A DNA stretch of 52,288 nt, from the NCBI GenBank assembly GCA_001783715.1, contig MFNF01000005.1, forward strand, positions 1 through 52,288, read 5' to 3'. Numbering within the stretch: the stretch's first letter is position 1; each line of letters opens with the position of its first letter. This document shows, piece by piece, positions 1-52,288 of this stretch. The translations under genes and the position numbers were made by a program. Under the pieces are notes generated by a model. That model had not been told where the DNA came from. It saw only the letters and a program-made list of their open reading frames with translations, and did not search any database. The DNA comes from Candidatus Lambdaproteobacteria bacterium RIFOXYD2_FULL_56_26. Its GTDB lineage: Bacteria > SAR324 > XYD2-FULL-50-16.

Positions 1-161
1 ATAAGTGGGGCATGACAGCATTTTATCGAATTGTCAATCTCGTGACTACACTATCTAGGTCAGGTTGCTGACAAAAGGACCCCAAAAGTGGAGAAAGGTA
101 CAGTTCCCTTGATTTAGGGGGCCAGTGTCATTACACTTGGGCTGCGCCAGGGAGAGTGACT

Positions 162-3100
162 ATGACCATCCGTATCAAACTGATCCACAACACCGAATAC
201 CGCTATGATCGGGCGGTTCACCTCAGTCCCCATGTGGTGCGCCTGAGACCGGCGGCCCACAGCCGCACGCCGATCTTGGCCTTTGGCTTCAAGGTTTTCC
301 CGGAACAGCACTTCATCAACTGGCAGCAAGACCCCTTCGGCAACTATCTGGCCCGGTTGGTTTTTCCTGAAAAAACCAAGAGCCTGAAGGTACAGGTCGA
401 GGTGGTTGCGGACCTGAAGGTGATCAATCCCTTTGACTTCTTTTTGGACGAAGAGGCGGCGAACTTTCCCTTTGCTTACGAAGAACGGCTGGCCAAGGAC
501 CTCGCCCCTTACCTGGAGCTGATGGACCAAGGGCCGCTGTTGTTGGACTGGATCAAAAGCCTGGAGTTGGAAAAACACCAAGGGGAGATTACGGTGGACT
601 TTTTGGTTTATCTGAACCAAAGGGTTTACAACGACTTGGCCTACACCATCCGCCTGGAACCGGGGGTACAGACCTGTGAGCAGACCTTGGCCAAACGCTC
701 CGGCTCCTGCCGGGATTCTGCTTGGCTGTTGGTTTCCGCCTTTAGGCACCTGGGGCTGGCGGCTCGGTTTGTTTCCGGTTATTTGGTCCAGCTCAAGGCG
801 GACGAAAAGTCCCTGGACGGCCCCAGCGGCCCGGCGGAAGACTTTACCGACCTCCATGCTTGGTGCGAGGTGTACATCCCTGGTGCAGGATGGGTGGGGC
901 TGGACCCGACCAGTGGGCTTTTTGCCGGTGAAGGACACATCCCCCTTTCGGCTACCCCCGACCCCCAAAGTGCAGCGCCGATCACCGGGGCCACGGACCT
1001 TTGTGAGGTAGAGTTTCTTTTTGAAAACAAAGTGGTCCGCATCCATGAAGACCCCCGGATCACCAAGCCCTATTCCCTGGAAGATTGGGAGCAGATCAAC
1101 AACCTGGGCCTCCAGGTGGACCAAGTACTGGCCGCCGAAGATGTCCGCCTGACCATCGGCGGTGAACCAACCTTCATTTCCGTGGACGACTACGAAGCGC
1201 CGGAATGGAACACCGCCGCCGACGGCACCCACAAACGGCAGCGGTCCAACGACCTCTTGCTGCGCCTCAAGGATCAGTTTGCCCCTGGGGCGGTCTTGCA
1301 GTTTGGCCAGGGCAAGTGGTACCCCGGTGAGCCTTTGCCTCGGTGGAAAAAGGCTTGTTATTGGCGCAAGGACGGGCTGCCGATTTGGCACAATTATGAC
1401 CGATTGGGCCTGGAAACCGAAAACTACGGTTACCAGAGCGGCGAGGGAAAAAGGTTTGCACAAAAGCTGGCCGAAGGGTTGCGAATCCCCAACCGGTATT
1501 GGATCCCCGCTTTTGAGGATCTGGCTTATTTCTTGTGGGAGGAAGGCAAGGTTCCCGCCAACCTGGACCCCAAGACGGTTAACCTCAAAGACCCTTTGGA
1601 ACGGCAAAAGCTGGCCCAATTGTTGGCCGGAGACTTGGGCGAAGAGGTGGCCTTTGTGCTGCCCTTGCGGTGGAACCAAGAAGACCAAGCCTTCCAAAGT
1701 TCCACTTGGCGGTTTCGGCGCAAAGAGCTTTACCTGATCCCCGGCAATTCCCCGGCGGGGCTGCGGCTGCCCTTGAACAGTTTGGCGGTCACCAAGGAAG
1801 AAAAGGAAAGGTTGGAGGCGGGCCGCTCCTTGTTTGAGCCCGCCCCGCCGCTCAAAGAACATCCTGGCGACTACCTCAGGCAGCCCCAGGAAGCCTCCTG
1901 GAAGGAAACGGTGACCACCGCCTTGACCTTGGAGATCAGGGAAGGGAAACTCTTTTTGTTCCTGCCCCCCTTTGTGGTCCTGGAGCCTTACTTGGCCTTG
2001 GTTGGCTTGATTGAATCGGTGGCCGAAGAGACCGGGCTCAAAGTGATTTTGGAAGGCTACGACCCTCCGCCGGACAACCGGCTGGAAAAATTTATGATCA
2101 CCCCCGACCCCGGAGTGATCGAAGTCAATGTCCATCCCTCCGCCTCTTGGCCCGAGCTGGTGGACAAAACCAAGGTCTTGTACGAACAGGCCAAGCTGGC
2201 CCGGTTGGGGACCGAAAAATACCTGCTTGACGGCAGGCCAACCGGAACCGGCGGGGGGAACCACGTCACCTTGGGCGGCAAGACCCCGGCAGACAGCCCC
2301 TTACTGCGCCGCCCCGAATTGTTACAAAGTTTGATCACCTACTGGCAACACCACCCGGGGCTTTCCTACCTTTTCTCCGGCCTGTTTGTTGGGCCGACCA
2401 GCCAAGCCCCGAGGGTGGACGAGGGCAGAGACACCGCCTTGTTTGAGCTGGAGCTGGCCTTTTCCCAGATCCCCAAAGGCGAGGTGGCCCAGCCTTGGTT
2501 GGTGGACCGGATCTTGCGCAACCTCTTGGTGGACATTTCGGGCAACACCCACCGGGCCGAGTTTTGTATCGACAAGCTCTACAGCCCTTCGGGGCCAGCG
2601 GGCCGGTTGGGGTTGCTGGAGTTTCGGGGGTATGAAATGCCCCCGCACTACCAGATGAACCTCTGCCAATTGCTGCTGATCCGTACCTTGGTGGCCCACT
2701 TTTGGAAAAACCCCTACCAAGGCAAACTGGTCCGTTGGGGGACCACCTTACACGACAAGTTTATGTTGCCCCATTACATCCAAGAAGACCTCAAGGAAGT
2801 GGTTTTGGAGTTGCAACAGGCAGGCTACCCGTTCCAGCTGGAATGGCTGGCTCCCTTTTTGGAATTCCGGTTCCCCCTGTATGGCCGGGTCCAGGTTGGG
2901 GAGGTTTCCCTGGAATTGACCATGGCCATTGAGCCTTGGAACGTGTTGGGGGAAGAGGTGACTGCCCAGGGGACCTCCAGGTTTGTGGACTCTTCGGTGG
3001 AACGGTTGCAGATCAAGCTGTTTGGCTTTGTACCCGAGCGGTTCCAGTTGCAGTGTAATGGCCGAGCGGTGCCGCTGCGCTCGACCGGGACCCAAGGGGA

Positions 3101-3500
3101 GTTTGTCGCCGGGATCAGGCATCTGGTCTGGAACCCTCCTTCGGCGCTGCACCCGACCATCCCGGTCGAGCCCAAGCTGACCTTTGACATCGTGGACCGG
3201 CGCAACAACACCGTGCTGGGGGGCTGCAACTACTTTGCTTCCCATCCAGGGGGCCGGAGTTACGAGTTTTTCCCGGTCAACAGTTTTGAGGCGGAGTCCA
3301 GAAGGATCAACCGGTTTTGGGACTTTGGGCACAGCCCCGAACCGTGGGTCCCCCAAGAGCCGGTGCCGATGGAAACCGCCACCAAAGTGGGCCGAACGGT
3401 GGAAGCGATCAAACGGCAGGGCAAGCCGCCGGTGGGCCAAATCAGAACCCCGGTGGACAACAGCGACTTTCCCTACACCCTTGATCTCAGGCTGCGATGA
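162..3500 (+). CDS. Large transglutaminase-like protein with DUF2126-type C-terminal region
   Basis: About 1,112 residues. Residues 1-100 resemble the bacterial transglutaminase N-terminal domain. A papain-like transglutaminase core follows, with the triad visible as Cys183 (GSCRD), His232 (DLHAW) and Asp248 (LDPTSG). The remaining ~800 residues, starting near the GGEPTF motif, match the DUF2126 extension typical of this very long family. In known genomes such proteins sit beside circularly permuted ATP-grasp and alpha-E proteins and are predicted to hydrolyse or transfer amide bonds in small peptides; the substrate is unknown. ATG at 162 is chosen over an upstream in-frame GTG at 156 because GGGAGAG ends 6 nt before it. 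The stop overlaps the next start (ATGA), implying translational coupling. No signal peptide is seen, so it is probably cytoplasmic. The family call is firm; the function is inferred. Confidence 0.9.
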   Translation: MTIRIKLIHNTEYRYDRAVHLSPHVVRLRPAAHSRTPILAFGFKVFPEQHFINWQQDPFGNYLARLVFPEKTKSLKVQVEVVADLKVINPFDFFLDEEAANFPFAYEERLAKDLAPYLELMDQGPLLLDWIKSLELEKHQGEITVDFLVYLNQRVYNDLAYTIRLEPGVQTCEQTLAKRSGSCRDSAWLLVSAFRHLGLAARFVSGYLVQLKADEKSLDGPSGPAEDFTDLHAWCEVYIPGAGWVGLDPTSGLFAGEGHIPLSATPDPQSAAPITGATDLCEVEFLFENKVVRIHEDPRITKPYSLEDWEQINNLGLQVDQVLAAEDVRLTIGGEPTFISVDDYEAPEWNTAADGTHKRQRSNDLLLRLKDQFAPGAVLQFGQGKWYPGEPLPRWKKACYWRKDGLPIWHNYDRLGLETENYGYQSGEGKRFAQKLAEGLRIPNRYWIPAFEDLAYFLWEEGKVPANLDPKTVNLKDPLERQKLAQLLAGDLGEEVAFVLPLRWNQEDQAFQSSTWRFRRKELYLIPGNSPAGLRLPLNSLAVTKEEKERLEAGRSLFEPAPPLKEHPGDYLRQPQEASWKETVTTALTLEIREGKLFLFLPPFVVLEPYLALVGLIESVAEETGLKVILEGYDPPPDNRLEKFMITPDPGVIEVNVHPSASWPELVDKTKVLYEQAKLARLGTEKYLLDGRPTGTGGGNHVTLGGKTPADSPLLRRPELLQSLITYWQHHPGLSYLFSGLFVGPTSQAPRVDEGRDTALFELELAFSQIPKGEVAQPWLVDRILRNLLVDISGNTHRAEFCIDKLYSPSGPAGRLGLLEFRGYEMPPHYQMNLCQLLLIRTLVAHFWKNPYQGKLVRWGTTLHDKFMLPHYIQEDLKEVVLELQQAGYPFQLEWLAPFLEFRFPLYGRVQVGEVSLELTMAIEPWNVLGEEVTAQGTSRFVDSSVERLQIKLFGFVPERFQLQCNGRAVPLRSTGTQGEFVAGIRHLVWNPPSALHPTIPVEPKLTFDIVDRRNNTVLGGCNYFASHPGGRSYEFFPVNSFEAESRRINRFWDFGHSPEPWVPQEPVPMETATKVGRTVEAIKRQGKPPVGQIRTPVDNSDFPYTLDLRLR

Positions 3501-6037
3501 ACCAAGGGCCTTCTTTGCTTGCCGCCTACCCCACTCTGACCCAAGGGTTTGACGAGTGGTTCTTTCCCGACGGAACCCTACGGGACCACTGGAAGGAGAT
3601 CGTCAAGGACTGGGAAGGCATGGGCTTTGAGGAACTGCTCAAAACCCACAGCCAAGCCCAGCTGATGCTCCGGGAAACCGGGGTGACCTATGAGGTGGGG
3701 GACTTCAAGAAAAAGGGACCTCGGCCTTGGCAGTTTGATGGACTGCCCTTTTTGGTCCAAGAGGCGGAATGGGAATTTTTGGAAAAGGGCCTCAAACAAC
3801 GGGCCAGACTGTTCAACGAGATTTTTAAAGACCTCTACGGCCCCCGGAAGTTGATCCGCCTAGGACTCTTGCCCCTGGAGCTGGTGCACCAACATGCCCT
3901 GTTCATCCGGGCCTGCAACGGGCTGTACGAGAACTGGCAAACCCCCTTGGTCCATTACGCCGCCGACATCGCCCGCGGCCCGGACGGAAGGTTTGTGGTG
4001 GTCCGGGACCACACCCAAGAAACCCCAGGGGCGGGTTATGCCATTGAAAATCGTAAGGCCATGGCCAAGGCGATGCCCGAGTTTTTTACCCGTTACCGGA
4101 TCCGCCGACTGAGGGAGTTTTTTAACTTTGTCCAAGAAGGGCTGCTGGAAAACGCCCCGGACCTGAGGGGCGAGGCCAACGTGGTGCTGCTCGCCCGGGG
4201 GACCGAACAGCCCAACCATTTTGAGAACGCCTATCTGGCCTCCTACCTGGGGATCACTTTGGTCCAGGGGGAGGACCTGATCTTTCGGGATGGCTCCATT
4301 TGGATGAAGTCCTTGGACGGCCTCAAACCGGTACACATCATCTTAAGACGGCTCGAAGACCGGCACCTGGACCCGCTGGAGATCGAAAGCGACGGCTTTT
4401 ACGGGGTGCCGGGCCTGATCGAAGCGGTCAGACGGGGGACCGTGACCCTGATCAACCCGGCCGGAGCGGGGGTTTTGGAGAATCCGGGGCTCTTCCCGTT
4501 TTTACCGGCCATTGCCCAGGAACTGTTGGGCGAGTCCCTGATTCTCCCGATGCCCGATACCTATTGGTGCGGTCAGGAGCAGGAAAAAAAGCAGGTCCTG
4601 GAGCAGATGGACCAGATGATCCTCCTGCCGGTGTTTCGCCCCGAAGGCTCCGCCTCGACCTTGGGTTTCCAGCTTTCGGCGGACCAGCGGCAGGAATGGG
4701 CCAAAAAGATCGAAGCGGCCCCAGGTGCTTATGTGGGCCAAAAGCTGCTCAGCACCTCGACCTTGCCGATCCTTTCCCCTACCGGGATTGAGCCTCGGCA
4801 CCTGATGACCCGGCTGTTTTTGACCGCCAAGGCCAACGAGTACCATGTAATGCCCGGCGGGCTTTCCCGGTGCGCCTTGAGCGGCGAGGTTACGGTGGTG
4901 CCCCACCAGACCGATGCCTTGGCCAAGGACACTTGGGTGATGGGTCACCATGCCCAACAACTGCCGCTGCAAAGCCAAAAAGGCACCTCCGAACGGATCA
5001 CCGAGCAGCTGACCACCCTTTCCTCAAGGAGCGCCCAACAGTTGTTTTGGGTGGGCCGTTATGCCGAGCGGGCGGAGATGACCTTGCGCTTTATGCGCAT
5101 CACCTTGCTACACTTTTTGCAAATCGCCGAGTATGACTCCCAGGCCGACCAAGAGGCGCTGGCGATCATGCTAAAAACCATCACTACCTTGACCGAAACC
5201 CTGCCGGGGTTCACCGGCGAGGGCGGGGAGGAGAGGCTGGCCAATCCTAAGGCGGAACTGATGGAATTGGTGGGCAACCCGAACCGTCCGGGCACCTTGG
5301 CCTTCAATCTACGGGCCTTGTTGCAGGCGACCTTTGCGGTCCGGGAACGTTGGTCCAGCGACACTTGGCGCATCTTGGACCAGCTCAAACAATGCCTGGA
5401 AGGGATGTGCGCCAAGGACCACGGGTTCAACAGCCTCCTGAGCGACCTGGACCGCACCGTGGTCCCTTTGGCGGCCTTTACCGGGCAAAACCTGGAGAAC
5501 ATGACCCAAGACTTGGGCTGGCGGTTGCTCATGCTCGGTCGGCGCTTGGAGCGAGCCTCGCTGACCGTCACCTTGATCCCGGCGATGTTGGGCTTGGCCA
5601 GAGACCCGATGGTGGACCAGATCGCCAAGGAAACCCTTTTGATCGCCATGGAAAGCCTGATCTCCTTCCGCCGTCTGCACCACACCAACTTTGGCACCAA
5701 GGAGGTCCTGCGCTTTTTGCTGATCAACAGCCAAAACCCCCGGTCCTTGATGTTCCAGTTGGAATCCTTGAGCGAACACCTCCGGCAGCTGCCCCCCTTT
5801 AAGATTGGCCGGGGCATCAAAGAGGAAGGCAAGCTGATCTTAAAAGCCTATGCGGACCTGAACCTGACCGAAATGAAAGACTTGGTGGAAGAAACCGAAG
5901 GGGAACGGCTGGGCCTGGAGGTTTTGAGCGCAGGCATCGCAAAACTGCTGGCCCAGGCTTCCGAACACATCAACAACACCTACTTTGCCCACGCCCTCAA
6001 ACGCCAGCAGTTGACCGGTGCCGAGGAGGCCGTATGA
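3497..6037 (+). CDS. Fused circularly permuted ATP-grasp and alpha-E domain protein
   Basis: 846 residues in two parts. Residues ~15-480 form a circularly permuted type-2 ATP-grasp domain, with the N-terminal FDEWFFPDG and GVTYEV motifs and NPAGAGVLENP near residue 320. Residues ~509-830 form an alpha-helical alpha-E (DUF403) domain that opens with a typical SRSAQQLFWVGRYAERAE signature. ATP-grasp enzymes of this group are predicted amidoligases that join amino acids or peptides using ATP; the alpha-E partner has no known activity. In many genomes the two parts are separate genes, as they are at 6940-9331 in this same window, so this is a natural fusion. It overlaps its neighbours by 4 nt at both ends (ATGA), so it belongs to a three-gene operon with the two transglutaminases. 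Confidence 0.9.
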   Translation: MNQGPSLLAAYPTLTQGFDEWFFPDGTLRDHWKEIVKDWEGMGFEELLKTHSQAQLMLRETGVTYEVGDFKKKGPRPWQFDGLPFLVQEAEWEFLEKGLKQRARLFNEIFKDLYGPRKLIRLGLLPLELVHQHALFIRACNGLYENWQTPLVHYAADIARGPDGRFVVVRDHTQETPGAGYAIENRKAMAKAMPEFFTRYRIRRLREFFNFVQEGLLENAPDLRGEANVVLLARGTEQPNHFENAYLASYLGITLVQGEDLIFRDGSIWMKSLDGLKPVHIILRRLEDRHLDPLEIESDGFYGVPGLIEAVRRGTVTLINPAGAGVLENPGLFPFLPAIAQELLGESLILPMPDTYWCGQEQEKKQVLEQMDQMILLPVFRPEGSASTLGFQLSADQRQEWAKKIEAAPGAYVGQKLLSTSTLPILSPTGIEPRHLMTRLFLTAKANEYHVMPGGLSRCALSGEVTVVPHQTDALAKDTWVMGHHAQQLPLQSQKGTSERITEQLTTLSSRSAQQLFWVGRYAERAEMTLRFMRITLLHFLQIAEYDSQADQEALAIMLKTITTLTETLPGFTGEGGEERLANPKAELMELVGNPNRPGTLAFNLRALLQATFAVRERWSSDTWRILDQLKQCLEGMCAKDHGFNSLLSDLDRTVVPLAAFTGQNLENMTQDLGWRLLMLGRRLERASLTVTLIPAMLGLARDPMVDQIAKETLLIAMESLISFRRLHHTNFGTKEVLRFLLINSQNPRSLMFQLESLSEHLRQLPPFKIGRGIKEEGKLILKAYADLNLTEMKDLVEETEGERLGLEVLSAGIAKLLAQASEHINNTYFAHALKRQQLTGAEEAV

Positions 6038-6936
6038 TCTACGAAATCACCCACACCACCCTTTACGACTACTCCGAACCGGTGAGCCTCAGCTACAACG
6101 AGGCACGGCTCTGCCCCCGGAGCTTCAGCCACCAGGTCTGCCAAAAAAGCGAGATCACCGTGTCTCCAAGGGCGATGGACTACTCCGAACGGCGGGACAT
6201 CTTCGGGAACAAGGTCAGCTTTTTTACGCTCCAAGAGCCCCACCAGAAGATGCAGGTGACCATGAGTTCCCTGGTGAACGTGGAGACCCTGGATGCGCCG
6301 GTTTCCGGGGACCATCTCTCCCCCTGGGAAGAAGCGGTGGGCTACCTCAGCCAACCTTCGAGCCTCAAGTTGGTGGAGGCCAAGGGATTTACCTTCGCCT
6401 CCCCCTTGCTGCCGCTTTTACCGGAGGTTTACGAATACGCCAAATCCAGCTTTACCCCAAGACGTTACCTGATGGATGCCGCCCTCGACCTGATGGACCG
6501 GATCCACCGTGACTTTGCCTACACCGCCGGGGCCACCAGCATCTCTACCCCGTTGAGCCAAGTCTTGCACAAACGCCAAGGGGTCTGCCAAGACTTCGCC
6601 CATTTGGCGATTGCCTGCCTGCGGTCCATGGGCTTGGCGGCGAGGTACGTGAGCGGGTACCTGGAAACCTTGCCGCCGGTGGGCAAGCCAAAGCTGGTCG
6701 GGGTGGACGCTTCTCATGCTTGGTTTTCCCTGTTTGTGCCCCACGAGGGGTGGGTGGACTTTGACCCGACCAACAACCTGATCCCCAACGACCGGCACAT
6801 CACCTGCGCCTGGGGCCGGGACTATGCGGACGTAACGCCGCTCAAAGGGGTGCTTTATGGCGGGGGGACTCACCAGCTCAAGGTGAGCGTGGACGTACGC
6901 AACCTGACCCCCCAGCGTCCATCCGTCCGGGGTTAG
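6034..6936 (+). CDS. Small transglutaminase family protein
   Basis: 300 residues. It has the bacterial transglutaminase N-terminal domain (YEITHTTLYDYSEPV) followed by the cysteine-protease-like core. The triad is readable: Cys185 in QGVCQDFAHL, His228 in DASHAW and Asp244 in DFDPTN. It is the short form of the family, without the DUF2126 extension seen in the gene at 162. The start overlaps the upstream stop (ATGA). The stop lies 3 nt from the stop of the convergent alpha-E gene, so the two gene sets meet tail to tail here. Its role is predicted to be amidase or peptidase action on the product of the neighbouring ATP-grasp enzymes; this rests on context only. Confidence 0.9.
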   Translation: MIYEITHTTLYDYSEPVSLSYNEARLCPRSFSHQVCQKSEITVSPRAMDYSERRDIFGNKVSFFTLQEPHQKMQVTMSSLVNVETLDAPVSGDHLSPWEEAVGYLSQPSSLKLVEAKGFTFASPLLPLLPEVYEYAKSSFTPRRYLMDAALDLMDRIHRDFAYTAGATSISTPLSQVLHKRQGVCQDFAHLAIACLRSMGLAARYVSGYLETLPPVGKPKLVGVDASHAWFSLFVPHEGWVDFDPTNNLIPNDRHITCAWGRDYADVTPLKGVLYGGGTHQLKVSVDVRNLTPQRPSVRG

Positions 6937-6939
6937 GGC

Positions 6940-7881
6940 TCAGGCGAAGAAGGACTCGTACACGGCGTTGCCCACCTTGTTGAGCCGAAGTTGGAATTGG
7001 TCGAGGTACTTGTGCAACGACAGCTCTAAAATATCGCTGGCTTCGGTGAAGTCGATCTCCGAGCGCAACAGCCCGATTTGTTTCTCCGGCTGGTTGGAAA
7101 AGTTCCCGTGCGGGGTCCCGCTGATCTGGTGCAGGCTGTTTTCCGCATGGCTCAAACAAAAGAGGATCGACCGCGGGAAATGGCCGTCCAAGACCAAAAA
7201 ATCCACCACCTGTTCGGGGGTGACTTGGCGGAACCTTTTTTTGTACATCTCCAAGGCGCTGGCCGAGTTGAGCAGCGCTCCCCAAATCAAACCATCGTAG
7301 GGGCTGAACTTTTGCCCCTTGGTTTTGGGCATCAGGGCAAAGGACTTGACATCCAAGATCCGGCTGGTCTTGTCCGCCCGTTCCAACATCCGGCCCAGGT
7401 TCAGAAAGTGCCAGCTTTGGCTGCGGCTTTGGGTGCCTTCGATCACCCCGGAAAACAAATGGGCGGTCTTGCGGATCTCCCCAAAAAATTCGTCCGGCTC
7501 CCGGCGCATCAGGGCGGCGGCTTTGGGGTGGGTGATCTGGTGGTAAAAATGGTTGACCGTTTCCCAGATTTCCTTGCTGATCGTTTCCCGGATGGACCGG
7601 GCGTTTTCCCTGGCTCGGATGGAACAGTTGATGATCGAGTTGGAATAGTCCCGGTTGAAGGTCAAAAAGTCCAACACGTTGTCCAGGTTGATTTGGTCGT
7701 AATGGAGCTTGAAGACCGCCTCGTCTCCGGTGACCGAAATCAAGGGACCCCAAAGTTCCAGTTCCTCTTGGGTAAACTCGGGCATCTGCATCAAATGGAC
7801 ATCCAGGAGGCGGCCAGTGTTGTCCGCCCGCTCCATGTACCGGCCCAACCAATAGACCGATTCGGCTACCCGACTAAGCAT
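6940..7881 (-). CDS. Stand-alone alpha-E domain protein (DUF403)
   Basis: 313 residues, predicted almost wholly helical. It opens with the family signature ESVYWLGRYMERADNTGR, closely matching the start of the alpha-E half of the fused protein at 3497. The family is found next to circularly permuted ATP-grasp genes and is thought to be a partner in synthesis of a peptide-like product, but no biochemical activity is established. The start codon lies inside the 3' end of the ATP-grasp gene upstream (8 nt overlap), so the pair is co-transcribed and probably co-translated. With the gene at 7874 it forms the split version of the fused protein. Confidence 0.9.
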   Translation of the reverse strand: MLSRVAESVYWLGRYMERADNTGRLLDVHLMQMPEFTQEELELWGPLISVTGDEAVFKLHYDQINLDNVLDFLTFNRDYSNSIINCSIRARENARSIRETISKEIWETVNHFYHQITHPKAAALMRREPDEFFGEIRKTAHLFSGVIEGTQSRSQSWHFLNLGRMLERADKTSRILDVKSFALMPKTKGQKFSPYDGLIWGALLNSASALEMYKKRFRQVTPEQVVDFLVLDGHFPRSILFCLSHAENSLHQISGTPHGNFSNQPEKQIGLLRSEIDFTEASDILELSLHKYLDQFQLRLNKVGNAVYESFFA

Positions 7882-9331
7882 CGGTCCCCTTGGTTTTGCC
7901 GGGCTCGATCACCCAGGTGTCTTTGGAACCGCCCCCTTGGCTGGAGTTGACCACCAGCGAACCTTTTTTGAGGGCCACTCGGGTCAAACCGCCGTTGAGC
8001 ACAAAAATCTCCTTCCCGTACAGGATAAAGGGCCGCAGGTCCACATGTCGCCCTTCCATGCCCGACTCTTGGACCACCACCGGGGCCCTGGAAAGGGAAA
8101 CCACCGGCTGGGCAATGTAGTTGTCCGGGTTGGCCAAAAGTTTTTCCTTGAACGCCTCCCGCTCTTTCTTGCTGGCTTTGGGGCCGATCAGGATCCCGTA
8201 GCCCCCCGATTCTGCCACCGGTTTGACCACCAGGTGCTCCAGGTTTTTGACCACAAAATCCAGCTCCGCCTTGTTCCGGCAAAGGTGGGTCTGCACGTTG
8301 GACAAAATGGGGTCTTCGCCCAGGTAATACTTGATGATCTGGGGGACAAAAGAATAGATCGCCTTGTCGTCCGAAACCCCGGTTCCCGGAGCGTTAACCA
8401 AGGCCACGTTGCCTTTGGCCCAAGCCTTCATGATGCCGGGCACGCCCAAAAGCGAATCGGGCCGGAACATTTTGGGGTCCAAAAAGTCGTCGTCCAGCCG
8501 CCGGTAGATGCTGTCCACCTTTTGCAGGCCCCGAGTGGTCCGCATGTAAACAAAGTCGTCCTCAACGATCAGATCGCTGCCTTGGACCAAGTCCACGGAC
8601 ATCTCTCGGGCCAAAAAGGCATGTTCAAAAAAGGCGGAGTTGTACATGCCCGGGGTTAGGACCGCCACCGTTGGGTTGTCCTTGTCCGGCACCAGATATT
8701 CGAGCATCTCCCGGAGTTTGGAGGGGTATTCCTCGACCGGGGAAATGTGGCTTGCCTGGAAAACGATCGGGAAAATCCGTTTCAAGATGGCCCGGTTTTC
8801 CAACACATAAGACACCCCGGAGGGGCAGCGCATGTTGTCTTCAAGCACCAGAAACTCACCCTGGTCATCCCGGACCAGATCGATGCCCGAGATATGGGTC
8901 CAGATGCCCCGAGGCGGCTTGATCCCCAAGAGTTGTTTGCGGTAGGCTTTGGAACTGAGAACCAGGTCCTTGGGGACCACCTTGTCCTTGAGGATCTTTT
9001 GGTCGCCGTAAACATCGGCTACAAAGCGGTTGAGCGCCTCTACCCTTTGTTTGAGCCCCAGCTCGATGTATTCCCATTCCCGGTGGGGGATGATCCGGGG
9101 CAGGATGTCGAAGGGGATGATGTCTTCTTTGGTTTCGTCGGTGTTGTACAGGGTAAAGGTGATCCCGGTTTCAAACATCAACGCCTCTGCGGCCTTTTGA
9201 CGGTTGTACAGTTCCCCTGGGTCCATTTCGTTGATTGTTTTGACGATCTTGCGGACGTAGCTGCGAGGCTTGCCGTCTTCCACAAAATATTCGTCAAAAA
9301 ACCCGTCTGTTTTGTATTGGTCGAATGTCAT
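7874..9331 (-). CDS. Stand-alone circularly permuted type-2 ATP-grasp protein
   Basis: 485 residues, a typical length for the family. It starts with GFFDEYFVEDG, has a GITFTLY motif near residue 56, and carries the conserved NAPGTGVSDDKAIYSFVP stretch and a later VKPVAESGGYG segment typical of the ATP-binding half. It is a predicted ATP-dependent amidoligase (carboxylate-amine ligase) with unknown substrates. The start is supported by AAGGAGA 5 nt upstream of the ATG. It is the first gene of a two-gene minus-strand unit with the alpha-E gene, and it converges on the fused copy and its two transglutaminases. No candidate peptide substrate gene is seen between the sets. Confidence 0.9.
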   Translation of the reverse strand: MTFDQYKTDGFFDEYFVEDGKPRSYVRKIVKTINEMDPGELYNRQKAAEALMFETGITFTLYNTDETKEDIIPFDILPRIIPHREWEYIELGLKQRVEALNRFVADVYGDQKILKDKVVPKDLVLSSKAYRKQLLGIKPPRGIWTHISGIDLVRDDQGEFLVLEDNMRCPSGVSYVLENRAILKRIFPIVFQASHISPVEEYPSKLREMLEYLVPDKDNPTVAVLTPGMYNSAFFEHAFLAREMSVDLVQGSDLIVEDDFVYMRTTRGLQKVDSIYRRLDDDFLDPKMFRPDSLLGVPGIMKAWAKGNVALVNAPGTGVSDDKAIYSFVPQIIKYYLGEDPILSNVQTHLCRNKAELDFVVKNLEHLVVKPVAESGGYGILIGPKASKKEREAFKEKLLANPDNYIAQPVVSLSRAPVVVQESGMEGRHVDLRPFILYGKEIFVLNGGLTRVALKKGSLVVNSSQGGGSKDTWVIEPGKTKGTDA

Positions 9332-9667
9332 AGGCTCTCCTTGCCCAAATCTTAGGGAGAGTCAAATGGGTTTGCAAAGGGAATTTGTACCTCCCCCCGG
9401 GTTTTGCCCCTGCCACAACCAGCAACCCGCCTCCGGTCAAGGGGTTGGCGTTCTCTGGGGGGCGGTGTGGGCAAGGAGCGGCTGGAGCCGGTCGTTGGCT
9501 GCCGGGAGCGGGTTTTTTTAAGGGGGGGGGGCGAGCAGGACCGCAACCTTGGGGGCTTTTTTCGCAACGAACTAAATCTAGGATGTGGCGGCTGAGGTGC
9601 CACTGGCCCAGTCTCAAAAGCCGCAAGAGGTGTCTTGACCACAGGGTCCACTTCGCAACTTAGGTTT
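9332..9667. other. Intergenic region with a 10-G tract, no gene seen
   Basis: This stretch lies between the ATP-grasp gene (reading away to the left) and the end of the accessory operon. Short open frames cross it on both strands, but none has protein-like composition or a good ribosome site. It contains a T7 run followed at once by ten consecutive G (9522-9531). It must hold the ATP-grasp promoter and probably the end of the accessory transcript, but no clear hairpin plus T-run was found for the latter. Confidence 0.6.
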
Positions 9668-9904
9668 TTATGAACTCAATCCACTTTTGGGTTTCGGCGA
9701 CAGCTTTCGGTAGAACTTCTTGAGCAGACCGGGCAGCTCCTCCAAGGGTTCAATCACCGGAAACCAATAATACTCAATCCAAGTTTGGCGATACAAAACC
9801 TGATCGTCTCGAAAGTTCGCCAAAAAAGTCTGTTCAAAGTGCTTCAATACGGCAAGGGCTTGCCTCGCCTTTTCACTGATTTCTTGGGGCGACAACATCG
9901 GCAT
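9668..9904 (-). CDS. Small hypothetical protein, last gene of the accessory operon
   Basis: 78 residues; the family is not recognised. It is soluble-looking, with an amphipathic helical N-terminus, an aromatic centre (IEYYWFPVIEP) and a basic C-terminus (KKFYRKLSPKPK). The start lies inside the 3' end of the MotB-like gene (32 nt overlap), with AAGG 6 nt before the second ATG (9898), which may be the real start. The overlap and shared direction place it in the same operon, and it may be a cytoplasmic accessory subunit. Support is modest because the frame is short. Confidence 0.5.
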   Translation of the reverse strand: MPMLSPQEISEKARQALAVLKHFEQTFLANFRDDQVLYRQTWIEYYWFPVIEPLEELPGLLKKFYRKLSPKPKSGLSS

Positions 9905-10553
9905 CCTTCATCACCGCTATAGGGAGCAAATACTTGCTCAATTGATCAATCTGATTTTGGTATTTACCAATATCTGTCAAGTCGCCCCTTTCCACCTTGA
10001 TGCGAAATCGGCAATCCTGCTTCTGGTCCACAACCGGCTTCACGGCTGCTAAAAATGCGGCCATATTCTGCCACCGCTGCAGGAGTTTTTTTGCCCCAAG
10101 CTCATCAGCCTTTTTTGATCGCTCTTCAGGCCAAGCCTTTTCGACTATTAGCATACCGTCCTTTTTGAGTGTGATTTTCAGCAAATTATCGCGTTTACCC
10201 TTTTCGGACCAACAAAAGGTAATGCTTCGCAGTTTTGATCGCATTTCTTCGATCTGCTTTTTTATCGCCTGATAGTTGGCGACCGCTTCACGATTGCCGG
10301 GTGTCAGTAGGCTCCAAGCCTCCGGCAGGTCGCTGGCCTTGGCCTGGGGATGTTGCGTTCGGACCTCTGTCCATGCTTTTGACAGTTCTTCATATTCCTT
10401 CTGCTCCTTTTGCAGGTCTTGGATGATTTGATAGGCACCCAGAGAAATGGTCAGCAGCAAGAAAACCAGAAGCAACATCAACTCGGTCAAGGTGGTTTGG
10501 AAAATGCTGGCTTTGCTTTTCTCCTGCTCTCGCCAAGGCTTTTTATCGGCCAC
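9873..10553 (-). CDS. Single-pass inner-membrane protein resembling the MotB/ExbD/ZorB stator partner
   Basis: 226 residues with one transmembrane helix at ~21-42 (TLTELMLLLVFLLLTISLG), then a short coiled coil and a mixed alpha/beta region. The helix follows the pattern of MotB, ExbD and ZorB, where an Asp at its start carries protons; here Glu24 sits at that place. The ExbD in this window (39245) has TPLIDVVFLLLIFF, which aligns well. No OmpA-like peptidoglycan-binding motif is visible in the last 150 residues, unlike MotB or ZorB, so the periplasmic part is probably different or very divergent. The GTG start is inside the end of the MotA-like gene (11 nt overlap), which supports a physical pair. 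Membership in the proton-channel superfamily is inferred from the helix and its partner. Confidence 0.65.
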   Translation of the reverse strand: MADKKPWREQEKSKASIFQTTLTELMLLLVFLLLTISLGAYQIIQDLQKEQKEYEELSKAWTEVRTQHPQAKASDLPEAWSLLTPGNREAVANYQAIKKQIEEMRSKLRSITFCWSEKGKRDNLLKITLKKDGMLIVEKAWPEERSKKADELGAKKLLQRWQNMAAFLAAVKPVVDQKQDCRFRIKVERGDLTDIGKYQNQIDQLSKYLLPIAVMKDADVVAPRNQ

Positions 10554-11748
10554 GGGTGAGTTCCTGATGATATTGTTGGGTGACTCGGGTCAGCGTGCCA
10601 AAAAAAGAAACGACCACCCCCTGAAAATCTGCAATCGAAGCTTTGAGAGTTTCAGTTTCTTTTGTACCCCAGTCCGCCTGTTCTTTTTTGATCGATTGCA
10701 AGGTGGAGGTCACTTCCTGGATGAGGTCTTTGATGTTCTTCAATAGCTCAGGAATTAACTGAAGGCCGGGACTCACCTTGCCCAGTTCCGCTCCGAAGCG
10801 ATTGAGATTCCCCGCCAAGGTTTCGAATGTTTGGAGGCTCTGGGGGGCGGCCTGGACGGCATCGCCAAAGGCTTTGACCTGTCCTACAGCCAGGGTGATG
10901 GCCTTCTGCTCCTCCCCCACGCTCCAGGTAAGGGATGCCAAGACCTCCGCAAGGGGCAAGAGCTGTGCGCCCAGGTTGACAAAATAATCCTCAAAGGTTT
11001 CGGTAAAAAGTTCTGCAGGTGGCCTAAAATCATTCAACTTTTTTACAAACCCGGAAACGGCGGCTGAGGCCTTCTTGGTATGGCCAGTCAACTCTTCGAG
11101 CAGCGCCGTGCTGTTGGTTTTTAGAGCTTTTTGCAGTTCTTCGCCGTTGGTATTGAGGCTTTGGGTGATTTGTGTGCCAATTCTTTCCAGATTCCGCAGC
11201 TGCTCACTGAGAACCTGCCTTGAGGCACCGGTAAAGGTGAGCAGTTCCTGATTTAGGGTTCGATAATTTTGTAGGGTCAGACGAATTTCATCACTGAGGT
11301 CGCCGAAGGCCACTTCAAGGTCTTCCTCGGCATCCTGACTCCCCCGGCCTTGCATCAAAAGCATTCGAATGAAGATTCCCACCAAGGTCGTCACCAAGGC
11401 GATGCCAAAATTGCCAATCGCATCGGCGATCAATTTGTCGTGATTAACCGCTGGCATGCCCGCCTTGGTTAAAAAAGAGATTTGACTGACTAGCAAAGAG
11501 GAAAGAGTGAAGACGAATCCCAAGAAGTAGACGCTGTCCGCCAAGTTTTCGTCGGTATCTAGCCCCCGGCCAAACTGGCGGTAAACCCAATGACCATAAA
11601 GAACCATCGGAATGACCGACAAAAAGACGGTTAGAATGGGGTTTGAATTTCCAGAGGCCTGAGTCAGAAGCAGCCCAAGCACAAAGTTTAAGATAAACCA
11701 TCGATTTACCTTATTAAAAAAGTGCTGTTTCCTTTTTATTTTATTCAT
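10543..11748 (-). CDS. MotA/ExbB/ZorA-like membrane protein with long helical tail
   Basis: About 401 residues. Four membrane helices are predicted at ~17-31, 37-55, 70-90 and 108-130. The last has the small-residue pattern GIALVTTLVGIF typical of the MotA/TolQ/ExbB family. About 270 residues of helical, coiled-coil-rich sequence follow, with a phasing of NTNGEELQKAL and LKASIADFQG type. Four helices plus a long cytoplasmic tail is the layout of ZorA in the Zorya phage-defence system. It is followed directly by a MotB-like gene. ATG 11748 is preferred to an in-frame TTG at 11760. Predicted role: channel or motor half of an ion-driven inner-membrane complex. Unlike Zorya, no helicase or nuclease gene is adjacent. 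Confidence 0.7.
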   Translation of the reverse strand: MNKIKRKQHFFNKVNRWFILNFVLGLLLTQASGNSNPILTVFLSVIPMVLYGHWVYRQFGRGLDTDENLADSVYFLGFVFTLSSLLVSQISFLTKAGMPAVNHDKLIADAIGNFGIALVTTLVGIFIRMLLMQGRGSQDAEEDLEVAFGDLSDEIRLTLQNYRTLNQELLTFTGASRQVLSEQLRNLERIGTQITQSLNTNGEELQKALKTNSTALLEELTGHTKKASAAVSGFVKKLNDFRPPAELFTETFEDYFVNLGAQLLPLAEVLASLTWSVGEEQKAITLAVGQVKAFGDAVQAAPQSLQTFETLAGNLNRFGAELGKVSPGLQLIPELLKNIKDLIQEVTSTLQSIKKEQADWGTKETETLKASIADFQGVVVSFFGTLTRVTQQYHQELTRGR

Positions 11749-11769
11749 CTTTTTGTCCAAAAAATCAAG

Positions 11770-12582
11770 TTAAGGAACCTTTCGCACGAGACTCACCCTG
11801 ACTCCTTGAGCGCCAAGGTATGACAGCCAGAACTCGATGAATTGCCTACTCCCTTGCAAAGATTCGGCGCTAGGCCGTTGGAAGAAGTCGATCTCCATCT
11901 CCACTTGGTTCAGGTCCGTCTGGTTCTCTTGGCCATAGGCGGTTTGAGAAAATCTTTCGTAGCTGCCGACTTCCGCATACAAAGAAAATTTGGGTGGCAT
12001 GTGCTGCAATAGGTCAGAAGCCAGGAGCATTCGGCGCCGTCTGATGGTTGGAGAAAAGTCCTTCAGGAAACCGATTTCTCGGATCATCTCAAAGATCGGC
12101 GAGGTGTTGCTGGTGCTGTTGATCCGCAGGGCCTGCAATTCTTCCTGCAATGGGGCCTCGAAATACCGGTCAAACTTGGCCTTTACCTGCTTGGGGTTCT
12201 GATACAAGGCGTTGGCTTGATCCCCCCTTCCAGGGCTGCATTTGGAGAACAAGGGTTTGGGGCCGATCAGGTTGTCCGCATCCAGCACAAACATCGAAAG
12301 TTTCTCGCCGGGCTCCAACCCCTCCTTGAGTTCCAGGATCCGCCTTCCCAGAAAATTCATTTGGGATTCGGTCAAGGGGTCGGTCTTGTCGATCAGGACA
12401 ACTTGGTGCGACAGGAGCGGGACATTTTTGGGGCACAATGTGTCGGGATCGATTTGTGAGAGATTGGCCCAATAGGCGGCCAAACCTCCCAAAACCGCTA
12501 CAATAGCGACAACCACGACTATGAGATAAATCCCGTATCGATCATGTTTTCCCAAAGGCTTTCTTTTTCTGCTTCGGTTCAA
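11770..12582 (-). CDS. Membrane-anchored protein with a divergent vWA-like motif pattern
   Basis: About 270 residues. It has a basic N-terminus, one membrane helix (~18-38), then a ~220-residue outer domain. Three spaced motifs resemble a metal-ion-dependent adhesion site: Asp65 in LIDKTDPLT after a hydrophobic strand, a Ser/Thr cluster near 156-161 (STSNTSP), and Asp190 in LLASDLLQ after another strand. This suggests a divergent von Willebrand A fold, but it is not a textbook match. Cys50 and Cys115 are also present. The TTG at 12582 is chosen because GGAG lies 8 nt upstream; the open frame extends further up but overlaps the preceding gene and looks unlike protein there. It sits between the four-helix protein and the MotA-like protein in the same operon. 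Confidence 0.65.
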   Translation of the reverse strand: MNRSRKRKPLGKHDRYGIYLIVVVVAIVAVLGGLAAYWANLSQIDPDTLCPKNVPLLSHQVVLIDKTDPLTESQMNFLGRRILELKEGLEPGEKLSMFVLDADNLIGPKPLFSKCSPGRGDQANALYQNPKQVKAKFDRYFEAPLQEELQALRINSTSNTSPIFEMIREIGFLKDFSPTIRRRRMLLASDLLQHMPPKFSLYAEVGSYERFSQTAYGQENQTDLNQVEMEIDFFQRPSAESLQGSRQFIEFWLSYLGAQGVRVSLVRKVP

Positions 12583-12631
12583 AAAGTGGGCTCCAGACGG
12601 GGGTGGATTCCTGAGGCTTGTCCTGCCTCGG

Positions 12632-14035
12632 TCATTGGGCGACCGGATTTTGGACCGTTTCCGTATCCACCAACCGCTCGGCTTCCTGTTCGACCCGTTT
12701 GAAGAAGTCCTCGATGGCTTTGATGGCCCCTTCCCTCTGCTCCACCAACTTTCCTTTTGTGTCATTGCGCTGGCTCTCGATGTTCTCTAAAGACTCTTCG
12801 TATTGATTCGCCTTTTTTTCCAACTTGCTCAAATCAACCCCTCGGAGTTCTACATGCTCAAAGGTAGACTGGGCACCAAAATAGGCGGGCACCTTGTTTT
12901 CTTGCCGGACTTCTTGGTTGATCTTCCGGTAATACATCAACAAGGCGTTGTAACCTTTGGTATAGACCTTCAAGGAATGGTCATAGGCCTCCATTAAGGC
13001 ATAGGCCCGCTCCAAGAGTTTGCGGTAGTCCCGGATCAGGCGCCGTTTGTCCTGGATCAATTGATCCAACGTTTCGGTTTTTTGTTCGTAGACAGTTGTG
13101 ATGTCTTCGATCAGAGTTTCTTGCTCGTTGGAAATCACTTCCAGGGAGTGTTCGTAGTTCCGGTGGATTGATCCGTATCCAGGATAGCGGTCATCGGCGG
13201 TGTAGGCTTTCAACAGCGCAGCCAGCGCAAAGACCAAGCCAAACACGAACATCACCCAGGCATCGAAGGCCACCACATTCAAGGGGTTTTGCCAGAAAGC
13301 GATTACCGCCGCCACCCCGGCCCGCTCCGGGTCAATTTCCAGCTGAGCCCGAAAGTGGGCGGCCAACAGGTTGTTGGCGAGCAGCAAGACGGTGTAGATG
13401 CAGGTCCCGATCAAACCCATCAGCTTGTATTTGGGGAGGATGTGGTTGAATTGCCGCAACACCAAGTCCCCGACCAAGGCGGACATGCCCACATTCACAC
13501 AAGAAATCAACAGGGCCTGGAACAAACCACCCAAGATTCCCAGTTCGCTGCCCTTGGAGAAAAAATAGCTGTTGGCGATCGACTCGGCCACCACCGCCCC
13601 CACGATCAAGGACCAATGCAAAATCATCGAGGCGGGATACCGGGGCTCCCAATCCACCTGATTGCGCAGTTTGAAGGCCCGCAATTCCCGAAGCAGCTTG
13701 CGCTCCTTGCGAAAGGCGTTGACCAGCGCCCCGAACCGGTGTTTTTTTAGGGTTTCCACCTCGTTTTCCGCAGACCGGGTCAAGGTGGCAAATTCCTTGG
13801 ACTCGATTTCCGTTTCCAATTTCAACTGGGATTCGGACAGCCGGTTCAGGGATTCCAAGGTCTCCTGTCGGCGGCCCTCCAAAAGAAATTCCATGTGTTG
13901 TCTGAGCTTCTCTTGCGGAGGGTCGAATTCCGTATCTTCGGCTTTGGGCAGCCCTTTGGCGCCTTGTTTGAGCGCCATTTCACGGACCTGCAGGCTCTTC
14001 TCGGCTTGGTCAAAATCAAATTCAAAATCAGACAT
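12632..14035 (-). CDS. Four-helix inner-membrane protein with flanking coiled coils
   Basis: 467 residues; the family is not recognised. Residues 1-130 are soluble and strongly helical (coiled coil at ~45-120). Four membrane helices follow at ~137-159, 165-194, 204-228 and 252-277, with acidic residues inside or at the edge of the membrane (Glu151, Asp190, Asp258). Residues ~290-467 form another long coiled coil with Lys/Glu-rich heptads. Coiled coil, four helices, coiled coil suggests a scaffold or channel subunit with both ends in the cytoplasm. It is the first gene of the accessory operon, with GCGAG 5 nt before the ATG. It is not a MotA homologue by eye: the order of long loops and the lack of the GxxxxTTLxG motif argue against it. 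Confidence 0.7.
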   Translation of the reverse strand: MSDFEFDFDQAEKSLQVREMALKQGAKGLPKAEDTEFDPPQEKLRQHMEFLLEGRRQETLESLNRLSESQLKLETEIESKEFATLTRSAENEVETLKKHRFGALVNAFRKERKLLRELRAFKLRNQVDWEPRYPASMILHWSLIVGAVVAESIANSYFFSKGSELGILGGLFQALLISCVNVGMSALVGDLVLRQFNHILPKYKLMGLIGTCIYTVLLLANNLLAAHFRAQLEIDPERAGVAAVIAFWQNPLNVVAFDAWVMFVFGLVFALAALLKAYTADDRYPGYGSIHRNYEHSLEVISNEQETLIEDITTVYEQKTETLDQLIQDKRRLIRDYRKLLERAYALMEAYDHSLKVYTKGYNALLMYYRKINQEVRQENKVPAYFGAQSTFEHVELRGVDLSKLEKKANQYEESLENIESQRNDTKGKLVEQREGAIKAIEDFFKRVEQEAERLVDTETVQNPVAQ

Positions 14036-14127
14036 AGTTTCTCGCAGGTATGAGTTATGTACAATATGCGGTAGCCCAAAACTGTAGACCCTGGCGTAGG
14101 ATCTGCATCTAATTGGATTTACGGATT

Positions 14128-14856
14128 TTATCTCTTTCTTTCAGCCTTGATTTCCTTAGTCCTCTCCCTAATCCTTTCAATCTCATCCTGAGTGAATTCC
14201 CGGATGCGGGCCAACAGCACCTTCTTTGCTTCGACATCCCGGATTTCTACCGTTTAAACATTGCCGGACACCTTGGTCCGCATGGCCGGGAATCTGCGGT
14301 TCCGAGTCCATTCCGGGCGACCGGGCTAGGCATCCCTGGCTTCGGTGATCTCGGACAAGGCAACATCCCATTCCAACCTCAAGGCCAAGGGCTCTTGCTA
14401 TTTCTTACCAGGATTTCTATCAACTCTTTGAGCTTTTGACAAGGTTTCCAACTCGTTCTTCGGTCAGCAGGTCTTCGGCGCTGAGCCGAACTACGGCATC
14501 AACAACTCTAAAGTCTTGGTAGGCGGTGGACTTGGCTACCCGGAAAGTCTCCCTGATGTAGGACCCAAAGGCCTTGGCGTGCTTTTCCTCCAGGAGTCGG
14601 TCCCGGTGCCGGTAGATCAGGCAGAGCTTTTGGTAGATTTTGACCTTGGAGCTAGCCTCAAAGTGATCAATCCCCTGGTAAAGGTCCAGGATCAGCTATT
14701 CTTCCTGTTTGAGGTCAATGCTTGGGACTGGGTACCGACCTTGGGCTTGGTCGATGGTGAGCCCCTTGATCGGGGCAGGTAGGAGGGCTTTTTCTTTGCC
14801 GCCTTTATTTGTGGGCTTCTTAATGGCTGGGCGCTCTGCTGAGGGGTGTTTTTTTA
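14128..14856 (-). pseudogene. Decayed gene, possibly a DNA-binding plasmid- or phage-type protein
   Basis: Reading the minus strand gives protein-like stretches broken by several lesions. The first runs to LKQEE and then hits an in-frame TAG (14696-14698). It continues in the same frame through KVKIYQKLCLIYRHRD and a helix-turn-helix-like FGSYIRETFRVAKSTAYQ. The frame shifts near 14430-14450, after which there are several stops (one at 14398-14400). It ends with IREFTQDEIERIRERTKE and a TAA at 14128. No good start codon remains. The HTH-like segment followed by a charged helical end suggests a replication, partition or phage regulator, but no family is recognised. It lies between the tRNA array and the accessory operon, as expected for the relic of a mobile element integrated near tRNA genes. 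Confidence 0.55.
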
Positions 14857-14917
14857 TTCCCGCTTCATTCCCGCTTCAATGCAGACCTTGGGGGTCTTTC
14901 CCGCTTATTCCCGCTTT
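14856..14917. repeat. Four direct repeats arranged around a palindrome
   Basis: The 9-mer TTCCCGCTT occurs four times in the same direction, at 14857, 14868, 14898 and 14908. The two pairs have spacings of 11 and 10 nt, about one helical turn. Between the pairs lies a perfect inverted repeat, AGACC-ttggg-GGTCT (14883-14897). The array sits just upstream of the decayed gene on the minus strand. It looks like a protein-binding array (iteron, partition site or autoregulatory operator) left from a mobile element. Confidence 0.5.
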
Positions 14918-14955
14918 CTTTTTTCTTTAAAAACTCTTTATTTTCAACGGTAGTC

Positions 14956-15040
14956 TGGTGCGAGAGGAGAGACTCGAACTCTCACATCCGAAGATACCAG
15001 ATCCTAAGTCTGGCGCGTCTGCCAATTCCGCCACTCTCGC
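14956..15040 (-). tRNA. tRNA-Leu (anticodon UAG)
   Basis: Acceptor stem GCGAGAG/CTCTCGC, discriminator A and an encoded CCA. The anticodon arm is CCAGA-CTTAGGA-TCTGG, giving UAG. A variable arm is present, as in class II tRNAs, and the T loop is GTTCGAGTC. It is the last tRNA of the array in transcription order. Confidence 0.95.
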
Positions 15041-15120
15041 CGATTTGGACTTCCGGGGCTTTAAAGGAAAAAGGGGGCAGGAGGGATGGTATGGTTTTTT
15101 GAAAAAGAAAAGGGTGATTG

Positions 15121-15206
15121 TGGTACGAGAGAAGAGACTTGAACTCCCACGCCCTTGCGGGCACAAGGACCTGAACCTTGCGCGTCTACCATTCCGCCAC
15201 TCTCGC
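15121..15206 (-). tRNA. tRNA-Leu (anticodon CAG)
   Basis: Acceptor stem GCGAGAG pairs with CTCTCGT (one G-U pair), with an encoded CCA. The anticodon arm is CAAGG-TTCAGGT-CCTTG, giving CAG. The long variable arm is a GC-rich hairpin (GCCCGCAAGGGC). The 5' half is very like that of the neighbouring tRNA-Leu(UAG), suggesting duplication. Confidence 0.95.
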
Positions 15207-15232
15207 ACTACAAACTTGCTACAATCCCTCCC

Positions 15233-15309
15233 TGGTGCGCCTGGCAGGATTTGAACCTGCGACCTTTGGATTCGAAGTCCACTGCTCTATCCAGCTGAGC
15301 TACAAGCGC
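15233..15309 (-). tRNA. tRNA-Arg (anticodon UCG)
   Basis: Acceptor stem GCGCTTG/CAGGCGC with one G-U pair, discriminator A and an encoded CCA. Standard D arm. The anticodon loop is CTTCGAA, giving UCG (codon CGA), with a G-A mismatch at the top of the anticodon stem. T arm GCAGG-TTCAAAT-CCTGC. Confidence 0.95.
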
Positions 15310-15321
15310 ACTTAAACACTT

Positions 15322-15398
15322 TGGGGCGAATGACGAGGGTCGAACTCGCGACAACCGGAGCCACAATCCGGTGCTCTACCAGCTGAGCTACATCCGCC
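15322..15398 (-). tRNA. tRNA-His (anticodon GUG)
   Basis: Acceptor stem GCGGATG/CATTCGC plus the extra G at position -1 facing C73, the hallmark of tRNA-His; CCA is encoded. The anticodon arm is CCGGA-TTGTGGC-TCCGG, giving GUG. Confidence 0.96.
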
Positions 15399-15406
15399 AC
15401 ATTCTT

Positions 15407-15483
15407 TGGTACGCCCGAGACGATTCGAACGTCCGACCTACTGATTAGAAGTCAGTTGCTCTATCCAACTGAGCTACGGGCGC
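15407..15483 (-). tRNA. tRNA-Arg (anticodon UCU)
   Basis: Acceptor stem GCGCCCG/CGGGCGT with an encoded CCA. The anticodon arm is ACTGA-CTTCTAA-TCAGT, giving UCU (codon AGA). Confidence 0.95.
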
Positions 15484-15491
15484 GCAGCTGT

Positions 15492-15567
<76 letters not shown>

Positions 15568-15584
15568 GATGCCAATAAGCGCCC

Positions 15585-15613
15585 AGGATGACCACACTAA
15601 GGGGGTTCGTCAA
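15585..15613 (-). promoter_or_regulatory. Possible sigma70-type promoter of the tRNA array
   Basis: On the minus strand a TTGACG -35 box is followed after 17 nt by CATCCT and a GC-rich discriminator (GGGCGC), then tRNA-Pro. The -35 is good; the -10 matches only 3 of 6 bases, so the call is tentative. The array might also be read through from rph. Confidence 0.3.
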
Positions 15614-15630
15614 CTTATTTTTTAGAACCT

Positions 15631-16353
15631 TCAAGCACCGAGATTCAAGGCTTGCCGTTGCAGCTCAAAGTGGCCGTCTAAACCCACCCTAGCCAATTCG
15701 ATCATCCGGGTCAATTGGACGGGATCAAAAGGGGTTTGTTCGGCAGTGCCCTGGATTTCAACGATTTTCCCTTCGGCGGTCATCACCAGGTTGAGGTCCA
15801 CCTCAGCGCTGCTGTCCTCTTCATAGTCCAAATCCAGCAGGATTTCCCCGTCCTTGATCCCCAAACTCAAGGCGGCCACCTGTCCAACCAAGGGCGGGGA
15901 AGAAAACAAGACCCCCTTTTGGGCCAAGTTTTCGATCGCTAGCCCCAGGGCGACGTAGGCCCCGGTGATCGAGGCGGTACGGGTGCCGCCGTCGGCTTGG
16001 ATCACGTCGCAGTCCAAGGTGATGGTCCGCTCCCCCAGGGCCTTGAGGTCCACCACCGTGCGCAGGCTTCGGCCAATCAACCTTTGGATCTCCAAGGTTC
16101 GGCCCGAGACCTTCTCCCGGTCCCGGCCGCTCCGGGTATGGGTCGCCCGAGGCAGCATCGAATATTCGGCGGTCACCCAGCCTTGGGCCTTACCCTTTAA
16201 AAATCCGGGGACCTTTTCTTCCACCGAAGCGGTACAAATCACCTGGGTCAGGCCGGTCTCCACCAGCACCGAACCTTCGGCGTGGCAGGTAAAATGCGGG
16301 GTCAAACGGAGGTGTCTGGTTTGGTTGTTAGGTCGGTTGTCTTTTCTGGCCAT
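15631..16353 (-). CDS. rph: Ribonuclease PH
   Basis: 240 residues, the normal length. Family motifs are clear: the N-terminal [18 protein letters not shown] strand pair, the substrate-binding [20 protein letters not shown] region, and [35 protein letters not shown]. RNase PH is a phosphate-dependent 3'-5' exoribonuclease that trims tRNA 3' ends and acts on rRNA. Its position directly upstream of six tRNA genes on the same strand fits that role and suggests shared transcription. The start is the ATG at 16353; no strong ribosome site is seen before it. Confidence 0.97.
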
Positions 16354-16439
16354 GGGTACCGGTCCGGGTTTGGGGTGGTCAAAGGGGATTTGGCTTGCTT
16401 TGGGAAAACCAAAACCTTAACCTGTTCTGACGTTCATCT

Positions 16440-16775
16440 TCATTGCCACCACAACTCTTTGGTAAAAGAAGGGGGAAGCTGCGTACCTGCTCTTTGGGCC
16501 AACAAAACCACCTGGGCGAGCAACCTACGGGTCAGGGAATAAACCCGGAAGTCTTCGCAATAGCGGTTTTTGTTTTTCTCTGCGGCGTAACCGCAATCGA
16601 TCCACTTCCATTTGCGTTTCTCAAAAAACGGCAGTTCCTGTTGGAAGATCTTTTGCGCCCCTTTCAGGCAGGCCGGGCGTTCTTTGCCCCCAGGGTACGA
16701 ATCGGGGGGAAGGTAATAGCGACAAAATTCGCAGCCTGGATTTTTTAAAACAATCGGTTTGATCAATTGCGCCAA
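16440..16775 (-). CDS. Small cysteine-rich hypothetical protein
   Basis: About 111 residues; the family is not recognised. It has a CEFCRYYLP motif near the start, then single cysteines at CLKG, DCGY and YCEDF. The spacing could bind a metal (zinc-ribbon-like) or an Fe-S cluster. The C-terminal part is a basic helix (YSLTRRLLAQVVLLAQRAG). TTG 16775 is chosen because GAAGG lies 7 nt upstream; the longer frame beyond it is a shadow of the M16 protease. It is divergent from the protease gene, with starts only 3 nt apart, so the two 5' regions overlap. Protein-like composition and a good ribosome site support it, but without homology it remains tentative. Confidence 0.5.
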   Translation of the reverse strand: MAQLIKPIVLKNPGCEFCRYYLPPDSYPGGKERPACLKGAQKIFQQELPFFEKRKWKWIDCGYAAEKNKNRYCEDFRVYSLTRRLLAQVVLLAQRAGTQLPPSFTKELWWQ

Positions 16776-16778
16776 TCT

Positions 16779-19685
16779 ATGACCTTCAAACGAATCATGT
16801 GGGCCTTGCTGCTGTTGGCCGGAGCCCTTGGAGCGACCTTTGTCTACAACCAACAAAAGGCGGTGGGGATCAAAAAAAGCCCCAGAGACACAAGAGAATA
16901 CAAAACCTTCACCCTCAAAAACGGCCTGACCGTCTTTTTGGTCAGCGACCCCAAAACCAACCAAGCGGCGGCCTCGCTTTCGGTCAAGGTCGGGCAGCTG
17001 CAGGACCCCAAGGACCGGCAGGGGCTCGCCCACTACCTGGAACACATGCTGTTTCTGGGGACCCAAAAGTACCCGGACTCCGACGAGTTCATGACCTTCT
17101 TGTCCCAAAACGGGGGCAATTCCAACGCCTTCACTGCCCTAGAAGACACCAATTTTCACTTTGCGGTCAATCGGGATCAACTAGAAGGCGCATTGGACCG
17201 GTTCGCCCAGTTTTTTATCGCTCCCAAGTTCGACCCCCAGTTTGCCATCAGGGAGATCCACGCCGTGGATTCGGAGCACCAAAAAAACCTGAAAAACGAC
17301 TTCCGCCGGGCGTACGAGGTGCAAAAGGGGCTCTACAACCCCGCCCACCCGATCACCCAATTTGGCACCGGCAACCTGCTTTCCTTAGGCGGAGAGAAGC
17401 TGGATGCCCAAAGGCTTAGGGAAGACCTGATCGCCTTTTACCAAAAAAACTACGGTCCCCGGAGGATGAAGCTGGCGGTTTTGGGCTCCCAGTCCCTGGA
17501 GCAACTGGAACAATGGGTAGAGGCGACCTTTGGCCCGATCCCCAACCAGGACCTGCCGGACCCGGTGGTCCGAGACCTGCCGCCAATCATCGCTCCCTTG
17601 CCCCGGTTGGTGGTGATCGATCCGGTTTCGGAACAACGGGATTTAAAGTTGAGTTGGGTGGTTCCGCCGCAAAAGGAACTGTGGCGGGAAAAACCCGCCT
17701 TGGTGTTGGGCGAACTGCTGGGTGACGAAGGCAAGGGCAGCCTGCTTTCCTACCTGAAGGCCCAAGGCTGGGCGAGTAAGCTCAACAGCTCCGCCGGTTT
17801 TGGGACCCGGGACTTTGGGCTGTTTGAGCTTTACCTGGAACTGACCCCCAAGGGGCTGGAAAACTGGCCCAAACTGGTGGAAGCGGTTTTTGCTTACTTG
17901 GACAAAATCCGCTCCGTCAAGGACCTGGAAAAGTACCAAGAGGAGATGGACCGGTTGGGCCAACTGGAGTTCAAGTTTTTGGACCAGGAAGAACCGATCG
18001 ACTATGTCCAGCGGATCGCCTCGGGCCTGCAAGACATCCCGGCCAACGAAGTCTTGGCCCAGCCCTTCAGCTACGGCCCGCTCAAACCCGGACAGGTGGA
18101 GGCGGTCTTGGGGGAGCTGACCCCCGACAAGGTCAGTCTGTACCTGACCGCCAAGGGGCAGCAGTATGACCGGCTTGAGCCTTGGTACAAAACGGCCTAC
18201 AGCCTCAAGCCGGTTCCCGCCGAGCTCTTGACCGCCTGGAAAGCCCCGGCTCCGCTGGCCGAACTGAGCCTGCCCCCGGCCAACCCCTTTATCCCCAAAC
18301 AGGTAGAACTGGTCCCGCGGGACCAAACCAGCGACAGCCCCAGCCTCCTGGTCGATAGCCCCGGCTACCGGCTTTGGTTCAAACAAGACGGCCAATTTGA
18401 GAGCCCCAAGGTCCAGCTCCTGGCCCTCCTGGCCAATCCGCTGGCCTACGACAACCCCAGGGACGCTGCCTTGGCTCGGCTTTACACCGGGATGATCCGG
18501 GAGCGGCTCAACGAATTTGCCTACCCTGCCTCCCAAGTGGGGCTGGAGTACCGGTTGGAAAACGGGGTAAGGGGATTGGAGTTGCGGCTTTCCGGGTACC
18601 CGGAGACCCTAGAGCGGCTCTTGGCCCGGCTTTTGACCGACATGAAGGCCCAAGAGATCGACCCGGTCCGTTTTGAAACCCTCAAGCGGAACCTCAAGGA
18701 AGACCGGATCAACCAAAGGTACACCCAGGCCTTCCACCGGAGCCTTTACGAGCTGTATTACCTGATCAGCGACCCGCTCTGGCACAACGAAACCTACCTG
18801 GAAGTGATCGAAGGTTTGACCGCCCAAGACCTTAAGGACTATTCCGCCAAGCTTTTGTCCCGCCTCTATCTGGAGGTTATGGTCACCGGCAATCTGGACC
18901 GGGAAGGGGCGAAAAAACTGGCCCAAATCCTCAAGGCCGGGCTCAACGCCGCCCCCCTTGCACCTGCCGATCTGCCCCATGAGCGTTCGGCGATTGTCCC
19001 GCCGGGCCAGCCTTTGGTTTACCCCTTGGGTGTAGAGGACGTAAATTCGGCAGTCCATCTGCTCTTCCAAACCGGTCCGGTGGAACTGGGGTCCACCGCC
19101 AAGTTGACCTTGCTCACCCAGCTGATGGAAAAGCCCGCCTACCACCAATTGCGTACCCTCGAACAACTGGGCTACGTGGTTTGGACCCTGCGCCACCGGC
19201 TGTGTGGGGCAGAAGGGTTGGCCTTTGTGATCCAGTCCAACCAAAAACGGCCCCCTTACCTGGAAGACCGGATCGAGCATTTTTTGGTCCAGTTTGAACA
19301 GGAACTCCGGGCCATGTCGGCCGAAGAATACCAAGCCTACCAAACGGCGGTAGTCCAAGACTTGGCCAAGCCGCCCAAGAACCTCCAGGAGGCGACCGAA
19401 AAAGACTGGGCCAAAGTCAAGGACGAGAGTTACAATTTCGAGGAAACCCAAAAATTGGCCCTCCTGGTTCCCCAAGTCACCCAGGCGGAACTGCTCGACT
19501 TTTACCGAGGTTTGGTCCTCTCTCCCCAAAGAAAACTCCTGGTGGTCCAGTCTTTTGGCAAGGGGCTGAAGGTGGAGGGGATGAAGCTGCCCTTGATCAA
19601 GGACCCCAAAAGCCATAAACTGAGCCAGTCCTACTACCCCAAACCCGAGGTCACCCTGGTGCCCAATGGATCAAGGCTACAATGA
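16779..19685 (+). CDS. Insulinase-family (M16) zinc metalloprotease, secreted
   Basis: About 968 residues, the length of pitrilysin/protease III-type enzymes. An N-terminal signal peptide or anchor (KRIMWALLLLAGALGATFVY) targets it to the periplasm. The inverted zinc motif HYLEH is at residues 85-89, and the third ligand is probably Glu166, at the usual distance. A second M16-like half follows, then C-terminal inactive domains (HLLFQTGP, LEQLGYVVWTLRH). These enzymes degrade short peptides. The ATG at 16779 is used; a TTG 12 nt upstream is possible. The stop overlaps the next start by 4 nt, so it leads an operon with the small gene, fxsA and the S41 protease. Confidence 0.93.
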   Translation: MTFKRIMWALLLLAGALGATFVYNQQKAVGIKKSPRDTREYKTFTLKNGLTVFLVSDPKTNQAAASLSVKVGQLQDPKDRQGLAHYLEHMLFLGTQKYPDSDEFMTFLSQNGGNSNAFTALEDTNFHFAVNRDQLEGALDRFAQFFIAPKFDPQFAIREIHAVDSEHQKNLKNDFRRAYEVQKGLYNPAHPITQFGTGNLLSLGGEKLDAQRLREDLIAFYQKNYGPRRMKLAVLGSQSLEQLEQWVEATFGPIPNQDLPDPVVRDLPPIIAPLPRLVVIDPVSEQRDLKLSWVVPPQKELWREKPALVLGELLGDEGKGSLLSYLKAQGWASKLNSSAGFGTRDFGLFELYLELTPKGLENWPKLVEAVFAYLDKIRSVKDLEKYQEEMDRLGQLEFKFLDQEEPIDYVQRIASGLQDIPANEVLAQPFSYGPLKPGQVEAVLGELTPDKVSLYLTAKGQQYDRLEPWYKTAYSLKPVPAELLTAWKAPAPLAELSLPPANPFIPKQVELVPRDQTSDSPSLLVDSPGYRLWFKQDGQFESPKVQLLALLANPLAYDNPRDAALARLYTGMIRERLNEFAYPASQVGLEYRLENGVRGLELRLSGYPETLERLLARLLTDMKAQEIDPVRFETLKRNLKEDRINQRYTQAFHRSLYELYYLISDPLWHNETYLEVIEGLTAQDLKDYSAKLLSRLYLEVMVTGNLDREGAKKLAQILKAGLNAAPLAPADLPHERSAIVPPGQPLVYPLGVEDVNSAVHLLFQTGPVELGSTAKLTLLTQLMEKPAYHQLRTLEQLGYVVWTLRHRLCGAEGLAFVIQSNQKRPPYLEDRIEHFLVQFEQELRAMSAEEYQAYQTAVVQDLAKPPKNLQEATEKDWAKVKDESYNFEETQKLALLVPQVTQAELLDFYRGLVLSPQRKLLVVQSFGKGLKVEGMKLPLIKDPKSHKLSQSYYPKPEVTLVPNGSRLQ

Positions 19686-20026
19686 ATTCTGAAAACAACC
19701 AGCCGCTGCCCAAGGAAAAAAATCCTACCTACCAGGAGATCCAAGAGCGCTTGGCGGCGGCCATTGATGCGGTGATTGAGCAACAGCTGGCCACCCAAGA
19801 CCCGGTTGAGACCCTGCTGACCTTGGAGCGGCTCCAGGAAGAGGGCTTCAGCCACGCCGAAGCCAGGGGGCTGATTGCGCAGGTAGTCAGTCTGGAAGTG
19901 GCCGAGCTGGTTGCCGGGACCGGGGTTTTGGACCTGGAGCGGTACATCACCTCCTTGAGCGAATTGCCCCAGCCCTTCGCCGACCCCAAGACCGGACTTT
20001 CCCTCGACCTGGACCTGGAGCCATGA
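19682..20026 (+). CDS. Small conserved-looking hypothetical protein
   Basis: 114 residues; the family is not recognised. It is acidic and helical, with a QERLAAAIDAVIEQQLA helix and a second helix around VVSLEVAELVAGTGVLDLE. No membrane segment, signal or cysteine motif. It overlaps the protease stop by 4 nt and the fxsA start by 4 nt, so it is translationally coupled in the operon. It may be a DUF1841-type or similar small helical protein, but that is not supported by a clear motif. Confidence 0.7.
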   Translation: MNSENNQPLPKEKNPTYQEIQERLAAAIDAVIEQQLATQDPVETLLTLERLQEEGFSHAEARGLIAQVVSLEVAELVAGTGVLDLERYITSLSELPQPFADPKTGLSLDLDLEP

Positions 20027-20391
20027 TCCTTTTTGGCGGGGCCTTGGCCCTCCTCCTGGTCTTTGTGGACCTCACCTTTTTGCTTTTGGTGACCCGTGGG
20101 ACGGGCCTTTGGATCGTAGCCCTGGGCCAGGGTGCTTTTTCCTTGGCCGGATTTTGGTTCCTCCGGAAAAAAGACCTGAACCTGCTTTTTTACCTGGAAA
20201 ACGAATGGCACAAAGGGGAACCGGTGGTGGCCGAGTTGTGGGAAGAGGGGTTGGTCCTCTTGGGCTGTTTGTGCTTGATCGCTCCGGGTTTTTTGTCGGA
20301 CCTTCTGGGAGTCCTGATCCTGACCCCTTCGACCCGGACGGGGATCAAAGACAATTTAAGCCAACTTTTTTCTCTGTGGGCCAAACCTTGA
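20023..20391 (+). CDS. fxsA: FxsA family membrane protein
   Basis: 122 residues with three to four hydrophobic segments. The C-terminal family signature CLIAPGFLSDLLGVLILTP is followed by STRTG, close to the FxsA consensus. FxsA is a small inner-membrane protein of unclear role; in E. coli, excess FxsA eases phage T7 exclusion by the F plasmid. Overlaps link it to the gene before (ATGA) and to the S41 protease after (its stop TGA lies inside TTGA). Confidence 0.9.
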   Translation: MILFGGALALLLVFVDLTFLLLVTRGTGLWIVALGQGAFSLAGFWFLRKKDLNLLFYLENEWHKGEPVVAELWEEGLVLLGCLCLIAPGFLSDLLGVLILTPSTRTGIKDNLSQLFSLWAKP

Positions 20392-21488
20392 AATCCCTCC
20401 TGCTGACCCTCTCCTTGTGCTTCTGGGCTTGGGCCTTGGTCGCCGCCGACCTGGATTCGGAACTCAAGGACCTGGAAGACTTCACCCGAGCGCTGCAACT
20501 GGTCGAATCCAAAGGGGTGTACCACAAAACGCACCAACAGCTGATCGACGATGCCATCGAAGGGCTGCTCTCCGCCCAAGACCCCTACTCGACCCTGCTG
20601 GATGCCAAGGCCTTTGAGGGGATCAAGGAAAGCTCCTTGGGCAAGCACTTCGGCTCCGGGATGAACCTGGAGTCAGTGGGGCAAGCCTTGGCGATCCGCC
20701 GGGTGATTCCGGGGACCCCGGCGGCCCAAGCGGGGCTCAAACGAGGTATGTTGATAGCAGAACTGGAAGGCAAGCCGGTGGAAAAGGTGACCCAAGAGGA
20801 ACTCAAGGGGATCGAAAAAAAAACCGGCTCCTTTAGGATCAAGCTGTCCAACGGGCGGTCCTTAAGCCTCACCAAGGTTTGGTACCAGACCTCCGGTGTG
20901 GAGTTTTTGGACCTGGGGCAGGGGACGTTGCTGGTTGAAATCTCCGAATTTTTTGTTAACACCCCCAAACAGTTGGCCCAAGAACTGGCCCGCCGCCAGC
21001 CCAAACGGGTCGTCCTGGACCTGCGGGACAATCCTGGGGGGCTGGTATTTTCCGCCGTGGAGGTGGCCGAATTGTTTGTGCCGCCGGGGATGATCGTCGA
21101 GACGAGGGACAAGGACGGCAACCGGCTGGAAACCTTCCTGGCCCGCAAACCGCCTCTGCTCCAGCTGGAGCGCTTTGCCGTCCTGATCAACAAAAACAGC
21201 GCCAGCGCCGCCGAGATCCTGACCCAAGCGTTGAAGGAACGGGAAATGGGGATGGTGTTCGGGGAAACCAGCTTTGGTAAAGGTGTGGTCCAGAGTCTGT
21301 TCCCCATCGGCGAACGGCGGTATGCCCTCCTGACCATGGCTCGTTACTACGGCCCTTCGGGGGAGAGCTTCCACGGGGTCGGCATCAAGCCCGACCGTTT
21401 TGTCGCAGACAACTTGGAAGGGGACCGGTGGGGAGACCAGGACCCCATCTTTTTGCAAGCCAAGGATTGGGTCGAGGGAGGTCCTTGA
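20388..21488 (+). CDS. S41-family C-terminal-processing peptidase, periplasmic
   Basis: About 366 residues. A signal peptide (LLLTLSLCFWAWALVAA) is followed by a helical region, a PDZ domain (RRVIPGTPAAQAGLKRGM) and the S41 core. The catalytic dyad is Ser273 in NKNSASAAE and Lys298 in FGKGVVQ, 25 residues apart as in Tsp/Prc. The family cleaves periplasmic proteins at their C-termini. The start is uncertain: TTG at 20388 gives a TTGA overlap with fxsA like the other couplings here, while GTG at 20376 is also in frame. At ~366 residues it is at the short end for the family. It ends the M16-fxsA operon, which appears to be a periplasmic proteolysis unit. Confidence 0.92.
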   Translation: MKSLLLTLSLCFWAWALVAADLDSELKDLEDFTRALQLVESKGVYHKTHQQLIDDAIEGLLSAQDPYSTLLDAKAFEGIKESSLGKHFGSGMNLESVGQALAIRRVIPGTPAAQAGLKRGMLIAELEGKPVEKVTQEELKGIEKKTGSFRIKLSNGRSLSLTKVWYQTSGVEFLDLGQGTLLVEISEFFVNTPKQLAQELARRQPKRVVLDLRDNPGGLVFSAVEVAELFVPPGMIVETRDKDGNRLETFLARKPPLLQLERFAVLINKNSASAAEILTQALKEREMGMVFGETSFGKGVVQSLFPIGERRYALLTMARYYGPSGESFHGVGIKPDRFVADNLEGDRWGDQDPIFLQAKDWVEGGP

Positions 21489-21509
21489 GGCAGGCAACGG
21501 GGCCTAGGC

Positions 21510-21842
21510 TCAGTTGGCCAAATCCATGGCCTTGATGGCCAACAAAACTTCCTTCAGTTCCGGGATGCGCCCAGCGGCTTCCAACTTTTTCGCCTCAATC
21601 TCCTTGGCGATGACCGAAGGAGCGGTAATGCCGTAGTTGAGGGTTGAGCCCTTGATGTCGTGGGCAATCGCCGAGGTTTGGACCGCATCCCCGGAGGATG
21701 CGGCTTGAGCCAGCTTCTCCACCTTGCCGATACAGTCGTCCAATACTTCGTCAAGCATGCCCAGCAGGTCTTCACCGTCGAGCCCCATACGCTCGGCGGC
21801 ACTGGCGATGTCTTTGAGCAATTCTGGTTTTGTAGGTACCAT
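21510..21842 (-). CDS. Single-domain histidine phosphotransfer (Hpt) protein
   Basis: 110 residues, all helical. The Hpt motif AHDIKGSTLNYG holds the phosphorylatable His61, followed by the usual later helix (LEAAGRIPELKEVL). Such proteins pass phosphoryl groups between hybrid kinases and response regulators in the cytoplasm. No kinase or regulator is nearby, so it is an orphan relay protein. The start at 21842 is supported by GGAGAGGAGAAG just upstream, and the promoter pair at 21875-21902 lies just above. Confidence 0.9.
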   Translation of the reverse strand: MVPTKPELLKDIASAAERMGLDGEDLLGMLDEVLDDCIGKVEKLAQAASSGDAVQTSAIAHDIKGSTLNYGITAPSVIAKEIEAKKLEAAGRIPELKEVLLAIKAMDLAN

Positions 21843-21874
21843 GTTTCTTCTCCTCTCCTGTAACCTTGGGGGCC

Positions 21875-21902
21875 AGTGTACCGAAAGTCAATTTTTGTGC
21901 AA
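21875..21902 (-). promoter_or_regulatory. Probable sigma70-type promoter for the Hpt gene
   Basis: On the minus strand TTGCAC and TACACT are 16 nt apart (each 4 of 6 bases), placing a transcription start about 25 nt before the Hpt ATG, with the AGGAGAGGAG ribosome site inside that leader. Confidence 0.4.
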
Positions 21903-22060
21903 CAGCGATTTGTTTTAGTATAGAACCTGCATTGATCTTGCGCAAAGGTTTGTCTATCGGGGGGACCCAGCCCACCCAGGGGTTCCGGCAAGGCTGGAAC
22001 GGCTTTGGCCGGGAAGCTGGGGAAAACCCCCTTGAATCTATTGCTACAATCAACAGAACC

Positions 22061-22465
22061 ATGAAATTTGCCCTGCTCCTTGTCTCCCTGCTCTTGTGTT
22101 TGGCCCACACCCCAGCGTTTGCCGAAGACCCCAGTGCCGCCAGGGTAAAAACCCCCGAGCCCACCTTGGAACAAAGGACCAAGTTCAAAAACGTGGAAGA
22201 CCTGCTCAAACTGATCGAAAAAGCCCGTGAGGCAGGGATCAGCGACGAGGAACTCAAGAAGCTGGACCTGAACAACGAAGAAGGCCAAGTTTCGGTGCTC
22301 GAATACATCGAGGAATTCAAAAAGGTCAAACGGCTCAAGGACCAGGAACTCCAGGATTTTATGGAGAAGCGGTTTTTGACGGTTGGGGACATCTTCAAGG
22401 AACTGGTGGACATGGAGCCTTCCAAGCTCAAAACCCTGCGGGAGGAACTGGTCAGTGAGTACTAA
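22061..22465 (+). CDS. Small secreted hypothetical protein
   Basis: 134 residues. A clear signal peptide (LLLVSLLLCLAHTPAFA, cut after AFA) is followed by a soluble, charged, wholly helical domain with repeated KKL/EEL-type helices. The family is not recognised. It could bind another envelope protein. The frame extends upstream, but this ATG gives the signal peptide. It overlaps the start of the BioD-like gene by 11 nt, so the two are co-transcribed, although their functions seem unrelated. Confidence 0.75.
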   Translation: MKFALLLVSLLLCLAHTPAFAEDPSAARVKTPEPTLEQRTKFKNVEDLLKLIEKAREAGISDEELKKLDLNNEEGQVSVLEYIEEFKKVKRLKDQELQDFMEKRFLTVGDIFKELVDMEPSKLKTLREELVSEY

Positions 22466-23162
22466 AAAACCTTGGTTTGTTGCAGGTTTGCCCGGTGCGG
22501 GCAAGACCCGTCTGATTTTAGGACTCTTGAGCCTGGGGGCGAAGGCCCAAAAAAATCCGGTCGCCACCAAGCCGCTGGACGTAGGGCTCTTGCGAAAAAA
22601 CGCCCAGGAACAACCGCTGGACGGGGAACTGTTCACCCCCTTGGTCCAAGGGGAGCCCTCTTCGGGGCTCATTTTCCCTTATGTCGCCCATGAGGACTAC
22701 CCGGTGGAGCTGGCGTTTCGGAGGGACGGGGTGCGGCTGGACTGGAAAATGCTCTCCCAACGGCTCCAGGTTTTGCTCGAACATTATGGCCCGGTGCTGG
22801 TCGAGACTCCAGGGGGGTTGATGACTCCCTTGGAGGAAAAAAGGCGGGTGATCGATTGGCTCAAGGAGGCCCAAGGGGTGGTGGTTTATCTGGTGGGCCC
22901 CGAACCCAACGGACTCAACCAGCTGCTCTTGGAACTCCAACTGTTGGAGAAAAGTGGCCTGGAGGTGTTGATGGTTTTTAACAACCGGTACAGCCAAACC
23001 GACGGGGACCTACTGTTCTACCAATGGGAACAAGCCGAGGCGGCGGCCAACCGGGAGGCCTTCGGGATGCTACCGTTCCTCAAAAATCCCAGCCCCGAAG
23101 CTTTGGGAGCTGCTTTGGAGGAACACATGCCCAAGCTGGTGGAACGGTTTTTAAACGGCTGA
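22455..23162 (+). CDS. Dethiobiotin synthetase-like P-loop protein
   Basis: About 235 residues. A P-loop (AGLPGAGKT) is followed by an ATKPLDVGL strand-turn like the YKP(I/V)xxG motif of BioD, then VETPGGLMTPL matching the BioD VEGAGG motif. The C-terminal VVVYLVGPEPNGLNQLLLEL and LMVFNN segments are also family-like. BioD makes dethiobiotin from 7,8-diaminopelargonate, CO2 and ATP. The P-loop differs from the usual GTDTxVGKT and has no Thr at the first position, so substrate specificity may differ. The GTG start at 22455 has GGAGGA 8 nt upstream. No other biotin gene is in the window. Confidence 0.7.
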   Translation: MSTKKPWFVAGLPGAGKTRLILGLLSLGAKAQKNPVATKPLDVGLLRKNAQEQPLDGELFTPLVQGEPSSGLIFPYVAHEDYPVELAFRRDGVRLDWKMLSQRLQVLLEHYGPVLVETPGGLMTPLEEKRRVIDWLKEAQGVVVYLVGPEPNGLNQLLLELQLLEKSGLEVLMVFNNRYSQTDGDLLFYQWEQAEAAANREAFGMLPFLKNPSPEALGAALEEHMPKLVERFLNG

Positions 23163-23234
23163 AGCGGAGGGTTTTGGAAGAACAACAGGACCCCGGACCG
23201 GGGTCTGAACTCCAAAAAGACGGCAGGCCAAAGC

Positions 23235-23996
23235 CTAGCTCATTTTGGGCATTTTTTTCAAAAACTTGTCCAAGGCCAGCCCTTTGTTGCGGAACAAGAT
23301 TGCTCCGTCCTTCACCAGACAAATCTCCTGGGTAATCCCTTTGCAAAAATAGATTTTTATCGCCAGCTTCCCTTCCAACTTGGCCGCTTCTTGCTCAACG
23401 GCGCTGATCTCCGAGTTGGCGGTGGTGGTGGTGGTTTCCACGATGATCCCGGTCCGCTTGGCATCCATGAACTGCCGTTTCCCCGGCAGGCCCGCCAGGG
23501 TCTTGACCGGCGACTTGTAACGCCGAATGGTGGTCAACAGGTTGTTTTTGAATTCTTCATGGTCGAAGTCGGCACCATAGATCTGCACATCCTGGGGAGA
23601 GGTGAACAGCGCATATCCGTGGCCCTGGGGGAGGGATTCCCAGGCAAAGAGGTTGGAATCGGCCAGCGCCTTTTTAGCCTTGGCTTCTTCTGCTTCGGCA
23701 GGTTCGTCTTTGCCGGTTTTTTTCTTGGGCGCTTCCTTTTCCTTGGGCTTTTCCTTGGGGTCCGGCGGTGCATCGGCCTTGATGTTCGAGTACCCGTAGC
23801 AGGCGACCAAGTTGGGCAATTTGTCGATCCAACCGGACTTGAGCAGGTTGATGAAGTCTTGGATCTTTTGGCATTCCGGGCAGCCGGTGTTGATCATGGT
23901 CACCCACAACACCCCTTTGCCTTCAATCTGCTTGGCCAAGGTGTTGAAGGACTTGGCCCCAAATTGCCCACCCAGTTTTTTAATCCGCTTGCTCAT
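23235..23996 (-). CDS. Thioredoxin-like protein with a charged linker
   Basis: About 253 residues. The N-terminal half has a thioredoxin-like start: a strand (GVLWVTMIN) then TGCPECQKIQDFI, a CxxC active site near residue 38. A Lys/Pro/Glu-rich segment (PKEKPKEKEAPKKKTG) then splits the fold, and further strands (GYALFTSPQDVQIYG, GIIVETTT) follow. No signal peptide is apparent, so it is cytoplasmic unless it uses an unusual route. The family is not recognised beyond the thioredoxin fold. The start is uncertain: the ATG at 23996 has AGGA very close (2 nt), and upstream codons are possible. It is divergent from ribF. Confidence 0.6.
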   Translation of the reverse strand: MSKRIKKLGGQFGAKSFNTLAKQIEGKGVLWVTMINTGCPECQKIQDFINLLKSGWIDKLPNLVACYGYSNIKADAPPDPKEKPKEKEAPKKKTGKDEPAEAEEAKAKKALADSNLFAWESLPQGHGYALFTSPQDVQIYGADFDHEEFKNNLLTTIRRYKSPVKTLAGLPGKRQFMDAKRTGIIVETTTTTANSEISAVEQEAAKLEGKLAIKIYFCKGITQEICLVKDGAILFRNKGLALDKFLKKMPKMS

Positions 23997-24169
23997 AATC
24001 CTAAACCAAGTGAGACGTAACAATCTGCCGCATAGAGCCCCTTGCCTTGCAAATTCCATGATCCGGCGCTAAGCTAACAGCTTGGATAAACCTTGCCAAG
24101 GGGTGGAATCTCGCCCCCGGTTGGCCAGAGACCTGGACTGCTTGAGGTTTGTCTTTCACAAAAAAAGTA

Positions 24170-25090
24170 ATGGACCTGCTTTACCGACCCTTCTCCACCG
24201 AGCCGCTGACCGGCCATTGGTCTTTGCTGATCGGCAATTTCGACGGTTTCCACTTGGGCCACCAAGCCTTGGTGGCTAGACTCCGGGAGGAGCAGCAACG
24301 GTTGGGCACCCACAGCGCCCTTTTAACCTTTGATCCGCACCCCAAGGAGGTGTTGCAGCCGGAGGTCCCCTTTTACCAGATCTACCAAAACCCCACCAAA
24401 TGGCGGCTTTTTGCCGAGGCCGGGGTGGATGCCTGTTGGATCGCCCCTTTCACCCATGCCTTTGCGTCCTTGAGCGCCGCCGAGTTTTTGGACCGACTGT
24501 TTGGGCACATTTCCCTCAAAAAGATCCTGGTTGGGTACGACTTCAACTTCGGCAAAAGCCGGGAAGGTTCGGCCCACCTCTTGGAGATGGAATGCCAAAG
24601 GCGGGGGGTGGAGTTTGAGGTCCTGGGGCCGGTCAAGCACCAAGGGATCACGGTCAGTTCCTCCTTGATCCGCAATCTTTTGTTTGAAGGGGAGTTCGAC
24701 CGGGCCCAGGAATTCCTGGGCCGCCGTTTTGCCATTGAAGGCCCGGTCACCCCGGGTCACCGGAAGGGCCACCAGCTGGGCTTTCCCACCCTCAACCTGC
24801 CCACCTCCGGCTTGTTGCCGCTCAAATTGGGGGTTTATGGGGTCGAAGTGGCCTACAACGGCAAACTTTACCCAGGGGTCTGCAACATCGGGTTCAAGCC
24901 AACCTTCGAGGGCCAAAACCTGATCACCGAAGCCCATCTGTTCAACTTTGACCAGGAAATCTACGGCCAATTCGTACAGGTCTTTCCAGTGGTGTTTTTA
25001 AGGGACGAGGAACGGTTCCCCAGCCTGGAAGCCTTGTCGAACCAGATCGCCCAGGATGTGGCCCAAGCGAGGCAGTACTTTGGCCTTTAA
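24170..25090 (+). CDS. ribF: Bifunctional riboflavin kinase/FMN adenylyltransferase
   Basis: About 306 residues, the family length. The nucleotidyltransferase domain starts with GNFDGFHLGHQ (residues 22-32) and has LLTFDPHP. The C-terminal kinase domain has the GHRKGHQLGFPTLNL motif, which binds ATP and riboflavin, and the later CNIGFKPTF strand. It converts riboflavin to FMN and then FAD. ATG 24170 is chosen by alignment with the family start; an in-frame TTG at 24149 has GAGG too close to serve it. The 3' end overlaps the next gene by 11 nt. Confidence 0.95.
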   Translation: MDLLYRPFSTEPLTGHWSLLIGNFDGFHLGHQALVARLREEQQRLGTHSALLTFDPHPKEVLQPEVPFYQIYQNPTKWRLFAEAGVDACWIAPFTHAFASLSAAEFLDRLFGHISLKKILVGYDFNFGKSREGSAHLLEMECQRRGVEFEVLGPVKHQGITVSSSLIRNLLFEGEFDRAQEFLGRRFAIEGPVTPGHRKGHQLGFPTLNLPTSGLLPLKLGVYGVEVAYNGKLYPGVCNIGFKPTFEGQNLITEAHLFNFDQEIYGQFVQVFPVVFLRDEERFPSLEALSNQIAQDVAQARQYFGL

Positions 25091-25724
25091 ACCCCTACTT
25101 TGGACGCTGGCCCTGGCTTGCTTGGGGCCCAGCCTTGTCCGGGCCTACGAGCCGGGGGCCTTCACCTTGGGCGGCGGGGTCCGGGCGGGCAGCTTCGGCC
25201 TCGCCTCTTACCCCAGCCTGTTCGACCTTTCTCCCGGATATTCGGAAGGCTCCGTGCAAAACACTGTGGGCAGCCGTTTCTTTGCTGAACACTGGGTCCT
25301 AGGCTGGGGTTTTTATGGGGTAGGGTACGACCAGTACCGGTTTGCCACTGCCAAGCCCAACCTAAACCAAAGTTTGGTGCTGCAAGTGGGGCAATGGATG
25401 GTTGGGGCGGCCCATTCGGTGGACTTCCAACGGGCAAAACTGACGTTTGGGTTACGTCTGGGCCAAGGACCGGTCCGCTACCAGGCGAAGGTGACCCGCA
25501 CCCCCACCCAGACCGATCCGAACCCCAAGGGAGACGAAAGTTTTACCGGCACCGGGCAGGCTACCCGGGGAGAACTTTTTTTTGGGGCTCAGATCCAAAA
25601 CGGCTGGGGCTACCGGTTTTCCCTGCTCGGCCAGGACGGGGCCTTGGACCAGACCTACCAAGGGGAGGCCGTCACCTTGCATGCCGCTCCTTCGGCGAGC
25701 CTGACCTTGGTTTGGCGGCCCTGA
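25080..25724 (+). CDS. Secreted or outer-membrane hypothetical protein, possible beta-barrel
   Basis: About 214 residues. A signal peptide (PLLWTLALACLGPSLVRA) precedes a mature region rich in alternating hydrophobic/polar segments with Gly and aromatics (WGFYGVGYDQYRF, YRFSLLGQDG). It ends in LTLVWRP, consistent with a small eight-strand barrel, though the C-terminal residue is Pro rather than Phe. The family is not recognised. TTG 25080 has GAGG 7 nt upstream; the ATG at 25056 has no spacing for a ribosome site. It overlaps the ribF stop. Confidence 0.65.
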   Translation: MAFKPLLWTLALACLGPSLVRAYEPGAFTLGGGVRAGSFGLASYPSLFDLSPGYSEGSVQNTVGSRFFAEHWVLGWGFYGVGYDQYRFATAKPNLNQSLVLQVGQWMVGAAHSVDFQRAKLTFGLRLGQGPVRYQAKVTRTPTQTDPNPKGDESFTGTGQATRGELFFGAQIQNGWGYRFSLLGQDGALDQTYQGEAVTLHAAPSASLTLVWRP

Positions 25725-25907
25725 GATTTGTTTTGTGCCCCCCCAACCGGAAGCTTCGTTCTATCTTCATGTAATTTATACATCTTTAAAAAGTTGGTTT
25801 TTCCCCCTTACAAGCACAAAAGTTTCGGATAAAGTACCATAGTTTGACCTCAAGATGGTCCATGATTTGGCCCTTGAGTCTCACCCCAACCTCCTACCTG
25901 TCCCATC
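25725..25907. other. Upstream region of carA, no gene
   Basis: This AT-rich 183-nt stretch must hold the carAB promoter. A perfect inverted repeat, ATGTA-attta-TACAT, lies about 125 nt before carA and could be an operator or a weak stem. No classical pyrimidine or arginine attenuator hairpin with a T-run was seen. Confidence 0.4.
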
Positions 25908-26963
25908 ATGGAGCTGATTTTAGAAGACGGCAGCGTGTTTTCGGGCCGGCACTTTGGCTACAAAGGCTCGGTCGCCGGGGAAGTGATTTTTAACACCGGC
26001 ATGGTCGGTTACCCCGAAACCCTGACTGACCCTTCCTACAAAGGGCAGATCCTGGTCCTCACCTTCCCTTTGATCGGGAACTATGGCATCCCCGACGGGA
26101 CCCTGGTGGACCAGTTGCACCGGCACTTCGAGTCGGAGAAGATCCACCTGAGCGGAATCGTGATCACCAGCCTGACCCGGGAATATTCCCATTGGAACGC
26201 CGTCAAGAGCCTGGAAGAATGGATGATCGAATACAAAATCCCCGGTTTGGAAGGGGTGGACACAAGGGCGATCACCAAACGGCTGCGAGACAAGGGCACC
26301 CAGTTGGGAAAATTGGTCTTTGAAGGCCACGACCTCCCCTTTGTGGACCCGACGGTCGAAAATCTGGTCGCCCAGGTCAGCTGCAAGGAACCGGTGCTCT
26401 ACGCCCAAGGGGCTGGGAAAAAGCGGGTGATTCTGGTGGACAACGGCTGCAAGAACAACATCATTCGTAACCTGATCCAACGGGGGGTCGAGGTTCTGCG
26501 GGTCCCTTGGAACTACGACTACACCAACGAAAAGTACGACGGGGTCTTTTTGTCCAACGGCCCTGGGGACCCGGTCAAGGTGGACCAAGGTTTGGCGGTC
26601 CTCAAAAAGCAACTGGTCAAACCCGAGCCCCTGTTTGGCATCTGCATGGGCCACCAGCTCCTGGGCCTGGCCACCGGTGCGCAAACCTACAAGCTCAAGT
26701 TCGGCCACCACAGCCAGAATCAGCCTTGTGTGCTGGTGGGGACCAAACGTTGTTTTATTACCAGCCAAAACCACAACTACGCCATTGACGACCAAACCTT
26801 GCCCGACGACTTTCGGCCCTGGTTTTTTAACGCCAACGATGGCAGCAGTGAGGGGATCATCCATACCTCCAAACCCCAGAGGAGTGTCCAATTCCACCCC
26901 GAGTCTTGGCCGGGGCCGGTGGACACTAGATTCCTGTTCGATGAGTTTGTTTCCCTCTTATAA
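25908..26963 (+). CDS. carA: Carbamoyl-phosphate synthase small (glutaminase) subunit
   Basis: 351 residues. The N-terminal domain is typical (EDGSVFSGRHFG, EVIFNTGMVGYPETLTDPSY). The class I glutamine amidotransferase domain has catalytic Cys246 in FGICMGHQLLGLA and the His/Glu pair in VQFHPESWPGP. It releases ammonia from glutamine for the CarB subunit, feeding pyrimidine and arginine synthesis. carB follows after only 11 nt. Confidence 0.98.
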   Translation: MELILEDGSVFSGRHFGYKGSVAGEVIFNTGMVGYPETLTDPSYKGQILVLTFPLIGNYGIPDGTLVDQLHRHFESEKIHLSGIVITSLTREYSHWNAVKSLEEWMIEYKIPGLEGVDTRAITKRLRDKGTQLGKLVFEGHDLPFVDPTVENLVAQVSCKEPVLYAQGAGKKRVILVDNGCKNNIIRNLIQRGVEVLRVPWNYDYTNEKYDGVFLSNGPGDPVKVDQGLAVLKKQLVKPEPLFGICMGHQLLGLATGAQTYKLKFGHHSQNQPCVLVGTKRCFITSQNHNYAIDDQTLPDDFRPWFFNANDGSSEGIIHTSKPQRSVQFHPESWPGPVDTRFLFDEFVSLL

Positions 26964-26974
26964 ATAAGACCACC

Positions 26975-29900
26975 ATGGAAAAACCGATCAAGAAGGTCAT
27001 CATCCTAGGTTCTGCGGCGCTCAAGATTGGGGAGGCCGGGGAATTCGACTATTCGGGCTCCCAAGCGATCAAGGCGCTCAAGCAAGAAGGGATCGAGACG
27101 GTGCTGGTCAACCCCAACATCGCCACCATCCAAACCTCCGACCATTTGGCCGACAAGGTTTACCTCCTGCCGGTGACCCCCAACTTCATTGAAGGGGTGA
27201 TCGAAAAGGAACGGCCCGATGGCATTCTGCTCTCCTTCGGTGGACAAACGGCGCTCAACTGCGGCATGGCCTTGGAAGAAACCGGCATCTTGGCCAAATA
27301 TGGGGTCCAGGTTTTGGGCACCCCGGTTTCGGTGATCCGCAAAACTGAAGACCGGCAGGCCTTTGCCGACTGTCTGGCGGAGATCAACGTCTTTTGCCCC
27401 AAGTCCAAGGCGGCGGGCAACGTCAAGGAAGCCCTGGCCATTGCCCAGGAGATCGGTTACCCGGTCATGATCCGTCTGGCCTTTGCCTTAGGCGGCTTGG
27501 GCTCGGGGGTTTGTTGGAACGAAGCCCAAGCGAAGGAACTTTCCCAAAAGGCCTTTGCCCACACCCCCCAAATTTTGGTGGAAGAGTACCTCAAGGGTTG
27601 GAAGGAAGTGGAGTACGAAGTGGTCCGGGATGCGTTCGACAACTGCATCACCGTCTGCAACATGGAGAACTTTGACCCCTTGGGGATCCACACCGGTGAA
27701 TCCATCGTCATTGCCCCCAGCCAAACCTTGACCAACCACGAGTACCACATGCTCCGGGAAGTGGCGATCAAAACAGTTCGGCACCTGGGCATCGTTGGGG
27801 AATGCAACATCCAGTACGCCTTAAACCCCAAAAGCGAAGAGTACCGGGTGATCGAGGTCAACGCCCGGCTTTCCCGGTCCTCCGCCCTGGCCTCCAAGGC
27901 TACCGGCTACCCCTTGGCCTTTGTGGCCGCCAAGCTGGGCTTGGGCTACAGCCTGACCGAACTAAAAAACTCGATCACCCACAGCACCATGGCCTGCTTC
28001 GAGCCCGCCCTGGACTACGTGGTGGTCAAGATCCCCCGGTGGGACCTCAAGAAATTCCGGTTGGTCAGCACCAAGATCGGCACTTCCATGAAGTCGGTCG
28101 GCGAGGTCATGGCCATTGGCAAGACCTTCCAAGAAGCGCTACAAAAGGCGCTGCGGATGCTCGACATCGGCGCTTGGGGCTTGGTGACCAATCCAGGGGA
28201 CATTGGCTTTAAAAAGAGTAATGCCGAACTGGTCGCAGAGTTGTGTGAACCGACCGACGAACGGGTCTTCAGCATTCCCTATGCCTTCAAGTCCGGCATG
28301 AGTCTAGCCGAGATCCACGAACACACCCGGATCGACCCTTGGTTTTTGTCCAAGATCAAAAACATCGTCCGGGTCGAAGCCTTGGTGGGCCAGTACAAAG
28401 GTGGGAACTGTCCCAAACAGGTTTTGGAAGAGGCCAAGCGTTGCGGCTTTTCCGACCCCCAACTGGCCGCCCTCCTGGGCACCAATGAGCGGAACGTGCG
28501 GCTGCAACGGATCAACTATGGCATCATCCCGGCGGTCAAGCAGATCGACACTTTGGCCGGGGAATACCCCGCCCAGACCAACTACCTTTACCTGACCTAC
28601 AACGGCAATGTGGACGACATCGTCCTGGGCGACAAAGAATCGGTCTTGGTGTTGGGCTCGGGGACCTACCGGATCGGTTCTTCCGTAGAGTTTGACTGGT
28701 GCTGCGTGAATGCGGTCAAGACCGTCAAAGCCGAAGGGTACCGGTCGATCCTGATCAACTACAACCCGGAGACCGTCTCAACCGACTACGACGAAGTGGA
28801 CCGGCTCTACTTCGACGAGATTCGGCTGGAAACGGTCATGGACATCTACGAGAAGGAACACCCCAAAGGGGTGATCGTCAGCATGGGCGGCCAAGTGGCC
28901 AACAACCTGGCCCTGCCTTTGATGCGCTGGGGCGCTTCGGTCCTGGGGACCAGCCCGGTGATGATCGACAAGGCCGAAGACCGGCACAAGTTCAGCTCCA
29001 TGCTTGACCATTTGGAAGTGGACCAGCCCTTGTGGCGGGAATTAACCACCATGGAGGATGCCAAACAGTTTGCCCAAGAAGCGGGCTACCCGGTTTTGGT
29101 CCGGCCTTCTTATGTGCTTTCCGGGGCGGCCATGGGTGTGGCTACCAGTGACGAAGCGATGGAGTCCTACCTTTCCAAGGCGGCCCAGCTCAACGAGGAT
29201 CACCCGGTAGTGATTTCCAAGTTCCTGACCAACTGCAAGGAAATCGAGTTTGACGCAGTGGCCCAAAACGGGGAGATCGTCAGCTTCGCCATTTCCGAAC
29301 ACCTGGAAAACGCCGGGGTCCATTCCGGGGACGCAACCCTAGTGCTGCCTCCCCAGCGGACTTACCTGGAAACCACCCGGCGGATCAAACGGATCGCCAG
29401 CAAGATTGCGGCGGCCCTGGAGATTACCGGGCCTTTTAACATCCAGTTCTTGGCCAAGGACAACAGCGTCAAGGTGATCGAATGTAACCTCCGGGCCTCC
29501 CGGAGCTTCCCCTTTGTCTCCAAGGTGACCAAACAAAACATGATCGCCCAGGCGACCCGAGCGATTCTAGGGATTCCCCAACAGAAGAACCTGGAATCCT
29601 TTTTTGAGCTCAACTACGTTGGGGTCAAGGCCAGCCACTTTTCCTTCACTAGGCTTTTGGGTGCCGACCCGACCTTGGGGGTAGAGATGGCTTCCACTGG
29701 CGAGGTGGGCTGTTTGGGCGACGACTTCCAAGAAGCGCTGCTCAAGGCGATGCGCTCGGTAGGGTACAAGGCGGAGTTACGGCGGATCCTGGTCAGCTCG
29801 GGGCCGGAGAAAAACAAGGTGGACTTCCTGGACACCGTACGGCTGCTTGAAGAGATGGGCACCGAAATCTATGCCACCACCGGGACCCACGCCTTTTTGG

Positions 29901-30181
29901 CCGAACATGGCATCACCGTCCACTTGGCCCCTTGGGGCGAAGAGGTTGGCCCCGGCCAAAAAACGGCGGTGGAAATCTTGGAGACCTTGCCCTTTGATCT
30001 GGTGGTCAACATCCCCAAAAACTTCCATTCCGAAGAACTGAGCCAAGGCTACCAGATCCGCCGTAAAGCGGTGGACATGGCCGTGCCCTTGATCACCAAC
30101 CTACAGCTGGCCAGCCGCTTCATCGAAGCAGTCCACGCCAATCCGGTCCTCAAGATCAAGGCTTGGGGGGAATACCAGTAG
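26975..30181 (+). CDS. carB: Carbamoyl-phosphate synthase large subunit
   Basis: 1,068 residues, full length. Two homologous ATP-grasp halves are clear: IILGSAALKIGEAGEFDYSG and VLVLGSGTYRIGSSVEFDWC open them. GGQTALN and GGQVANN repeat in each half, and a C-terminal MGS-like allosteric domain ends the protein. It makes carbamoyl phosphate from bicarbonate, ammonia and two ATP. Position 9 of the opening motif is Ala here, where the family usually has a Gly/Pro-rich turn (GSGPIxIG), a minor deviation in the first half. Two hairpins follow the stop. Confidence 0.98.
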   Translation: MEKPIKKVIILGSAALKIGEAGEFDYSGSQAIKALKQEGIETVLVNPNIATIQTSDHLADKVYLLPVTPNFIEGVIEKERPDGILLSFGGQTALNCGMALEETGILAKYGVQVLGTPVSVIRKTEDRQAFADCLAEINVFCPKSKAAGNVKEALAIAQEIGYPVMIRLAFALGGLGSGVCWNEAQAKELSQKAFAHTPQILVEEYLKGWKEVEYEVVRDAFDNCITVCNMENFDPLGIHTGESIVIAPSQTLTNHEYHMLREVAIKTVRHLGIVGECNIQYALNPKSEEYRVIEVNARLSRSSALASKATGYPLAFVAAKLGLGYSLTELKNSITHSTMACFEPALDYVVVKIPRWDLKKFRLVSTKIGTSMKSVGEVMAIGKTFQEALQKALRMLDIGAWGLVTNPGDIGFKKSNAELVAELCEPTDERVFSIPYAFKSGMSLAEIHEHTRIDPWFLSKIKNIVRVEALVGQYKGGNCPKQVLEEAKRCGFSDPQLAALLGTNERNVRLQRINYGIIPAVKQIDTLAGEYPAQTNYLYLTYNGNVDDIVLGDKESVLVLGSGTYRIGSSVEFDWCCVNAVKTVKAEGYRSILINYNPETVSTDYDEVDRLYFDEIRLETVMDIYEKEHPKGVIVSMGGQVANNLALPLMRWGASVLGTSPVMIDKAEDRHKFSSMLDHLEVDQPLWRELTTMEDAKQFAQEAGYPVLVRPSYVLSGAAMGVATSDEAMESYLSKAAQLNEDHPVVISKFLTNCKEIEFDAVAQNGEIVSFAISEHLENAGVHSGDATLVLPPQRTYLETTRRIKRIASKIAAALEITGPFNIQFLAKDNSVKVIECNLRASRSFPFVSKVTKQNMIAQATRAILGIPQQKNLESFFELNYVGVKASHFSFTRLLGADPTLGVEMASTGEVGCLGDDFQEALLKAMRSVGYKAELRRILVSSGPEKNKVDFLDTVRLLEEMGTEIYATTGTHAFLAEHGITVHLAPWGEEVGPGQKTAVEILETLPFDLVVNIPKNFHSEELSQGYQIRRKAVDMAVPLITNLQLASRFIEAVHANPVLKIKAWGEYQ

Positions 30182-30188
30182 GCTGGAC

Positions 30189-30212
30189 TGGCCCCCTTGG
30201 GGGAGTTTTTTA
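30189..30212 (+). terminator. Terminator-like hairpin after carB
   Basis: Self-complementary CCCCCTTGGGGG followed by AG and a T6 run, 8 nt after the carB stop. The loop is tight, so it may be weak alone. Confidence 0.5.
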
Positions 30213-30235
30213 GGTCCAACCCATTTTAGCCATAA

Positions 30236-30282
30236 CCCAAAAGCCCCGGCTTCCCCTTTGGAAGACCGGGGCTTTTGGGTTT
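30236..30282 (+). terminator. Strong terminator downstream of carB
   Basis: Perfect 14-bp inverted repeat: CCCAAAAGCCCCGG (30236-30249) and CCGGGGCTTTTGGG (30266-30279). T-rich sequence lies on both outer sides, so it may stop transcription in both directions. Confidence 0.75.
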
Positions 30283-30331
30283 GGAGGGGAACAGAATATT
30301 GGCGGCACTCCAAAGAAGCGGCGGCTTGCCT

Positions 30332-30372
30332 TTGCAAATGTATTTTTTTAGACTAGAATAAGACCAGTCTAA
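30332..30372 (+). promoter_or_regulatory. Promoter with overlapping operator of the toxin-antitoxin pair
   Basis: A -35 TTGCAA (30332-30337) and -10 TAGAAT (30354-30359) are 16 nt apart. A near-perfect inverted repeat, TTAGACTAG (30348-30356) and CCAGTCTAA (30364-30372), covers the -10 and the start site. This is what is expected if antitoxin, alone or with toxin, represses its own promoter. Confidence 0.6.
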
Positions 30373-30385
30373 AGGAGAATGACCC

Positions 30386-30625
30386 ATGAAAACTGTTGGA
30401 GCCTACGAAGCCAAGACTCATCTGCCTCAATTGTTGGAGCAGGTAGCCCAAGGGGAGCAGATCACCATCACCAAACACGGGGTGCCGGTTGCCTTGATCA
30501 CCGCTGCCGGAGAGGCGCCAAAAGTGCCTTTATCCGAGACGATTGCCGAACTTATGACTTTTAACCGGGGACGAAAGCTCGGGGAGCTTTCGATCCGGCA
30601 AATGATCGAGGAGGGGCGAAAGTAA
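30386..30625 (+). CDS. Phd/YefM-type antitoxin
   Basis: 79 residues. The N-terminal DNA-binding region (VGAYEAKTHLPQLLEQVAQGE) and the ITKHGVPVALI strand match the Phd/YefM fold. The C-terminal tail (LSIRQMIEEGRK) is the flexible part that neutralises the toxin. AAAGGAG lies 7 nt before the ATG. The stop overlaps the toxin start by one base (TAATG). It is expected to bind the inverted repeat just upstream. Confidence 0.93.
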   Translation: MKTVGAYEAKTHLPQLLEQVAQGEQITITKHGVPVALITAAGEAPKVPLSETIAELMTFNRGRKLGELSIRQMIEEGRK

Positions 30626-31044
30626 TGGCCCTCCAATTTGTGATCGACAACTCGGTGGTGATGGCTTGGTGTTTTGAAGACGAAGCCAGCGAATATGCCC
30701 AATCGGTCTTGGCCAGTCTGCAAGAGGCCAAAGCCTTGGCACCAGCGATTTGGCCCTTGGAAGTAGGGAATGTTTTGCTGGTCGCCAAACGAAAAAAACG
30801 GCTGAACGAAGCGAGCCAGAGCCGGTTTTTGTCCCTGCTCCGGGCCTTGCCGATCCAAGTGGTACAAGAATCGCCGGAACGGATGTTGGGGGAAATCTTG
30901 GCTCTCGCCCAAGAGTACCAACTTTCCACCTACGATGCCAGCTACCTGGACTTGGCCATGCGCCTAGGGTTGCCCCTGGCCACCGCTGATGCCGCCCTCA
31001 AAGGGGCGGCAAAACGGGCGGGGGTAGCACTTTTTGCACCCTAG
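30625..31044 (+). CDS. vapC: VapC-type PIN-domain toxin
   Basis: 139 residues. The four acidic PIN residues are visible: Asp8 in VIDNSV, Glu46 in PLEVGN, Asp104 in TYDASYLDLA and Asp122 in TADAAL. VapC toxins are Mg-dependent ribonucleases that often cut tRNA or rRNA loops when the antitoxin is lost. It is co-translated with the antitoxin through a one-base overlap. The frame is intact and all catalytic residues are present, so it is probably functional. Confidence 0.93.
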   Translation: MALQFVIDNSVVMAWCFEDEASEYAQSVLASLQEAKALAPAIWPLEVGNVLLVAKRKKRLNEASQSRFLSLLRALPIQVVQESPERMLGEILALAQEYQLSTYDASYLDLAMRLGLPLATADAALKGAAKRAGVALFAP

Positions 31045-31068
31045 CTTACCTACCCTATGGTTATAGAA

Positions 31069-31455
31069 CTAAGGGGTATGCTCTTCATCCAAAAAATCTT
31101 CTCTTGGCCGTTGCTTTAACTGTACCAGCAGTCTGGCAAGGGAACTATCACCATCAGGGCCTACGACTGTCAACGCATTCAACAAGTTGCTTAAGATTGA
31201 ATTCGCCCGAATCACTCGATAGTAGCCATCCGGCGAATCCCCAGGTTTTGGGAAAATCAAAAACCCTCGTTGCAGCAAAGCACTTTCTAATTGTTTGAAG
31301 GTCTCACCAATTTCAATTCTGGCACTTTGACCTGCTACCTCCTTGATCATAGTGTTAAAGTTTTCCAAGTTGTAACTTGTAAACGCTTTTCTATATGCAT
31401 TCAAGTGGTTAGAAATATTAACCGCTACTTGCATATAATGGTCTTGCCTAGTCAT
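31069..31455 (-). CDS. Hypothetical protein, orphan
   Basis: 128 residues; the family is not recognised. It is predicted helical at the N-terminus (VAVNISNHLNAYRKAFTSYN), then mixed (QRGFLIFPKPGDSPDGYYRV), without a signal or membrane helix. GAGG lies 7 nt before the ATG, supporting a real gene. Its base composition is clearly more AT-rich than the neighbours, which suggests recent acquisition. It converges on the toxin-antitoxin pair. Confidence 0.6.
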   Translation of the reverse strand: MTRQDHYMQVAVNISNHLNAYRKAFTSYNLENFNTMIKEVAGQSARIEIGETFKQLESALLQRGFLIFPKPGDSPDGYYRVIRANSILSNLLNALTVVGPDGDSSLARLLVQLKQRPREDFLDEEHTP

Positions 31456-31672
31456 TTGTAACCTCAGTTTAGATCAGTTGAAAGCAAAGATTCATTCCGA
31501 AGGCAATTGTCCCCCCCCTTTTTTTTTGCAACTAAATATTTGATTGCATACGGACAAAACCCCAAAATCGAAGTAAATAATTCGGCTACAATTTGTTACA
31601 GGAATATCCTTGCTCCCCAATCCAAACCCTGTTAGCCTACCCGCCAACAACCACACTTTGACGGAACGGTCC

Positions 31673-32032
31673 ATGCGGTTTTTGGCTTCATTTTTGGCGG
31701 TCTTGGCGGTTTTGGGGAACCTTTCCCTGTCGGCCATGTCTTGCCAAATGATGCCTGAATCCCTGCTGGGGATTGAGGCATTGAGCGTGGTTTGTTCGGT
31801 CAGCCTGGACGGGGATCATGGCCCCAGTCCGGTGGATTCGGCTGAGTCCAAGGACTGCTGCACCACCTGTTTTCACCTGGGCAGTCAGCCCCTGGGCCCC
31901 AGTGCCCCGGTAGGCCTTTCAAATGCCGCCCCTTTGGTCAGCCGGACCCCGGTCTTGGCCAGCCCCTCGGACCACTTGGCCCAGGGTTTTGTTTTTTCCT
32001 TCCCCAACAAAGGCTCCCCCGCCGCTCTTTAA
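31673..32032 (+). CDS. Small secreted Cys protein, DUF2946-like
   Basis: About 119 residues. A signal peptide (FLASFLAVLAVLGNLSLSA) is followed by a short mature chain with a VCSVSLDG motif and a later CCTTCFH motif. That order, Cys-x-x-x-x-DG then CxxC, resembles DUF2946 proteins found in copper and cobalt uptake loci. Its place two genes before a PCuAC copper chaperone agrees. ATG 31673 is chosen because it starts the signal peptide; the frame also opens upstream at 31610. Confidence 0.5.
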   Translation: MRFLASFLAVLAVLGNLSLSAMSCQMMPESLLGIEALSVVCSVSLDGDHGPSPVDSAESKDCCTTCFHLGSQPLGPSAPVGLSNAAPLVSRTPVLASPSDHLAQGFVFSFPNKGSPAAL

Positions 32033-32124
32033 GTCTCGTTTTTCCTTAAAAAACGTACCATCGGTTTGCTGCTTTGCCCAACAACTGGGCCTAGCCTGAC
32101 CTTCTCGACTTGAAGAGTTAAACT

Positions 32125-32514
32125 TTGTTTCCAGCGCCCATCCGCTCCTTTGGAGTGGTTTTTTGTAGTGTAACCCTGGTGGTAGGGCTTTTTGGCCTTC
32201 CCTCTTTGTGCAGGCGCTTGCCCGCCCGTTGGCAGGCCTCCGGCGTTGTGGTCAATCCCCCCGACCCAACATCCTTGGAGGTTTGCGGCACCAAGAGCGA
32301 GGAAGACCCAAAAGCAGACACAGAATCCAAGTCCCAAAATTTGGACCTCTGTTCCTACTGCCAGTTGGGGCAGGGCTTGGACAACTGGCAAAAGGCGGTC
32401 CTCCAGGCCCCACTGCCGGTCTTCCAAGCCCGCCCCACACCTTTTGTTTGGGCGAAACCCCGCTCCCTCTCTCTTTGTTCCAATCCGGGCCGAGGCCCTC
32501 CGGCTTTGGTCTAG
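32125..32514 (+). CDS. Second small secreted Cys protein, DUF2946-like
   Basis: About 129 residues. A hydrophobic N-terminal segment (FGVVFCSVTLVVGLFGL) could be a signal or anchor. A later CGT motif and LCSYCQLGQGLD give the same Cys then CxxC layout as the gene before it. Homology to DUF2946 is suggested, not proved. The TTG at 32125 is a weak start; others are possible. Expected role: an envelope protein in copper handling with the neighbouring PCuAC protein. Confidence 0.45.
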   Translation: MFPAPIRSFGVVFCSVTLVVGLFGLPSLCRRLPARWQASGVVVNPPDPTSLEVCGTKSEEDPKADTESKSQNLDLCSYCQLGQGLDNWQKAVLQAPLPVFQARPTPFVWAKPRSLSLCSNPGRGPPALV

Positions 32515-32646
32515 CTCGGAATCCTCCGACCTCCTCCATTCCCTGATTGGTGCCCCAAGGTCCACCCCCCCGCTTGCGGGGTTTTGGCTTGGGGCTTCCT
32601 TAACCCTTGCCCGGATTTAATATCACCGTGGCTTTTGGAGCAAAAG

Positions 32647-33249
32647 ATGAGTGAGTCAAACACAAACAAAACCCAGGCCGAATCTTCCAAACTGAAGACC
32701 TGCCTGACCGCCTGTGGCAACCGTGTTAAAAAGCACAAATCCCTGACCGCCTTGACCCTGTCGGTTTTGCTGGGGTTGGGGCTGGCGCTGACCATTGGTC
32801 GCAAACCTTTGGGCGAAAAACTGGGATTTTATGGCACGGTTGCCCCGGCCTCCAGTGTATTGGTCGAACAGGCCCGGATCGCCCCTGCGCCAGCCGGGGC
32901 CAATGGAGCGGTCTATCTGACCCTCTCCAACCCAAGCCAAGAGCCGGATTATTTGTTGGGCGCTTCTTCGCCGGTGGTTGAATTGGCAGACCTGCACCAA
33001 ACCAGACTGGAAGGGGAAGTGATGGTCATGTCCCCGGTCAGCCGTCTGGAGATTCCCGCCCTGGGGCAACTGCGGCTGGAGCCCGCCGGGTTCCACCTGA
33101 TGCTCAACCAGCTGAAACGGCCTTTGGCGGTGGGGGAGACTTTTGAGGTGACTTTGCTGCTCGAAAAGGCGGGGAACCTTACGGTAACCGTGCCAGTGAG
33201 CCTGGATTCGGCCCCCGTACCGGACCCCACAGCGGGGCACGACCACTAG
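32647..33249 (+). CDS. PCuAC-type periplasmic copper chaperone
   Basis: About 200 residues. An N-terminal anchor (SLTALTLSVLLGLGLALTIG) holds a PCuAC domain in the periplasm. The copper-binding pattern is visible: His in DLHQTRLEGEV, then MVM, and finally FHLM (the HxM end). PCuAC proteins bind Cu(I)/Cu(II) and help load the CuA centre of cytochrome oxidase. GGAG lies 8 nt before the ATG. The C-terminus ends in HDH, a possible extra metal site. Confidence 0.85.
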   Translation: MSESNTNKTQAESSKLKTCLTACGNRVKKHKSLTALTLSVLLGLGLALTIGRKPLGEKLGFYGTVAPASSVLVEQARIAPAPAGANGAVYLTLSNPSQEPDYLLGASSPVVELADLHQTRLEGEVMVMSPVSRLEIPALGQLRLEPAGFHLMLNQLKRPLAVGETFEVTLLLEKAGNLTVTVPVSLDSAPVPDPTAGHDH

Positions 33250-33286
33250 AGCCCCCCGCCTCACGGCAAGGGCTCCGAAACAAGGT

Positions 33287-33331
33287 CAAAAGGAACCCAA
33301 CTTTCCTTTCCCTGGGGTTTGGTTCCTTTTG
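33287..33331 (+). terminator. Terminator after the PCuAC gene
   Basis: Inverted repeat CAAAAGGAACC...GGTTCCTTTTG, 11 bp with a ~20-nt loop, lying between convergent genes and bounded by A and T runs, so it could work in both directions. Confidence 0.6.
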
Positions 33332-33337
33332 TACCCG

Positions 33338-33391
33338 GCCCCGGCCCGGTGGACATTTGCTCGAAGTCCGCCGGGCCGGGGTTTCTTTTTA
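33338..33391 (+). terminator. Second GC-rich hairpin with T-run
   Basis: Stem CCCCGGCCCGG...CCGGGCCGGGG with a central GGAC/GTCC extension, followed by TTTCTTTTT, at the end of mtaB on the opposite strand. It is oriented for + strand termination. Confidence 0.6.
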
Positions 33392-34690
33392 GCCCTCTGG
33401 GGCCATCAGCTCGCCTAAGGCCAAGCTGTCCTGGTTGCCGGTGATCTTCACCTGGACCAGTTGGTTGCCCAAGGCCTGCTCCGAGTGCAGCTGGACCCGC
33501 AAATAATTGTCGGCATAACCGGACCACCGGTTGCCGCCGCCGTTGTGTTCAAATAAAACCCGGACCTCCCGGCCCAGGTAAGACCGGGCAAAGGCCTCCT
33601 GCTTTTGGTCCCCCAACTCCCGCAAGGCCAAGGCCCGCTCGGTGATCACCTGAGGGGACAAAAACCCTTCCATCGACTCCGCCTTGGTTCCAGGGCGCAG
33701 GGCAAAGGGGAAGACGTGGAAATATTGCACCGCCGAACGGGCCAAGAGGTCGTAGGTGTCCTGGAACTCCCGGTCCGTCTCGCCGGGGAAGCCCACGATC
33801 ACGTCGGTCCCCACCCCCAGGTCCGGCACTTCCCGCACCGCCTGTTCCAAAAAGGCGAGGTATTCCGCCTGGTCGTACCGACGGCGCATGGCCTTCAAGA
33901 CCCGGTCCGAGCCGGATTGCAGGGGCAGGTGCAGGTGGGGGACCAGCTTGGCCCCTCGGTCGGCCATGGGGCCAAACACTTGGGTGCCCAGGGTGGTGGG
34001 CTCGATGCTGCTGATTCGGATTCGCTCTACCCCCGGCACGGTTTCCAGGGCGGCCAGGAGGTCCAAGAAGCCTTTTCCCCCTTCTTCATAACAACCTAGG
34101 TTGACCCCGGTCAGCACCAATTCCTTGACCCCCGCCGCCCCCAAAGAGCGGGCTTCGGCCAAGGTGTCCTCAAAAAGGCGGCTCCGAGAGCGGCCACGGG
34201 CCTGGGGGATGATACAAAAGGAACAAAGAAAATCGCAACCGTCTTGGATCTTCAGGTTCGCTCGGGTCAGGCCTCGGTGCTGGACCGGTGCGTCCAGGCT
34301 AAAAGCCCCCTTGCCGATCGCCCCCACCCGGACCACCGGCTCCCCGCCGGGCTCCACCAGGTCCAGGTATTGGGCCAACTTGAGTTTGTCTTCGGTGCCC
34401 AAGACCAAGTCCACCCCGCCGATGGCCAAGATCTCCTCCGAAGCCATTTGGGAGTAGCAACCGATCACCGCCACCTTGGCCCCGGGGTTTTGTTTTTGGA
34501 CCTGCCGGATCAGTTGCCTGCACTTGAGGTCACTGGGGCCGGTGACGGTACAGCTGTTGATCACACAAAGGTCCGCCCCGGTTTTGGCTTCGGTGATTTC
34601 GTAACCTTTGGCCTTGAGACTCTGGGCGATCAGGGCCGATTCGGTCTGGTTGAGCCGACAGCCTAGGGTGTAAAAACTGGCAGTTAACAT
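33389..34690 (-). CDS. mtaB: tRNA t6A37 methylthiotransferase
   Basis: 433 residues. An N-terminal UPF0004 domain (FYTLGCRLNQTES, INSCTVTGPSD) with three Cys is followed by a radical-SAM core with DGCDFLCSFC holding the CxxxCxxC 4Fe-4S site, and a C-terminal TRAM-like end. The enzyme adds a methylthio group to t6A at tRNA position 37 to give ms2t6A. GCRLNQ and the lack of MiaB-type features favour MtaB over MiaB or RimO. It is divergent from mutL. Confidence 0.93.
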   Translation of the reverse strand: MLTASFYTLGCRLNQTESALIAQSLKAKGYEITEAKTGADLCVINSCTVTGPSDLKCRQLIRQVQKQNPGAKVAVIGCYSQMASEEILAIGGVDLVLGTEDKLKLAQYLDLVEPGGEPVVRVGAIGKGAFSLDAPVQHRGLTRANLKIQDGCDFLCSFCIIPQARGRSRSRLFEDTLAEARSLGAAGVKELVLTGVNLGCYEEGGKGFLDLLAALETVPGVERIRISSIEPTTLGTQVFGPMADRGAKLVPHLHLPLQSGSDRVLKAMRRRYDQAEYLAFLEQAVREVPDLGVGTDVIVGFPGETDREFQDTYDLLARSAVQYFHVFPFALRPGTKAESMEGFLSPQVITERALALRELGDQKQEAFARSYLGREVRVLFEHNGGGNRWSGYADNYLRVQLHSEQALGNQLVQVKITGNQDSLALGELMAPEG

Positions 34691-34832
34691 GGGTCCTTGT
34701 AGATTGGACTTTTATTATCCAACCTCCTTTAGTTTCAAGCAACCCTTTCGGCGAAAAACCCTGGGCCTTTGGGCTGTACAGCGGGACAAGCTTTTGTTAC
34801 CTTGGAGAAAACTTTCATACCCTTGGCCCCCA

Positions 34833-36749
34833 ATGGCGTTGATCCGAATCCTACCTGAAGAGCTTATCAACAAAATCGCCGCCGGTGAAGTGGTCGAGCG
34901 GCCCGCTTCGGTGGTCAAGGAGCTGGTGGAAAACTCCATTGATGCCGGAGCCGACCAAATCTTTGTGACCGTCAACGAAGGCGGGAAGGCCCTGATTTCG
35001 GTGCTGGACAACGGGGCCGGGATGAGCGAAGAGGATGCCCGGAACTCGGTGCTGCGCCACGCCACTTCCAAACTCAAAACCGAAGAGGACCTGTTTGCCA
35101 TTGAGAGCCTAGGCTTTCGGGGAGAGGCCTTGGCGGCCATTGCCTCGGTTTCCCGGTTTGAACTTTGTACCTGTAGGGACGAAGTGGAGGGAGGGCTGAT
35201 GTTGAGCCTCGAAGGGGGCAAAAGGCCCAAGGAAGTGCGGATCGGCTTTCCCAAAGGCACCAAGATCACCGTGTCCGACCTGTTTTACAACCAACCGGCC
35301 CGGCTGAAGTTCCTCAAAAGCCTCAAAACCGAGTACCACCACATCTTCGACCTGCTCCTGCGTCTGGCCATTGCCCACCCAGAGATCCAATTCAAGCTCA
35401 CCCAAGACAAACAACTGGTCCTCAACCTGCCCAAGGGTCAGGACTTGCTGGAGCGGATCGCCGACTGCTACGGCCCCGAAATCGCCAAGGAACTGGTGCC
35501 GATCAACCACCAGGAAAGCTACCTTTCCTTCCAAGGTTACTTCTCCCATCCCGCCGCCGCCCGGAGCAGCAAGCGGTGGCAACAGACCTACGTCAACGGA
35601 CGGTCGGTCAAAAACCAGACCCTGACCCAGGCGGTTTACGAGGGTTACAAAACCTTGTTGATGAAAAACATGCACCCCATGTTTTTTCTCCAGCTCACCC
35701 TTCCGCCCGCCGAGCTGGATGTTAACGTCCACCCGGCCAAGACCGAGATCAGACTCAAAAACCCCACCTTGATCCACACCATCTTTGTGGAGACTTTGCA
35801 ACAGTCCCTCAAAGAGGCCAGCCGCAGGAGGTTTTTTACCCCGGAAGAGGAAGCCGAAGCTTACGGCAACCCGGCGTTTGGGGTAGGGGAGGGGCGGCAC
35901 CAAGGGGAGCCCAAGGCCAGCGCTCCGGCCAAGCTGTTTGTTGAACTCAGCGACCAGATGGGCTTTGAAACCAAAGTGATCCTCCCCGGCAAAACCGCCC
36001 CCAAAGCTCCACTGGCCAAGTCCCCAACGGTTCCGTCCCCTGCCGCTGTGACCCAGCCGGGCAGGGCGGTCCCAGGCTCTCCTCTATTGGAACCGGAAGA
36101 ACCGGCATTCAGCTTCACCGGCCCCAGCGCCTTCACCAAACCCAGCGCTACCCACTTGGGGCAAGGGGCCGAGGTTTTTAGCGCCATCGGACAATTGGCC
36201 CAAAAGTACATCTTGGCCCAGGCCGAAGGCAGGCTGGTCTTGGTGGACCAACATTCGGCCCACGAGCGGATCCGGTTTGAAGAGATTCGGACTGACTTTT
36301 ACGGCCAAAAGCTGGAAACCCACGGTCTGATGCTGCCGGTGATCCTGACCCTTCCCCCCCAAGACGGGTTGCTTTTGGAGCAGCACCAAGGAGACTTTGC
36401 CAAGGTGGGTTTTGGGATCGAACCCTTTGGGGGCAACGACTATGCGGTCAAGGAAGTCCCCAGCCTGCTCAAAGACAAGGATGTAGCGGCGGTGATCAAG
36501 GAGGTATTGGACGAAATGGCCCAGTTTGGACGGTCTGGGCGGATGGAAATCTTTTTTAACGAGGTCTTTGAAAAAATGGCCTGCCACAGCGCCATCCGGG
36601 CCGGACAGACCTTGAGTCTGCCGGAGATGCAATCCCTGCTCAACCAGTTGGTCAGTTTGGACCTCCAGGTCCATTGCCCCCACGGTCGTCCGGTGTTGGT
36701 GGAAATCAGCCTGACCGAGCTGGACAAGCGGTTCAAACGGACCGTTTAA
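34833..36749 (+). CDS. mutL: DNA mismatch repair protein MutL
   Basis: About 638 residues. The GHKL ATPase motifs are in order: ELVENSIDAGA, LDNGAGM and GFRGEALAAI, followed by the mid-domain QTYVNGRSVKN. A low-complexity linker (~residues 390-430) leads to a C-terminal dimerisation domain with LVDQHSAHERI, AIRAGQ and CPHGRP. MutL couples MutS mismatch recognition to strand incision. CPHGRP is known from MutL proteins with endonuclease activity, but the metal-binding DQHAxxER-type motif here reads DQHSAHERI, close to consensus. The ATG chosen gives the conserved MALIRILPEELINKIAAGE start. Confidence 0.97.
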   Translation: MALIRILPEELINKIAAGEVVERPASVVKELVENSIDAGADQIFVTVNEGGKALISVLDNGAGMSEEDARNSVLRHATSKLKTEEDLFAIESLGFRGEALAAIASVSRFELCTCRDEVEGGLMLSLEGGKRPKEVRIGFPKGTKITVSDLFYNQPARLKFLKSLKTEYHHIFDLLLRLAIAHPEIQFKLTQDKQLVLNLPKGQDLLERIADCYGPEIAKELVPINHQESYLSFQGYFSHPAAARSSKRWQQTYVNGRSVKNQTLTQAVYEGYKTLLMKNMHPMFFLQLTLPPAELDVNVHPAKTEIRLKNPTLIHTIFVETLQQSLKEASRRRFFTPEEEAEAYGNPAFGVGEGRHQGEPKASAPAKLFVELSDQMGFETKVILPGKTAPKAPLAKSPTVPSPAAVTQPGRAVPGSPLLEPEEPAFSFTGPSAFTKPSATHLGQGAEVFSAIGQLAQKYILAQAEGRLVLVDQHSAHERIRFEEIRTDFYGQKLETHGLMLPVILTLPPQDGLLLEQHQGDFAKVGFGIEPFGGNDYAVKEVPSLLKDKDVAAVIKEVLDEMAQFGRSGRMEIFFNEVFEKMACHSAIRAGQTLSLPEMQSLLNQLVSLDLQVHCPHGRPVLVEISLTELDKRFKRTV

Positions 36750-36777
36750 CACACGTAAGGACTCTCAAAGAGGAACC

Positions 36778-37197
36778 ATGAAAGGACCCCTGTTGTTGCT
36801 GTTTTTGTTGCTGGGCCAATCCGCACTTTGGGCAAAGCCGTACCTTGACAACCAAAACCAAACCGTTACCGATCTCAACACGGGGCTCACCTGGGACCAA
36901 AGGCAAAGCGCTCCGGTGAAGTGGTTGAAGGCAGAGCAATATTGCCGAGACTTGGAGCTTGGGTCCCACCAGGACTGGCGTTTGCCCAGTTTGGCGGAGT
37001 TGGAAGCTTTGGCCGAGAAAGACCGGGGATTGCCCTCTTTGGACCTCAAGTTTTTCCCTGGCACTGTTCCGGCCTTTTATTGGAGCGGCACCGCCCAGGG
37101 TGGAGCCAACCACTACGCCTATTCATTCGGGTACAATTTGTCCAACCTCTTTGGCCGGACGGCTACCGCCTACGTCCGTTGTGTTCGGGGGCAGTGA
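36778..37197 (+). CDS. Secreted Lcl-type DUF1566 protein
   Basis: 139 residues. A signal peptide (LLLLFLLLGQSALWA) is followed by a single DUF1566 domain: LTWDQ, AEQYCRDLEL, DWRLPSLAELEAL, FYWSGT and a final AYVRCVRG. The two Cys (YC, RC) probably form a disulphide. The family occurs in surface adhesins such as Legionella Lcl and in small secreted proteins of unknown function. GAGGAACC precedes the ATG. The coupling to mutL is loose (28 nt). Confidence 0.85.
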   Translation: MKGPLLLLFLLLGQSALWAKPYLDNQNQTVTDLNTGLTWDQRQSAPVKWLKAEQYCRDLELGSHQDWRLPSLAELEALAEKDRGLPSLDLKFFPGTVPAFYWSGTAQGGANHYAYSFGYNLSNLFGRTATAYVRCVRGQ

Positions 37198-37293
37198 CCC
37201 AACCCCCGTCTCCCTCCTCCTCAGCCCGGTCCTAGACAAAGGTGCCGCAAACCGGTACCTTCAAAAACCCGATCCACCCTCCCTTGGACCCTG

Positions 37294-38631
37294 ATGAAAC
37301 TGATTGCCCTTGTCGGCAAGCCCAATGTGGGCAAATCCACCCTGTTCAACCGTTTGGTTGGCCGCCGCCAAGCGATTGTTGGCCCCGTTGCGGGTCTGAC
37401 CCGAGACCGGAACATTGCCCAGGTCGAACGGCGGGGCTACCGGTACCTCTTGATGGACACCGGCGGCTTCGAGCCGGAGGTCAAGGAGGGCATCCGGGCC
37501 AAGATGAAGGAACAAAGCCAGCTGGCGGTCGAAGAAGCGGACATCATCCTTTTTGTCCTGGACCGCCTCTCGGGGCTCACCGAGCAGGACAAGGAGATCT
37601 ACCATTACCTGGTCCAGTCCGGGAAACCGGTTTATCTGGTGGTCAACAAGGTGGACGGAGAAACCCACGAAGCGGGGACCGGGGAGTTTTACGAACTGGG
37701 GGCCAAGGAGATTTTTACGGTCAGCGCCGAACATGGAAGGGGGGTCAACGATCTGTTTGACCGGTTGGTTGAAGACCACCCCGATCTGGCGGGCGACCCA
37801 GCCGAAGAGGAAGAGGAACGAATCTCCATCGCCCTCTTAGGAAGGCCCAATGCGGGCAAATCCAGTCTGGCCAACGCCTTTTTGGGGCACAACAAACAGA
37901 TTGTGGACGACGAACCTGGCACCACCAGAGACCCGGTGGACAACGATTTTACCTTTTACGGCCAAAAACTCAAACTGATCGACACCGCCGGACTCAAACG
38001 CAAGGCCAGGGTCAGTTTGCAGGTGGACCATTATTCGATGGTCGGGGCGATCCGCTCTATCGAACGGTGTGACGTTGGGATCCTGGTTATTGATGCTACC
38101 GCCGGGGTGGTGGAACAGGACGCACGGATCGGCGGCTACATCGAAGAGGCGGGCAAGGGAGTGGTGATCGTGGTCAACAAGTGGGACTTGGTGGCCAAGG
38201 ACAGCAAAACCATGCACAAGATGGAAGAAGAGATAAGGGCGGAACTGCAATTTCTTTCTTTTGCCCCGATCCTCTTTGTTTCGGCCAAGGAAGGGCAGAG
38301 GGTGCCCAAGGTGTTGGAAGCTGCGATCCGGGTCTTTGAGTCTTGCAGGAAGCGGGTCAAAACCGCCGACTGCAACAAGGTCCTGGCCGAGATCACCGTC
38401 CGCCATTCCCCGCCGGGCAAGGCAGGCCGCAAGACAAGGCTTTATTATGCCTCCCAAGTGAGCATCAGGCCCCCGACCTTTGTGGTCCACACCAACGACC
38501 CGGACACCATCGTAGAGTCCTACCGCCGTTACATGGTCCAGCAGCTGCGCCATTATTTCGGGTTTGAGGGAACCCCAATTCGGGTCCTTTGGCGGGACAA
38601 AAACAAGAAAAAGGAAGGAGAAGAGGAATGA
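37294..38631 (+). CDS. der: Ribosome-assembly GTPase Der (EngA)
   Basis: 445 residues. Two tandem GTPase domains are present: GKPNVGKST at 7-15 with DTGGF and NKVD, and GRPNAGKSS near 183 with DTAGL and NKWD. A C-terminal KH-like domain ends in PIRVLWRDKNKKK. Der acts in maturation of the 50S ribosomal subunit. The stop overlaps the exbB start (ATGA). Confidence 0.98.
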   Translation: MKLIALVGKPNVGKSTLFNRLVGRRQAIVGPVAGLTRDRNIAQVERRGYRYLLMDTGGFEPEVKEGIRAKMKEQSQLAVEEADIILFVLDRLSGLTEQDKEIYHYLVQSGKPVYLVVNKVDGETHEAGTGEFYELGAKEIFTVSAEHGRGVNDLFDRLVEDHPDLAGDPAEEEEERISIALLGRPNAGKSSLANAFLGHNKQIVDDEPGTTRDPVDNDFTFYGQKLKLIDTAGLKRKARVSLQVDHYSMVGAIRSIERCDVGILVIDATAGVVEQDARIGGYIEEAGKGVVIVVNKWDLVAKDSKTMHKMEEEIRAELQFLSFAPILFVSAKEGQRVPKVLEAAIRVFESCRKRVKTADCNKVLAEITVRHSPPGKAGRKTRLYYASQVSIRPPTFVVHTNDPDTIVESYRRYMVQQLRHYFGFEGTPIRVLWRDKNKKKEGEEE

Positions 38632-39248
38632 ACTTTTTAAGCCCGGAGATGCTGGCCCAAGGCGGGCCGATTGTCTTGGTTCAACTGGTGGTTTCGGTGG
38701 TCGCCTTGGCCATAGTTTTGGAAAGGTTGGTTTACCTGCGCCATTCAAACATCGTCAAACTGGACCTTTACCACGAGGTCCTGCGGCTGGTGGCCGGAGG
38801 GCAGCCCAAGGTGGCGCTGGAGACCGCCAAGGGCGACCCGAGCCCGATGATGCGGATTTGTGAGGCCGCCTTGAGCCACCCCGAACAGACCCAAGACCAG
38901 CTGCGGGAAACCATCGAAGATGCCGGTCGGCACGAAGCGCCCCGGCTGGAACGCTACCTGACCAGCCTACAAACCATCGCCGTGATCAGCCCGCTCTTGG
39001 GCCTTTTGGGCACCGTCACCGGGATGATGCGGGTTTTTGAAACCATCGTCACAGAAGGCAACGGTAACACCAGCCTCCTGGCCGGGGGGATCTCCGAAGC
39101 GATGGTGACCACCGCCGTGGGTCTGACCATTGCCATCCCGGCGCTGGTTTTTTATAGCTACCTGAGCCGCCGGGCGGAAAACCTGTTGATCGAAATGGAA
39201 CGCTACGCCTTGCGACTCCACGCCACCTTGGGCCGGAGGAGCAAATGA
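38628..39248 (+). CDS. ExbB/TolQ-type proton channel subunit
   Basis: About 206 residues. Three membrane helices: one near the N-terminus (IVLVQLVVSVVALAIVLERL), then two around ISPLLGLLGTVTGMM and AMVTTAVGLTIAIPALVFYSYL. These carry the MotA/TolQ/ExbB signature. It powers a TonB- or TolA-like protein using the proton gradient, together with the ExbD partner that follows with an ATGA overlap. TonB or TolA is not in the window, so Exb and Tol types cannot be told apart. Confidence 0.93.
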   Translation: MNFLSPEMLAQGGPIVLVQLVVSVVALAIVLERLVYLRHSNIVKLDLYHEVLRLVAGGQPKVALETAKGDPSPMMRICEAALSHPEQTQDQLRETIEDAGRHEAPRLERYLTSLQTIAVISPLLGLLGTVTGMMRVFETIVTEGNGNTSLLAGGISEAMVTTAVGLTIAIPALVFYSYLSRRAENLLIEMERYALRLHATLGRRSK

Positions 39249-39652
39249 GGTTCAAGGAGCGGCAAAAGCCCAAGATCGGCATGGACCTGACTCCGCTGAT
39301 CGATGTGGTGTTTTTGTTGCTGATCTTTTTTATCGTTTCCACCACTTTCGTGGCCAATCCGGGGATTCTGGTCAACCTGCCCAAAGCCAGTGCCCGCCCG
39401 GTGGCGCAAAAGCCGGAGACGATTGAGGTGACCTTGACCCAAGACCACCGGATCTACCTGGAGGGCCAAGAGGTCGCCCCTGGGCAGCTCCAGGATGAAC
39501 TGGTCGCCCTGACCCAGGGCAAGGGCACCCCCGGGCTGATCATCCGGGCCGACGGAGCGGCTCAACACCAAAGAGTGGTGGAGATCATGGATGCCGCCTA
39601 CAAGGCCGGAGTGACCCGGCTTTCGGTTGCCACCTTGGATTCCCGTCCTTAG
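39245..39652 (+). CDS. ExbD/TolR-type partner
   Basis: 135 residues. One membrane helix with the ion-carrying Asp in MDLTPLIDVVFLLLIFF, then a periplasmic domain (IEVTLTQDHRIYLEGQEV, RADGAAQHQRVVEIMDA) typical of ExbD/TolR. It is paired with the ExbB gene by a 4-nt overlap. It is a useful in-window comparison for the stator-like gene at 9873, whose helix has Glu where this has Asp. Confidence 0.95.
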   Translation: MRFKERQKPKIGMDLTPLIDVVFLLLIFFIVSTTFVANPGILVNLPKASARPVAQKPETIEVTLTQDHRIYLEGQEVAPGQLQDELVALTQGKGTPGLIIRADGAAQHQRVVEIMDAAYKAGVTRLSVATLDSRP

Positions 39653-39655
39653 AAG

Positions 39656-40420
39656 ATGAAGCTCACCGGGGTTGTGATCACTTACAACGAAGAGGCCAAT
39701 CTCAAGGATTGCCTGACCTCCCTCGACTTTTGCGATTTTTTGTTGGTGGTGGATTCGGACAGCACCGACCAAACCAAGGCCATTGCCCAGGACCAGGGGG
39801 CCAGGGTCCTCAACCAACCCTTCTTGGGCCATGTCAAACAAAAGCAGTTTGCCCTGGAGCAGGCCCAGACCGATTGGGTCTTGTTCCTGGATGCGGACGA
39901 ACGGCTCGGGCCGGAACTGCGGGCTTCGATCCTGGCGCTGAAGGAGCAGGTGGAGCCCCGGCATTGGGGTTATGAGGTGAGTCGAAAGAGCTTCCACCTG
40001 GGCCGGTGGATTCTGCACGGCGGCTGGTACCCCGACCGGGGGATTCGGCTTTTCCACAAGGAGCATGGCCGGTGGAGCGGTTACGATCCCCATGACAAGG
40101 TGGAGGTGGAAGGGCCGGTGGCTCGGTTGGAAGGGGACCTGGAGCACTTTGTCTTTCGCAACCTTTCCCACAACGTCCAAAAAAACGATTTTTATTCCTC
40201 CATCATGGCCCAGGACCTCTTTGCCCAAGGCAAACGGCCCAGTCTGGCCAAGCTGCTTTTGAAGCCGCCCTACAAGTTTTTTGAATGTTACCTGCTCAAG
40301 GCGGGGTTTTTGGACGGGCTGCCGGGGCTGATCATTGCAGTCGGGGCAGCCTATTCGATCTTCCTCAAATTCGCCAAGCTTTGGGAACTCGGGCAAAATG
40401 ACCCCAAAAGCCGCCCTTAG
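39656..40420 (+). CDS. Family 2 glycosyltransferase, WaaE/KdtX-like LPS core enzyme
   Basis: 254 residues. The GT-A core has VVITYNEEANLKDCL, VVDSDSTDQT and FLDADERLGPELRA (a DxD metal site). The downstream HGGWYPDRGIRLFHKE and the C-terminal KFFECYLLKAGFLDGLPG stretches are typical of the LPS-core glucosyltransferase WaaE family. It probably adds a sugar to LPS core at the cytoplasmic face of the inner membrane. The ATG is 4 nt after the exbD stop. Confidence 0.9.
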   Translation: MKLTGVVITYNEEANLKDCLTSLDFCDFLLVVDSDSTDQTKAIAQDQGARVLNQPFLGHVKQKQFALEQAQTDWVLFLDADERLGPELRASILALKEQVEPRHWGYEVSRKSFHLGRWILHGGWYPDRGIRLFHKEHGRWSGYDPHDKVEVEGPVARLEGDLEHFVFRNLSHNVQKNDFYSSIMAQDLFAQGKRPSLAKLLLKPPYKFFECYLLKAGFLDGLPGLIIAVGAAYSIFLKFAKLWELGQNDPKSRP

Positions 40421-41459
40421 GCTCAGCTCCTCTTTGACCGATTGGTTCAAAGACATCGCCAGGCCCCTGCCTTGGCGGGTTTCTTACGACCCCTATGGAG
40501 TTTGGGTTTCGGAGATCATGTGCCAACAAACCCGGATCGAAACGGTGCTGCCCTACTACCGCCGTTGGATGGAGCGACTGCCGGGGGTGAAGGCCTTGGC
40601 CCAGGTTTCCGGGCCGGAATTGCTCAAACTCTGGGAAGGGTTGGGTTATTATTCCAGAGCCCGAAACCTACAAAAGGCGGCTGCCCAAATTTTGGAGCGC
40701 CACCAGGGAAACTTGCCCACCAATCGCCCGGACCTGGAGGCTTTGCCGGGGATTGGTCCTTATACCGCCGGGGCGATCCTCTCAATTGCTTTTAACCAAC
40801 CGGAACCTTTGCTGGACGGCAACATCGAGCGGGTCCTGAGCCGGGTGCTGGACCTGCCCGAAAATGTCCGGGCCAAGCCGGGGCGAGAACGTCTGACCCA
40901 AGCGGTCACCGCCCTACTCCAGGCGGGGGAGCCCCGACAAGTGGCCCAAGGGCTGATGGAGCTGGGGGCCTTGGTTTGTTTGCCCCAAACCCCCCAATGC
41001 TTGGGCTGTCCACTGTTAGGCCAGTGCCTCGCCCAAGAGCGGGGTACCTGGAGCGACCGACCCCAACTCCCACCCCGCCCGGCGACAGTCAAGGAGAAGC
41101 GGTTGGTGCTGGTTTTTAGTCACCAAGGGCGGTATTACCTGGAGCCCCAACCAAAGGGCCAAAAATGGGCAGGGATGTTGCTTTTCCCCTTGTGGCTCCA
41201 AGCTGAATGGCCCAGCCTTGAGGGCCTAAAGGAACAGCTGTGGGACCGCTACAGCCTTAGACCTCAACCGCAAGAACTGGGGCGGTTCAAATACAATGTG
41301 ACCTGCTACCAAGTGGAGGCCTGGGCTTGGCAATTGCCCTTGGAAAGCAAGCCCCAATGGCCAGGGTTGTGGCTGAGCGGCCAAGAACTGGGCCAATTGG
41401 GGCTACCTCGGCCCAGCCTGTTGACCCTGGGCCTCTTGGGATCGGCCCGGTTGGGGTAA
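40398..41459 (+). CDS. mutY: A/G-specific adenine DNA glycosylase
   Basis: About 353 residues. The HhH-GPD glycosylase has catalytic Glu39 in VSEIMCQQTR and Asp140 in LDGNIERV, after the LPGIGPYTAGAI hairpin. The 4Fe-4S loop CLPQTPQCLGCPLLGQC (C-x6-C-x2-C-x5-C) follows. A C-terminal NUDIX-like domain recognises 8-oxoG. MutY removes A paired with 8-oxoG. The ATG at 40398 overlaps the end of the glycosyltransferase gene; the frame extends a further 21 codons upstream. Confidence 0.96.
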   Translation: MTPKAALRLSSSLTDWFKDIARPLPWRVSYDPYGVWVSEIMCQQTRIETVLPYYRRWMERLPGVKALAQVSGPELLKLWEGLGYYSRARNLQKAAAQILERHQGNLPTNRPDLEALPGIGPYTAGAILSIAFNQPEPLLDGNIERVLSRVLDLPENVRAKPGRERLTQAVTALLQAGEPRQVAQGLMELGALVCLPQTPQCLGCPLLGQCLAQERGTWSDRPQLPPRPATVKEKRLVLVFSHQGRYYLEPQPKGQKWAGMLLFPLWLQAEWPSLEGLKEQLWDRYSLRPQPQELGRFKYNVTCYQVEAWAWQLPLESKPQWPGLWLSGQELGQLGLPRPSLLTLGLLGSARLG

Positions 41460-41564
41460 ACCCTTCTGTTTCGGGTGGTCCGGGACCGGTGAAAGGCTTG
41501 CCAATCCTAGTGGAGGCTGTTATTCTCGACCTTTGTTTGCAAAAAAAACGACAGGAACCAGCCG

Positions 41565-42818
41565 ATGGGCCAGATGAATTTGCAGATCGTCAAAGGAATG
41601 AGGGACTTGGTTGACCAAGAGGTCCGGGTCTTCGCCCATCTGGAAGAACAGGCCCGCAAGGTCTTTGGGCTTTACGGCTACCAGGAGCTCCGCACCCCGA
41701 TCCTGGAAATGGCCGAATTGTTTGTCCACGCCATTGGTGAAGAGACCGACATTGTGGGCAAGGAAATGTACCTCTTGGAAGACAAAAAAGGCGGAAAACT
41801 GGCCCTGCGCCCCGAGGGGACTGCGCCGGTGGTGCGCTTTGTCGCCCAGTCCCAGGTCCTCAAACACCAAAAACAGGCCAAGTATTTTTACCTGGGCCCG
41901 ATGTTCCGGTACGAACGGCCCCAAAAGGGTCGGTTCCGGCAGTTCCACCAGATCGGGGTGGAATGTTTTGGCCACGATGGAGCAGACGGGGACCTGGAAC
42001 TCTTTTTGATGCTCCGCCAGTACTTCGCCGCCATTGCCCTGACCGAAGTCACCTTCCAGCTCAACAGCATCGGCTGCCCGGACCCCCAATGTCGCCCGTC
42101 CTACAAGGCCAATTTGGTGTCCTACCTCAAGGAAAAGAAGGCCGAGCTTTGTGAGGACTGCAATCGCCGGATGGAGACCAACCCTTTACGGGTCCTCGAC
42201 TGCAAAGTGGCAGGCTGCCAGGGGATCACCCAAGCGGCCCCTAAAAGCACCGAGCACCTTTGTAGCCCCTGTGCCAACCATTTTTCGGAACTCCAGGCCC
42301 TCTTGGCGGAACACCAAATCGCCTACGAACTGAACCACCGGCTGGTCCGGGGTTTGGACTATTATTCCCGCACGGTCTTTGAGGTGTATTCGGCCAACCT
42401 GGGGGCCCAAAGTGCCGCCGGTGGCGGTGGGCGGTTTGACGGCCTGTTTGCCCAGTACGGCGAAGCCCCGGTGCCCAGCATCGGCTTTGCCTTGGGCCTG
42501 GACCGTTTGGCTCTCTTGGCCCCCCCTCCGGCCCCCGAGGCCCCTGGGGTCTTTGTGATCGGTTTTGACCGATCACTGGTCGCCAAATGGGTAGCCAAGG
42601 TCCGGGAAGCAGGTGTAAAGTGCAGCTACGACCCAGGTCTGGCTTCGATGAAAAGCCAGTTCAAACAGGCAGACAAGGCCCAGGCAAGGTTGGTGGTGAT
42701 CTTGGGGGAAGAGGAGCTTTTGGCGGGCAAGGTGACGGTCAAGGACCTCTCCAAAGGGGCGCAAGCGACCTACAGCCCCGAAGGGGCGCTCAACCTGATT
42801 TTGGAGGTACTGAGGTGA
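41565..42818 (+). CDS. hisS: Histidyl-tRNA synthetase
   Basis: 417 residues. Class II motifs are present: the N-terminal GMRDLV, LRPEGTAPVVR (motif 2 region), FRYERPQKGRFRQFHQ and GLDYYSRTVFEV. GGGGRFDGL precedes the anticodon-binding domain (GVKCSYDPG). It charges tRNA-His, one of the tRNAs encoded in this window. AGGA lies 8 nt before the ATG. The stop overlaps the hemA start. Confidence 0.97.
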   Translation: MGQMNLQIVKGMRDLVDQEVRVFAHLEEQARKVFGLYGYQELRTPILEMAELFVHAIGEETDIVGKEMYLLEDKKGGKLALRPEGTAPVVRFVAQSQVLKHQKQAKYFYLGPMFRYERPQKGRFRQFHQIGVECFGHDGADGDLELFLMLRQYFAAIALTEVTFQLNSIGCPDPQCRPSYKANLVSYLKEKKAELCEDCNRRMETNPLRVLDCKVAGCQGITQAAPKSTEHLCSPCANHFSELQALLAEHQIAYELNHRLVRGLDYYSRTVFEVYSANLGAQSAAGGGGRFDGLFAQYGEAPVPSIGFALGLDRLALLAPPPAPEAPGVFVIGFDRSLVAKWVAKVREAGVKCSYDPGLASMKSQFKQADKAQARLVVILGEEELLAGKVTVKDLSKGAQATYSPEGALNLILEVLR

Positions 42819-44128
42819 AACTTGGGGTGTTGAGTTCCAACTACAAGCACACGGCCGTTGAAATCAGGGAAAAGCTGGCGGTCCCGCAAGACCAAGTCAA
42901 GGACCTGATCGCCTACCTGCGCCGTGCGGCGGGCCTGGGCGAGGTGATGGTGCTTTCGACCTGCAACCGGGTGGAGATCTACTTCCAGGCGGAAAACCCG
43001 ATCAAGGCGGTGGACCAAGTGGAGCAGGCCTTTTTTGACTTTTTAGGGCTGGAGGAATCGGTGGAAACCGGGGTGCATTTGGTCCGGTTTTTTGGCCGAG
43101 ATGCACTCAACCACATCTTCCGGGTGACCGGTTCTCTGGAGTCCATGGTCATCGGAGAACCCCAGATCACCGGGCAGATCAAAGACTTCTTCCTGCTCAG
43201 CACCGAAGCGGGGGGTTGCGGCTTTTTGCTCAACCAAGTGTTCAACCGGGCGCTCTTGACCGCCAAACGGATCAGAAACGAAACCGCCATCGCCAAGTTT
43301 GCGGTGTCCATCAGCTTTGCGGCGGTCGAGTTGGCCAAGCGCATCTTTGACGACCTTTCGGACAAAACCATCCTGATCATCGGGGCAGGAGAGATGGCCG
43401 AACTGGCGGTCACCCATCTGCTCAAGGCCGGTTGCTCCCACCTCTTGGTCACCAACCGCACCTTCAGCCGGGCGGTCAGTCTGGCCGAGCAGTTCAACGG
43501 CTCGGCGGTGCGGTTCGAGCAGATGGAAAAAAATCTGGAAGCCGCCGACATCGTGATCAGCTCCACCGGAGCCAAGGGCTTTGTCCTTTCCAGGAGCCTG
43601 ATCGAAGGGGCGATGAAACGGCGCAAACAGCAACCGATGTTTTTGATCGACATCGCCGTTCCTCGGGACATCGACCCGGAGATCAACCAAGTTTCCGGGG
43701 CCTTTGTTTATGACATCGACGACCTGCAAAATGTGGTGGACACCAACCGCAAAGAACGGGAAAAAGAGGCGGGCAAGGCCCAGCTGATCGTAGAGGAAGA
43801 ATTGGGGCAGGTGGACAACTGGCTGGCCACCTTGGAAGTGGTGCCGACCATCAAAACCTTCCGGGAAGAGATCCTGGCCCTCGCCCAAGGGGAGCTGGAC
43901 AAGGCTTTGTCACAAATGGGCGAGTTGAGCGACAAACAAGAACGGGTCTTGAGGGCGGCGGTCCACGGCCTGGCCTACAAGATCCTGCACCAGCCGACCG
44001 TCAAACTCAAAGAGGCGGCCATGGAATCCAACCACAAAGGCCAAGAGTATGCTGGCTTGATTTGCGAACTTTTTGGGCTCAACCCCAAAGAGGAAAAAGC
44101 CCCCCAGAAGGTATTCCAGCTCAAATGA
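42815..44128 (+). CDS. hemA: Glutamyl-tRNA reductase
   Basis: 437 residues. The catalytic Cys is in VLSTCNRVEIYF. The NADPH-binding domain has IIGAGEMAELA, and the MVIGEPQITGQIKD and NRALLTAKRIRNET motifs are conserved. A C-terminal dimerisation helix bundle follows. It reduces glutamyl-tRNA to glutamate semialdehyde, the first committed step of C5-type haem and cobalamin synthesis. GTG 42815 has GGAGG 8 nt upstream; the longer frame above it is a shadow of hisS. GTGA and ATGA overlaps link hisS-hemA-hemC. Confidence 0.97.
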   Translation: MKLGVLSSNYKHTAVEIREKLAVPQDQVKDLIAYLRRAAGLGEVMVLSTCNRVEIYFQAENPIKAVDQVEQAFFDFLGLEESVETGVHLVRFFGRDALNHIFRVTGSLESMVIGEPQITGQIKDFFLLSTEAGGCGFLLNQVFNRALLTAKRIRNETAIAKFAVSISFAAVELAKRIFDDLSDKTILIIGAGEMAELAVTHLLKAGCSHLLVTNRTFSRAVSLAEQFNGSAVRFEQMEKNLEAADIVISSTGAKGFVLSRSLIEGAMKRRKQQPMFLIDIAVPRDIDPEINQVSGAFVYDIDDLQNVVDTNRKEREKEAGKAQLIVEEELGQVDNWLATLEVVPTIKTFREEILALAQGELDKALSQMGELSDKQERVLRAAVHGLAYKILHQPTVKLKEAAMESNHKGQEYAGLICELFGLNPKEEKAPQKVFQLK

Positions 44129-45057
44129 AAGCAAAACTGACCATCGCCACCAGAGACAGCGCCTTGGCCCTTTGGCAGGCCCATTGGGTGCGGGACCAAG
44201 TGATGGCCCTCCATCCGTCGGTGACCGTGGAACTGCTCAAACTCAAAACCCAGGGAGACAAGATCCTAGATACCCCGTTGGCCAAGATCGGCGGGAAGGG
44301 CTTGTTTGTCAAGGAGCTGGAAGTGGCGCTGTTAGAAGGCCAAGCCGACTTGGCGGTCCACAGTCTCAAGGACGTTCCCGCCGAGTTGCCCGAAGGTCTG
44401 ACCCTTTCGGTGATCACCAAACGGGAAAGCCCCGATGATGCCTTTGTTTCCAACCGGTACCCCAACTTTGCCTCCCTGCCCCCAGGGGCCAAGGTTGGCA
44501 CCAGTAGCCTGCGGCGTTCCGCCCAGCTCAAGCGGGCCCGGCCGGACTTGGTCTTTGAGTCCCTCCGGGGCAACGTCAACACCAGGCTTCGGAAACTGGA
44601 CGAAGGGTTGTACGACTGCATCATCCTCGCCGCCGCCGGTTTGATCCGGCTAGGGATGGAAGAGAGAATCGCCGAACGGCTCGACCACGGCCTTTGCCTG
44701 CCTTCCCTCTGCCAAGGGATTGTGGGGATCGAAACCCGAGTGGGGGACCAGGAAACCGGGTTTTATCTGGCCGGGCTCCAGGACGGACCGACCGATCTGG
44801 TGGCCAGGGCCGAGCGGGCCTTGTTGCAACGGCTCAACGGCGGATGTCAGGTCCCTTTTGCCGGGCAGGCCCAGTTGGAGGGCAACCAGATGCAAATGGA
44901 AGCTTTGGTAGCCAGCCCCGAGGGAGACCGATTGATCCGACTCCAAGACCAAGGCCCGGCCTCTGAGCCGGAGGCCTTAGGACGGCGGTTGGCCGAACGA
45001 TTACTGGCTTCGGGGGCGAGGGAGATTCTAGGGGCTTTGGGGATCGTCACCCACTAA
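44125..45057 (+). CDS. hemC: Porphobilinogen deaminase (hydroxymethylbilane synthase)
   Basis: 310 residues. Motifs include ATRDSALALWQAHWV, FVKELEVALLEGQADLAVHS LKDVP-type segments and SLRGNVNTRLRKL. The dipyrromethane cofactor Cys is Cys241 in NGGCQVPF. It joins four porphobilinogens into hydroxymethylbilane. ATGA overlap with hemA; hemD follows after 15 nt. Confidence 0.97.
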   Translation: MKAKLTIATRDSALALWQAHWVRDQVMALHPSVTVELLKLKTQGDKILDTPLAKIGGKGLFVKELEVALLEGQADLAVHSLKDVPAELPEGLTLSVITKRESPDDAFVSNRYPNFASLPPGAKVGTSSLRRSAQLKRARPDLVFESLRGNVNTRLRKLDEGLYDCIILAAAGLIRLGMEERIAERLDHGLCLPSLCQGIVGIETRVGDQETGFYLAGLQDGPTDLVARAERALLQRLNGGCQVPFAGQAQLEGNQMQMEALVASPEGDRLIRLQDQGPASEPEALGRRLAERLLASGAREILGALGIVTH

Positions 45058-45072
45058 ACAAAGGAACGCCTC

Positions 45073-45840
45073 ATGGAACTGCAAGGCTTGCACATCCTGA
45101 CCACCCGTGACAGCCTGGGCACCGACCACCTCAAAGGGATGCTCGAAGCCAAAGGGGCCCGGGTCAGCGCCATTCCCACCCTCTCCCTGCTGCCTCCTGA
45201 CGACTGGTCCAGCTTCGACCAAGCGGCCCAAAGCTTGGCTCAATTTGACTGGGCGATTTTTACCAGTATCAATGCCGTTTTCCAAACCGCTAAACGACTC
45301 AAGGAACTGGGGCTCCCCTGGAATCCGGGGCTCAAGATCGCTGCGGTGGGCCAAAAGACCGCCTTGGAGTTGGAAAGCTTGGGCTGGAAGGTGAGCTTGG
45401 TGCCCAAGGACTTCCAAGCGGAAGGACTGCTCAAGGCCCTGGAAGCCACTCGGCTGGAAGGGAAACGATTTTTTTTCCCTCGTGCCGAACAGGCAAGGGA
45501 ACTTTTGGTGGACAGTCTCCGGTTTTTGGGGGCCAAGGTTGAGCTGGTCGGGGTGTACAAAAACGAACCGGCCTGGGAAAACCACGCCAAACTCAAGGCC
45601 TGCCTGGAAGAGGATGCCCCTCACTGGATCACCTTTACCAGCGCCTCTACGGTCCAAAACTTCCTCAAGGTGCTGGGCGAACTTCCCGATGCCCTGCCCC
45701 GTCTGGCTTCCATCGGCAAGGTGACCAGCATGGAGCTGCGTAACAAGGGCATGGTCGCCACCGTCACAGCCGAACCACAAACCTTGGAGGGGCTGGTAGG
45801 GGCGATCATCAAAAAAGAAGAACGTGACCCCTCCTTGTGA
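45073..45840 (+). CDS. hemD: Uroporphyrinogen-III synthase
   Basis: 255 residues. Sequence conservation in this family is low, but ILTTRDSLG at the start, FTSINAV, AAVGQKTALELESLG, FPRAEQARELLVDSL and TFTSASTVQNFL in order identify it. It closes hydroxymethylbilane to uroporphyrinogen III with D-ring inversion. AAGGA lies 7 nt before the ATG. It follows hemC in the usual order. It ends 19 nt before the deaminase ATG. Confidence 0.93.
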   Translation: MELQGLHILTTRDSLGTDHLKGMLEAKGARVSAIPTLSLLPPDDWSSFDQAAQSLAQFDWAIFTSINAVFQTAKRLKELGLPWNPGLKIAAVGQKTALELESLGWKVSLVPKDFQAEGLLKALEATRLEGKRFFFPRAEQARELLVDSLRFLGAKVELVGVYKNEPAWENHAKLKACLEEDAPHWITFTSASTVQNFLKVLGELPDALPRLASIGKVTSMELRNKGMVATVTAEPQTLEGLVGAIIKKEERDPSL

Positions 45841-45859
45841 CCTCCCCCACCAGCGCCCC

Positions 45860-46876
45860 ATGCCAGTAGCCCCTGCCCTCGCCCAGAGCATCCGAGCCTT
45901 GCCCAAGGTGGAGCTGCATGTCCACCTCGAAGGGTTTGTGGATCTGTCCTTTTGGCGAGCGATGACCCAAGCCCAGGGAACCTGGACCGAACAAAGGGAC
46001 TTGGAAATGGCCCAAAAGTTTGGATTCCAAAGCTTCCCGCTGTTCCTCAAGTGTTTCGGAGCCGTGATTTTCAGCTTCATGACCCCAGGGGACTTTTACC
46101 TGTTGACCCAAAAGGCCTTGGCTGATCTGAAATCCCAGGGGGTGGTGTACGGAGAGTTGATGTTTACCCCGGCCTTTTTTGTGGACCGAGGGATCAACTT
46201 CCCCGAGATCATGGCCGAAATCGACCGGGCGGCCAAAGAAGCGGAGCGGGAAGGAGGACCCAAGCTGGCGTTGATTTTTGACGGAGCCCGAAACTTTGGA
46301 ACCCAGGCGGTGCAACATTGTTTCGACTTGGCTGCCGCCGACCCAACTGGCCGGGTGATTGGAGTGGGCCTGGGGGGAGACGAGGTTCACTTTCCGGCCC
46401 AAGACTTTGTGGCCCAATTCGCCTGGGCTAAGGCCCAAGGCTTCCGGTTGACCTGCCACGCCGGGGAAGCTGCGGGGGAGGATTCAATTGCCCAGGCGGT
46501 AGAGCTTCTGGGGGCCGAACGGATCGGCCACGCCTTGGGCCTCACTCCTGGGGGACCGGTAGAGGAGTTGGTCTTGTCAAAAGGGGTCGCCCTGGACCTA
46601 TGCCCCCATTCCAACCTGACCACCGGAGTCCTGGCCGACCTCAACCGGCACCCCTTTTTGGCCTACCGGCAACGGGGCCACAAGGTGAGCCTCAACAGCG
46701 ATGACCCCGGCTTTTTTAAAACCAGCCTGCTCAAGGAATACCTTTGGGCTGCCGAATCCTTGGGCCTTACCCTGGAAGACCTCACCGCCTTGAGCTTGGC
46801 CGCATTGGACCAGAGTTTTTTGGCGGCACCGGAAAAACGGCGGTTCCAAGAAAAACTGACCTCGGCCCAACTTTAG
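45860..46876 (+). CDS. add: Adenosine/adenine deaminase family protein
   Basis: About 338 residues. Metal-binding His20 and His22 are in ELHVHLEG. HAGE, IGHALGL, DLCPHSNL and SLNSDDPGFF give the remaining ligands and catalytic Glu/Asp. It deaminates adenosine to inosine or adenine to hypoxanthine; motifs alone do not decide between these, so the symbol is provisional. An ATG at 45860 is preferred to an in-frame GTG at 45824. Confidence 0.9.
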   Translation: MPVAPALAQSIRALPKVELHVHLEGFVDLSFWRAMTQAQGTWTEQRDLEMAQKFGFQSFPLFLKCFGAVIFSFMTPGDFYLLTQKALADLKSQGVVYGELMFTPAFFVDRGINFPEIMAEIDRAAKEAEREGGPKLALIFDGARNFGTQAVQHCFDLAAADPTGRVIGVGLGGDEVHFPAQDFVAQFAWAKAQGFRLTCHAGEAAGEDSIAQAVELLGAERIGHALGLTPGGPVEELVLSKGVALDLCPHSNLTTGVLADLNRHPFLAYRQRGHKVSLNSDDPGFFKTSLLKEYLWAAESLGLTLEDLTALSLAALDQSFLAAPEKRRFQEKLTSAQL

Positions 46877-46895
46877 CCCGCCCTTTCCTGTCCCC

Positions 46896-48455
46896 TTAAA
46901 ACCCCGGTCCCGGCAAACGGCTCCAGAGGCGACTTGGGGGAAGCTTTGCCGGGATCCGGGCAAGGTGTGGGCGGTTGTGGCGGAGTGCCTTTTGGTGGGA
47001 GCCCAAAAGGGCGGAGAAGGTGGCGCTTACCCCACCATAAACCGAGCTGTTTCCCGCTTGGTCGGTCACCACCACGTTAAAATAATAAGTCCCGGTCCCC
47101 GGATTGGTCAAGGTCAAGGCCGTCAAATTGGCCGTGGCGCTGTTGGCGGCGGTTCCGTTGGCCTTGGCCAGAGCGGCAGTGGTCAGGTTGTCGGCGGTCG
47201 AATAAAAAACTTGGTAGGTCAAGGCCGTAGTGGCGGTGGTTCCGTCACTGGCGGTGGCCCAGGAAAGGCTGATCGAAGAGACCGAAAGCGACCGGCTGAC
47301 CGTCCCGTTGCTCACCACCGGAGCGGTGCCATCGGTGGTGGTGGCACTGGTGCCGGAGTAAAGGCTGCTGTTGCCTGCACTGTCGGTGACGATGACGTTG
47401 AGGTAATAGGTGGTCCGGTCCGTCAACCCCGAAAGCGTCAGGCTGGACAGGTTGGCGGTCGCCGAGTTAGCGGTGGTGCCGTTGGTTTTGGTCAAAGCTA
47501 GGGTGGTCAGATTGTTGCTGGTTGAATAATAAACTTGGTAGGTCAAGGCCGCCGCCCCGGTGGTGGTGTCGGTCGCCGCAATCCAAGAGAGGGTCAGGCC
47601 CGAGCTGCCTACCGAACTGGCGGTCAAGGTGCCGGTGCCGATGGTAGGAGCAGTGCTGTCGGAACTCAAGGTCTTGAATCCGGTGGGGTTCACTAGCTCC
47701 GCCCCTAGGCCGTTGCCCTTTGAGTCGGTGACCCCCTGGGTGAGCTTCAGTTTGTAGGTGGTGCTGTAGTCCAGCGCTGCAGCAGGGGTCACGGTCAAGA
47801 CCTTGAGGCTGCTGTCCAAAGTTGCGGCCCCCAGCTTGACACAGCCGGAAAAGTTGTCCGCCGAAAGCTGGACCGAGCCGGTGCAACCGGTGCCGGTGCT
47901 GTTGGTACTCAGGCTGGTTGCGGCCATGGGGTTGTTGAAGGTCAAGGTCAAGGCTGAAGCCAAAGCCACCCCGGTGGCTCCGTCGGCGGGGCTCTGGCTG
48001 GCCAGGGCCGGGGCCTCGTCCAGGGGGACCGAAAGAGAGAGTTGGTCGGTGCCGGAGGTGACCGTAAAGGGCTCCGAAAGGCCTACCCCATCGGCACTGG
48101 GCTTGGTCTCCCCTAGCTTGTAGGTCCCTTTCCAACCTTTGCGGACCAGCCGCAGGGAGGTGTCCAGCGGCAAGGTCAGAGTAATTTGTTGGGTCCCCAA
48201 ATCCAGCAAGCCTTGGGCGTAAATCTGGGTTGGGTCGGCGAGGTTGTTGGCTTGGGTGAGTGAGGCTGGAACCACTTGGACCAGACAAGTCCCCAAGGCC
48301 GACCCGCTCAAGGACGGCTGCCCTTGGGTCGGTCGGTCTTCCAGGGTCAATCGGGTGGACCGGGAAACCTTCCCGGTCAGGTCCGACTCTTGGGCCTTGC
48401 AGCCAACCAAGACCAGCCCCAGAACGATTCCCAGGGCTCCGTAACACAACTTCAT
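46896..48455 (-). CDS. Surface lipoprotein with Big_5-like and fibronectin III-like domains
   Basis: 519 residues. The lipobox LVGC places the lipidated Cys at position 19. A shared N-terminal domain (GTCLVQVVPAS, LPLDTSLRLVRKGW) is followed by an SbsA-like Big_5 domain (ASQSPADGATGVALASALT) and two fibronectin III-like repeats ending in TYYLNVIVTDSAGNSS-type strands. It is paralogous to the gene at 48516. After GGVSATFS the last ~35 residues are basic and unlike the rest, suggesting the gene has lost its original 3' end. AGGA lies 5 nt before the ATG. Confidence 0.85.
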   Translation of the reverse strand: MKLCYGALGIVLGLVLVGCKAQESDLTGKVSRSTRLTLEDRPTQGQPSLSGSALGTCLVQVVPASLTQANNLADPTQIYAQGLLDLGTQQITLTLPLDTSLRLVRKGWKGTYKLGETKPSADGVGLSEPFTVTSGTDQLSLSVPLDEAPALASQSPADGATGVALASALTLTFNNPMAATSLSTNSTGTGCTGSVQLSADNFSGCVKLGAATLDSSLKVLTVTPAAALDYSTTYKLKLTQGVTDSKGNGLGAELVNPTGFKTLSSDSTAPTIGTGTLTASSVGSSGLTLSWIAATDTTTGAAALTYQVYYSTSNNLTTLALTKTNGTTANSATANLSSLTLSGLTDRTTYYLNVIVTDSAGNSSLYSGTSATTTDGTAPVVSNGTVSRSLSVSSISLSWATASDGTTATTALTYQVFYSTADNLTTAALAKANGTAANSATANLTALTLTNPGTGTYYFNVVVTDQAGNSSVYGGVSATFSALLGSHQKALRHNRPHLARIPAKLPPSRLWSRLPGPGF

Positions 48456-48515
48456 GTTGATCCTGGTTCCGGTTTCACCGATGGCCCCCCTTTTTTGGAT
48501 CTGGCTTTCATTGTG

Positions 48516-49985
48516 TCACTGTCGCAGGTAGATGTAAACCGCCCCGGCATTGGAGATCGAATTGTCCGCACTGGCGGTGGTGCCGTTGGTGACGCTGGTT
48601 TGGTTGCTGTCTTCGCCGGGAGCGCCAACCGCCAAGGTGTTGGACTCAATAGCCAGAGCCGTGCCGCCGGTGAAGTTGGCCCCTCCAAAGTAGTCATTGG
48701 CCTCCAGGTTGGCCGACTTGACATAAGCCTCTTGGGCCCAACTGGTTCCTGAACGTTGGTAAACATACACCGCTCCGGCGTAAGCAGCGGAATTGTCGGC
48801 ACTGGCGGTGCTGCCGTTGGTGATGCCCTGTTGGTTGCTCTTTTCTTGCCAAGCGGTGACCGCCAAGGTGTTGCCGTTGATCGAAACCCTCCCGCCAAAG
48901 CTATCGGTCGCCTCCCCGTTGACCGCTTTGACATAAGCCTCTTGAGTCCAGTTAACCCCGGTCCGTTTATAGACGTACACCGCTCCGGCGCTGCTGGCAC
49001 TGTTGTTGCTGCTGCCGGTCGTCCCATTGGTGATGGTGGTTTGGTTGCTGTCCTCCATGGGGGCACCCACGGCCAAACTGTCCCCGGCCAAGGAAACCGA
49101 ATAACCAAAGTCGTCCCCCGTTTCGGCATTGGGGGCCTTGAGGTAGGCTTCTTGCGCCCAATTGACCCCGGTCCGTTTGTAAATGTACACCGCTCCTACC
49201 CCGGTCCCGCTGATGTCGGCGCTGGCGGTAGTCCCGTTGGTGATGGTGGTTTGCAGGCTGCGCTCCAGGTAGGAACCCACCGCCAGGGTCTCTGAGGAAA
49301 GAGAGAGAGAAAAACCAAAATAGGCCCCGGCATAGGTATTGGCTGGCTTGATGTAGGCTTCCCTAGCCCAACTGGTCCCGGTCCGCCGGTAAACATACAC
49401 CGCCCCGGAATCGTAAGTCAGGTTCATGTCCCCGGGCACGGTGGTGCCGTTGGTGATGGTGGTGACGCTGCTGTCCTCCCCGGAAGTCCCGACCACCAAA
49501 GTATCGGTACCCAAAGCCACCGCTTCGCCGAAGCCCATGGCACTGACCAGATTCCCCGCTTTGATATAGGCCTCTTGGGCCCAACTGGTACCGGTGCGAG
49601 CGTACACATAAACCGCCCCGATGTTCAGGGCCCCATTGGCCGTGTCCGCCGTAGTGCCGTTGATGATCGTCGTCGAGCCCCCATCCTCCATCCGGGCCCC
49701 TACCGCCAACAAGTCGCCATAAACACTCACCGCCGTGCCGAAGGTGTCGCTGGCATTGGTATTAACTGCCTTGATGTAGGCCTGTTGGGCCCAGGTGGAA
49801 CCGGTGCGCAGGTAAACAAAGACCGCCCCGGAATCAAAAGCCGTGGCATCGGAGGCCGAGGTGGTGCCATTGACGATGGTGGTGGAACCGCTGTCCTCAT
49901 AGGGGCTACCCACCGCTAGAGTATCTCCGTAAAGGCTCAAGGCATAGCCGAACTGGCTGTTGGTTGAAGCGCTGGAGTTGCTGGC
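48516..49985 (-). repeat. Seven tandem ~210-bp repeats inside the lipoprotein gene
   Basis: Diverged tandem copies, each coding for one ~70-residue blade. Conserved islands such as the ACCGGTGGT/GACGG-like coding for TTITNGTT and for GAVYVY recur at the same phase. They arose by duplication and can recombine. Confidence 0.75.
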
Positions 49986-51245
49986 TTTGATGTAGGCTTG
50001 CTGTGCCCAAGCGGTGGTGGTGGCACTGGTGCCCGAATAAAGGCTTTGGTTCCCCGCACTGTCACTGACGATCACGTTTAGGTAATAGGTGGTGCCGCCG
50101 TTGAGGCCGCTCAGGGACAAGGTGGTGATGGTCGTGGTGGCCGTATTGGCGGCGGTGCCGTTGGCTTTGGTCTGGGCCAGCGTCCCCAGGTTGTTGGCGG
50201 TCGAATAATAGACCTGATAGGTCAAGGCCGAAGCCAAGGTGGTTTCGTCGGTGGCGGCGGTCCAGTCCAAAGTCAGGCCGTTGCCGCTGATCGAACTGGT
50301 ACGCAAGGTCCCGGAGCTGACCGTTGGAGCGGTGGTGTCACCGGCGGCGGTGGAGCTGGAGCTGCTGGTCGAAGTGCTGCTGGTGGTCGCAGTACTGCTG
50401 GTTGAAGTGGTACTGCCCGAACTGCTGGTCGCCACAGTGGTAAAACCAGTCCCGTTGGTCAGTTCCGCCACCAAACCGTTTCCGCTTAAGTCCTGGACTT
50501 GGGTGGTAATCCTGAGTTTGTAAAGAGTCGAGTTGGCCAGAGCAGTAGCGGGGGAGAGGCTTATACTCTTGAGGCTGCTGTCCTGGGCCAAGGCACTCCA
50601 CCGGACGCAGGTGGCAAAGCTGTCCGCAGAGAGCTGGAAGGCACCGGTACAGCGGCTGTCGGTCAGGTTGATCCCCAGGCTGGTTGCGTCCAAGGGGTTG
50701 TTGAAGGTGAGGGAGAGTCCGGCGGTAGCGGCATTGGTGGCCCCGTCGGCCGGGCTTTGACTGACCAAGGCGGGAGCTTCGAGCAGCGGGACGGCCAGGG
50801 AGAGCCGGTCGGTCTGGGCGGTAACGGTAAAAAGTTCGGAAACCCCGATCCCTTCAGCCCGAGGCAGGTTGGCGGTGGTTTTGTAACTGCCGACCCAACC
50901 TTTGCGGACCAGCCGCAGTTGGGTGTCCAAAGGCAGGGTCAAGGTGATCTGGTTGCTGCCCAGGTCCACCAGCCCTTGGGCCACGATCTGGGCAGGGTCG
51001 GCCAGATTGCTGGCGCTGTCAACCGAACCCGGCACCACCTGGACCAGACAGGTCCCCAGCCCGGAGCCGGACAGGTTCTTTTGTCCCTGTAGGTCGGGGG
51101 CGGAAAGGCTCAAGGTGGCGACCCGAGAGACTGGGGGGGACAGGTCCTCCGACTGACTTTTGCAACCGGTCAAAAACATCAGCCCCAGGCCCAAGGCCAG
51201 ACTGAAAAATCCCAGACCAAAAACGGCGGCAATACGTAGCTTCAT
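48516..51245 (-). CDS. Large surface lipoprotein: Big_5-like, fibronectin III-like and seven FG-GAP-like repeats
   Basis: About 909 residues. The lipobox LTGC gives lipid-modified Cys28. After the N-terminal domain shared with the paralogue at 46896 come a Big_5-like domain and a Ser/Thr-rich linker (SSGSTTSTSS-type). One fibronectin III-like domain follows, then seven ~70-residue repeats running to the C-terminus. Each starts WAQEAYIKA or close to it, has an FG...SL.GDTLAVGA core and TTITNGTT, and ends AGAVYVYKRTG. Seven blades predict a closed beta-propeller, as in FG-GAP and integrin-alpha-like proteins. It is probably exposed on the outer membrane, for adhesion or binding. The second ATG is preferred because AAGGA is 8 nt upstream. 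Confidence 0.88.
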   Translation of the reverse strand: MKLRIAAVFGLGFFSLALGLGLMFLTGCKSQSEDLSPPVSRVATLSLSAPDLQGQKNLSGSGLGTCLVQVVPGSVDSASNLADPAQIVAQGLVDLGSNQITLTLPLDTQLRLVRKGWVGSYKTTANLPRAEGIGVSELFTVTAQTDRLSLAVPLLEAPALVSQSPADGATNAATAGLSLTFNNPLDATSLGINLTDSRCTGAFQLSADSFATCVRWSALAQDSSLKSISLSPATALANSTLYKLRITTQVQDLSGNGLVAELTNGTGFTTVATSSSGSTTSTSSTATTSSTSTSSSSSTAAGDTTAPTVSSGTLRTSSISGNGLTLDWTAATDETTLASALTYQVYYSTANNLGTLAQTKANGTAANTATTTITTLSLSGLNGGTTYYLNVIVSDSAGNQSLYSGTSATTTAWAQQAYIKASNSSASTNSQFGYALSLYGDTLAVGSPYEDSGSTTIVNGTTSASDATAFDSGAVFVYLRTGSTWAQQAYIKAVNTNASDTFGTAVSVYGDLLAVGARMEDGGSTTIINGTTADTANGALNIGAVYVYARTGTSWAQEAYIKAGNLVSAMGFGEAVALGTDTLVVGTSGEDSSVTTITNGTTVPGDMNLTYDSGAVYVYRRTGTSWAREAYIKPANTYAGAYFGFSLSLSSETLAVGSYLERSLQTTITNGTTASADISGTGVGAVYIYKRTGVNWAQEAYLKAPNAETGDDFGYSVSLAGDSLAVGAPMEDSNQTTITNGTTGSSNNSASSAGAVYVYKRTGVNWTQEAYVKAVNGEATDSFGGRVSINGNTLAVTAWQEKSNQQGITNGSTASADNSAAYAGAVYVYQRSGTSWAQEAYVKSANLEANDYFGGANFTGGTALAIESNTLAVGAPGEDSNQTSVTNGTTASADNSISNAGAVYIYLRQ

Positions 51246-51258
51246 GGTCTCCATCCTT

Positions 51259-52146
51259 CTAGTCGGTCACTTTGAGGGTTATCGGCTTGTCTTTGAGGGT
51301 TTGGATCACCCTTTCCTGGTTCACCGTTTCTTGGGCTTGGTCCACCTGCTGTTTGGCCTGCTCCACTTGGCCCTCCACCGTTTCTAACGCTGGGCCGGGA
51401 CCGGGGTCTTGGGTCTCCCCTTTGGGATCACTCGATTCTTTGGGGGTCGGTTTGGCTTCCGGTGTGGGGTCGGTGCTGACCGGTTCGATCTTGACCCCGG
51501 CGGCATCCCATCCTGCCAGATCGGCGCTGTCCGAGCCGGCGATGTTTTCCTGCACCGCTTGCGGCACGGTGACCGGCGGGCTGGGCGGGGTGGCGGCCAA
51601 GGTTTGGGAGGCTTGGTTTTTCTCCACCAAAATGGTGATCTCCGGGGCCGATTGGGCGGCAAAGCCCACCGTCCCTTCCAGGGTCAAAAGGTTGGTGGTG
51701 TTGCCCAAACTTTGCAGCACAAACTCGGTGCCTTTGATGCCCACCACGGCGTTGACGGTCCTGACCCCAAACTTGGGGCGAGTGGCCAGACCCAAGTAGT
51801 TGACCAAAAATTTCGCTTTGCCCACCGGTAGGGAGAGCAGGCTTTGCCCGGGCTCATAGGTGGACAGGGAAAGGTAGGTCTCGGAAAACAGGTCCACCTG
51901 TTCGGCCCCGGAACGTAAGGTCAATTTGGCCCTGGTGCCGGTGCCGGTGTGGAGGCTGTCTTGGGCAAAAACCGGCAGGGTTTGGTTGACCTCGCTCAAC
52001 ATCCGTTCCCCCTGGGGTCCTTGGATCTTCACCTTGCCTTGGAGCAACAACAGTTGGCCCACCTCCTGGGCCAGGGCAGATTGACCCCAACACAGGGCCA
52101 GGGATAACACCAGGAGTAGAGGCAACAGAAGCGACTTTTTGCCCAT
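51259..52146 (-). CDS. FecR-domain periplasmic protein
   Basis: 295 residues. A signal peptide (LLLPLLLVLSLALCWGQSALA) is followed by a FecR domain: VGQLLLLQGKVKIQ, DSLHTGTGTRAKLTLRSGA, LSLSTYE and the motif VRTVNAVVGIKGTEFVL. A Pro-rich linker and a C-terminal coiled coil (VEGQVEQAKQQVDQAQETVNQ) complete it. Unlike the classic FecR sigma regulator it has no cytoplasmic anti-sigma part, so it is probably a structural or surface-associated FecR-domain protein. GAGG lies 7 nt before the ATG. It is 5' of the two lipoproteins, 13 nt from the larger one, in one transcription unit. Confidence 0.9.
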   Translation of the reverse strand: MGKKSLLLPLLLVLSLALCWGQSALAQEVGQLLLLQGKVKIQGPQGERMLSEVNQTLPVFAQDSLHTGTGTRAKLTLRSGAEQVDLFSETYLSLSTYEPGQSLLSLPVGKAKFLVNYLGLATRPKFGVRTVNAVVGIKGTEFVLQSLGNTTNLLTLEGTVGFAAQSAPEITILVEKNQASQTLAATPPSPPVTVPQAVQENIAGSDSADLAGWDAAGVKIEPVSTDPTPEAKPTPKESSDPKGETQDPGPGPALETVEGQVEQAKQQVDQAQETVNQERVIQTLKDKPITLKVTD

Positions 52147-52150
52147 TTTT

Positions 52151-52288
52151 TTACCTCAAATAGACCAAAGAAAGGGAAAGGGTCCGGGTTTGGTAACTCA
52201 ATTGCGAAACGTTGGAGCGGTTTTGTTTGTTTCTCAGGTCCAAGGTCAGGTTCAACCCCTGGGCCCAAGGGGTGGCCCAGTTGGCGTT
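52151..52288 (-). CDS. C-terminal end of an outer-membrane barrel-like protein (partial)
   Basis: Only the last 45 codons are in the window; the 5' end lies beyond 52288. The residues show alternating strand pattern (GLNLTLDLRN, SYQTRTLSLSLVYLR) and stop 4 nt before the FecR gene ATG, so it is the preceding gene of the same operon. An outer-membrane or surface beta structure is likely, but the family cannot be named from this fragment. Confidence 0.6.
   Translation of the reverse strand, partial: NANWATPWAQGLNLTLDLRNKQNRSNVSQLSYQTRTLSLSLVYLR

What the first reader, a model, noticed from the sequence alone, without database searches (positions are those of the whole stretch)
9668..14035. Five-gene putative inner-membrane machine with a MotA/MotB-like pair and unfamiliar partners
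Seen: one tight minus-strand operon encoding a four-helix coiled-coil membrane protein, an anchored protein with vWA-like motifs, a MotA/ExbB/ZorA-like protein with a ~270-residue helical tail, a MotB/ZorB-like single-pass protein and a small soluble protein. Known: ZorA/ZorB of Zorya defence use a MotA/MotB-like stator with a long tail. Inference: this is a related ion-driven complex with a different effector arrangement, as no helicase, nuclease or OmpA domain is found. It lies next to a decayed mobile gene and tRNA genes, as defence islands often do. I do not recognise this gene combination.
Basis: partly seen in the sequence, partly recalled or inferred. Interest (0 to 1): 0.8.

Follow-up and report, generated by a model that had tools for sequence, protein, structure and literature searches.

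The report
Undescribed Zorya-like membrane motor operon
This is an undescribed set of genes for a cell-envelope machine, probably driven by ion flow like the flagellar motor, that recurs in the same order in scattered bacteria, often beside anti-virus genes, and in many relatives carries a DNA-cutting enzyme on the outer side of the inner membrane, so it may guard the cell where foreign DNA enters.

Summary
Observation confirmed: five tight minus-strand genes, 14035-9668. g1 (4-TM, coiled coils), g2 (anchored periplasmic vWA domain; AlphaFold2 pLDDT 94, Foldseek vWA hits), g3 (ZorA/MotA-like, coiled tail), g4 (ZorB/MotB-like), g5 (78 aa). None passes a Pfam or NCBIfam cut-off or a firm PADLOC match.

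The host belongs to the SAR324/Lambdaproteobacteria. g1-g2-g3-g4 occur in that order and on one strand in 93 of 93 complete loci (Alpha- and Gammaproteobacteria, Campylobacterota, SAR324), in about 4% of alphaproteobacterial genomes sampled, often among restriction-modification, CRISPR and other defence genes; control regions of the same genomes are not so enriched.

In 34 of 65 non-redundant four-gene loci a nuclease is linked: staphylococcal-type nuclease fused to the periplasmic end of g4 (10), an HNH domain fused there (5), or a separate secreted nuclease gene nearby (19).

Zorya membership is not met: no ZorC-G partners, and a Glu replaces the ZorB Asp. Best reading: an ion-driven, wall-anchored envelope machine that attacks or blocks incoming DNA, with exchangeable periplasmic nucleases. 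The window's copy belongs to a nuclease-free variant ('CW' domain on g4, small fifth gene); its own effector is unknown. No phage test exists.

The parts
12632..14035 (-). g1: 467-aa membrane protein, four TM segments (residues ~135-272) between cytoplasmic coiled-coil regions; conserved DD(R/P)YPGYG after TM4
   Evidence: ORF, hydropathy, 44-member alignment with E151, G166, G169, H227, R229, Y369 invariant; no Pfam/NCBIfam/PADLOC family
11770..12765 (-). g2: membrane-anchored protein, basic N-terminus, one TM, periplasmic vWA domain
   Evidence: single TM; AlphaFold2 pLDDT 94.2; Foldseek top hits are vWA proteins; invariant C111, C176, D126, D129, S222-P223, D251
11770..12411 (-). vWA domain of g2 with a degenerate MIDAS (DxTD, S-P, S-D)
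   Evidence: model secondary structure and fold match, conservation
10543..11760 (-). g3: ZorA/MotA-like subunit, N-terminal TM core and ~265-residue cytoplasmic helical tail; probable start ATG at 11748
   Evidence: hhalign of TM core to a ZorA2 family P = 1.1e-5, against 0.035 for an unrelated control; four N-terminal helices then long helices in the model
9873..10553 (-). g4: ZorB/MotB-like single-pass subunit; invariant TM Glu24; 'CW' type periplasmic domain, no OmpA, no nuclease
   Evidence: family profile matches ZorB type II 8VVI E = 4.4e-16; acidic TM residue is Glu in 91 of 91 parsed g4 proteins; CW type
9873..10214 (-). CW-type periplasmic domain of g4 (CW...CRF pattern) in place of OmpA
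   Evidence: shared with Legionella, Campylobacterota, Rhodospirillales and SAR324 relatives; window detected by a profile built without it
9668..9904 (-). g5: 78-aa soluble protein overlapping g4; counterpart small genes (58-88 aa, mostly with a basic amphipathic C-terminus) directly follow g4 in several CW-type loci
   Evidence: sequence similarity very weak (15% to the G009 counterpart), so position is the main evidence

Best explanation
The operon encodes an inner-membrane, cell-wall-anchored machine driven by ion flow. g3 and g4 form the motor (g3 pentamer around a g4 dimer, by analogy with ZorAB), with Glu24 of g4 as the ion carrier. g2 presents a vWA domain in the periplasm as sensor or coupling arm. 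g1 is a four-TM scaffold whose cytoplasmic coils may meet the long tail of g3. The machine most likely guards DNA entry across the envelope (phage, possibly plasmid). In half of its relatives the effector is a periplasmic nuclease, fused to or encoded beside g4, that would cut DNA as it passes. Shown: gene order conservation, the vWA fold, kinship of g4 to ZorB and (weaker) g3 to ZorA, nuclease fusions, defence-island setting of many relatives. Inferred: 5:2 stoichiometry, ion flow, topology, direction of signalling, antiphage function. Unknown: the effector of the window's own nuclease-free copy (blocking of the entry site, ion leakage or g5 are guesses).
For: Fixed g1-g2-g3-g4 order in 93/93 complete loci. 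g4 family matches ZorB II (8VVI) E = 4.4e-16 and PomB/MotB; g3 TM core matches a ZorA2 family P = 1.1e-5. SNase fused to g4 after the OmpA region (Pfam SNase 1.2e-14 and 7.7e-10), GmrSD_C/HNH fused to g4 (E down to 2.4e-13), separate SNase genes with N-terminal hydrophobic segments near the operon; none in 360 kb of control DNA. 34 of 65 non-redundant four-gene loci are nuclease-linked, with at least 8 changes of the SNase-fused state forced by starred branches of the tree. Neighbours include Cas9, Cas10, type IIG and type II restriction-modification, HEC-05, PD-Lambda-1, SduA and a MkoA-like protein; an equal-sized control gave 11 family matches, mostly housekeeping-type. Patchy spread: 15/385 alpha genomes, 3/52 in the own phylum, many on plasmids. 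GC of g1-g5 0.47-0.53 against 0.572 for the window.
Against: No experiment. The window's copy has no nuclease and no clear defence neighbours. About 20 Rhizobium tropici-type loci sit at a stable chromosomal site without defence genes or nuclease and were left out of the neighbour set, so the enrichment applies to the other loci only. g1-g2 also occur without a close motor homologue in 7 loci, one beside a VirD4-like gene, so the pair may have another role. g3's kinship to ZorA/MotA rests on one profile comparison.
Confidence: 0.52

Rival explanations
1. A PMF-driven force transducer with a housekeeping or envelope role (outer-membrane upkeep, adhesion, gliding, secretion), like the membrane-tethered vWA transducers proposed beside TolQR-like motors; nuclease and defence linkage would be secondary.
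For: vWA proteins tethered next to tolQ-like motors are described in PMC12204202; stable chromosomal position in Rhizobium tropici-type genomes without defence genes; the window copy has no nuclease.
Against: Nuclease fused or adjacent in 34 of 65 loci; defence-island neighbours (against 94); patchy, plasmid-borne distribution.
Confidence: 0.2
2. A barrier against conjugation or DNA uptake (plasmids, free DNA) rather than phage: the periplasmic nuclease digests transferred or taken-up DNA, serving plasmid or genomic-island competition.
For: Frequent on large plasmids, 11 of 24 predicted conjugative, near zincin/ArdC-type and relaxase genes; one g1-g2 pair next to a VirD4-like gene.
Against: Also chromosomal, and two copies on predicted viral contigs; neighbours include general phage-defence genes.
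Confidence: 0.17
3. A further Zorya subtype: ZorAB-type motor signalling to a cytoplasmic effector through the g3 tail, with g1/g2 as type-specific partners.
For: g4 kinship to ZorB II, g3 core similarity to ZorA2, long cytoplasmic helical tail as in ZorA.
Against: No ZorC, D, E, F or G match in the operon; Glu not Asp in g4; the nucleases found are periplasmic by topology, whereas Zorya effectors are cytoplasmic.
Confidence: 0.1

Closest known systems
Zorya antiphage systems (types I-III)
   Same: ZorA/ZorB-like motor pair with long cytoplasmic tail on the A subunit, single-pass B subunit with (in most relatives) an OmpA-type periplasmic domain, defence-island setting
   Different: Partners are a 4-TM coiled-coil protein and a periplasmic vWA protein instead of ZorC/D, ZorE or ZorF/G; TM Glu replaces Asp; nucleases lie on the periplasmic side, fused to or beside the B subunit
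Motor-driven vWA force transducers beside TolQ/TolR-like genes (PMC12204202)
   Same: Inner-membrane-tethered periplasmic vWA protein next to a 5:2-type motor
   Different: Here the vWA protein sits with a separate ZorB-like subunit and a 4-TM protein of no known family, and with nucleases; neither the SHLS motif nor a TM Asp is seen in the TM of the window's g2 (read by eye)
MotAB / TolQR / ExbBD
   Same: General motor architecture: threonines in A-subunit TM helices, acidic residue in the B-subunit TM
   Different: No Pfam MotA_ExbB match for g3; long helical tail; different partners
SNIPE (PMC13190303)
   Same: Membrane-bound nuclease that attacks phage DNA during injection, as proposed here
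   Different: Single protein with a cytoplasmic GIY-YIG nuclease and no motor

Membership tests
Zorya | ZorA: MotA-like TM core with long cytoplasmic tail | tested here: inconclusive
   hhalign to a ZorA2 family P = 1.1e-5; no curated ZorA model near its cut-off
Zorya | ZorB: MotB-like TM helix with ion-carrying Asp | tested here: not met
   Glu in 91 of 91 parsed g4 proteins; Zorya uses Asp D24/D21 (PMC11890865)
Zorya | ZorB: peptidoglycan-binding OmpA-type domain | tested here: inconclusive
   Met in most relatives, not in the window's own g4, which has the CW domain
Zorya | Type-specific effectors ZorC+ZorD, ZorE or ZorF+ZorG | tested here: not met
   No match in the five window genes in Pfam, PADLOC or NCBIfam
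Zorya | Protection against phage | not testable with these tools
   needs plating assays
5:2 ion-driven motor superfamily (MotAB/TolQR/ExbBD/ZorAB) | A-subunit core kinship | tested here: inconclusive
   P = 0.004 to TolQ/ExbB/MotA set, 1.1e-5 to ZorA set; ZorA to TolQ itself only 1.3e-4; control 0.035; no PF01618 match; fold search not significant
5:2 ion-driven motor superfamily (MotAB/TolQR/ExbBD/ZorAB) | B-subunit: N-terminal TM with acidic residue and periplasmic domain | tested here: met
   (periplasmic side inferred from the family)
vWA domain proteins (g2) | vWA fold | tested here: met
   pLDDT 94.2; Foldseek best E 1.5e-5, vWA-type hits throughout the top ranks
vWA domain proteins (g2) | Canonical MIDAS DxSxS...T...D | tested here: inconclusive
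   DxTD, S-P and S-D at plausible places by conservation; geometry not inspected
Motor-driven vWA force transducers (PMC12204202) | SHLS motif or TM Asp in the vWA protein's TM helix | tested here: not met
   TM of window g2 (RYGIYLIVVVVAIVAVLGGLAAYW) has neither, by reading of the sequence; not counted across relatives

The most novel reading that the evidence does not exclude
A new class of bacterial immunity in which an ion-driven, wall-anchored motor carries its nuclease on the periplasmic side and cuts phage or plasmid DNA while it crosses the envelope, with effectors exchanged modularly (SNase, HNH, or a nuclease-free variant as in the window).
Probability: 0.4. Interest if true: 0.92.

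Novelty: new variant of a known kind. Interest (0 to 1): 0.78.

Why it matters
Most known antiphage systems act in the cytoplasm. A motor that positions a nuclease in the periplasm would be a way to tell self from non-self by place alone, since the host chromosome is never there. The exchangeable nuclease makes the open question of what Zorya-type motors do for defence directly testable: active-site mutants, Glu mutants and domain swaps all have clear predictions. The core protein families have no curated model in Pfam, NCBIfam or PADLOC, so such loci are currently invisible to defence-system annotation.

Tried and rejected
Zorya membership (effectors absent, Glu for Asp). MotA_ExbB Pfam for g3 (no match) and PDB profile search of its TM core (no match); full-length g3 PDB hits are coiled-coil noise. 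Fold search of the g3 model was not significant. Phage records: no g1 relative. Weak Pfam hits to g3 (ATG17, apolipoproteins) rejected as coiled-coil artefacts. Flavobacteriaceae MAG loci (L015, L070) nest beside alphaproteobacterial ones and may be contamination; not counted as Bacteroidota. Literature searches found no description in the open-access library; Hu et al. 2025 on Zorya was not held.
Full report
What is in the window. Five minus-strand genes follow each other from 14035 to 9668: g1 (467 aa), g2 (331 aa from ATG 12765, overlapping g1 by 134 bp), g3 (405 aa from TTG 11760, or 401 from ATG 11748), g4 (226 aa) and g5 (78 aa), with junctions of +9, -11 and -32 bp after g2. Hydropathy gives four TM segments in g1, one each in g2 and g4, several in the N-terminal part of g3, none in g5. 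No protein passes a curated cut-off in Pfam or NCBIfam; PADLOC gives only weak coiled-coil or MotB-type scores to g3 and g4. A relative in the same family is recorded as Candidatus Lambdaproteobacteria, so the host belongs to the SAR324/Lambdaproteobacteria group. GC of the five genes is 0.47-0.53 against a window mean of 0.572, which fits horizontal acquisition but is not proof.

Recurrence. In the own phylum g1 is found in 3 of 52 genomes. One of them, G009, has all five genes beside heavy-metal efflux genes. tblastn of g2, g1 and g3 each hit the same alphaproteobacterial plasmids, where the four genes stand in the same order. A scan of 84,980 species genomes with a g3 motif gave 182 relatives, 80 kept. 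With further loci, all 93 loci that hold all four genes have them in the order g1-g2-g3-g4 on one strand. Prevalence is 15 of 385 sampled alphaproteobacterial genomes and a handful of 369 gammaproteobacterial ones.

What each part is. g2: an AlphaFold2 model with mean pLDDT 94 matches vWA proteins at the top of a PDB fold search (Rpn10, TFIIH p44, BatB, vWF A1, integrin I domains). Conserved D-x-T-D, S-P and S-D motifs fit a degenerate metal site, and two invariant cysteines fit a periplasmic disulfide (inference). g4: its family profile finds ZorB of type II Zorya (8VVI, E = 4.4e-16) and PomB/MotB. Its TM helix carries a Glu in 91 of 91 parsed proteins, where Zorya has Asp. g3: no MotA_ExbB match, no PDB match of the TM profile and a non-significant fold search, but its TM core aligns with a ZorA2 family at P = 1.1e-5 over the two core helices, better than ZorA against TolQ (1.3e-4) and an unrelated control (0.035). 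g1 has no known relative; its conserved residues lie in and just after the TM region.

Two variants of g4. In most alphaproteobacterial loci g4 ends in an OmpA domain. In SAR324 (window included), Legionella, Campylobacterota and some Rhodospirillales it ends in another periplasmic domain with a CW...CRF pattern. In several of the latter a small gene of 58-88 aa directly follows g4, like g5; these small proteins share little sequence but mostly a basic, tryptophan-containing C-terminus.

Nucleases. Two C-terminal nuclease domains are fused to g4 in relatives: SNase (10 non-redundant loci; Pfam E 7.7e-10 and 1.2e-14 in the two tested) and GmrSD_C/HNH (5 loci; E 2.3e-11 to 2.4e-13). In 19 further loci a separate SNase gene lies close by, with an N-terminal hydrophobic segment, mostly within 1.3 kb. 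Together 34 of 65 non-redundant four-gene loci are nuclease-linked; 360 kb of control DNA from the same genomes holds none of either. The tree of g1+g2 forces several changes between fused, separate and none, for example the sister pair L014 (separate) and L021 (fused) (a quick tree with long branches). By MotB-type topology the fused nucleases lie in the periplasm (inference). The window's own copy has none.

Defence setting. 104 neighbour proteins within 5 kb of accessory loci were scanned with PADLOC: 147 family matches, including Cas9, Cas10, type IIG and type II restriction-modification, HEC-05, PD-Lambda-1, SduA, SngA and UzuA; type IIG (L030), a type II methyltransferase (L071) and a MkoA-like protein (L026) were confirmed singly. 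104 control proteins from the same genomes gave 11 family matches, mostly housekeeping-type. The Rhizobium tropici-type loci (about 20, one conserved chromosomal site, no defence genes) were left out as redundant, so the enrichment applies to the remaining loci. The window itself lies between transglutaminase/ATP-grasp genes and a tRNA cluster with a decayed repeat.

Mechanism. The best reading is a wall-anchored, ion-driven envelope machine that senses or grips a DNA-entry event and, in half of its relatives, applies a periplasmic nuclease. Gene order, vWA fold, ZorB kinship and nuclease fusions are shown; motor stoichiometry, ion flow, topology and antiphage action are inferred. For the window's nuclease-free copy the effector is unknown. 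Rivals are a housekeeping force transducer like the motor-linked vWA proteins of PMC12204202, a plasmid-entry barrier, and a further Zorya subtype. A precedent for cutting phage DNA at entry is SNIPE (PMC13190303), whose nuclease is cytoplasmic.

Limits. Homologue sets were chosen by a g3 motif; the PADLOC summary does not list how many distinct proteins match; g3's assignment rests on one comparison; no experiment was possible.

Noticed in passing
window 14120-14985: Decayed repeated element between g1 and the tRNA cluster, 80-83% identical to at least four other places in the same genome (C52, C11, C62, C9) and present beside tRNAs/RNase PH in G009 C31; a longer open copy in C52 has a helix-turn-helix-like stretch.
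   Followed up: partly
L006, L152, L156, L160, L161, L162, L163: g1-g2 pairs without a close g3/g4 homologue nearby; in L161 the next gene looks like a VirD4/TraG coupling protein, in L156 tatABC-like genes follow.
   Followed up: partly
L149, L150 (IMG/VR viral contigs): Full g1-g4 operons on contigs called viral; L150 also has an adjacent SNase, a resolvase-type recombinase and a UmuC-like gene, so it may be a genomic island rather than a phage.
   Followed up: partly
L076, L078, L085, L087, L018, L027, L044: DUF4236 proteins, some with SH3 domains, near the operon in nine loci; role unknown.
   Followed up: no
L005 5155-5982: Sixth gene after g5 in G009, 275 aa with several hydrophobic stretches, weak DUF4800 match below cut-off; no counterpart in the window.
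   Followed up: no
window 1-9331: Cluster of transglutaminase-like, circularly permuted ATP-grasp and alpha-E type genes next to the operon (reading of the ORFs), unrelated to it as far as seen.
   Followed up: no
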